A DNA stretch of 36,835 nucleotides, taken from positions 1-36,835 of the forward strand of contig JALFKC010000061.1 of assembly GCA_022775765.1 (NCBI GenBank), read 5' to 3'. A model generated the notes under the pieces. It was not told the DNA's origin. It saw only the letters and a list, made by a program, of their open reading frames with translations, and did not search any database. This document shows, in pieces, positions 1 through 36,835 of this stretch; positions within the stretch are counted from its first letter, which is position 1; every line of letters begins with the position of its first letter. This stretch comes from Campylobacter sp. GTDB taxonomy: Bacteria > Campylobacterota > Campylobacteria > Campylobacterales > Campylobacteraceae. The translations under genes were made by a program, and so were the position numbers.

Positions 1-336
1 ATGTAATTTTCAGATAATTTATTTTGCATTTAAGAGTGTAAATTTAGGCGTTTTATCAATAAAGACTTGTAGCTAAACCTACAAGAGCTATTAAAAAGTG
101 TTATGAAGTAAATTTAACTGAAATTTATCTATATACATTTGTATAATCAACACCATCTTTAACAAAACCTATGATATATTTGATGATATAATTGATTATC
201 TGTAAGAGTAAATTTGTTAAATCTACATCTCTTTTTGAATGATATATCTTTTATAGTAAATTTGTTAAATCTACCCATCTTTTTAAAAACCCAACTTATT
301 TTGATAAATCTTCAAAACAAATTTTATTTTATGTGA
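1..336. other. AT-rich gene-free stretch upstream of the CorC-type gene
   Basis: I see no convincing gene here. It holds a short inverted repeat at 66-85 (CTTGTAG, 6-nt loop, CTACAAG) that could be the hairpin of a terminator from a gene outside the window, although no clean T-run follows on either strand. It also holds a 20-bp direct repeat (207-226 and 255-274), listed separately. The rest is low-complexity AT sequence. Confidence 0.6.
207..274. repeat. Two-copy 20-bp direct repeat
   Basis: The 20 bases at 207-226 (starting AGTAAATTTG, ending AAATCTAC) recur exactly at 255-274, start-to-start spacing 48 bp. Similarity continues past the exact block into an ATCT plus T-run in both copies. 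There are only two copies and nothing resembling CRISPR spacers. It lies 60-130 bp upstream of the -10 at 337-342, so it could be a tandem operator or a simple duplication. Confidence 0.6.
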
Positions 337-342
337 TATAAT
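337..342 (+). promoter_or_regulatory. -10 element of the CorC-type gene
   Basis: TATAAT at 337-342 preceded by T-rich sequence, which fits Campylobacter sigma-70 promoters that lack a defined -35. Transcription would begin near 350. An AAGGA ribosome-binding site at 361-365 then precedes the TTG start at 373. Confidence 0.55.
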
Positions 343-372
343 TGGCATATTTTATTTTTTAAGGATTTAATT

Positions 373-1680
373 TTGGACACGGATAGTTCCGCTTTAATGT
401 TATTTCTCGCAGCACTATTTATAATGCTAAATGCTTTTTTCGTTTTATCTGAATTTGCCATTGTTAAGGTTAGAAAAAGTAGGCTTGAAGAGCTTATCAA
501 AGACAAAGTTAAAAATGCTAAGCTTGCATATGATATCTCAAACTCACTTGATACATATCTAAGTGCTACCCAACTAGGTATCACACTAAGTTCACTTGCA
601 CTTGGTTGGATAGGTGAACCAGCTGTTTCAAGGCTGATAGAAGTTCCATTAAGAGAGTATTTTGAGCTAAATGATATAGCCATTCACACAATAGCTTTTG
701 CAATTGCATTTTCTTTAATAACTATACTTCATGTGGTTTTAGGTGAGCTTGTCCCTAAATCTATCGCTATTGCTAAGGCTGAAGAGACTGCACTTTTGGT
801 AGCTAGACCACTTCATCTTTTTTGGGTTATTTTTGCCCCACTTATTAAGGTTTTTGATGTTTTAGCAGGGCTTGCACTCAAGCTTTTTGGAATTGAGAGA
901 ACCAAAGAGGTAGCTCACTCTGAAGAAGAGATTAAGATTATCGCTTCAGAAAGCTTAAAAGGTGGTGTTTTAGATATGGTTGAAACCGAACTTATCAAAA
1001 ATGCAGTTGATTTTAGTGACACTGTAGCCAAAGAGATAATGACACCTAGAAAAGAGATTATCTGCCTTAATAAGCAAAAAAGCTATGATGAAAATTATAA
1101 GGTTGTGATTGATTCAAAATACACTCGTTTTCCCTATATCGATGGAAGCAAAGACAATGTGCTTGGGATGATTCATATTAGAGATATTTTACAAAGTAGT
1201 GAAAAAGACTTTAATAAAATTGTGCGTAAAATCATCATTGTCCCAGAAAGCTCATCCATTGCTAAGATTTTACCGATGATGAATAAAGAGAGAATTTCAG
1301 CAGCTTTAGTTATAGATGAGTTTGGTGGAACTGCAGGACTTTTAACTATGGAAGATATCATAGAAGAGATTTTTGGTGATATCAATGATGAACACGATGC
1401 GGGTGACCCTGATTATAAAAAGCTCAATGAAAATAGTTATGAGTTTAAGGGTAGATTTTATATTGAAGATGTTGAAGAGCTAATGGGAATTGAGTTTGAT
1501 GAAGATACCGAACAGCTTACTATTGGTGGTTATGTATTTAACTTGCTTGAGAGACTTCCTGTAGTTGGTGATAAGATTGAAGATGAAAACTGTTCTTATG
1601 AAGTGCTTAAGATGGATGGCAATACAATTAGTCTTTTGAGGGTGAAGAGAAAAGTAGCTAAGTTAGATGATGAAAAGTGA
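373..1680 (+). CDS. CorC/HlyC-family (CNNM plus CBS) membrane protein
   Basis: A 435-residue inner-membrane protein of the family variously annotated as hemolysin-like, CorC or magnesium/cobalt efflux protein. Residues about 1-190 form the DUF21/CNNM membrane region with several hydrophobic segments (for example LFLAALFIMLNAFFVLSEFA). Residues about 200-330 carry a CBS-domain pair (TPRKEIICL, then VIDEFGGTAGLLTMEDIIEE), and the C-terminal 90 residues fit the CorC_HlyC domain. The start is TTG, chosen because AAGGA lies 7 nt upstream and no ATG fits. Members are linked to Mg2+/Co2+ handling or membrane integrity; the exact substrate cannot be read from sequence. It appears to be a single-gene unit. 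Confidence 0.9.
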   Translation: MDTDSSALMLFLAALFIMLNAFFVLSEFAIVKVRKSRLEELIKDKVKNAKLAYDISNSLDTYLSATQLGITLSSLALGWIGEPAVSRLIEVPLREYFELNDIAIHTIAFAIAFSLITILHVVLGELVPKSIAIAKAEETALLVARPLHLFWVIFAPLIKVFDVLAGLALKLFGIERTKEVAHSEEEIKIIASESLKGGVLDMVETELIKNAVDFSDTVAKEIMTPRKEIICLNKQKSYDENYKVVIDSKYTRFPYIDGSKDNVLGMIHIRDILQSSEKDFNKIVRKIIIVPESSSIAKILPMMNKERISAALVIDEFGGTAGLLTMEDIIEEIFGDINDEHDAGDPDYKKLNENSYEFKGRFYIEDVEELMGIEFDEDTEQLTIGGYVFNLLERLPVVGDKIEDENCSYEVLKMDGNTISLLRVKRKVAKLDDEK

Positions 1681-1696
1681 TTTAAAATTGCCTCAA

Positions 1697-1733
1697 GCAA
1701 ATATTTCTAGCAAATTTTAGCTGAAATATTTGC
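1697..1733. repeat. 11-bp inverted repeat after the CorC-type gene
   Basis: GCAAATATTTC at 1697-1707 is repeated inverted as GAAATATTTGC at 1723-1733 around a 15-nt loop. Inner AGC/GCT pairing could lengthen the stem. It lies 16 bp past the stop codon, so it may be the transcript-end hairpin, but no strong T-run follows. Confidence 0.45.
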
Positions 1734-2105
1734 CTACTATTAAAACCACTAAACATAATTATGATACGCTCTAAAGTTTGGCTAAATTTGTTTTATAAAG
1801 GGCTGCTAAATGCTTAATTATACGCACAGGTATTTAGGTTTAATCTTTATTGATATAGATTATAGAAGCACTTAAATTTATGTATTTTAATTAATTTAGT
1901 AAAGATTTCTCAAAGGCTAAAAAATGAATTTTAAGTAGTTGATTTAAATATCATTATCTCATCTTTTATTAGCAAAAATAGTTTAAGCTCTCTATCTTTA
2001 AATTTTCAAACAGGTTATCTTTGAGTCTCTTGGTAAGATCAAGTTTTGATGATGCTCAAAAGTAAAAGCTAATTATCTGTAAATATTTATTTAGATTTAC
2101 AGTAT

Positions 2106-2134
2106 TAATCAATTTATTATTTATAAATTGATTA
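2106..2134. repeat. 12-bp perfect inverted repeat
   Basis: TAATCAATTTAT at 2106-2117 and ATAAATTGATTA at 2123-2134 around a 5-nt loop. The stem is almost all A-T, so it could be an operator-like palindrome or a relic end rather than a terminator. Function unknown. Confidence 0.4.
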
Positions 2135-2289
2135 GTTTATGAATATAGATTTTATTTAAATAATTTATTAAATTAGATAAAAATTGTAAAGCAACCCCAT
2201 TTTTAAGTAGTAATCTATAAAAAATTTGAATTATAATTTAATAACTAATTTACAGCAAAAGTTTTAAAAAGTATAAGTAATTTATAAAT

Positions 2290-2312
2290 CTTTTGGGCAA
2301 AAAGCCCAAAAG
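2290..2312 (-). terminator. Terminator of the rpoA-rplQ operon
   Basis: CTTTTGGGC (2290-2298), 5-nt loop, GCCCAAAAG (2304-2312): a 9-bp perfect stem beginning 3 bp after the rplQ stop codon. On the minus strand the stem is followed by ATTTATAAATT, only moderately T-rich. Position and stem strength make it the likely end of the infA/rpmJ-rplQ transcripts. Confidence 0.75.
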
Positions 2313-2315
2313 ATT

Positions 2316-2669
2316 TTAATCTATAAACTCCACAAAAGCCATCTGTGCTGCGTCGCCTCTTCTAAGGCGAGTTTTGATAACTCTTGTGTATCCACCATTG
2401 CGACTTGAGTATTTTGGTGCGATCTCATTTACAAGTTTTTTAGTCGCTTCTTTATCTTGAAGTGCCGCAAATACTACCTTGTGAGCATTTGCATCACCAA
2501 CTCTAGCCCTTGTTATGAGCTTTTCAACATAACCTCTTAGCTCTTTTGCCTTTGGCAAAGTTGTCTCTATTTTCTCTGCATTTACAATCGCTATAGTTAA
2601 ATTTTTAAGCAATGCAGCACGATGAGAAGAGGTTCTACCTAATTTTCTATATCCGTGATTGTGTCTCAT
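2316..2669 (-). CDS. rplQ: 50S ribosomal protein L17
   Basis: The 117-residue protein has the L17 N-terminus [17 protein letters not shown] and the conserved internal segment [18 protein letters not shown]17 binds 23S rRNA near the peptide exit tunnel. It is the last gene of the cluster, starting 3 bp after the rpoA stop, and is followed at once by a hairpin terminator. The length is normal for the family. No anomaly. Confidence 0.97.
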
Positions 2670-2672
2670 CTA

Positions 2673-3689
2673 TTATTGTCCTTCGCTATTTTGTGTTTTT
2701 AACTCATTGAGTTTTTTGATTATCTGATCGACATGCTCAATTTTATCTGCACCACCGACTGGATATCCTATGTCTTCCATAACTGCTTTGATCTCTTCAA
2801 GAGATTTTTTGCCCAAATTTTTAAGCTCTTTTAGCTCATTTTCTTCCATAGTAGCAAGCTCGCCAATATAAACAATACCCGCTCTATCTAGGCAATTAAA
2901 GCTTCTTGCACTTAAATTTAGATTTGTTACATTCTCAAAAAGTTTTGAATGTTGTGAAGAGGCTGGCACAGCACTTAAAATCATACTTGAGTCTATATTT
3001 GCAATACCTGAAAAAACAGATAGCTGTTGATAAAGAGACTCTAAAGCGTTCTTAAACGCCATAGATGGCGAAATTTGACCGTCGGTTGTGATAGTAAAAG
3101 TAATCCTTTCATAGTCAGGATTGTCCTCAACAAGCACATTATCTATATCATAAACTGCTCTCTTAACAGGTGTAAAAAATGCATCCAAAGCTATATACTC
3201 TTTGTCTATATAGTCTCTTAACTCTTCACTTGGAACATATCCGATACCCTTTTCAACTATGACAGTAAAATTCAGATCAGCATCTTCATTGATAGTAGCC
3301 AAATAAGCATCCGGATTAACAATCTCTATGATATCGTTGTTAAGGTCAGCACCCTTTATCTCTTTTGGACCGCTAAAATTATACTCAACTACCTCTCTTT
3401 TAGAATCACTTTTTATCTTAAATCTTAAATTTTTTAGATTTATTATAAAAACTGCAACATCCTCAAGCATACCTCTCATACTATCAAATTCGTGGGCTAT
3501 ACCTGCTATTTTGATAGCAGTTGGTGCATAACCAACTGTGCTAGTATAAAGAAGCCTTCTTAAAGGATGGGCTACAGTTACTGCGTAGCCTGTCTCAAAA
3601 GGATATGCAATTATTTTTGCTACATTATCACTAACCTGTTCTACATGTATCTCAGTAGGTATATAGGCTGATGTTGTGATTTTTCTCAT
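2673..3689 (-). CDS. rpoA: DNA-directed RNA polymerase subunit alpha
   Basis: A 338-residue alpha subunit that nucleates assembly of the beta and beta-prime subunits. The N-terminal dimerisation domain (about 1-230) shows [17 protein letters not shown]. The C-terminal domain (about 250-325) shows the helix-hairpin-helix pattern [15 protein letters not shown] and [13 protein letters not shown], which contacts UP elements and activators. It lies between rpsD (12 bp) and rplQ (3 bp), the usual bacterial alpha-operon position. An ATCTCCT complement before the ATG gives a good ribosome-binding site. Confidence 0.97.
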
Positions 3690-3701
3690 CTTTATCTCCT
3701 A

Positions 3702-4328
3702 TTATTTTGAGTAAAGCTCTACTATAAATCTTTCCTCTACTGGAATAACAACTTCTTCTCTTTGTGGAACTCTTGTAAAAATTCCATATTTTTTATCTTT
3801 TTCCACATCAACCCACGCAACAATGCCGGTTTGTGCAGTAAGCTCAATCGCTCTTGTAATTTGAGAATTTGATTTGCTCTTTTCTACTATCTCTATTTTT
3901 TGTCCCTCTTTTACACTGTATGATGGGATATCAACTTTCTTGCCATCAACTAAAATATGTCCATGGCTTACTAGTTGTCTTGCGAAGCGTCTAGTAGTAG
4001 CAAAACCCATTCTATATACTACATTGTCAAGTCTTTGCTCTAAAAGCTGGATTAAAAGAGCTCCTGTGTTACCCTCTCTTCTAGCTGCCTCTTTAAAAAG
4101 TCTAAGAAATTGCTTTTCGCTTATTCCATACATAAATTTAGCTTTTTGCTTCTCTCTAAGCTGTAAGCCATATTCGCTAATTTTTGCTCTTCTTTGTCCA
4201 TGTTGTCCTGGAGCATAAGGTCTTTTATCAAGAGCACTTTTGCCTGCAAGTCGCCTCTCGCCTTTCATCGCAAGAGAAACCCCAAGGCGTCTTTCTAGTT
4301 TTTCAACTGGTCCTGTATATCTTGCCAT
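3702..4328 (-). CDS. rpsD: 30S ribosomal protein S4
   Basis: A 208-residue S4, a primary 16S rRNA binder that starts 30S assembly. The N-terminus [16 protein letters not shown] and the S4 RNA-binding domain ([27 protein letters not shown], about residues 95-160) identify it. The N-terminal region has no four-cysteine zinc site, so it is the zinc-free form. In E. coli S4 represses its own operon through the rpmJ-rpsM leader; the structured leader upstream of rpmJ here (5232-5353) is a candidate for an equivalent loop. Confidence 0.96.
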
Positions 4329-4343
4329 AAATTTCTCCTATAA

Positions 4344-4736
4344 TTACACGCGGCGGCGTTTTGGTGGTCTGCAACCATTGTGAGCCAAAGGGGTTACATC
4401 TTTAAAAGATGTTACTTTTACTCCCTCAATAGCACCTACACTCTTTACAGCGGTCTCTCTACCGCTACCTGGACCTTGAACTTTGATACCAACTTCTTTA
4501 ATGCCGTGTTCTTTAGCTTTATTCATAGCATCTTCTACCGCTTGTTGAGCTGCATAAGGAGTTGATTTTTTGCTACCTTTAAAGCCAAGCCCACCTGCAC
4601 TACTCCACGCTATAACATTTCCCATTTCATCGGTAACTGTTACCATTGTGTTGTTAAAACTTGCAGAGATAAACACTATGCCTTTTGCAATACTTTTTCT
4701 AACAACTTTTTTTTTAACTACTTTTCTTTTTGCCAT
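4344..4736 (-). CDS. rpsK: 30S ribosomal protein S11
   Basis: A 130-residue S11 located on the 30S platform. Recognised by [30 protein letters not shown] and the C-terminal [15 protein letters not shown]. The basic N-terminal tail ([12 protein letters not shown]) is usual. It sits 9 bp after rpsM and 15 bp before rpsD. Confidence 0.97.
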
Positions 4737-4745
4737 TTAAATTCC

Positions 4746-5114
4746 TTAATTGCTAGCAGCGCCTACAGTTTTGCGCTTACCTTTTCTAGTTCTAGCGTTA
4801 GTTTTGGTTTTTTGACCACGAACAGGAAGCCCTTTTCTGTGTCTTAAACCTCTATAACTACCTAAATCCATTAAAGCTTTGATATCCATAGCCACGCTTT
4901 TTCTAAGATCACCCTCAACCACATAGTGTTCTTGAATCTCTTTTCTGATAGCCGCAGCCTCATCTTCGCTTAGTTCATGAACTCTCTTGTCATAAGAAAT
5001 TCCAACAGCATCAAGAATCTTTCTTGATGTAAATAGCCCAATGCCATAAATATAGGTTAGGCCGTATTCGATTCTTTTTTTCTTTGGTAGATCTACACCT
5101 GCTATACGAGCCAT
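4746..5114 (-). CDS. rpsM: 30S ribosomal protein S13
   Basis: A 122-residue S13 of the 30S head, which contacts the P-site tRNA and the intersubunit bridge. It shows [17 protein letters not shown], the helix-two-turn-helix region [14 protein letters not shown], and the conserved [17 protein letters not shown] followed by the basic tail. It starts 3 bp after the rpmJ stop. Confidence 0.97.
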
Positions 5115-5117
5115 ATC

Positions 5118-5231
5118 TTATCCTTGCCTTTGCTTATGTCTTGGGTTTTCGCAAATAATGCGAACTATACCTTTGCGTTTGACAATTTTACATTTGTCAC
5201 ACATCTTCTTTACAGAAGGACGAACTTTCAT
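5118..5231 (-). CDS. rpmJ: 50S ribosomal protein L36 (zinc-ribbon type)
   Basis: A 37-residue protein starting [15 protein letters not shown] and ending NPRHKQRQG. Cys11, Cys14, Cys27 and His32 form the zinc site of the zinc-containing L36 form. The ribosome-binding site AGGAG lies just upstream of the ATG. It is the first gene after a 164-bp gap from infA; that gap contains a promoter and a folded leader (see 5232-5365). rpsM follows after 3 bp. Confidence 0.96.
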
Positions 5232-5365
5232 ACTAGTCTCCTAAAAAAATTTCCACTTTTTATTCAACTGCACCAGGTTTGATGAAGTTCAAACCAACTG
5301 TTTTCAAAACAGTGGTGATTTTGAAAACACTTCTTCACACAGTTAGTTGCAAAGCTTTGATTATA
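5232..5365 (-). promoter_or_regulatory. Promoter and structured leader of the rpmJ-rplQ operon
   Basis: Minus-strand TATAAT at 5365-5360 gives a start near 5353 and a leader of about 120 nt. The leader RNA can form a three-way junction: P1 CACC (5317-5314) with GGTG (5274-5271); P2 ACTGTTTT (5313-5306) with AAAACAGT (5304-5297); P3 GGTTTGA (5295-5289) with TCAAACC (5282-5276). An outer helix can close it: 5349-5345 with 5269-5265, or 5344-5340 with 5270-5266. A competing 10-bp helix, GTTTTCAAAA (5328-5319) with TTTTGAAAAC (5309-5300), would destroy P2. Known E. coli biology (S4 binding the alpha-operon leader) suggests autoregulation. The role here is inferred. Confidence 0.6.
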
Positions 5366-5395
5366 TCTAAAATTTGCTTTGATTTTACTTATAAA

Positions 5396-5614
5396 TTATT
5401 TGTATCTATAAGTGATTCTGCCTTTATCTAAGCTATAGGGTGTGAGTTCAACTTTAACTCTATCACCAGGCATAATCTTAATGTAGTGCATACGCATTTT
5501 GCCCGCTATGTGACACAAAATCACATGCTTATTGTCAAGTTCTACTTTAAAAGTAGCATTTGGCAGTGCTTCTATCACATTGCCATCTATCTCTATGACA
5601 TCATCTTTTGCCAA
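5396..5614 (-). CDS. infA: Translation initiation factor IF-1
   Basis: IF-1 binds the 30S A site during initiation. I place the start at the TTG at 5614, giving 72 residues ([13 protein letters not shown]...), the usual IF-1 length. GGAG lies 5 nt upstream of this TTG, and it overlaps codons of a longer frame that begins at an ATG at 5629. The single S1-type OB fold is recognisable by [20 protein letters not shown] and ends in GRITYRYK. Its own promoter lies at 5653-5658. rpmJ follows only after a 164-bp regulated gap. Confidence 0.95.
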
Positions 5615-5652
5615 GCTCTCTCCTTTCATATGAATTTGATGTTAGGATCGCT

Positions 5653-5658
5653 ATTATA
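5653..5658 (-). promoter_or_regulatory. -10 element of infA
   Basis: Minus-strand TATAAT (TTTTTGTATAATAGC) places transcription start near 5645, about 30 nt before the TTG start of infA. No good -35, as expected in Campylobacter. It shows that infA is not read from the map/secY operon. Confidence 0.6.
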
Positions 5659-5801
5659 CAAAAATTTAAATTTATTTAAACTTAAAATTGATTGAAAATA
5701 AGCTAAATTTTAGGTTGTTCGCTTAAATTTCATTTGCTAATTTTTGTGGAAGCATTTATTAAATAGTCGCATTATTAAGCAATTTTATCAAAAGGAATAG
5801 T

Positions 5802-6418
5802 ATGAAAATCAAAATTTTAATTTTAAGTCTAGCAACGCCATAGCTTTAAACGCTAACAGCCATAGCACTCATATGGGTAGCACAGATAGCGGTTTTAGTG
5901 GATAATGACAAATATGCACCAAGCAATGTATAATCAAGAAATGAAATTTAACGGAAGTGTTGAAGAGGATTTTTTTGCAAATATGATATCTCATCATCAA
6001 GGAGCTGTGGATTCTGTAAAAAGTCTATTAAAGTATTCAAAAGATGAAAACATTAGACAAATCGCCAAGCAAATTATCGCCGATCAAGAAAAAGAGATTG
6101 CCGAATTTAGAAAAATTTTGCAAAACAAATCATATTAAACTACCCAAATAAAAAAAGGTGACTACGCGACTTTTATTGATGAACAAAAAAATTGCAATGG
6201 ATAAAATGATGATAAATATGGCAAATATCGCCCCTAGTGCAAATTTAGACGCTGACTTTTTAAAAGCTATGATGCCACATCATCAAGGTGCAATTGAGTC
6301 TTCAAAGAGCTTGTTAAAATACTCAAAATATCCAAAAATCAGAGCAATTGCTGAGAAAATCATAAGTGACCAAGAAAAAGAGATTGAAAATTTTCTTTTT
6401 ATTTTAAACACAAAATAG
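5802..6418 (+). pseudogene. Broken two-domain DUF305 periplasmic protein
   Basis: An ATG at 5802 with AAAAGGAA upstream begins a signal peptide (MKIKILILSLAT). One base is lost near 5838; restoring the frame gives IALNANSHSTHMG. A second shift lies near 5900. The first DUF305 unit (from about 5905) contains ISHHQGAVDSVKSLLKYS and ends at a TAA at 6136. The second unit, entered through a +1 slip in an A7 run at about 6187, contains MPHHQGAIESSKSLLKYS. DUF305 proteins such as CopM are periplasmic and linked to metal (copper/silver) binding through the HHQG motif. With at least four lesions the gene is very unlikely to make the full protein. Confidence 0.85.
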
Positions 6419-6420
6419 TA

Positions 6421-6445
6421 ATTTAGCCCAAAATTTGGGCTAAAT
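6421..6445. terminator. Bidirectional terminator between DUF305 relic and MFS gene
   Basis: A near-perfect palindrome: ATTTAGCCCAAA (6421-6432), one central base, TTTGGGCTAAAT (6434-6445). It sits between two convergent genes, 2 bp past one stop and 18 bp from the other, so it can serve both strands. Confidence 0.75.
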
Positions 6446-6463
6446 TTAAGCCTTATTACTTAT

Positions 6464-7615
6464 TCAAATCTCTTTTTTTAGCAAAAGATAACAAAATAAA
6501 AACAAGCTTATAAATCCTAAAAACCAAAACATATTTGAATAGCCAAAGCTTGTAGCTATTACTCCACCTATCATTGCCCCAAATCCAATTCCAGCGTCAA
6601 ATCCAACCAAAAATGTAGAATTTGCCACCCCCTTTTTCTCTTTGGGGGCCGAAACTATAGCCATAGTTTGAAGCGAAAGCTGAATTGACCCAAATCCAAA
6701 ACTAAAAAACGCCGCACTGATTATTAGATCCCAAAAACTATCCAAAAGTGCTAAAATCACAAGTGAGATTATAAAAAATGGAAATGAGATTATTACAACT
6801 TTGTAATGCCCTATTTTATCAACCAAATATCCGCAAAGTGGTCTTGAAAGAGCCAAAACAATTGCATAAGCTACAAAAAACATTCCTACATTTTCAATAT
6901 TTTTAGAGTTTGCATAAAGCACTACAAATGTTACCAAAGCCCCATAGCTAACAGATAAAATCGACATAATAATAGTTGGAAAAATAGAGGTCTTTTCAAA
7001 AAGAGATTGCAGATTTAGCGGGTGTTTTGCTCGCAAGCGAAAAAACGGCTCACGCTGTAAAATTTGTAAAACAAATACCGCCAAAGATGATAAAAACGCC
7101 AAAAAGCAGCTAACATAAGCAACCAATGAAAATCCGCCCTTTTGCATAAGCCAAAGCCCAAAATATGGCCCAATGGCAAGTGAGAATGCTAAAGCTAAGG
7201 TAAAAACCGCCATTCCCCTACCAAAATAGCGTTTGGGAATAATATCGCTTGCGATGGTGTTGTTGGCCGTGCTTACAATCCCCCAACCAACTCCGTGAAT
7301 TAGCCTAAAAATAAAAATCACCAAAAGTGAAGTAAAAATATTAAAGCTAAAAACTGAGATTATAAAGATAATACCACCAAGATAACAAACCCACCATCTA
7401 CCATATTCATCCAAAATTTTGCCACAAAATATCCTAAGAAGTATCGCCGCAAGTGCAAAAAACATATGAATTACGCCTATGCTCCACTCTTTTGCACCGA
7501 GATTTTCTAAAAATATAGGAAAAGTTGGCATTAGAAGCTGAAAAGCGGTAAATAGTAAAAAATTTGCAAAAGTTATAAGCAAGAGCTTTTTTATCCAAGA
7601 CATCAATCTAATCAA
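6464..7615 (-). CDS. Major facilitator superfamily transporter
   Basis: About 383 residues with twelve predicted membrane helices. The loop-2/3 signature is visible as GKILDEYGRWW (motif A type, G-x3-D-x2-G-R), repeated in the second half as GYLVDKIGHYK. It probably exports a drug or metabolite; the substrate cannot be deduced. Start choice: TTG at 7615, which has GGAG 6 nt upstream; alternatives are TTG 7627 (overlapping that GGAG) and ATG 7603 (MSWIKK). It has its own promoter and no operon partner. It lies between map and infA, genes that are adjacent in many bacteria. Confidence 0.85.
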   Translation of the reverse strand: MIRLMSWIKKLLLITFANFLLFTAFQLLMPTFPIFLENLGAKEWSIGVIHMFFALAAILLRIFCGKILDEYGRWWVCYLGGIIFIISVFSFNIFTSLLVIFIFRLIHGVGWGIVSTANNTIASDIIPKRYFGRGMAVFTLALAFSLAIGPYFGLWLMQKGGFSLVAYVSCFLAFLSSLAVFVLQILQREPFFRLRAKHPLNLQSLFEKTSIFPTIIMSILSVSYGALVTFVVLYANSKNIENVGMFFVAYAIVLALSRPLCGYLVDKIGHYKVVIISFPFFIISLVILALLDSFWDLIISAAFFSFGFGSIQLSLQTMAIVSAPKEKKGVANSTFLVGFDAGIGFGAMIGGVIATSFGYSNMFWFLGFISLFLFCYLLLKKEI

Positions 7616-7656
7616 ATTTAACTCCAAAACAGCACTATATTTTAATAAAAACTCTC

Positions 7657-7662
7657 ATTATA
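7657..7662 (-). promoter_or_regulatory. -10 element of the MFS gene
   Basis: Minus-strand TATAAT inside ATAGTATAATGAGAG. Transcription would start near 7650, about 35 nt before the proposed TTG start. No clear -35. Confidence 0.5.
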
Positions 7663-8039
7663 CTATAAAAAATTGTAAGTTATCTTAGATAACAATAGTA
7701 TTTTTTGTGTTTTAAAACTTTATAAATTTAATGTCGCTTTTTTGTCACTATATATTGTGAATTTGCCAGTTTTAATTGCAAATATATGTTATGAAAGCTC
7801 AAATTATTTATACAATAAACAAAGCAAAATAGTCCCATCTAGTTTCATTTTTTATTTTAATTATTTTATAATTAATAGTTTTATTATTTAAGCAAATTTA
7901 GAGAATTTTATGCCATAGCTTAAAGATTATAATTTAAAATCTTGCTAAATTTATAAAAAGTAACCTAAATATCTATAACTATTTTAGTGGTTGAGATTTA
8001 TAATAACTATAAGAGATTTAGCCATAAATTTTAAGCCAA
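7663..8039. other. Gene-free AT-rich region between MFS gene and map
   Basis: No gene or RNA recognised. A 10-bp inverted repeat AAATTTTAAG (8026-8035) with CTTAAAATTT (8050-8059) spans the map stop codon and may be the 3' hairpin of the secY-map transcript, although the stem is AT-rich. The rest is low-complexity. Confidence 0.5.
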
Positions 8040-8801
8040 TTAAGCTTGACTTAAAATTTCAACTTTATTATCCCAAACAGCAACGCAGTGCTCGTAGTGG
8101 CTTGTTCTAAGTCCATCCTCACTAGTTACTGCCCAGCCATCTTTTGCGACAATTGGCTTACCGCTTTTTTGACAAATCATCGGTTCAATGCAAAATACCA
8201 TTCCATTTTTTATCTTTGGACCAGCTTTTGGATTGTGTCCTTCTAAATAGTTTGGAATCTCTGGTTCTTCGTGCGGTTTTTTGCCTATACCGTGTCCACA
8301 AAATCCCCTAAGTGGCACAAATCCGCGTTCCAAAATAAACTGCTCGATCGCGTAGCTTAACTCTTTAAAGTGCATACCAACTTTGATACTTTGTATGCCA
8401 TAATAAAGTGCGTCTTTGCTGCAAGCTATTAACGCTTCATCTTGTTTTGAAATCTCACCAACTGGGTAAGTTCTAGCACTATCACCATAGTAGCCATTTA
8501 ATCTCACACCAAAATCCACACTTACTATATCGCCATCTTTTATAATTGTTTTGTTTGGAATGCCGTGAATTACGACTTCGTTTAGGCTTATGCAAGCTGC
8601 ATTTGGAAAGTCATAAAGGCCTTTAAACGCTGGCGTTGCACCATCAAAACTAAGTATCATATCTTCGCAAAATTTATCAATTTCAAGCAAACTAAGGCCT
8701 GGCTTGATGAAGCTATGAAGCTCATCAAGCACTTTGGCTGTAATTTTGTTTGCAACTCTTATACCATCTATATCTTTTTTTTGTTTAAGAGTTATTGCCA
8801 T
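8040..8801 (-). CDS. map: Methionine aminopeptidase, type I
   Basis: A 253-residue enzyme that removes the N-terminal methionine from nascent proteins. The five metal ligands of the pita-bread fold are visible: Asp in VSVDFGVRLNGYYGDSART (two), His in GHGIGKKPHEEP, Glu in FCIEPMI, and Glu in TSEDGLRTSHYEH. The length fits the short bacterial form without an SH3/zinc extension. It follows secY after 1 bp and is the last gene of the S10-spc operon here; infA, its usual neighbour, is 2.4 kb further on. Confidence 0.95.
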   Translation of the reverse strand: MAITLKQKKDIDGIRVANKITAKVLDELHSFIKPGLSLLEIDKFCEDMILSFDGATPAFKGLYDFPNAACISLNEVVIHGIPNKTIIKDGDIVSVDFGVRLNGYYGDSARTYPVGEISKQDEALIACSKDALYYGIQSIKVGMHFKELSYAIEQFILERGFVPLRGFCGHGIGKKPHEEPEIPNYLEGHNPKAGPKIKNGMVFCIEPMICQKSGKPIVAKDGWAVTSEDGLRTSHYEHCVAVWDNKVEILSQA

Positions 8802-8802
8802 T

Positions 8803-10065
8803 TTATAAACCTACTGACCCTAAAGTCTCATATCTATCCATATATCTTTGAGCTTCGATTTTTCTCATAGTATCAAGTGCAACTGAAACCACAATAAGCA
8901 CCGAAGTTCCACCAAACGCAAACGGCACGCCTGCAAATTTGGCTAATATCCAAGGAATTGTTGAGATAAGCCCTAAATAGATTGAACCCCAAAAAGTAAG
9001 CCTGCCGGCTACATCATTTAAAAATGTCGCTGTGCTTTCTCCCGGTCTAACGCCTGGGATAAATCCACCTTGCTTTTTTAGATTTTCGCTAATATCTTTT
9101 GCATTAAACGCGATTGAAGCGTAAAAATAGGCAAAAAACACAACCAAAAGAAAGGTTAAAAGGTTAAAAGCGTATCCATTTGGACTTAAAAAGTCATTTA
9201 CTTTTTGAAGATATGGATTTGTGCTAGCTTGGAAAATAGTTGCTGGAAACATCAAAATCGCACTAGCAAAAATAGGCGGAATTACACCACTTAAATTTAC
9301 CTTAATAGGGATATAATTCATTATCCTTTTGCTCTGATTTTGCATTAAAACTTTTCTTGAGTAAGAGATAGGAATTCTTCTCTCACCAAGCTCTACAAAT
9401 ATAACAAATATAATGGTAGCTATAATTATCAAAAAGATAAATAACGCCGCTATGAAGTTTAATTCACCAATACTGATATTTGTAAAAGTATTGTAAATTC
9501 CACTAGGTATTCCGCTTACAATTCCTGCAAAGATTATAAGGCTAATACCATTTCCTATACCTTTTTGAGTGATTTGCTCACCTATCCACATAAGAAGCAT
9601 AGTTCCTGCAAGCATAGAAAAACAAGCTATCAAAATGAATAAATTTGTATTTATCATAATAGCACTTTCACCAACCCCACCTGTCATATTGCTAAGTCCC
9701 ATACTAACGCCAATGGCCTGCACGAGAGTTATAAAAACAGTAGTAACGCGGATGATTTGCATATATTTTTGCATACCATCTCGCTCTTTTTTGAGTTGTT
9801 TTAAATTTGCAAAAGTTGCAGATAAAAGCTCCATTATGATCGAAGCGGTGATGTAGGGCATAATCCCAAGAGAGATTATACTAAGCCTCTCAGCTGCCCC
9901 ACCGCTAAACATATTAAACATTCCAAACGCATTTGAGCTATTCTCGTCAAAAAATGCCTTGATAACATCGACATTGACGCCTGGAACGGGCACATAAGCC
10001 AAAAGTCTATAAGCAAGCAAAAACCCAAGTGTTACTAAGATTTTGTTGCGTAGTGAATTATTCAT
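8803..10065 (-). CDS. secY: Protein translocase subunit SecY
   Basis: A 420-residue channel of the Sec translocon with ten membrane helices. Recognised by NKILVTLGFLLAYRLLAYVPVPGV at the N-terminus (helix 1), the plug-region sequence SGGAAERLSIISLGIMPYI, and QKGIGNGISLIIFAGI. The cytosolic loop GERRIPISY and the C-terminal VSVALDTMRKIEAQ are also present. Its ATG overlaps the rplO stop by one base. Confidence 0.96.
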   Translation of the reverse strand: MNNSLRNKILVTLGFLLAYRLLAYVPVPGVNVDVIKAFFDENSSNAFGMFNMFSGGAAERLSIISLGIMPYITASIIMELLSATFANLKQLKKERDGMQKYMQIIRVTTVFITLVQAIGVSMGLSNMTGGVGESAIMINTNLFILIACFSMLAGTMLLMWIGEQITQKGIGNGISLIIFAGIVSGIPSGIYNTFTNISIGELNFIAALFIFLIIIATIIFVIFVELGERRIPISYSRKVLMQNQSKRIMNYIPIKVNLSGVIPPIFASAILMFPATIFQASTNPYLQKVNDFLSPNGYAFNLLTFLLVVFFAYFYASIAFNAKDISENLKKQGGFIPGVRPGESTATFLNDVAGRLTFWGSIYLGLISTIPWILAKFAGVPFAFGGTSVLIVVSVALDTMRKIEAQRYMDRYETLGSVGL

Positions 10066-10466
10066 TATTTTAATCCACTAACGCTTATATTTTCATCTTT
10101 GATTTTAGGGGCTAGATCTTTTGCACCAGCTCCTATGATTTTGACTTTTTTAACACTATTTGAGAATTTATGCACTGTTTTTAAACTATCAAGTGTGATC
10201 TCATCAAGCTCAGCAATAGCTGGAGCTTTTTGTAAATTTATAGCGTAAGGTTTAACAAATTTAGAGATAAACCCTACTTTTGGTAGTCTTCTTTGAAGTG
10301 GTTGTTGGCCACCCTCAAAGCCTCTTTTTTCGTTATAACCAGTTCTTGCAGTTTGACCTTTGCCACCTTTTGTAGCTGTCTTACCCCAGCCACTTCCTTG
10401 ACCACGCCCTATTCTTTTTTTGCTATGAGTTGAGCCTTGTGCTTTTTGTAAATTTTCTAATCCCAT
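10065..10466 (-). CDS. rplO: 50S ribosomal protein L15
   Basis: A 133-residue L15, late-assembly 23S rRNA protein. The glycine-rich basic N-terminus (KKRIGRGQGSGWGKTATKGG, GFEGGQQPLQRRLPK) is diagnostic. It follows rpsE by only 3 bp: rpmD (L30), which lies here in many bacteria, is absent, as I recall for epsilonproteobacteria. Confidence 0.95.
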   Translation of the reverse strand: MGLENLQKAQGSTHSKKRIGRGQGSGWGKTATKGGKGQTARTGYNEKRGFEGGQQPLQRRLPKVGFISKFVKPYAINLQKAPAIAELDEITLDSLKTVHKFSNSVKKVKIIGAGAKDLAPKIKDENISVSGLK

Positions 10467-10469
10467 ACC

Positions 10470-10913
10470 TTATCCTTTTAGTTTGCTAAGAGCTTTCATA
10501 GTCGCTCTTACAACATTTGCTGAGTTGTTTGAACCAAGAGATTTAGTAAGTATGTCTTGGATTCCTGCTAACTCAAGCACAGGTCTTGTTGAACCACCTG
10601 CGATAACGCCGGTTCCTTCGCTAGCTGGTTTTAAAAGTATCCTACTAGCGTTGTATTTAATCTCAATATCGTGTGGAATAGTCGAACCACTCATCTTAAC
10701 TTCTATGATATTTTTGAATGCGTCATCAACTGCTTTTTTGATAGCATCAGGAACTTCTTTACTTTTTCCAAAGCCATATCCTACAAGCCCTTTTCTGTTG
10801 CCAATAACTACAAGTGCTGTAAATCTAAATCTTCTACCGCCTTTTACGACCTTTGTAACTCTGCCTATATTGACGATTACTTCTTCGAATTCTTCTCTAT
10901 TGTATTTTTCCAT
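10470..10913 (-). CDS. rpsE: 30S ribosomal protein S5
   Basis: S5 acts in decoding accuracy and the mRNA entry channel. I choose the ATG at 10913 ([12 protein letters not shown], 147 residues) over an upstream in-frame ATG at 10946 because AAAAGGA lies 7 nt before it, the length fits campylobacter S5, and the longer form would run further into rplR. The double-stranded RNA-binding domain ([19 protein letters not shown]) and [15 protein letters not shown] are clear. Confidence 0.95.
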
Positions 10914-10929
10914 AATCATTCCTTTTAGG

Positions 10930-11286
10930 TTATAGCTTGATGCCATTTTCTCTTAAAGCATCAGCAAAAGCAGCAACTACACCGTGGTATAGATAACCGT
11001 TTCTATCAAATACAACTTCAGCGATACCTTTTTCGTTTAACTTAGCTGCGAAATCTTTTGCTAAAGCTGCAGCACCTTCTTTGTTTGATTTAATTCCAAG
11101 TTTTACACCACTACTCGCACAAATTGTAACACCATTAACATCATCAATTGCTTGAACGAATAAATTTCTATTTGATTTAAAAATAGAAACTCTTGGATTT
11201 GCTACACACCCTGAAATTTGAGATCTAATTTTTCTTTTTCTTTTTGCTCTTAAAGCAAGTTTTTTCTTTAATATATTTGATGTCAT
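10930..11286 (-). CDS. rplR: 50S ribosomal protein L18
   Basis: A 118-residue L18 that binds 5S rRNA with L5. Basic N-terminus ([12 protein letters not shown]), core [18 protein letters not shown], and the C-terminal [23 protein letters not shown] are typical. It starts 9 bp after rplF. Confidence 0.96.
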
Positions 11287-11295
11287 ACTCTATCC

Positions 11296-11832
11296 TTATT
11301 TCTTAGATGTTTTACCGGCTTTGCGGATGATACGCTCATCAACATACTTAACTCCTTTGCCTTTATATGGCTCAGGTGGTCTAAACTCTCTTAAATTCGC
11401 AGCAACTTGACCAACTACTTGTTTATCAGGGCCTGCAACTGTAATTATGTTTTTCTCAACTGTAATATTAACATTTTCAGGAATTTCATAGTTAATCGGA
11501 TGTGAAAACCCTAAATTTAACTCCAAAACTTTACCTTTAACAGCAGCTCTATAACCAACTCCATTAACCTCAAGTTGTTTTTTAAAACCATCGGTTAAAC
11601 CTACTATAACATTATGTGCTAATGCCCTATAAGTTCCCCAATATGCTTTACTCTGTCTATCTTCGCCTTTTGGTGCAAAAACCAAATGAGCATCTTCAAG
11701 ACTAACACTTACATGACCTTTTGTATCAAGCTCTCTAACAAGATTGCCTTTTTTAAACTTGATAACACTACTATCTAAACTTACATCCACGCCGTTTGGT
11801 ATGGATATAGGTTGTTTTCCTATTCTTGACAT
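11296..11832 (-). CDS. rplF: 50S ribosomal protein L6
   Basis: A 178-residue L6 located near the factor-binding site. It starts [15 protein letters not shown] and ends with the conserved [17 protein letters not shown] and a basic tail. An 84-bp gap separates it from rpsH, by far the largest gap inside the 22-gene operon. I see no strong hairpin or promoter in that gap. Confidence 0.96.
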
Positions 11833-11916
11833 TATTTTCCTTTTTACTTGTCTAGGGTATGTCTACTTTTAAGAATGGATACCACAATACCATAAAAAGC
11901 AGAGCTGACTCATTTA

Positions 11917-12312
11917 TCACCAAATGGTGCAAACAACTTCACCGCCAATACCAGCTTTACTCGCTTCCATACCGCTCATAACACCTTTGCTGGTAGATAC
12001 TATAACTGTTCCATAGCCATTTTTAAATCTTCTAATCTCATCTTTACCTTGATAAATTCTTCTACCTGGTTTTGAGATTCTTTTGATTTCGTTAATGACG
12101 CTTGCACCTTTTTCATCGTATTTTAAAACAACATTGATGAATTTTTTGTTGTTTTCTTCTACGATATTAAAACTCTCTATATAGCCTTTTTCTTCCAAAA
12201 TTCTCAAAGTCGCCTCAACAACTTTTGAGTGAAGAAGTTGAGTTGTTTCGAGTTTTCTAAGGCTTGCATTTCTAATACGAGTTAGTCCATCAGACATTAT
12301 ATCACTTAACAT
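11917..12312 (-). CDS. rpsH: 30S ribosomal protein S8
   Basis: A 131-residue S8, primary 16S rRNA binder and, in E. coli, repressor of the spc operon. It shows [14 protein letters not shown] at the start and the conserved C-terminal [19 protein letters not shown], ending in CTIW. It starts 9 bp after rpsZ. Confidence 0.96.
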
Positions 12313-12321
12313 AACTTCCCC

Positions 12322-12507
12322 TTACCAGCTTGATTTCTTTAGGCCTGGGATAAGTCCCTCATTAGCCATTTTTCTAAGGCAAACCCTGCAAAGCCCAAAA
12401 TCTCTATAAACTGATTTTGGTCTTCCACAAATTTGGCATCTTGTATATGCACGCGAGCTAAATTTTGCTTTGCGATTTGCTTTAGCTATCATTGATTTTT
12501 TTGCCAT
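12322..12507 (-). CDS. rpsZ: 30S ribosomal protein S14, zinc-ribbon type
   Basis: 61 residues from the ATG at 12507 ([13 protein letters not shown]), the normal size of the short S14; an in-frame upstream ATG at 12537 lies inside rplE and would add ten unlikely residues. Cys24, Cys27, Cys40 and Cys43 (RCQICG, LCRVCL) form the zinc site. GGAAAATAATG supplies the ribosome-binding site at the rplE stop. Confidence 0.95.
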
Positions 12508-12508
12508 A

Positions 12509-13054
12509 TTATTTTCCTTTTGCAAAAGGTACGCCATATAACTCTAAAAGCCTAAATGCCTCTTTATCGCTATTTGTCGTAGTAACGATAGTTATATTCA
12601 TACCGTGAGTTTTTAAAATTTTATCATACTCAACTTCTGGGAACATTAGCTGTTCATCAAGACCAAAATTATAATTTCCTCTGCCATCAAATCCTGTTCT
12701 TGGAAGGCCACGGAAATCTTTAACTCTTGGCAAGGCTACGCTTATAAGCTTATCTAAAAATACAAGCATATTCTCTTTTCTTAATGTAACTTTTATACCA
12801 ACAGGAAATCCCTCTCTAACCTTAAAGCCTGCGACTGATTTTTTAGCATTAACGCTTAGTGCTTTTTGACCAGCTATCAATGAGATGGTATCCACCATAT
12901 TTTGCAATACTTTTTGGTCTTTTGCACTCTCTCCAGCTCCAACACTTATCACAATTTTATCAAGTGCTGGAATAAGCATAGGATTTTTGATGTCAAATTC
13001 ATCTTTTAAAGCCGGTCTTATATTCTCAGTGTATCTAGCTTGTAGTCTATTCAT
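12509..13054 (-). CDS. rplE: 50S ribosomal protein L5
   Basis: A 181-residue L5 that binds 5S rRNA and contacts the P-site tRNA. Diagnostic segments are [38 protein letters not shown] and [20 protein letters not shown]. It is 3 bp after rplX. Confidence 0.96.
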
Positions 13055-13057
13055 ATC

Positions 13058-13291
13058 TTACTCCTCAACCTTTGCTACATTTGAGATATGTATCGGCATC
13101 TCTTTGTTTGTAAAGCCACCTTGTGGATTATCTTGGGTTGGTTTTACAGCCTTTTTAGCTACATTGCAATCCTCAACAATCACTTGAGACTTTTTAGGAA
13201 ATACAGCCTTTACAATGCCTGTTTTGCCCTTATCATCTCCTGCGATGATTTTGACCTCATCGCCCTTTTTTATCTTAAATTTAACCGCCAT
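13058..13291 (-). CDS. rplX: 50S ribosomal protein L24
   Basis: A 77-residue L24, one of two assembly-initiator proteins of the 50S subunit. The KOW motif [18 protein letters not shown] is at residues 10-27, followed by [10 protein letters not shown]. It is shorter than E. coli L24 (about 104), which seems usual for campylobacters. TAATG overlap with rplN. Confidence 0.94.
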
Positions 13292-13659
13292 TATAATACC
13301 TCCGGAGCAAGCGAGACGATTTTCATAAATCCGCTATATCTTACTTCTCTACCAACTGGTCCAAATATACGAGTTCCAACTGGCTCTTTTTTGCTATCAA
13401 GCACAACTGCTGCATTATCATCAAATCTGATTAATGAGCCATTGCCCCTGTGAATCTCTTTTTTGGTTCTAACAACGACAGCTTTTACAACTTGTCCTCT
13501 TTTGATTTTTCCATTTGGAAGAGCTTTTTTAACTGAGCAAACTATAATATCACCAACTGTTGCATATCTTCTTTTGCTACCGCCAAGCACTTTTATGCAC
13601 ATTAGCTCTTTTGCACCACTATTGTCAGCAACCGCAAGTCTAGTAAAACTTTGTATCAT
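13291..13659 (-). CDS. rplN: 50S ribosomal protein L14
   Basis: A 122-residue L14, which forms an intersubunit bridge. [20 protein letters not shown] and [17 protein letters not shown] are highly conserved. It shares one base with the rpsQ stop codon. Confidence 0.97.
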
Positions 13660-13910
13660 TACTCAACTCCTGTTTTCAAAATTGCTTTTAAGCGGAAAGA
13701 TTTTCTAGCACTTAGTGGTCTGCATCCTACAGCTAAAACTGTGTCACCTACATTTGCTATATTTTTCTCATCGTGAATAAGATATTTTTTAAATTTCTTA
13801 ACAAATTTTCTATATCTTGGGTGCATAACTCTTCTTTCAACCAATACTGTGATTGTTTTATCTCCCGCTTTTTTAACTACGACACCGTGAATTTCTTTTG
13901 CTTGTGCCAT
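13659..13910 (-). CDS. rpsQ: 30S ribosomal protein S17
   Basis: 83 residues from the ATG at 13910 ([19 protein letters not shown]); a longer frame from 13931 would overlap rpmC and lacks support, while AAAGGGG lies just before 13910. The OB-fold core [19 protein letters not shown] and [14 protein letters not shown] identify it. Confidence 0.95.
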
Positions 13911-13911
13911 T

Positions 13912-14103
13912 TTACGCCCCTTTACCTGCATTGATAGCAGTATTTATTCTTGCAATATCTTTTCTAACTTCTTTGATCTCGCCAGTATTTCTTAACTGCA
14001 TAGTTTTTAGCTGACGCCTAAGATTAAAAAGCTGAACTTTTTTCTCTTTTAGTAGTGAGTTTAACTCATCTAAGCTTTTATCTTTTATATCAGTATAGTT
14101 CAT
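13912..14103 (-). CDS. rpmC: 50S ribosomal protein L29
   Basis: 63 residues ([10 protein letters not shown]...), two long helices, located at the tunnel exit where it docks SRP and trigger factor. I prefer the ATG at 14103, with AAGGGA 8 nt upstream, over the GTG at 14109. Its start lies inside the end of rplP (14-bp overlap), suggesting translational coupling. [19 protein letters not shown] is the conserved core. Confidence 0.94.
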
Positions 14104-14515
14104 TTTCACTTTCCCTTGTCACAATTTTTGTTTTAAATGGTAACTTGTGAATAGAAAGAGTTAGAGCTTCTCTTGCTAATTCTTCATCTGCACCGGTCAT
14201 CTCAAATATAATCCTACCTGGTTTTATATTCATAACCCACTCTTCAACTCCTGCTTTACCTTTACCCATACGCACTTGAAGTGGTTTTTTGGTAAGTGGT
14301 TTATCAGGAAAAACTGTAATCCAAACTTTTGCTTGTCTATTAACGCGTCTTGTCATCGCAATACGAGCAGCTTCTATTTGGCGTGAGTTGATTCTACCAG
14401 CTTCCACAGCTTTTAAGCCGATGTCACCATAACTAAGGCTAGTTCCCCTGGTTGCATAACCACGGTTTCTGCCCTTCATCATTTTACGATATTTAGTTCT
14501 TTTTGGCATCAACAT
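14090..14515 (-). CDS. rplP: 50S ribosomal protein L16
   Basis: A 141-residue L16, needed for A-site architecture. [17 protein letters not shown] at the N-terminus, [17 protein letters not shown] and [17 protein letters not shown] are diagnostic. The start MLMPKR gives the length I recall for Campylobacter; a start two codons later is possible. Confidence 0.95.
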
Positions 14516-14517
14516 AA

Positions 14518-15213
14518 TTATCTACTCCTTCTTTGTCTGCGAGATTTTTTTGGAGCCTCTTCAGTTTTTTCGGCTTGAATTCCTTTTTGCAAAACTTCAC
14601 CTTTAAATATCCACACCTTAACACCTATATTTCCATAAGTAGTGTGAGCTTCAGCAAAACCATAATCAATCTTTGCTCTTAATGTGTGAAGTGGAACTCT
14701 ACCCTCAAGATACCACTCAGTTCTTGCCATTTCAGCACCACCAAGTCTTCCTGCAACTGAAATTTTTATACCTTTTGCACCAGCTTTTTGTGCATTTTGT
14801 ATAACCTTTTTCATCGCTCTTCTAAAAGCAACTCTGCGTTCTAACTGCATAGCAACATTTTCCGCTGCAAGTTGGGCTGAGCTACCTGATTTTCTCTCTT
14901 CTTTGATGTTGATTGTTATATCTTTACCAACCAATTTAACAACTTCATTTCTTAAATTCTCAACTTCGCTACCTTTTTTGCCTATGATAATACCAGGTCT
15001 TGCAGCTACTATGGTTACGCGAATCTTTTTAGCTGTTCTTTCAACTATGATTTGGCTAACACCTGCGTAGTAAAGTTTGTTTTTAAGAAATTTTCTTATC
15101 TTATAATCTTCTTTAATATTTTCAGGAAGAACTTCTTTTGATGGAAACCATCTTGATTCCCAATTTCTATTGATACCAAGTCTCAAACCGATTGGATTTA
15201 CTTTTTGTCCCAT
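14518..15213 (-). CDS. rpsC: 30S ribosomal protein S3
   Basis: A 231-residue S3 at the mRNA entry tunnel. It starts [18 protein letters not shown], has the KH domain with the GxxG loop ([12 protein letters not shown]), and the C-terminal domain with [20 protein letters not shown]. The basic tail RRQRRSR ends it. rplV lies 1 bp upstream. Confidence 0.97.
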
Positions 15214-15214
15214 C

Positions 15215-15547
15215 TTACGCTTCCTTCTTTGTTGGTTTAGCTACTTCAACTAATATATGTGAAGTTGGTTTTCTAATCCTGCTTGCACTTCCCCTAGCTC
15301 TAGGTCTAAATCTTTTTAGCACAGGACCTGCATCTACTCTGCAACTTTTTACTATCACCTCTTCTGGTTCATAGCCACCATTTGCAACTGCACTTGAGAT
15401 AGCGTTTGCTACATATTTTGCACCGCGATTTGGCATAAAACTAAGACTAGCAAGTGCAAGTTCAGCATTCATACCTTGGATTTCATCTGCTATGAGTCTT
15501 GTTTTTGTAGGTGATAATCTTACAAATTTAATTATTGCTTTACTCAT
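15215..15547 (-). CDS. rplV: 50S ribosomal protein L22
   Basis: A 110-residue L22 whose hairpin lines the exit tunnel (macrolide region). The tunnel hairpin [19 protein letters not shown] is near residues 79-97, and [16 protein letters not shown] is at the N-terminus. It is 9 bp after rpsS. Confidence 0.96.
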
Positions 15548-15556
15548 TATCTACCC

Positions 15557-15838
15557 TTATTTACCTATTTTCTTTTGCACAGAACCTCTGTGACCTTTGA
15601 AGGTTCTAGTCGGTGCAAATTCACCCAATTTATACCCTATGTGGTGTTCTGTTACATACACAGGTATAAAACTTTTTCCGTTATGAACATTAAATGTAAG
15701 CCCTATCATTTCAGGAACTATTGTGCTTCTTCTAGACCAAGTTTTGATAGGTTTATTGTCATTAGCTTTTTTTGCTGCCAATGTTTTTTTCATTACATGA
15801 TCATCAACAAAAGGACCTTTTTTAAGCGATCTAGCCAT
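15557..15838 (-). CDS. rpsS: 30S ribosomal protein S19
   Basis: A 93-residue S19 of the 30S head. [29 protein letters not shown] and [16 protein letters not shown] are near-invariant. Its start overlaps the last base of rplB. Confidence 0.97.
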
Positions 15839-16668
15839 TATTTACCTTTCCTTCTTGATATTATAAGCTTATCACTAGCTTTTTTACGGCGAGTTTTAGC
15901 ACCTTTAGTTGGTTTGCCCCATGGTGTAACAGGGTGACGACCTGAGTTTTTCTTGCCTTCACCACCACCGTGTGGGTGATCTACTGGGTTCATAGCACTA
16001 CCTCTTGTTTGAGGGCGAATTCCCCTATGGCGATTTCTACCAGCTTTTCCTATAACTACATTTGCCCACTCTTCATTGCCAACAACACCTATTGTTGCCA
16101 TGCACTCTGCTAGAACTCTTCTCATCTCACCGCTTGGAAGTCTAAGTATTACATATTTTTCTTCCTTGCCAACAAGTTGAGCGTATCCACCAGCTGAGCG
16201 AGCCATTTGAGCACCTTTGCCCGGTTTTAACTCGATATTGTGCAAAATTGTTCCAACTGGAATGCTTTTTAGCTTCATAGCGTTACCAACTTTGATATCA
16301 AGCCCACTCTCAGCAGAAGCTACTATGTCGCCAACTTTTAATCCGCTTGGATGGATAATATATCTTTTTTCACCATCAGCATATGATAAAAGTGCAATTT
16401 TGCAGTTTCTATTTGGGTCATATTCAACCGCTTCAACTTTAGCAGGAATGCCAAATTTCTTTCTTTTAAAATCAATAATTCTATAGAGTTTTTTAGCCCC
16501 AGCTTCTTTATGACGGCTTGTAATTCTACCATTGTGATTTCTACCAGCAGTGGCAGGAATTTTTACAAGCAAACTTCTAACACTTGCTTTGGCTGTGATA
16601 TCTTCACTGCTAAGACCAGTCATAAATCTTCTGCTTGGAGTATATGGTTTATATGTTTTTATTGACAT
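15838..16668 (-). CDS. rplB: 50S ribosomal protein L2
   Basis: A 276-residue L2, required for subunit association and peptidyl-transferase activity. The C-terminal [17 protein letters not shown] contains the conserved functional histidine. [20 protein letters not shown] is the N-terminal RNA-binding part. 1 bp from rplW. Confidence 0.97.
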
Positions 16669-16669
16669 A

Positions 16670-16951
16670 TTACGCTCCTATATTTTCTAGGCTAACGCCA
16701 TCAGGTAGTTTGACATAGAATTTTTTATAATCTTCTCTAACGCCAACTCTGCCTCTAAATCTCTTAACTTTTCCGTCCATTCTTAGAGAATTTACCCTAA
16801 GTGGAGTTATACCAAAATACTCTTTTAAAATTTGTTTTAGCCTATTTTTGGTCATACTTGGTGATGTTTGTATAACAACCATTCCACCTTCTTGAAGGCC
16901 TAGAGTTTTTTCTGTATAAATAATAGTTTTTATATCTGTTATATCCGCCAT
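16670..16951 (-). CDS. rplW: 50S ribosomal protein L23
   Basis: A 93-residue L23, docking site for SRP and trigger factor at the tunnel exit. The pattern [12 protein letters not shown], then [18 protein letters not shown], then [20 protein letters not shown] is typical. 1-bp gaps on both sides. Confidence 0.94.
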
Positions 16952-16952
16952 C

Positions 16953-17567
16953 TTAGCCCTCTTTTATTATATTTTCTAATGCGTCTTTTTCTATGATAAC
17001 CGCACTATAAACTGCTACTAAATAAGCATTTATCTCACTAGCATCAATCACATAGCAATTTGATAAATTTCTATAAGCAAGTATAGTTTTGCTATCAAGC
17101 TCATTTTTTACAATCAGTGCGTCTCTTACACCTAATTTGGCTACCACGTTAGCTGCGTCTTTGGTTTTGCCTGAAGCTACTGCAAGGCTAGATGCTACCA
17201 AAAGCTTACCATCGTTTGCTTTGTCAGCTAGTGCTCTATCAAGAGCTAGTCTTTTTTGCTTTTTATTGATCTTTTGAGTGTAGTTTCTATCATTTGTTGG
17301 GCCAAACGCAACTGCACCACCTACCCAAACATTAGTTCTAGTTGAACCAGCTCTAGCACCGCCTCTACCTTTTTGACGCCATGGCTTTTTGCCACCACCA
17401 CTTACTTGTGAGCGGCTTTTTGTGTGGGCTGTGTTTGCACGACAAGCAGCAAGATAGCTTTTGACATATAGATATAAGTTGTGCGGATTAACTTCTGCAT
17501 AAGATGCAGGCAAGTCAAGCTCGCTTACTTTTTCTAAATTTTCGTTTAAAACAGTTATTTTACTCAT
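16953..17567 (-). CDS. rplD: 50S ribosomal protein L4
   Basis: A 204-residue L4. The tunnel-reaching loop is [20 protein letters not shown] near residues 55-75. In E. coli L4 represses the S10 operon through the S10 leader; the leader here is only about 50 nt and shows no matching hairpin, so that control is not evident. It overlaps rplC by 4 bp. Confidence 0.95.
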
Positions 17568-18142
17568 TTAACTATCCTTACTTTACCCATTGCACCATTA
17601 AATCCTGGAGTGCTTCCTTTTAATACCAAAACACCATTATCCGCATCAAATTTAACAACTTCATTTTTAACAGTAACTTTGTGATTTCCTGTTTGACCAG
17701 CCATTTTCATACCTGGTTGAACGCGTCCTGGCCATTCACAGTTTCCTATTGAACCGTGGCGACGATGAAATCTACTACCGTGGCTTTTTGGACCACCTGC
17801 AAAACCGTGTCTTTTCATAACGCCTTGATAACCTTTACCTTTGGTGTTAAAACTAACTTTTAGAGTTTTAGCCTCATTTAGTGCTGAAACATCTTGGTCA
17901 CCAACTTCGCTATTTGACACTTCTAAAGTTACAAATTTGTTAAACTCGCCACTTAGATTGTATTTTTTTTGTTGTCCTAAAATGGCTTTGTTCTTTGCTT
18001 TTCCTTTTGCATAAGCAACTATGGCCTTACCGTTTTCTCCAACTTCGCAAACTTTTGCATTTATAATTTTAAGTAGCGTTACAGGAGTGCTAACTGTGCC
18101 GATAGTTCTGCTCATGCCTATTTTTTCTACAATATATTCCAT
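17564..18142 (-). CDS. rplC: 50S ribosomal protein L3
   Basis: A 192-residue L3, assembly initiator near the peptidyl-transferase centre. [20 protein letters not shown] and [19 protein letters not shown] are characteristic. It begins 11 bp after rpsJ. Confidence 0.96.
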
Positions 18143-18153
18143 AACTTTATCCC

Positions 18154-18465
18154 TTATTTGCCCATTGCACGAACTTCGACATTAACCTCAGGGGCTAGGT
18201 CAAGTTTTGTAAGCGAATCAACTGTATCAGGAGTCGCTGCTACGATATCAAGCATACGGGCGTGTATTCTCATCTCAAACTGCTCTCTTGAGTCTTTGTT
18301 AATGTGTGGAGATTTCAAAACTGTGTAGCGTTTGATTTTTGTAGGCATAGGCACTGGGCCACGAACATCTGCGCCTGTTCTTTTGACAGCTTCTACTATT
18401 GCTGCAACTGTGCGATCTAGAACTCTATGGTCATAAGCTTTTAACTTCAACCTAATTCTTTCCAT
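18154..18465 (-). CDS. rpsJ: 30S ribosomal protein S10
   Basis: A 103-residue S10, first gene of the 22-gene operon, also the NusE antitermination partner of Nus[38 protein letters not shown] and [15 protein letters not shown] are diagnostic. AAAGGA lies upstream of the ATG. Confidence 0.97.
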
Positions 18466-18525
18466 TGTTTTTCCTTTAATAAAGAACTTGTTACAACTCG
18501 TAACCTTTTAAAATAAAAGATTGTG

Positions 18526-18554
18526 ATTATATAGAATTTAAGTTTGAATGTCAA
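18526..18554 (-). promoter_or_regulatory. S10-spc operon promoter, near consensus
   Basis: On the minus strand, TTGACA (18554-18549) and TATAAT (18531-18526) are separated by exactly 17 bp: a perfect sigma-70 pair, unusual in this AT-rich genome type where -35 elements are usually poor. Start near 18519, leader about 53 nt with only a small GTTAC/GTAAC hairpin. Confidence 0.85.
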
Positions 18555-18580
18555 TAATTTAGCGTTTTTGGATGAAATTT

Positions 18581-18619
18581 ATCTCAATTATTTCCTTATT
18601 AAAAGGACATAATTGAGAT
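18581..18619. repeat. Palindrome with CCTT...AAGG core (copy 1)
   Basis: ATCTCAATTAT (18581-18591) pairs with ATAATTGAGAT (18609-18619); inside, TCCTT (18593-18597) pairs with AAGGA (18603-18607). The core TTATTTCCTT plus AAAAGGA recurs 80 bp downstream at 18669-18687. It lies between two divergent promoters and could be a twin operator. Confidence 0.65.
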
Positions 18620-18668
18620 TTAGACTAAATTTAGCCTAGAAATTCTAAAAATCAAAAATTTGAAATTT

Positions 18669-18698
18669 ATTTCCTTTTAAAAAGGAATATATTATAAT
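18669..18698 (+). promoter_or_regulatory. Palindrome copy 2 overlapping the promoter of the ATPase gene
   Basis: TTCCTTTTAAAAAGGAA at 18671-18687 is a near-perfect palindrome directly followed by TATAAT at 18693-18698. The -10 ends only 6 bp before the ATG at 18705, so the transcript would start at or next to the start codon (leaderless); no ribosome-binding site is found at normal spacing. A protein bound to this palindrome would cover the -35 region. Confidence 0.55.
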
Positions 18699-18704
18699 TC
18701 TTAG

Positions 18705-19781
18705 ATGGAAGAGATTTTAGAGTATTTTTATCAAAACAGACCAATAGCTAAAAATTTTATCGTCAGAAAACAGCAAATTTCATCCCCAAAAACGCTAATA
18801 AAAGGTGCGATCAACTCGGGAAAAACCTATATAATGCTTGATTATTTGGATAAATTTGACGATAAAAGCGTGCTTTATATTGATTTTAGTGATATAAAAG
18901 CTCAAAATTTATCTATAAATTTAGTTAATGATTTTATAAAAAAACATAGTGATATAGAGATTTTAGCCCTTGATAGTGTCTGTGACGCTCTTAGCGTGCA
19001 AAATTTGCCAGATTTAAACTCTATAATTGTGGCAACTCGTAAAAACTCGCTTAATATTCCAAATTTTACAGATCTTAAAATTCACCCGCTTGATTTGGAA
19101 GAATTTATAGCATTCGATAGAAAAAATAGCGATACAAGTGCAGTTGTTGGGGCGTTTTTATTAACTGGCGGTGGGCTTTGGAACTCATTTTTGCAAAGTA
19201 GCAAAATAAGTGAATTTGAACAAATTTTGCTAAAAGCAAATTTAAGCCAAAATGAGCTTTTGGTTTTGAAAAACTGTCAAATTCACCAGCCATTTAGTGC
19301 AAACAAAATTTATCAAACCCTAAAGCAAAACTACAAAATCTCAAAAGATAGCGTTTATGGTGCAGTTGCAAAACTTGAAGATGAAAACTACATAAATTTC
19401 TTGCCTAAATTTGACGAAGAAAATGCGGCTAAAAAGCTCTATTTTTCGCATTTTAGCTTCAAAGATACGCTAGATTTTAAAAAAGAATTTAGCAAAAAAA
19501 TGGCAAATGCTCTTTTTTGTGAGCTTTTGGCTTATGGCGATCAGATTTACTATACAAAAGAGCTTGATTTTTTTATCCCAGGTAAGAATTTAGGCTTTTT
19601 GGTTATCCCTTTTAGTGCAAATGAGTTTGTGTTTTTGCGCTTTAAAAAGCTATTTGAAAGGCTAAAATCTCTTAAAATTTCGCGTCTAAAGGTTATAAGT
19701 ATGGCAAATGAAGGGCGTCTTAGCATTCAAGGGATAACTTGCGAAATTGAGCCACTGTGGCGATTTGCACTTAGTATTTAA
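18705..19781 (+). CDS. P-loop ATPase with winged-helix domain (AAA_14/DUF4143-like)
   Basis: 358 residues. Walker A is GAINSGKT (34-41); a Walker-B-like ILALD ends at Asp90; TRKNS (111-115) sits where a sensor would be. Residues about 180-235 look like a winged helix-turn-helix (SQNELLVLKN, KDSVYGAVAKLEDENYI). The C-terminal part resembles the nuclease-like DUF234/DUF4143 fold (ALFCELLAYGDQIYYTKELDFF), but the usual E-x-K is replaced by VIPF, so nuclease activity looks lost. The family's role in bacteria is not settled. The wHTH and the paired palindromes in front of the gene suggest autoregulation, an inference. rnhB follows after 10 bp, probably co-transcribed. Confidence 0.75.
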   Translation: MEEILEYFYQNRPIAKNFIVRKQQISSPKTLIKGAINSGKTYIMLDYLDKFDDKSVLYIDFSDIKAQNLSINLVNDFIKKHSDIEILALDSVCDALSVQNLPDLNSIIVATRKNSLNIPNFTDLKIHPLDLEEFIAFDRKNSDTSAVVGAFLLTGGGLWNSFLQSSKISEFEQILLKANLSQNELLVLKNCQIHQPFSANKIYQTLKQNYKISKDSVYGAVAKLEDENYINFLPKFDEENAAKKLYFSHFSFKDTLDFKKEFSKKMANALFCELLAYGDQIYYTKELDFFIPGKNLGFLVIPFSANEFVFLRFKKLFERLKSLKISRLKVISMANEGRLSIQGITCEIEPLWRFALSI

Positions 19782-19791
19782 AGGATAAAAT

Positions 19792-20346
19792 TTGCAAAAA
19801 ATTTGTGGAATTGACGAAGCTGGTAGAGGATGTGTGGCTGGGGATTTGTGCGTTGGGGCGTGCGTAATAAACTCAAGCATTTTAGGATTAAACGACAGCA
19901 AAAAGCTCTCTAGCAAAAAAAGAGAGATTTTGTTTGATGAGATAACTCAAAAATGCGAGTTTTTAATTCTTACATATTCGCCTTTACAAATCGATGAAAT
20001 AGGGCTTAGTTGGTGTTTAAAAGACGCACTTTTAAAGATAAAAAACCACTTTTTAGAGTGTGAGTTTATCTACGATGGCAATACAAGCTTTGGGGTTAGT
20101 GGTATCAAAACTCTCATAAAAGCTGACGCTCAAGTGCCTGAGGTTAGTGCAGCAAGCATTTTAGCAAAAGTTACAAGGGATAAAAACTTAGCCAAGCTTG
20201 CCCCACTATATCCGCAGTATGACTTTAACTCCAACAAAGGATATTGCACCAAATCTCACATTGAAGCGATCAAAAAATATGGATTATGTGAAGTCCACCG
20301 CAAAAGCTACAAACTCAAAGCCTTAGAAAAATCACTCTTTGACTAA
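19792..20346 (+). CDS. rnhB: Ribonuclease HII
   Basis: A 184-residue RNase HII that cleaves RNA in RNA-DNA hybrids, including misincorporated ribonucleotides. Catalytic Asp8-Glu9 lie in GIDEAGRG; further acidic residues are in KADAQVPEVSAASILAKVTRD; the C-terminal pattern is GYCTKSHIEAI...HRKSYK. The start is TTG at 19792, with AAGGA at 19781-19785 and no suitable ATG; it yields MQKICGIDEAGRG. It follows the ATPase gene by 10 bp. Confidence 0.93.
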   Translation: MQKICGIDEAGRGCVAGDLCVGACVINSSILGLNDSKKLSSKKREILFDEITQKCEFLILTYSPLQIDEIGLSWCLKDALLKIKNHFLECEFIYDGNTSFGVSGIKTLIKADAQVPEVSAASILAKVTRDKNLAKLAPLYPQYDFNSNKGYCTKSHIEAIKKYGLCEVHRKSYKLKALEKSLFD

Positions 20347-20758
20347 TGAAATTTGAGTTTGTGGCTACTTAAATTTTAGCAAATCGCTTTGAATTTAGGC
20401 TAACAAAAATCATAAAATTATGTAATTGTTACAAATTTACACAGTTAAATAATTATATATCATAACTTTAAAACTATGAATTTCATACAAATTTGTTAAA
20501 TTTATCAAATTTTTGCCATTTTAAACTATTAATATGGTGCAAAATCGCTCTCAAGCTTAAAAGCAGCTCAAATTTTTTTATTAGTTAAAAAATTTTTATT
20601 AAATTTAGGTGAATTTATCTATATAATCTAAGTTAAAGATAAAATTATTTTACTTTTATTGTCTTTTAGAGTTTATAATCCCTAGATATGAGATTTAATG
20701 CTCTTTAAAATAGCATTATTTAATAATATGTGAGATAATTACAATAAAAGGAAAAACT
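20347..20758 (+). promoter_or_regulatory. 412-bp intergenic region with promoter of the ThDP-enzyme operon
   Basis: No gene visible. TATAAT at 20674-20679 after a T-rich stretch is a plausible -10, giving a leader of about 75 nt. The leader contains the 7-bp hairpin TAATGCT (20696-20702) / AGCATTA (20712-20718) with a 9-nt loop. AAAAGGA precedes the ATG at 20759. Upstream of the -10 is AT-rich sequence with no recognised element. Confidence 0.5.
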
Positions 20759-22399
20759 ATGAAAGCAAGCGATTTATTTGTCAAAGCTTTAGAAAATGAA
20801 GGTGTTGAGTATATTTTTGGGATTCCAGGTGAAGAAAATCTTGATCTATTAGAGTCTCTAAGAACTTCAAAGATTAAATTTATAATCACACGCCACGAAC
20901 AAGCTGCAGGCTTTATGGCTGCGACTTACGGTAGGCTCACAGGCAGGGTTGGAGTGTGCCTTTCAACCTTAGGGCCAGGTGCTACAAATCTAGTCACCGC
21001 AGCCGCATACGCCCAACTTTGTGGCTTTCCAATGCTGATGATAACAGGCCAAAAACCGATCAAAAAATCAAAGCAAGGTAGATTTCAAGTAATTGATATT
21101 GTAAGTATGTTAAGACCAATCACCAAATATACAACTCAAATTGTCAATGCCAACAATATCGCCCCAAGCGTTAGAGAGGCGTTTAAGTGTGCTACTATGG
21201 AGCGCCCTGGTGCTGTGCATATAGAACTACCTGAAGATATCGCAAGAGAAGAGGTGGAACATAAGCTTTATCCTGTGATTAATAGCGTCTTTGCAAGAGC
21301 CACAGATAGCGTTATTTACTCAGCCGTTAAGATGATAGAGAGTGCTAAACGCCCGCTTCTTTTGATAGGGGCTGGTGCAAATAGAACGGATGCGAGCAAA
21401 GAGCTTACTCGATTCGTGCAAAAAACTGGAATTCCATTTTTTACTACTCAAATGGGAAAAGGTGTTATCAATGAAGATAGCGAAATTTGCCTAAGAACAG
21501 CTGCTTTATCAAGCGATGATTTTATTCACTGTGCGATTGAAAGGGCTGATTTAATTATAAATGTAGGGTATGACGCGGTTGAAAAGCCAGCGTTTTTGAT
21601 GAATAAAAATGACGCAAAAGTTATTCATATAAATTTCTACCCATCTCATATCAACGAAGTGTATTATCCACAGCTTGATGTTTTGGGCGAGATTAAGACA
21701 AATATTCAAAATATCACTTCAAATATTGAAGTTCAAAGCCACTGGGATTTTGACTACTATAAAAGAGTTGCAAAAGAGATCAAAACAAGACTTCACAAAT
21801 ATTTTGGCGATGATAGATTTCCGATTTTACCGCAAAGAGTGGTTAGAATCATTAGAGACGCTCTAAAGCCAAGCGATATTTTAACCCTTGATAATGGAAT
21901 GTATAAAATCTGGTTTGCAAGAAATTATAGTTGCAGCGAGCCAAATACACTGCTACTTGATAACAATCTAGCTACGATGGGGGCTGGGCTTCCTTCAGCC
22001 ATCGCAGCCAAACTCATAAACCCTGATAAAAAGGTTGTTTCGGTGTGCGGTGATGGTGGATTTATGATGAACTCACAAGAGCTTGAGACCGCAGTTAGAC
22101 TAGGCGTTGATATAGTGGTGATCATACTAAATGATAGTGCGTTTGGAATGATAAAATGGAAACAAGAGGGTATGGGATTTGATAATTTTGCACTTGATTA
22201 TAACAACCCTGATTTTGTAATGTATGCAAAAAGTTACGGTGCAAATGGCTATAGACCAAATTCGTGTGAGGAATTTAAAGAAACTTTAAATGAATGTTTG
22301 GGTAAAAAAGGTGTGCATTTGATCGATCTTAGGGTGGATTATTCGCTCAATCATCACATATTGCACGAAGTTTTAAAAAATAAATCTTGTTTAATTTAA
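20759..22399 (+). CDS. ThDP-dependent enzyme, acetolactate synthase large-subunit family
   Basis: 546 residues with the three-domain ThDP fold. Glu47 in TRHEQAAGFMA is the cofactor-activating glutamate. The ThDP/Mg motif starts GDGG at 431 and ends LND at 457-459. Neighbouring segments (FGIPGEENLD, LSTLGPGATNL, MERPGAVHIELPEDIA) match acetolactate-synthase-like proteins. There is no small regulatory subunit beside it; instead an aldehyde dehydrogenase follows after 10 bp. That pairing recurs in other bacteria as I recall, but substrate is not known to me; a 2-oxoacid decarboxylase or carboligase feeding an aldehyde to the dehydrogenase is plausible. It is unlikely to be the biosynthetic IlvB. 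Confidence 0.8.
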   Translation: MKASDLFVKALENEGVEYIFGIPGEENLDLLESLRTSKIKFIITRHEQAAGFMAATYGRLTGRVGVCLSTLGPGATNLVTAAAYAQLCGFPMLMITGQKPIKKSKQGRFQVIDIVSMLRPITKYTTQIVNANNIAPSVREAFKCATMERPGAVHIELPEDIAREEVEHKLYPVINSVFARATDSVIYSAVKMIESAKRPLLLIGAGANRTDASKELTRFVQKTGIPFFTTQMGKGVINEDSEICLRTAALSSDDFIHCAIERADLIINVGYDAVEKPAFLMNKNDAKVIHINFYPSHINEVYYPQLDVLGEIKTNIQNITSNIEVQSHWDFDYYKRVAKEIKTRLHKYFGDDRFPILPQRVVRIIRDALKPSDILTLDNGMYKIWFARNYSCSEPNTLLLDNNLATMGAGLPSAIAAKLINPDKKVVSVCGDGGFMMNSQELETAVRLGVDIVVIILNDSAFGMIKWKQEGMGFDNFALDYNNPDFVMYAKSYGANGYRPNSCEEFKETLNECLGKKGVHLIDLRVDYSLNHHILHEVLKNKSCLI

Positions 22400-22409
22400 G
22401 GAGAGTATT

Positions 22410-23801
22410 ATGACAAAATTTGAAGTATTTTCGCCATTTGATGGCAAAAAAGTTGGAGAGGTTGATTATAGTTCCAAAGATGAAGCTTTGGCGGTGCTTG
22501 ATAGAGCGTATGAAATTTATAATGATTATTCAAAAAGACTTCCAAAATATCAGATTATTGAAATTTTGGAAAAAGCAATTACTATTATAGAAGAACAAAA
22601 AGAAGATATCATCAATATGGCTGCTAGCGAAGGTGGCAAGCCATATATCGACTCAAAAGTTGAGATTGAAAGGGGAATTGATGGTATCAAAGTCGCTATC
22701 GCTCACATAAGAGAATATGGTGGCAAAGAGATTCCTATGGGTCAAACCAAAAGTTCAGGTTCTAGGATGGCTTATACCACCAAAGAGCCAATTGGCGTGG
22801 TGCTCTCTATTTCAGCATTTAACCACCCATTTAACCTTGCTATTCATCAGGTTGTTTCGCCACTTGCTGCTGGGTGTCCGGTTATAATTAAGCCAGCTAG
22901 TTCAACCCCACTAAGCGCGTTTAAACTTGTAGAGATTTTGCACCAAGCGGGGCTACCTAAAGATTACGCCACAGCCTTGCTTTGCGATATAGATAGCATT
23001 AATGCTCTAGCCCAAAGCAAAAAAATCGCATATCTTAGCTTTATAGGCTCTGCAAAAGTTGGCTGGAATCTCAAAAAAAACCTCTATCCAGGCGTAAGAT
23101 GTGCTCTAGAACACGGCGGCGTTGCACCTGTGATTGTAGATAAAAATGTAAATTTAGACGATATTATCACCCCTTTAGTAAAGGGTGGATTTTACCACGC
23201 AGGACAAGTTTGCGTAAGCGTGCAAAGAATCTACGCTCACAAAGATATCGCCAAAGATTTAGCTAACAAAATCGCTGCAGCTGCTTCAAAATTAAAAGTT
23301 GGCGATCCCCTTGATAAAACTACTGAAGTTGGACCATTAATCACCAAAAAAGAGATAGAAAGAGTAGGAAGCTGGGTTGATGAAGCTAGAGATAATGGGG
23401 CTCAGATTTTAAGCGGTGGCAAAGCTTTGAGTGAGAGTTGCTACGCACCAACTGTGATTTTTAATCCAAAATATAGCGACAAAGTTAGCCTTGAAGAGGT
23501 CTTTGGACCTGTAGTTTGCGTGTATGAGTATGAAAGCATTGACGAGGCGATTGCAAAGGCAAATTCACTCGAAGTTAGCTTCCAATCAGCCGTATTTAGC
23601 AAAGATATCGACTTTTGTTTAGGCGTAGCAAAAAGATTAAATGCAACTGCTGTGATGATAAATGATAATACAGCATTTAGAGTGGATTGGATGCCATTTG
23701 GCGGTGCAAAAAGCTCAGGAATTGGCGTTGGTGGTATAGGATACTCAATCGATGAGATGTCAAATACCAAACTTTTAGTCATCAAATCAAATGCGATTTA
23801 A
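22410..23801 (+). CDS. NAD(P)-dependent aldehyde dehydrogenase
   Basis: 463 residues, ALDH superfamily. Catalytic Cys268 is in GQVCVSV and the general base Glu234 in LEHGG, with the usual 34-residue spacing; SFIGSAKVGW is the nucleotide-binding turn. The motif has His after Glu (EHGG) rather than the common ELGG. Length and motifs resemble lactaldehyde or succinate-semialdehyde dehydrogenases; the true substrate is unknown. GGAGAG precedes the ATG and the gene is 10 bp after the ThDP enzyme, so the two probably form a two-step pathway. Its last 11 bp overlap the start of the methyltransferase relic. Confidence 0.85.
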   Translation: MTKFEVFSPFDGKKVGEVDYSSKDEALAVLDRAYEIYNDYSKRLPKYQIIEILEKAITIIEEQKEDIINMAASEGGKPYIDSKVEIERGIDGIKVAIAHIREYGGKEIPMGQTKSSGSRMAYTTKEPIGVVLSISAFNHPFNLAIHQVVSPLAAGCPVIIKPASSTPLSAFKLVEILHQAGLPKDYATALLCDIDSINALAQSKKIAYLSFIGSAKVGWNLKKNLYPGVRCALEHGGVAPVIVDKNVNLDDIITPLVKGGFYHAGQVCVSVQRIYAHKDIAKDLANKIAAAASKLKVGDPLDKTTEVGPLITKKEIERVGSWVDEARDNGAQILSGGKALSESCYAPTVIFNPKYSDKVSLEEVFGPVVCVYEYESIDEAIAKANSLEVSFQSAVFSKDIDFCLGVAKRLNATAVMINDNTAFRVDWMPFGGAKSSGIGVGGIGYSIDEMSNTKLLVIKSNAI

Positions 23802-24587
23802 TGATTTAGACTTAAATAACTGGAAAAATTTAGGCATAAATATAGATAGTCTGCAAATTTATGCAAGCCGTGATAGAAATGGTAAGCACCAAAATGTCTA
23901 TCACGGCAACTTTATCCCACAAATTCCAAATCAACCTCTATAAGACGCTACACAAAAAAAGATGAGCTAGTTTTAGAGCCCTTTATGGGTAGTGGAACTA
24001 CGCTTTTTGAGTGTGAAAATTTAGATAGAAAATATATTGGAATTGATATAAATGAAGAGATAGTAAAATATGTAAGTTCTAAAATGCAAAAAAGTGATAA
24101 GCAGTTTTTTGAGATTTTGGAATTTGATAGTGCAAATTCTACTCTATTTATGGAAAAAATCTCAAACTCTCTTGCAAATTTAGGCGAAAATAGTGCTAAA
24201 TTTGCACTATTTCATCCGCCATATATGGATATAGTTAAATTTACTGATAAAAATGAGAATTTATTTGGGATTTCTGATTTGAAGGAGTTTTTGGGTGCCT
24301 TTTTAAAAGTGGTGTCAAATACGCTTGAGTTTTTAGAGAAAAATCGCTATTTTGCAGTAGTTATCGGTATTTTATATAAAAATAGCGAAATTTTACCGCT
24401 TGGATTTTATGTTATACACTATATTAAGCTAAAATTTAAGGTGAAATTAAAAGGAGTTATTGTAAAAAATATAGAGGAAAATCGTGGCAAATTAAAAAGT
24501 GGTGAAATTTGGACTTATAGGGCTTTAAGAAGTGATTATTATATCTTTAAACATGAGTATATTTTAGTTTTTAAAAAGGAATTTTGA
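23791..24587 (+). pseudogene. Frameshifted DNA methyltransferase (GSGTT/PPY type)
   Basis: From the ATG at 23791 the frame reads MRFNDLDLNNWKNLG and runs to a TAA at 23941. One lost base near 23939 restores LIRRYTKKDELVLEPFMGSGTT, the AdoMet-binding motif. The catalytic motif is HPPYMD, a variant of the (S/D/N)PPY motif of amino-methyltransferases (N4-cytosine or N6-adenine). The remaining 200 residues are open to 24587. It would modify one strand of an asymmetric site in a system with the nuclease and second methyltransferase that follow. If the shift is a sequencing error the gene would be intact, about 265 residues. Confidence 0.8.
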
Positions 24588-25268
24588 TGGAAAAAAAGAC
24601 TAAAACAAAAACTCTTTTTAGAACTTGCAAAACCCGATGAAAATGGAGTTTCAAGGTGGGTTAACATTGATGAATTTGTTGGAAAATTTTCAGATTTACA
24701 GCTTGTAAATGGTGGTAGTTGGTGCAGAAAAAGTTCTAGTTTAGCTAAAAAATTTATAGTTGAATTTGATAAAACTCAAACAAAAGGGAATACCATAGAT
24801 AGAATTAGACTAAATGGAAAAAATGAAAATATCTCTTTTAATCAGCACATAAGAAGCGATATCAAAAATTTCTATAAAGATAAAAACTGCGTTATGTTAG
24901 GGATTCGCGGAAATTCTAAAAATACAAAGATATAGATAGACCACAAAGATGGTAGAAAAAACGACTGACGAGTAAGCGATAGCAAACTTCAAAAAATAGA
25001 TGATTTTCAGCCACTTTGTAAGGCTGCAAATGACGCAAAAAGACAAATATGCAAAAATTGTAAAACTACAAATAAAAGATGGGACGCTAAAAATATTTTA
25101 GGAAATCCATACTCTTTTTACGATGGCGATGAGAACTATGATGAGAGTTTGGGCTGCAAAGGGTATTATCAATTTGACCCTGTGGAGTATAGAAAAAGTT
25201 GTGTTAGAAAAATCAGCAAAGAAGCTAGTGAGTTTATAATGCAAAAACTTTACGGAGATAAAGTTTGA
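24587..25268 (+). pseudogene. Broken HNH-type restriction endonuclease
   Basis: Begins at ATG 24587 inside the preceding stop (TGATG). A run of seven A at 24591-24597 has one base too many; shifting gives LFLELAKPDENGVSRWVN and the rest of the protein. In-frame TAG at 24933 and TGA at 24966 interrupt the core, which reads IDHKDGRKND then RVSD and LCKAANDAKRQICKNCK, an HNH-like metal-binding nuclease region with paired cysteines. The C-terminus ends KLYGDKV at 25268. The protein would be about 225 residues. It resembles, from memory, HNH nucleases of type IIS systems with two methyltransferases (HpyAV-like), but specificity cannot be claimed. Confidence 0.8.
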
Positions 25269-26259
25269 ACTACATTGGCTCAAAACTCACCCTAACTCCT
25301 TGGATAAAAGATGAAATTTATAGAGTTTGTGGGAGAGATTTAAAAGATAGGGTATTTTGTGATATTTTTGCTGGAACTGGAACGATTGCTAGGGCTTTTA
25401 AAAGCGAAGTAAAAAAAGTTATAGCTAATGATTTTGAATACTACGCTTACGCTTTAATCAAAACTATATCGGCAATCACAAAGAGCTAATTAGAGCTGAT
25501 GAGCTGATAGAAATTTTAAATAATTTAGAGCCAAAAAAGGGCTTTATCTTTAAACATTACGCATTTGGTGGAGAGTTTAAAAGGCTCTATTTTAGCGATG
25601 AAAATGCTATGAAAATAGACGCCATTCGCCAAAAAATAGCCGAATGGAAAAATAGCAAAAAAATAAGCAAAGATGAGTTTTATTTTTTGCTTGCAACTCT
25701 TTTAGAGAGTGCTGATAGAGTTGCAAATACAGCTTCAGTTTACGGAGCATTTTTAAAAAATCTCAAAAACTCAGCCAAAAAGCCACTTATTTTAACAAGG
25801 GCAAATTTTACACTCAATAGCAACTCGCACGAAGTCTATAATGATGACGCAAACGAACTAATAAAGCATATAAATGGCGATATCTTATATCTTGACCCAC
25901 CATATAACGCTAGGCAATACGGAGCAAATTACCATCTTTTAAATACAATCGCACTATATGATGAGTTTATCCTCAAAGGAAAAACCGGTCTAAGAGAGTA
26001 TAAAAAGTCTCTTTACTGCTCTAAAAATAGCGTTTTATCTGAGTTTGAAGCACTCATTAAAAATGCAAATTTTAGATATATTTTTCTAAGTTACAACAAC
26101 GAAGGGCTAATGAGTTTAGATAAGATAAAGAGTGTTTTATCAAAATTTGGCAAATACAGCCTAAAAACAAAAGAATATAGTCGCTTTAAAGCCGACAGCA
26201 AGAGATTTAATAAAGCGGATAAAACTTACGAATACCTTCATATTCTAATTAAAAGCTAA
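25265..26259 (+). pseudogene. Frameshifted D12-class adenine DNA methyltransferase
   Basis: TTG start at 25265, overlapping the nuclease stop by 4 bp, with GGAG upstream. The N-terminal part has NYIGSKLTLTPWI and the AdoMet motif FAGTGT. A one-base deletion at an AAAA run (25460-25463) shifts the frame; the other frame continues NYIGNHKELIRADEL and runs to 26259 with the catalytic LDPPYNARQYGANYH. The full product would be about 331 residues, N6-adenine class. With two different methyltransferases and one nuclease, the module fits a type IIS-like system recognising an asymmetric site. Confidence 0.82.
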
Positions 26260-26270
26260 AATATTCTTAA

Positions 26271-26302
26271 GTTTCCAAAAAGTTTCTAACTCTTTTTATA
26301 AT
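26271..26302 (+). promoter_or_regulatory. Pho box and -10 of glpQ
   Basis: GTTTCCAAAAAGTTTC at 26271-26286: two GTTTC half-sites with 11-bp period, a perfect match to GTTTCNAAAANGTTTC, the PhosR-binding box of C. jejuni as I remember it from the literature. TATAAT follows at 26297-26302, 10 bp downstream, so a bound activator would replace the -35. Start near 26309, then AAAAAGGA before the ATG at 26328. Confidence 0.8.
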
Positions 26303-26327
26303 ATCAAAAATTACAAAAAGGATAGTA

Positions 26328-27563
26328 ATGAAAAGATTAGCAATGCTTAGCCTAATAGCCTTTAGCTTGAGTGCTGAGAGTTTTGATATTAAAAAGATTG
26401 AAGTTGGCATTCGCCCATACCACCTAGTAAATTCTATGAAAGATAGCCCACTTAAGGATGAACTAAAAGCTTGTCTTGATAAAGAGATGAAAAGAAGCAG
26501 TTTTTCTATCTCTCACAGAGGTGCCCCACTTCAGTTTCCAGAACACACCAAAGAGGGCTACTTAGCAGCCGCTAAGATGGGGGCTGGCATACTAGAGTGC
26601 GACGCTACATTTACCAAAGACAAAAAGCTAGTTTGTCGCCACTCTCAGTGCGATCTTCACACCACCACAAATATCCTAAAAACTCCACTAGCTAGTAAAT
26701 GCACTCAGAATTTCACCCTAGCTAAATTTGACGAAAGCGGAAATTTAATAGAAAAAGCCACCGCAAAGTGCTGCACTAGCGATATAACCTTAGCTGAGTT
26801 TAAGACCTTAAAAGGCAAGATGGACGCAAGTAATCCTAGAGCTAGAAATTTAGACGAGTATATGGACGCTACGCCTAGTTGGAGAACAGATCTTTATGCC
26901 GAGAGTGCCACGCTTCTAAGTCACAAAGAGAGCATTGAGCTTTTTAAATCTTTAGGGGCTAAGATGGCACCTGAGCTTAAATTACCACAGGTTAAAATGC
27001 CTTTTGATGGGGATTACACACAAGAGATTTACGCACAGCAACTTTTGGATGAATACAAAGACGCTGGAGTTGATCCTAGTGATGTCTATCCACAATCTTT
27101 TAATATAAACGACGCCATTTATTGGGTCACAAAAGGTGGTGAATATGGCAAAAAAGCGGTATATTTAACCGAGCTAAGCGACAACGAGACCCTAGATGAT
27201 ATAGTAAAATACGAAAATCAAATCCAGATCCTTAAAGAAAACGGTGTGAAATTTGTTGCCCCTGCTCTATTTATGGTGGCAAATTTAGATGAAAATAACA
27301 GTCTCACACTTTCAAACTACGCTAAAAAGCTAAAAGAAAATGGTTTTAATATAATATCTTGGAGCCTAGAGAGATCAGCTCCACTTAGAAATGGCGGTGG
27401 CTGGTATTACATGGGGCTTGATGAGTGGATTTATGGCGATGGCAATATTTTAGAGTTTGTGGATTTTTTGGCTAGCGAAGTTGGCATTATTGGGCTATTT
27501 TCAGATTGGCCAGCGACTGCGACATTTTATGCAAACTGCAAAGATACAGCCAAAGAGAGATAA
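26328..27563 (+). CDS. glpQ: Periplasmic glycerophosphodiester phosphodiesterase
   Basis: 411 residues with a signal peptide (MKRLAMLSLIAFSLSAES). It hydrolyses glycerophosphodiesters to glycerol-3-phosphate and an alcohol. Active-site residues of the GDPD TIM barrel are visible: His63-Arg64 (SHRG), Glu90 and Asp92 (LECDATF) and His105 (CRHSQCDLH). Additional cysteines (residues 103, 108 and the CC near 150) suggest disulfides or metal binding. It has its own Pho-box promoter and a terminator behind it. Under phosphate limitation it would provide glycerol phosphate or, with PhoA downstream, free phosphate. Confidence 0.9.
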   Translation: MKRLAMLSLIAFSLSAESFDIKKIEVGIRPYHLVNSMKDSPLKDELKACLDKEMKRSSFSISHRGAPLQFPEHTKEGYLAAAKMGAGILECDATFTKDKKLVCRHSQCDLHTTTNILKTPLASKCTQNFTLAKFDESGNLIEKATAKCCTSDITLAEFKTLKGKMDASNPRARNLDEYMDATPSWRTDLYAESATLLSHKESIELFKSLGAKMAPELKLPQVKMPFDGDYTQEIYAQQLLDEYKDAGVDPSDVYPQSFNINDAIYWVTKGGEYGKKAVYLTELSDNETLDDIVKYENQIQILKENGVKFVAPALFMVANLDENNSLTLSNYAKKLKENGFNIISWSLERSAPLRNGGGWYYMGLDEWIYGDGNILEFVDFLASEVGIIGLFSDWPATATFYANCKDTAKER

Positions 27564-27577
27564 AATAAAATGATTAA

Positions 27578-27608
27578 AATTTGAGCCTACAAAATTTTGG
27601 CTCAAATT
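27578..27608 (+). terminator. Terminator after glpQ
   Basis: AATTTGAGCC (27578-27587), 11-nt loop, GGCTCAAATT (27599-27608), followed by a T-rich stretch (GATTTTTAATTT). It separates glpQ from phoA, which has its own promoter. Confidence 0.75.
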
Positions 27609-27643
27609 CCACTAGATTTTTAATTTATAAATTTATATATTTT

Positions 27644-27673
27644 GTAGCCTAAAAGTTTCCAAAGTATTATAAA
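27644..27673 (+). promoter_or_regulatory. Degenerate Pho box and -10 of phoA operon
   Basis: GTAGC (27644-27648) and GTTTC (27655-27659) are spaced 11 bp, with TAAA instead of AAAA between; three mismatches to the box seen before glpQ. A -10 candidate lies at 27665-27673 (TATTATAAA). GGAG lies before the ATG at 27706. Weaker than the glpQ site but in the same arrangement. Confidence 0.5.
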
Positions 27674-27705
27674 CTACAGCATTAATTTCAATAAAGGAGT
27701 AGTTA

Positions 27706-29451
27706 ATGAAAAGATTTTCTTTCGTTGTTGCCTCACTAATTTTTGCAGGAAGCTTATTAAGTGCGGCTAAAATTTATCCACTTGATAGAGCTGAAATGCT
27801 TGAGAATGCCAGATTTGATATAAAGGTAGAATTTGACAAAAAAATAGAGCAAAAAGACGCAGTTGTGACAATAAATGGCAAGAGTTTAGAAACGATGATA
27901 GATGGCGATATAGAGTGGATCGCAGATGAAGATGGAATGGGATCTACTATTTGGCTAAGAGACGCAAGACTTCCAAGAGGCCACTATACAGTTACAGCTT
28001 ATGGCGATGGCAAGACTGAGTCTGTTGGCTGGGAAATTTATGACACCCCAAGAGCTGAGACTAAAAATCTAATTTTAATCGTTGGCGATGGTCTAACTAT
28101 GGCACATAGAACTGCAGCTAGACTTATGTCAAAAGGCATGAGTGAGGGCAAGGCCGATGGAAGATTGAATATGGACGAACTCTCAAACGCTGCATTTGTA
28201 GGCACAAGTGCTCAAAACTCTATCGCAACCGATTCAGCTAATACAATGTCAGCTTATATGACAGGGCAAAAAACTGCAGTTAATGCGATGGGTGTCTTTA
28301 CAAGTAGAAGCAAAGATGATCTAAATCATCCAAAACAAACAACTCTAGGCGAATTAATTAAATTCAATACCAAAAAATCATTAGGAATTATAAGTGACGC
28401 AGAGCTTGAAGACGCAACACCTGCGGCAGTTGTCGCTCACACTAGAAGAAGAGCTATGAAAGCAAATATCGTAGAGCAAATGTTTAATGTTGGCCCTGAT
28501 GTAATTTTAGGCGGTGGCTCAGCGTATTTTCTACCACAAAGCACACCGGGCTCAAAGAGAAAAGATAATCAAAATTTCGTAGAGAAATTTAAAAACGAAG
28601 GCTACAAAGTAGTTACTACTGCTAAAGAGCTACAAGAAAACTACAAAGACGCAAAGAAGCTTTTAGGGCTATTTCATCTAGGCAACATGGATACTGTAGT
28701 TGATAGAAAACTCGTTAAAAACAATGTTACAAGCAAATTCCCAGATCAACCAGACCTTACAGATATGACTAGAGCAGCCCTTGAAGTTCTATCAAAAAAT
28801 GAAGATGGATTTGTTTTGATGGTAGAGTCAGCTCATATCGATAAAGCTTCTCACCCACTAGATTGGGAAAGAGCGGTTATGAGCACAATTATGATGGATC
28901 AAGTTTTAGGAATTGCAAGAGATTTCCAAAAACAAAACCCTGATACTCTTATTGTAATGGTTGGCGATCACACTCACGCAATGAGTGTTGTTGGAACTAT
29001 CGACGATAGAAAAGAAGGCAAAGATATGAGAGAAAAAGTCGGCGTTTATGAAGACGCAGGATTTTTGGAATATGAAGATAAAAACTTCGATGGATATCCT
29101 GACAAGCTCGACATTGACAAAAGATTATATGTTACATTTGGAAGCTATCCAGATCACTATCAAACTTACAGACCAAAGTTAGATAGAATTTTTACTCCTG
29201 CTATCCAAAATGAAAACAAAGAATACATTGCAAACGAAGAGTATAAAAATATCCCGGGTGCGATTTTTGTAGAGGGAAATCTACCTCGTGCTGAGTCTCA
29301 AGGCGTGCACGCAGTCGATGATATGGTGCTTCAAGCTGACGGACCTGGAGCTGATAAATTTAGTGGCTATATGGATAACACAGAAGTTTTCAGACATATT
29401 GTAAAGGCTTTAGGTATCGCTGTAGATCCAGTTACAGAAGTTAAAAAATGA
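27706..29451 (+). CDS. phoA: Alkaline phosphatase, PhoA family, secreted
   Basis: 581 residues with signal peptide MKRFSFVVASLIFAGSLLSA. It releases phosphate from monoesters in the periplasm. Catalytic and metal residues: Asp128 in VGDG; nucleophile Ser177 in ATDSANT; Glu374, Asp379 and His383 in VESAHIDKASH; Asp421, His422 and His424 in GDHTH. That is the two-zinc, one-magnesium pattern of the family. An N-terminal extra domain (about 20-115) precedes the catalytic core. DKNFDGYPDKLD near residue 463 looks like a calcium-binding loop. The stop TGA lies inside ATGA, the start of the next gene, so translation of the metal ABC genes is likely coupled to phoA. Confidence 0.92.
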   Translation: MKRFSFVVASLIFAGSLLSAAKIYPLDRAEMLENARFDIKVEFDKKIEQKDAVVTINGKSLETMIDGDIEWIADEDGMGSTIWLRDARLPRGHYTVTAYGDGKTESVGWEIYDTPRAETKNLILIVGDGLTMAHRTAARLMSKGMSEGKADGRLNMDELSNAAFVGTSAQNSIATDSANTMSAYMTGQKTAVNAMGVFTSRSKDDLNHPKQTTLGELIKFNTKKSLGIISDAELEDATPAAVVAHTRRRAMKANIVEQMFNVGPDVILGGGSAYFLPQSTPGSKRKDNQNFVEKFKNEGYKVVTTAKELQENYKDAKKLLGLFHLGNMDTVVDRKLVKNNVTSKFPDQPDLTDMTRAALEVLSKNEDGFVLMVESAHIDKASHPLDWERAVMSTIMMDQVLGIARDFQKQNPDTLIVMVGDHTHAMSVVGTIDDRKEGKDMREKVGVYEDAGFLEYEDKNFDGYPDKLDIDKRLYVTFGSYPDHYQTYRPKLDRIFTPAIQNENKEYIANEEYKNIPGAIFVEGNLPRAESQGVHAVDDMVLQADGPGADKFSGYMDNTEVFRHIVKALGIAVDPVTEVKK

Positions 29452-29888
29452 GACTAAAAAAACTCTGGCAAGGACTTTTTCTTGCCTTAATTTTGAGCTT
29501 AAATCTTAGTGCCAATCAAAGTTCAAATTTAACATTTGATGGGCTTTACGCGAGTTTTGGGGCGTTAGGACTTGAGCTTTCAGATCAGGTCAAAGATAAC
29601 GAAAACAAAATCGTCACAATCAGCGGCTTTATGGCCCCACCACTAAAAGCAAACGCAAATTTTTTCGTGCTTACAAAATATCCGATGGCATTTTGTCCGT
29701 TTTGCTCAAGTGACGCGGATTGGCCACCTGATATCTTAGTAGTTTATCTCAAAAAAACTCAATCATTTGTAAATTTCAACACCCCAATCGAAGTAAAAGG
29801 CAGGCTTGAAATCGGCTCTAAAACAGATGAAAATACCGGTTTTGTTAGCCTAATGCGAATAATGGAAGCAGGGTTTAAAGAAAAATGA
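29448..29888 (+). CDS. Small secreted protein with CPFC motif, part of ABC cluster
   Basis: 146 residues with a signal peptide (cleavage likely after LSLNLSA). The mature part has VTISGFMAPPL and the cysteine pair FCPFCSSDADWPPDI, a pattern I associate with small OB-fold-like proteins (possibly DUF3299-related) that accompany histidine-rich ABC permeases. Four-base overlaps (ATGA) join it to phoA and to the ATPase gene. A metal-binding or metal-delivery role is inferred from the cysteines and neighbours; the function is not known to me. Confidence 0.75.
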   Translation: MRLKKLWQGLFLALILSLNLSANQSSNLTFDGLYASFGALGLELSDQVKDNENKIVTISGFMAPPLKANANFFVLTKYPMAFCPFCSSDADWPPDILVVYLKKTQSFVNFNTPIEVKGRLEIGSKTDENTGFVSLMRIMEAGFKEK

Positions 29889-30550
29889 AGCTTTTAGTTA
29901 AAAATTTAGTAATGAGCGTTAAAAATGAAAAATTACCAATATTAAGTGTTGATAATTTAAGCCTAAATAGCGGTAGTTCTTTGGTGGTAAGGGGCGAAAG
30001 TGGAAGTGGCAAAACAACATTTCTTAATCTAATTAGTGCCATTGAAACACCAAGTAGTGGTGAAATTTGGTGGGATGAGATAGATATTACCAAACTTAAC
30101 TCAAAACAAAAAGATGAGTTTAGAGCGTTAAATTTAGGCATTGTTATGCAGAATTTTTATCTATCTTTGGATATGAGTGCACTAGATAATATTTTACTTT
30201 TAAATTTATTTCTCAAAAACAAAGCAATTACCAAAGAAAAAGCTTGCGAAATTTTAAACCTTGTAGGTATTAGTAATTTCACCAAAGCACTCAAGTTTTT
30301 TTCACGCGGTCAAATGCAACGCATTGCTATCGCTAGAGCACTTTGCCTTGACCCAAAGGTGCTAATTTGCGATGAGCCAACTGCTAGCCTTGATAGACAA
30401 AACGCTATCAATATCGCTAAGCTTTTCAAACAAATTGCCAAAAACAAAACTCTCATCATCTCTAGCCACGACGAAAATATCATAGCTGAGTTTGAAAATG
30501 TTCTTACTATAGAAAAAAATAAACCTATAAATTGGGGTGAAAAATGCTAG
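29885..30550 (+). CDS. ABC transporter ATP-binding protein (LolD/MacB-like)
   Basis: 221 residues. Walker A GESGSGKTT (37-45), Q-loop Gln89, signature FSRGQ (139-143, a departure from LSGGQ), Walker B VLICDEP (159-165), H-loop His195. The closest type is the LolD/FtsE/MacB group that pairs with FtsX-fold permeases, as encoded next. Overlaps its neighbours by 4 and 7 bp. Such pairs often drive mechanotransmission rather than classic transport. Confidence 0.9.
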   Translation: MKLLVKNLVMSVKNEKLPILSVDNLSLNSGSSLVVRGESGSGKTTFLNLISAIETPSSGEIWWDEIDITKLNSKQKDEFRALNLGIVMQNFYLSLDMSALDNILLLNLFLKNKAITKEKACEILNLVGISNFTKALKFFSRGQMQRIAIARALCLDPKVLICDEPTASLDRQNAINIAKLFKQIAKNKTLIISSHDENIIAEFENVLTIEKNKPINWGEKC

Positions 30551-31956
30551 CTTTTAAACTAATGGTGGCTGATTTTAAAAGATATTTTACGCTATTTTTT
30601 GTAATGATATTTTTGATAAGTGCAACTCTAACCCTAAGCCTTACAACTGTGCTTCAAGAAAGGGCTCTAAGGCTAGGAAGTGCAGCGGCGGCTGATAAAT
30701 TTGACATAATAATCGGTGCAAAGGGTGGAAGTAGCGAACTTGTATTGAGTTCAGTATTTTTGCGTCCGGCTATGCTTGATTTGGTTAGTGGTGACCTACT
30801 TGAAAAGCTTCAAAATGATGAGAGAGTTGCGTGGATTTCGCCTATTGGAATGGGCGATTATTATAATAAAATGCCAATTGTAGGCATTTGGGATGATATG
30901 ATAAAAGATGATATTAAAGATGGTAGAATTTTTAATAAAGATTTTGAAGCGGTGGCTGGAAGTGATACAGGACTAAATATCGGCGATACTTTTACGCCAG
31001 TTCATGGTGAGTTTGAAACGCATGGGGATCACTCTCACGCTCATATCAAATACACCGTAGTTGGAATCAAAAAAAGCGACAACACCATCTGGGATAAAGC
31101 TATCCTTGTGCCGATAAGTTCAGTTTGGACCATACACGACCACAATCACGAAGCAAATCACCACCATAGCCATAAAGATGGCGAAAATTTAGATCGCTTA
31201 GATGATCACCACGCTAATAAAACTCACGATGAAATTCACAGCGACGGCGAATTTCGCAGCCACATCGACAAAGCACTTCATAGCGATGACGACCATTTAG
31301 AGCACAACCACAGCCACGATGGGGCTAATCACCACAGCGACCATCATATGGATGAGCACTATGCAGACCACGATGAAGCACACCATCACCCTGATGAACT
31401 TCATCACCACGCGAATGAATACGGCGACACCCCAGCCATAGTTGTCAAACCAAAAAGCATAGCCGCAGCCTATCAAATCAGGCAAGAATACACTAATGAT
31501 GAGAGTATAGCCGTGTTTCCAGGTGAAATTTTAGTTCAAATTTATTCCATCTTAGGCGATGTTAAATCGTGGCTACTTGCGATATCTATGGGACTTCAAG
31601 GGCTAATTGTTTTGATGGTTTTAGCAATTGCATTTGTCTTCATCTCGCAAAAAAAAGACCAAATAGCTGAGTTTAGAATATTTGGGGCTGATACCAAAAA
31701 AGTTATGCTTTTTGTGTGGAGTGAGCTTGTAGTGATAGTACTAATTGGGATGATTTTGGGTGTAATTTTAGGATACGCACTAGCAAACTTTATCTCTATT
31801 AAGCTTGGAAGTGAGCTTGGGTTTGGGCTAATTGTAAAATTTGAAGTAGTAGATTTTTACTTTTTGGCACTAGTGTTTGTTAGTTCTATAATACTATCTC
31901 TAATCCCACTTTATAAAATTTACAAAATCTCAGTAGCGAGTTCGCTAAGGGGATAA
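30544..31956 (+). CDS. FtsX-type ABC permease with histidine-rich periplasmic insert
   Basis: 470 residues. Membrane helices at about 12-32, 335-363, 385-415 and 430-455; the region between helices 1 and 2 is periplasmic in this fold. Residues 198-288 contain about 29 histidines mixed with Asp and Glu (for example HDHNHEANHHHSHKD, DEAHHHPDELHHH), with a smaller cluster near 158-168. Such inserts bind zinc, nickel or copper. The permease plus the CPFC protein recalls, loosely, zinc-linked clusters such as Vibrio ZrgABCDE. Being fused to a phoA transcript is unusual and suggests delivery or sensing of metal for the phosphatase; this is inference. Confidence 0.82.
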   Translation: MLAFKLMVADFKRYFTLFFVMIFLISATLTLSLTTVLQERALRLGSAAAADKFDIIIGAKGGSSELVLSSVFLRPAMLDLVSGDLLEKLQNDERVAWISPIGMGDYYNKMPIVGIWDDMIKDDIKDGRIFNKDFEAVAGSDTGLNIGDTFTPVHGEFETHGDHSHAHIKYTVVGIKKSDNTIWDKAILVPISSVWTIHDHNHEANHHHSHKDGENLDRLDDHHANKTHDEIHSDGEFRSHIDKALHSDDDHLEHNHSHDGANHHSDHHMDEHYADHDEAHHHPDELHHHANEYGDTPAIVVKPKSIAAAYQIRQEYTNDESIAVFPGEILVQIYSILGDVKSWLLAISMGLQGLIVLMVLAIAFVFISQKKDQIAEFRIFGADTKKVMLFVWSELVVIVLIGMILGVILGYALANFISIKLGSELGFGLIVKFEVVDFYFLALVFVSSIILSLIPLYKIYKISVASSLRG

Positions 31957-31961
31957 TTAAG

Positions 31962-31993
31962 GCAGATATCAGTTTGATTTTACTTTTATCTGC
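31962..31993 (+). terminator. Weak hairpin after the permease gene
   Basis: GCAGATA (31962-31968) and TATCTGC (31987-31993) with an 18-nt loop, just past the stop at 31956. The T-run after it is poor. Possible end of the phoA operon. Confidence 0.35.
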
Positions 31994-32042
31994 TATAACC
32001 TTTTGAGTCCTAAGTTTAGAATAACACTTTTTAAGGATTACA

Positions 32043-32823
32043 ATGCACTTTATCGGTATAGATATAGGCTTAACTGGCACCAAAGTTGCAGTCTATAAGG
32101 ACTCTCTAAATTTATAGATTTTTTTGTAGTGCCTACAGGATTTAATACTGTAGAGACCGCAAATAAAGTTTATGAAACATTTTTTAGCAAAAACTACATC
32201 TCTTTTTATATCACAGCCGCTGGCTATGGTGGAGTTAGTGCTAAATTTGCCAATCAAACCTTAACTGAAATTCTCTGCCACAGCGTAGGGGCGAATTTTT
32301 TCTATTCACAAGACTGCACCGTCATAGATGTAGGTGGGCAAGATACTAAAGTATCAAAATCACCAACTCAAAGCTTGAAGACTTTATAATGAATGATAAA
32401 TGCTCGGCAGGAACTGGCAAATTCTTAGAGGTTATAGTAGCAAGAATGGGGCTTAATTTGAGTGAAATTTATAGCATTGCCAAAGAAAATGATGAGATCA
32501 AGCTTAGTTCAACCTGCACGGTTTTTGCTGAGAGCGAGATAATTTCGATGATGGCAAATGGCGTGCAAAAAGAGTTCATAGCCTACGCGATTATTGATTC
32601 GTCCGCTAAAAAAGCGGTCACTTTAGGAAAACGCCTAGCTAGCAGTAGCTATTTTTTAAGTGGTGGATTAAGTAAGGTTGGGCTATTTGTAAATTTACTC
32701 AAACAGCACCTTGACGCTGAAGTTATCGCTGATAAAAACGCCATCTACTGTGGGGCAATGGGAGCAAGTTTGATGGGTGAGAAAAATTATAAAAAAGTTC
32801 AATTTAACTACAAAAGAGAAAAG
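32043..32823 (+). pseudogene. Relic of activator ATPase (YjiL / BadF-BcrAD family)
   Basis: AAGGATTACAATG starts MHFIGIDIGLTGTK, the ASKHA phosphate-1 loop of CoA-dehydratase activators. A stop at 32115-32117 needs a frame change to reach FFVVPTGFNTVETANKVYE. A second shift near 32350 breaks VGGQDTKV; the correct frame resumes TNSKLEDFIMNDKCSAGTGKF, with the cluster-ligand cysteine (MNDKCSAGTG), and continues to SGGLSKVG and GAMGASLMG. The family uses ATP to push low-potential electrons into double-cubane or dehydratase partners; the partner relic follows. No stop codon is seen where the gene should end, so it reads into the next. Confidence 0.85.
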
Positions 32824-33968
32824 ATGAGTTTTGCAGATCTAAAACAGAAAAATACTGGTGAGCTAGCAAGCTTAAAAGAAAAAGGCGTCAAAATCATTGA
32901 AACATTTTGCACCTACGCACCAAAAGATAATCTATGCTGCTGGGGCGTTGCCAATAGGAATTTGTGCGTATGATGATAGCCCAATCGAAGCTGCAGCAAG
33001 GATTTGCCACGAAATTTATGCCCACTAATAAAAGCAAGCTATGTTACTTAGTTAGTTAGTGGCAAATGCCCCTATATGAATGCAAGCGACTTGATAGTTG
33101 GTGAAACCACTTGCGATGGCAAGAAAAAGATGTATGAGCTAATGGCAGATCAAAGAGATGTGTATGTCATAGAGCTTCCAAATATATTAAATAAAGCTAA
33201 TAAAGAGCTTTTTTAGAAGTGAGATGATAAGATTTAAAGAATTTTTGGAAGCTAGATTCTGTAGAGATCACCGATGAGAAGCTTAAAGCTTCTATTGAGA
33301 TTTTTAACACCGAAAGAGAGCTACTTTGTGAGATAATGGCACTACCAAAGCTTAACCCAAGTTCGATAAGCGGAAGTGAGCTTCACTAAATCCTCTTTTC
33401 AATTGATTTTATCTTTGACAAAAAAAGAGAAAATCTCTATTCTTAAAAAACTAATTGCAGTTCTAAAAGAGAAGCAAAATAGCCTATTTTTGCTAAAAGA
33501 TAACAAAAAGCGAATTATCCTAACTAGTTGTCCAAGTGGCGGGGTTTATGATAAAGTTATCAAAGAGATAGAAAATCTTAACGCCATTGTGGTGGCTTTT
33601 GAAAACTGCACAAGGACCAAAAACTATCAGAATTTAGTCAAAACCAATGGGGATTTGTATGAAAATTTAGTAGGCAGATATCTAAAATTCCTTGTTTGGT
33701 GATGTGTCAAAATAGCTCTAGAAGCGAAATTTTAAAGACTATGATAGATAAATACAGAGCTGATGGCGTCATAGATGTGGTTTTGAGTGTCTGCCACACT
33801 TACGTTATAGAAACTACCACCATCAAAAAGACTGTCACTGAAGCTGGTTATATGAGTTTAAAGACTGATTATTCTAAGCAAGATAGCGGTCAAATAAGAA
33901 CTAAAATAGAGGCTTTTGTAAATTTGACCAAATTTCAAATGTCAAATTCTGTATTAGTTGTATTTTAA
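32824..33968 (+). pseudogene. Relic of 2-hydroxyacyl-CoA dehydratase-like protein (YjiM / DCCP family)
   Basis: Starts MSFADLKQKNTGELASLKEKG; after FCTYAPKD one shift is needed to read IIYAAGALPIGICAYDDSP. Further pieces in changing frames are ASDLIVGETTCDGKKKMYEL, then LKASIEIFNTERELLCEIM, then RIILTSCPSGGVYDKVI, then GVIDVVLSVCHTYVIETT and DYSKQDSGQIRTKIEAF. These match, from memory, the E. coli YjiM type, close to double-cubane cluster proteins; cysteine ligands in TTCDGKKK and SVCHTY survive. At least five frameshifts or stops are present and a segment after 33030 seems deleted. Not functional. It is joined to the activator relic upstream. Confidence 0.85.
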
Positions 33969-34187
33969 TACATAGTTTTTATAATTTATACTGACTTGGT
34001 ATAGTTAAATTTAACTACACTCAAATAGGCGATTTTCCACCCATAAATATATAAAATTTGCACAATTTGTCAAATAAGTAACTTTACTATATATTTACAA
34101 TATTTTTAATAAAAATTGTAATATTAAGCTGTTTTTTAAAATAACTTTGACATTATTATAATAATTTTATTTAATTAAGGACAAGTT
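33969..34187 (+). promoter_or_regulatory. Palindrome-rich promoter region of the TonB receptor gene
   Basis: Three palindromes: TAGTTAAATTTAACTA at 34002-34017 (extendable to 33999-34020 with one mismatch), TTACAAT (34095-34101) / ATTGTAA (34115-34121), and the perfect 14-bp ATTATTATAATAAT at 34152-34165. The last one covers the likely -10 (TATAAT, 34157-34162), so a repressor there would block the promoter; the AT-rich palindrome is Fur-box-like, fitting a receptor gene, but I cannot tell which regulator. AAGGA at 34177-34181 precedes the GTG start. Confidence 0.5.
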
Positions 34188-36677
34188 GTGAAAAAAATAT
34201 ATTTTTTGCTATTTAGCTCATTAATATATGCAAGCGATATCAAAGTCACTCTAGATGAGATAAAGGTTATCTCAAACACTCAAAATACCCAATCTAGCAA
34301 ATACTCATCATCTCAAATCTTAAATAGAGACAAACTCGATACCATAAGTGGCAAAAATAAAGATATAGCCGAAGCTCTAAAATCAAACCCAAATGTTATA
34401 TTTAATCAAGCCTCAAACAAAAGCACTCAAAGTGGCGAGATAAACCCAAAGAGTTTTAGTATAAATGGGGCGAGTTTTTATCAAAATAACTTTTTGATTG
34501 ATGGGGTAAATTTCAACAATGACATAGATCCAAATTTCAATCAAAATCTCTACAAAAATGTATGGAAAGGTCCTAATCTTGGCTCTCAAGCTATAAATTT
34601 AAGCACTGATTTGTTAGAGAGTTTAGAGTTAATTGATACTTCTGCTTCGGCAAAATATGGCGACTTTTTAGGTGGTGTGATAAATGCCAAAACAAGAGAT
34701 CCACAACATGGCTTTCACGGAATTATGAGCTTTGGTTACAGCAGTGGCAAATTAAGCGAAACATTCATAGATGAAAAAACTAAAAATGAGTATAAAAATA
34801 CCACAGGATGGATGGATAAGAGTGATTTTATAAAACGAAATTTTAGATTTGGATTAGAGGGTTATGTAAGTGAGAATTTGGGACTTATTTTTGATTATAC
34901 TAGGCGTTATTCTGTTTTTAAAAATCACACAAAACCGACTATAATGGATCCAAAAATAGCAAATTTCCCAAAAGATGAAAGAAGAGCTGAAAACTTCTAT
35001 CTCAAAGCTGTATATCATGCAAATCCAAACCTAACAATCAAACCAACTTTTATCTACGCCCCACAAAAAAATCGCTCATTTATCGAGCACGATCTTAACT
35101 CTGGTATGGATGCAAAGTTTGGCGGATATATAGCTTCTATTGAGAGCAATTACGACAATGGAAAGATAAAACTAGATCAAACCCTAAACTACACTAAATT
35201 TGATCAATCACGCTATTTTGATGAAGATATGTTAATTGGATATGCCAAATCAGATCAAAAAAACTGGGGTGCTAGTCTGTGCTCGTATGGCGATGGAACC
35301 AAAGGAATATGCTCGTATTATGGCGGTCTTGGCGATCTTAAGCAGTTTCAAAGCTCGGTTAATTACAAATTTGATTTAACATTTGATGATATAAAAACAG
35401 GCGATTTTTATCACACCCCAAAGCTGGGTTTTGATTTGTCACACACCAAAGCCACCTATAAGGTTGCTAACCCTGTTATGAACTTTACAGCCCCCAAAGC
35501 ACTTCCTAACTCTTATATCTGTCAAAAAGGTGATAAACTTTGCATAAACGATAGTAGTTTTGCTGGCCTGGGTCAATACCTTAGCAAGCTTTGGTATTAT
35601 GGCGGGGTCAATTCTAGTCTAAATATGAATATGGCTGCTTTTTATATTGAAGATGATATAAACTACAAAAGGCTCTATATTCGCCCTGGAATTCGTATCC
35701 AAAAAGATAGCATAACTGATGATATCAATGTCGCTCCTAGATTTGTGGGTGAGTTTGACCTTTTAAATGATAGTTCAAATTTCGTAGGATTTGGCTTAAA
35801 TAGGTATTATGGCAGAAATCTTTTTGCTTACAAACTATATAATGATATGTATTCTCACCAAAAAGATTTCGCACGAAATCATCCTAATCAAAAATTTATT
35901 CAAGTTGCAAACGACATAAACAATGTCGCAGATAGTGATTACAAAACACCATATGATGATGAACTTAGCCTATTTTATAGAGGTGAGATATATAATGCAA
36001 ACATAAATCTCAAATACACCAAACGCAAAAGCAAAGATGAAATAATACAGATCTCAAGACTAAATTTTGGCAAAGATTACATTCACGGACTTGATAGAAA
36101 ATACAATCTCTACACAAATGACGGCAAAAGCGACACCGATATACTAAGCTTTAGCATACAAAACTCTTTGCCAATTGAGATTTTGACAACCAAAAATAAC
36201 TTTGAATTTTCCCTAAGCTATATGGATAAAAAAAGCAATTTTTCAACATATTATGACAAAGATATTGATAAAAATATAGTTTATAACGGACGAATTGTGC
36301 CATTTTCGTCGCTTCCAGTTACGGATTATTACACGCCTTTTAGAGCAAATTTAGCACACAATATCAAATTTAACAATTTTAGTATTACAAATTTCCTAAG
36401 CTATTATAAAAGCAGCAACGCACTTTTTAGAAGCTACAATTCCAAATTAAATATGAGCGAATACACCAAAGTTAAATTAGATAATTATTTCACTTGGGAT
36501 ATCAAAATCACATATACCAAAGATTTAGCCAAACAGCTAGAATTTTTTGCAAATTTAGATATCAATAATATATTTAATGATAAACATAGCGTTGCAGTCG
36601 GCAACCTTGGCAACAAAAGGTATTTTGACTATGATATGGGGCGAAATTTTTGGCTAGAGTTTGGACTGAAATGGTAA
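34188..36677 (+). CDS. TonB-dependent outer-membrane receptor
   Basis: 829 residues, GTG start with AAGGA 6 nt upstream. Signal peptide MKKIYFLLFSSLIYA; a TonB-box-like LDEIKVIS just after it; plug domain about 45-175 (DIAEALKSNPNVIF, SINGASFYQNNFLIDGVNF, SAKYGDFLGGVINA); then a 22-strand-type barrel ending in aromatic Trp829 (FWLEFGLKW). The barrel carries cysteines near 365 and 445-452, probably extracellular loops. Substrate is unknown: siderophore, heme, metal or other. No tonB/exbBD nearby. It is convergent with the next gene. Confidence 0.9.
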   Translation: MKKIYFLLFSSLIYASDIKVTLDEIKVISNTQNTQSSKYSSSQILNRDKLDTISGKNKDIAEALKSNPNVIFNQASNKSTQSGEINPKSFSINGASFYQNNFLIDGVNFNNDIDPNFNQNLYKNVWKGPNLGSQAINLSTDLLESLELIDTSASAKYGDFLGGVINAKTRDPQHGFHGIMSFGYSSGKLSETFIDEKTKNEYKNTTGWMDKSDFIKRNFRFGLEGYVSENLGLIFDYTRRYSVFKNHTKPTIMDPKIANFPKDERRAENFYLKAVYHANPNLTIKPTFIYAPQKNRSFIEHDLNSGMDAKFGGYIASIESNYDNGKIKLDQTLNYTKFDQSRYFDEDMLIGYAKSDQKNWGASLCSYGDGTKGICSYYGGLGDLKQFQSSVNYKFDLTFDDIKTGDFYHTPKLGFDLSHTKATYKVANPVMNFTAPKALPNSYICQKGDKLCINDSSFAGLGQYLSKLWYYGGVNSSLNMNMAAFYIEDDINYKRLYIRPGIRIQKDSITDDINVAPRFVGEFDLLNDSSNFVGFGLNRYYGRNLFAYKLYNDMYSHQKDFARNHPNQKFIQVANDINNVADSDYKTPYDDELSLFYRGEIYNANINLKYTKRKSKDEIIQISRLNFGKDYIHGLDRKYNLYTNDGKSDTDILSFSIQNSLPIEILTTKNNFEFSLSYMDKKSNFSTYYDKDIDKNIVYNGRIVPFSSLPVTDYYTPFRANLAHNIKFNNFSITNFLSYYKSSNALFRSYNSKLNMSEYTKVKLDNYFTWDIKITYTKDLAKQLEFFANLDINNIFNDKHSVAVGNLGNKRYFDYDMGRNFWLEFGLKW

Positions 36678-36721
36678 ATTTATAGACAATCTACAATTAA
36701 AATAAGTATCAAATAGCAGTC

Positions 36722-36835
36722 TTACCACTCATAGATATATCTTAAGCTTGCACTCACTTCATCAACCCTACCGCCCATTGCTCTAATTAAGAAGTTAAGG
36801 TTTGAATTAGTTGTAGGATTATAACTAACCCCTAT
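36722..36835 (-). CDS. C-terminal end of an outer-membrane beta-barrel protein (partial)
   Basis: The last 37 codons of a minus-strand gene that continues beyond the window. It reads IGVSYNPTTNSNLNF, then RAMGGRVDEVSASLRYIYEW and TAA. Alternating hydrophobic residues and a terminal Trp are the outer-membrane insertion signal; the pattern resembles autotransporter beta-domains. Full identity cannot be told. Confidence 0.65.
   Translation of the reverse strand: MGVSYNPTTNSNLNFLIRAMGGRVDEVSASLRYIYEW

Follow-up and report, generated by a model that had tools for sequence, protein, structure and literature searches.

A conserved structured RNA upstream of rpmJ in Campylobacter and many of its relatives, probably an autoregulatory ribosomal-protein leader

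The rpmJ-rplQ operon and its leader region

The stretch of DNA analysed here (hereafter the window; 36,835 nucleotides from Campylobacter sp.) carries on its minus strand the genes rpmJ, rpsM, rpsK, rpsD, rpoA and rplQ, separated in that order by gaps of only 3, 9, 15, 12 and 3 nt (Table 1). As originally predicted, a 164-nt intergenic gap lies between the end of infA at 5396 and the start of rpmJ at 5231, and a promoter-like element is found within it on the same strand. This TATAAT sequence has counterparts elsewhere: of 123 distinct relatives, 107 carry TANAAT within the stretch examined 5' of the core, compared with a mean of 17.2 and a maximum of 28 of 123 in 200 shuffles. From this -10 element, transcription is predicted to start near 5353, yielding a leader of 120 nt (about 5353-5232). 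Such a leader would be unusual, since 5' UTRs are short across the genus, with a length of about 25 nt described for C. jejuni in the main text of a Ribo-seq paper (PMC11955535). Neither that main text nor the main text of a C. jejuni dRNA-seq paper (PMC3847290) mentions rpmJ.

The order rpsM-rpsK-rpsD is kept in 66/66 named loci long enough to judge, a set that includes some which the leader models described below do not match, and rpsD is present in the operon both in the window and in these 66 loci. Between map and infA, the window also holds an MFS gene (6464-7627, minus strand) and two adjacent plus-strand ORFs of 77 and 86 amino acids (5905-6418), each matching the same half of DUF305; the pair resembles two copies of one domain, with a stop splitting them.

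Table 1. Features of the leader region and the downstream operon in the window.
Feature	Position	Strand	Remark
infA	5629-5396	-	3' end at 5396
-10 element TATAAT, presumed leader promoter	5360..5365	-	TANAAT enriched in relatives
P1 5' strand (UAACUGUGU)	5337..5345	-	
GAAGAA junction strand, P1 to P2	5331..5336	-	
P2 5' strand	5318..5329	-	6/12 P2 pairs significant
Pseudoknot 5' strand CCACU, in P2 loop	5311..5315	-	first-pair E 0.0034
P2 3' strand	5299..5310	-	
UU linking P2 to P3	5296..5297	-	UU in 109/123
P3 5' strand	5289..5295	-	5/7 P3 pairs significant
P3 3' strand	5276..5282	-	loop motif directly before, UC in 117/123
P1 3' strand (GUGCAGUUG)	5265..5273	-	
Pseudoknot 3' strand AGUGG	5253..5257	-	21 nt 5' of rpmJ ATG
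Shine-Dalgarno sequence AGGAG of rpmJ	5238..5242	-	direct reading
rpmJ (L36), first gene controlled in the proposal	5118..5231	-	
rpsM (S13)	4746..5114	-	3 nt after rpmJ
rpsK (S11)	4344..4736	-	
rpsD (S4), presumed ligand	3702..4328	-	Ribosomal_S4 and S4 domains
rpoA	2673..3689	-	
rplQ (L17)	2316..2669	-	

A covarying three-way junction and its pseudoknot

The leader forms a three-way junction of helices P1, P2 and P3, together with a pseudoknot that was absent from the original prediction. The junction itself has been borne out, being conserved and covarying among relatives, and P3 has exactly the 7 bp expected of it; P2, by contrast, extends over 12 bp rather than 8, and P1, given before as 4 bp, reaches up to 9 bp in the window, four of them G-U. 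Among relatives, P1 was recovered as a helix of its own (score of at least 4) in 111/123 cases, against 44% with shuffled 3' strands. The junction strand reads GAAGA followed by A or G in 118/123 relatives, a count that is partly built in, as GAAG was a requirement of the parser. Single-sequence folding of the window leader gave a z-score of -2.37, with 3 of 200 shuffles folding as well, which taken alone is weak; the case for structure beyond chance therefore comes from covariation across relatives.

We assessed this covariation on two sets of leaders. In a first alignment of 19, 92.8% of the alignment cells assigned to the proposed structure were paired, a value that none of 500 shuffles reached, 15 of 29 pairs had changed on both sides, and the covariation score was 0.334, compared with 0.121 for shuffled alignments and at most 0.081 for slid controls. 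We then tested all column pairs among 123 distinct leaders against 60 tree-simulated alignments, using a statistic like that of R-scape in an imitation of our own rather than R-scape itself. This analysis identified 12 of the 24 proposed pairs as significant (P2, 6/12; P3, 5/7; pseudoknot, 1/5), whereas the best of the 2461 non-proposed pairs had E = 3.7. The leaders were aligned by hand: of 191 loci, the parser retained the 146 that began with GAAG and scored 17 or higher, and merging identical cores left 124 and then 123. Three loci that were long-P1 forms or misparsed were taken out by hand, two before the count of 146 (L047, L060) and one after it (L043). We note that pairing guided the placement of the P3 3' strand, a bias in favour of P3, and that only the flanks were used to place P2; the covariation result from A4, which was fitted to model R1 (see below), likewise leans toward the structure. 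Taken together, these data confirm a conserved structured RNA upstream of rpmJ, with the strong covariation in relatives that the prediction had staked itself on.

The pseudoknot joins the loop of P2 (CCACU) to an AGUGG segment near rpmJ. Its first pair, counted on the 108 leaders that remain when the 15 of 123 without a partner strand at the tested distance are set aside, is C-G in 66, G-C in 27, A-U in six, U-A in three, G-U in two and non-standard in four. This is the pair that was significant in the tree-simulated test (E 0.0034), and its partner strand had been positioned by a short motif and the distance to the ATG, not by pairing there. The remaining four pairs comprise two that never vary and two whose variation is not significant. 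In four genus genomes, CCGCU/AGCGG replaces CCACU/AGUGG. Furthermore, in 111 of 122 distinct leaders the P2-loop 5-mer is matched downstream by its exact complement, compared with 815 of 9560 (8.5%) when downstream regions were taken from leaders with a different 5-mer and with 5.8% in shuffled downstream sequence. The rightmost-motif rule used to find the 5-mer misplaces it in a few GCACCGCU loops (for CCGCU, a count of 2 versus 6), an error that works against the pseudoknot.

In the window, the partner strand ends 21 nt 5' of the ATG and 10 nt 5' of AGGAG. It lies 20-24 nt before the rpmJ ATG in 93 of the 111 leaders with a perfect partner, a constancy that, for most members, speaks for control at the initiation of translation. 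In another 14 of the 111 it lies 39-300 nt away, a distance at which the start site could hardly be blocked directly; these leaders need a separate account, such as an insert that folds. Between core and rpmJ, L017, L019, L190, L194, L197, L198, L203, L204 and L205 carry inserts that are tens to hundreds of nucleotides long, some with repeat-like pieces such as GCGACTAGTCGCG.

The 10-bp alternative helix that had been put forward as exclusive with the junction does exist in the window (5348-5339 / 5301-5292). It is not conserved: six of its pairs fall within the alignment, all six form in only 38/123 relatives, and none of the aligned pairs outside the proposed structure was significant among the 123 leaders under the tree-simulated null. 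We therefore reject this helix as a conserved switch.

Spread of the element and comparison with known leaders

To follow the element across relatives, we sampled the stretches upstream of rpmJ in 14 genus genomes and 80 named loci. A covariance model built from the 19-leader alignment (R1) found one strong match per genome in all 14 genus genomes (E 7.0e-23 to 7.5e-17), the next-best match in any of them having E 0.061, and it matched 36 of the 80 named loci at E <= 0.003. In four genus genomes (L105-L108, G009-G012), infA no longer adjoins rpmJ-rpsM, and the leader went with rpmJ-rpsM. A second model, R2, comprising only P2 and P3 and built from 48 leaders, matched 193 of 397 Campylobacterota genomes (E <= 0.1; four of them above 1e-3), spread over 30 of 68 genera. 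We fetched 80 regions from the matched genomes, and rpmJ is present in 79; in the 80th (L204), the leader follows the end of infA and a long insert then runs to the end of the stretch. R2 also matched 37/80 named loci at E <= 1.1e-4, all on the same strand as rpsM, most of these being members of its training set. Conservation of the gap in relatives, on which the original prediction depended, is thus wide, and the sequences indicate that this RNA element has been kept for a very long evolutionary time in Campylobacter and many of its relatives.

Loci titled Sulfurimonas or Sulfuricurvum have, at the same site, a three-way junction with a long P1 and, between P2 and P3, the same UUGG; no pseudoknot was evident in this form. 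Its covariation score was 0.330, compared with 0.167 for shuffled alignments and at most 0.107 for slid controls, and 13 of 26 pairs had changed on both sides. The corresponding model, R3, matched 49 of the 397 genomes at E <= 1.1e-8, all in family f7 and none among the 193 matched by R2; four further matches with E 0.003-0.011 were left out of this count. Among the named loci, 24/80 reached E <= 6e-6, including 19 that had been used to train the model, and L086 had E 1.8e-4. Weaker R3 matches fell on the same site in three R2-type loci (L056, L053 and L039; E 0.0042-0.058), and R2 gave one in a long-P1 locus (L073; E 0.057), cross-matches that lend weak support to a common origin of the two forms.

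Two Arcobacter-titled loci appear by eye to carry a third, looser version, with an R1 E-value of 0.15 for L045 and no match for L049. Nine Helicobacter-titled loci (L050, L061, L063, L077, L080, L082, L083, L091 and L092) had no match to R1 (E <= 1) or to R2 or R3 (E <= 0.1), which argues against control of this kind being universal in Campylobacterota. Three of them (L050, L061 and L063) share a different stretch upstream of rpmJ, CATAGTCGTTTAGGTGAT ... AGGACTATAAACTCAATGC, perhaps a separate Helicobacter leader. A contig titled as a Helicobacter pylori PMSS1 MAG (L066) has an rpmJ leader that is Arcobacter-like by eye (R1 E 0.44), and its title may therefore be wrong.

We next compared the element with known families. 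Rfam release 15 had nothing in the window at gathering, and searches of the leader up to E 10 returned no leader family and nothing resembling a bacterial leader; four loci that carry the element or a related form (L021, L047, L040 and L045) likewise gave nothing at gathering. As a positive control, the E. coli alpha leader (L211) was matched by Alpha_RBS (RF00140) with 102.7 bits. The gathering score of that family, 38 bits, was not reached in the window, nor did the leader itself match it up to E 10. In 15 relatives Alpha_RBS gave two sub-threshold matches (21.7 and 20.1 bits), which overlap the end of rpmJ and the start of rpsM and not the leader. On all these grounds we rejected membership. 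The fold is therefore different from that of E. coli, as had been proposed. The accompanying statement that the two leaders occupy the same place did not hold, since the E. coli element lies between rpmJ and rpsM, reaching into rpsM, whereas this one lies upstream of rpmJ; with an rpmJ-rpsM gap of only 3 nt in the window, it is not directly before rpsM. The two are alike in being alpha-operon leaders with a pseudoknot near the first start site, in the same operon except for rpmJ, and they differ in that the Campylobacter element has three helices, and its pseudoknot is a long-range one between loop and tail that stops short of the Shine-Dalgarno sequence.

Of the 20 new leaders described in the text of Eckert and Weinberg 2020 (PMC7247131), four are for S4; these come from Clostridia, Fusobacteriales, Bacteroidia and Flavobacteria and are predicted, with support from covariation. 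They also precede rpsM-rpsK-rpsD-rpoA-rplQ or rpsD-rpoA-rplQ; Epsilonproteobacteria are absent from the listing given there, and the present element is set apart from those leaders at the level of Rfam models. The S4 leader of Firmicutes, in rpsD mRNA, is an S4 autoregulatory leader, as the present element would be if our proposal holds. The conserved GUAA of the Firmicutes leader (PMC7247131, main text), a motif imitating 16S rRNA, occurs in only 19/123 of our cores, and the region of the Bacillus S4 leader forms no pseudoknot according to the review text of PMC10931766, unlike the Campylobacter leader. The same review text credits epsilonproteobacteria with an E. coli-like alpha operon, and our search found no described regulator for it. 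These organisms are unmentioned in the main texts of Weinberg 2010 (PMC2864571) and of a 50-genome survey of 2024 (PMC11109978), whose 30 leader candidates are given in supplements, and in the open-licence full-text literature we found no paper on such a leader in Campylobacterota. The element displays two of the general features by which ribosomal-protein leaders are recognised, a covarying structure and a same-strand position upstream of ribosomal-protein genes. In line with the suggestion of a new ribosomal-protein leader class for epsilonproteobacteria, which covariation, conservation and the absence of an Rfam match all support, we regard it as a new structural class of a known kind.

Proposed ligand and mode of action

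Through this leader, one of the operon's own proteins, most likely S4, probably turns its own production down. S4 is our best guess because it is encoded in the operon, regulates the alpha operon in E. coli (PMC10931766, in the text of the review) and has been assigned to similar leaders elsewhere, being the presumed ligand of several alpha-operon leaders in the text of PMC7247131; the choice is thus one of operon content and analogy. We consider it moderately likely that the element is a cis-acting leader to which S4 binds and which controls translation through the pseudoknot. On this model, the transcript begun near 5353 would fold into the three-way junction, and the P2 loop would pair with the segment just 5' of the rpmJ Shine-Dalgarno sequence. 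When S4 exceeds the available 16S rRNA, the free protein would bind both junction and pseudoknot and stabilise them, a 30S subunit would be blocked or trapped at rpmJ, and translation of the downstream genes would drop by coupling, since the genes from rpmJ to rplQ lie 3-15 nt apart. The near-invariant unpaired letters, namely the junction strand GAAGA plus A or G and the UC of the P3 loop, are the best candidates for protein-contact sites. The sequences establish a conserved structure with a pseudoknot that, in most members, keeps its distance from the ATG, as well as the constant link to the operon; the start site, S4 as ligand, repression and an action on translation are proposed on top of this. 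Against the S4 and pseudoknot model stand the long-P1 relatives without an evident pseudoknot and the four pseudoknot pairs that are invariant or not significant.

A rather doubtful extension of the S4 model is that the helix of the pseudoknot mimics the basal part of helix 18 of 16S rRNA, which lies in the S4 binding site. Sulfurovum-like leaders have a pseudoknot helix GCACCG ... GGUGCAA, and in the window's own genome the 16S rRNA has AAGCACCGGC ... GGGUGCAAGC at helix 18; the Campylobacter CCACU/AGUGG shares with 16S only the three middle pairs and the two A's that follow, a likeness that could arise from chance alone. Were the idea true, S4 would see an rRNA-like helix only once the start-site segment folds back, and control by S4 through a pseudoknot would have been invented a second, independent time across much of the phylum. 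Mimicry of 16S helix 16 through GAAGAA...GUUGG was dropped, as the window's own 16S reads GGATGACACTTTTCGGAGCGTAAACTCC there and does not share that pattern.

The same kind of element might instead answer to another protein of the operon (S13, S11, L36 or L17) or to a pair of them. Gene content fails to single out S4, since rpsM, rpsK and rpsD are inseparable and equally constant in all 66 loci; moreover, rpmJ is the gene adjoining the leader, and ligand guesses for multi-gene operons are described as uncertain in the text of PMC7247131. Even so, known alpha-operon leaders are assigned to S4, a primary binder of 16S rRNA (PMC10931766, review text), and we think a different ligand unlikely, if still worth consideration. 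It is quite improbable, in our estimate, that the fold is constitutive and raises translation or protects the mRNA independently of any regulator. P2 and the pseudoknot could serve just to make the start site available or to guard the 5' end, and regulation itself is here predicted rather than observed; the near-invariant unpaired letters nevertheless point to a specific partner, and the operon encodes a known autoregulator. For an action on transcription, by attenuation or antitermination, one could cite a long structured leader before a highly expressed operon and the U run (5249-5243) ahead of the Shine-Dalgarno sequence in the window. A scan of 4500-6500, however, picked up no terminator-like structure within the leader on the minus strand, the relatives inspected do not share the U run, and the pseudoknot partner strand holds its distance to the ATG in most leaders. 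Attenuation was rejected for want of a terminator in that scan, and we judge control at transcription very unlikely. Finally, a fold arising by chance, or conservation imposed by DNA or coding constraints, would suit the merely mild excess of single-sequence folding over shuffles and is contradicted by the covariation with its tree-simulated and slid controls and by the single high-scoring R1 match in each genus genome, which make it barely credible.

If the preferred reading of an S4-bound leader is right, the RNA described here is a candidate control element for S4, the alpha subunit of RNA polymerase and four other proteins, in a phylum that includes Campylobacter, Sulfurimonas and Sulfurovum. 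It would be one more RNA fold, apparently unrelated to the others, serving what is probably the same ligand, and so bears on how S4 recognises many shapes; it also raises the question of what Helicobacter uses instead.
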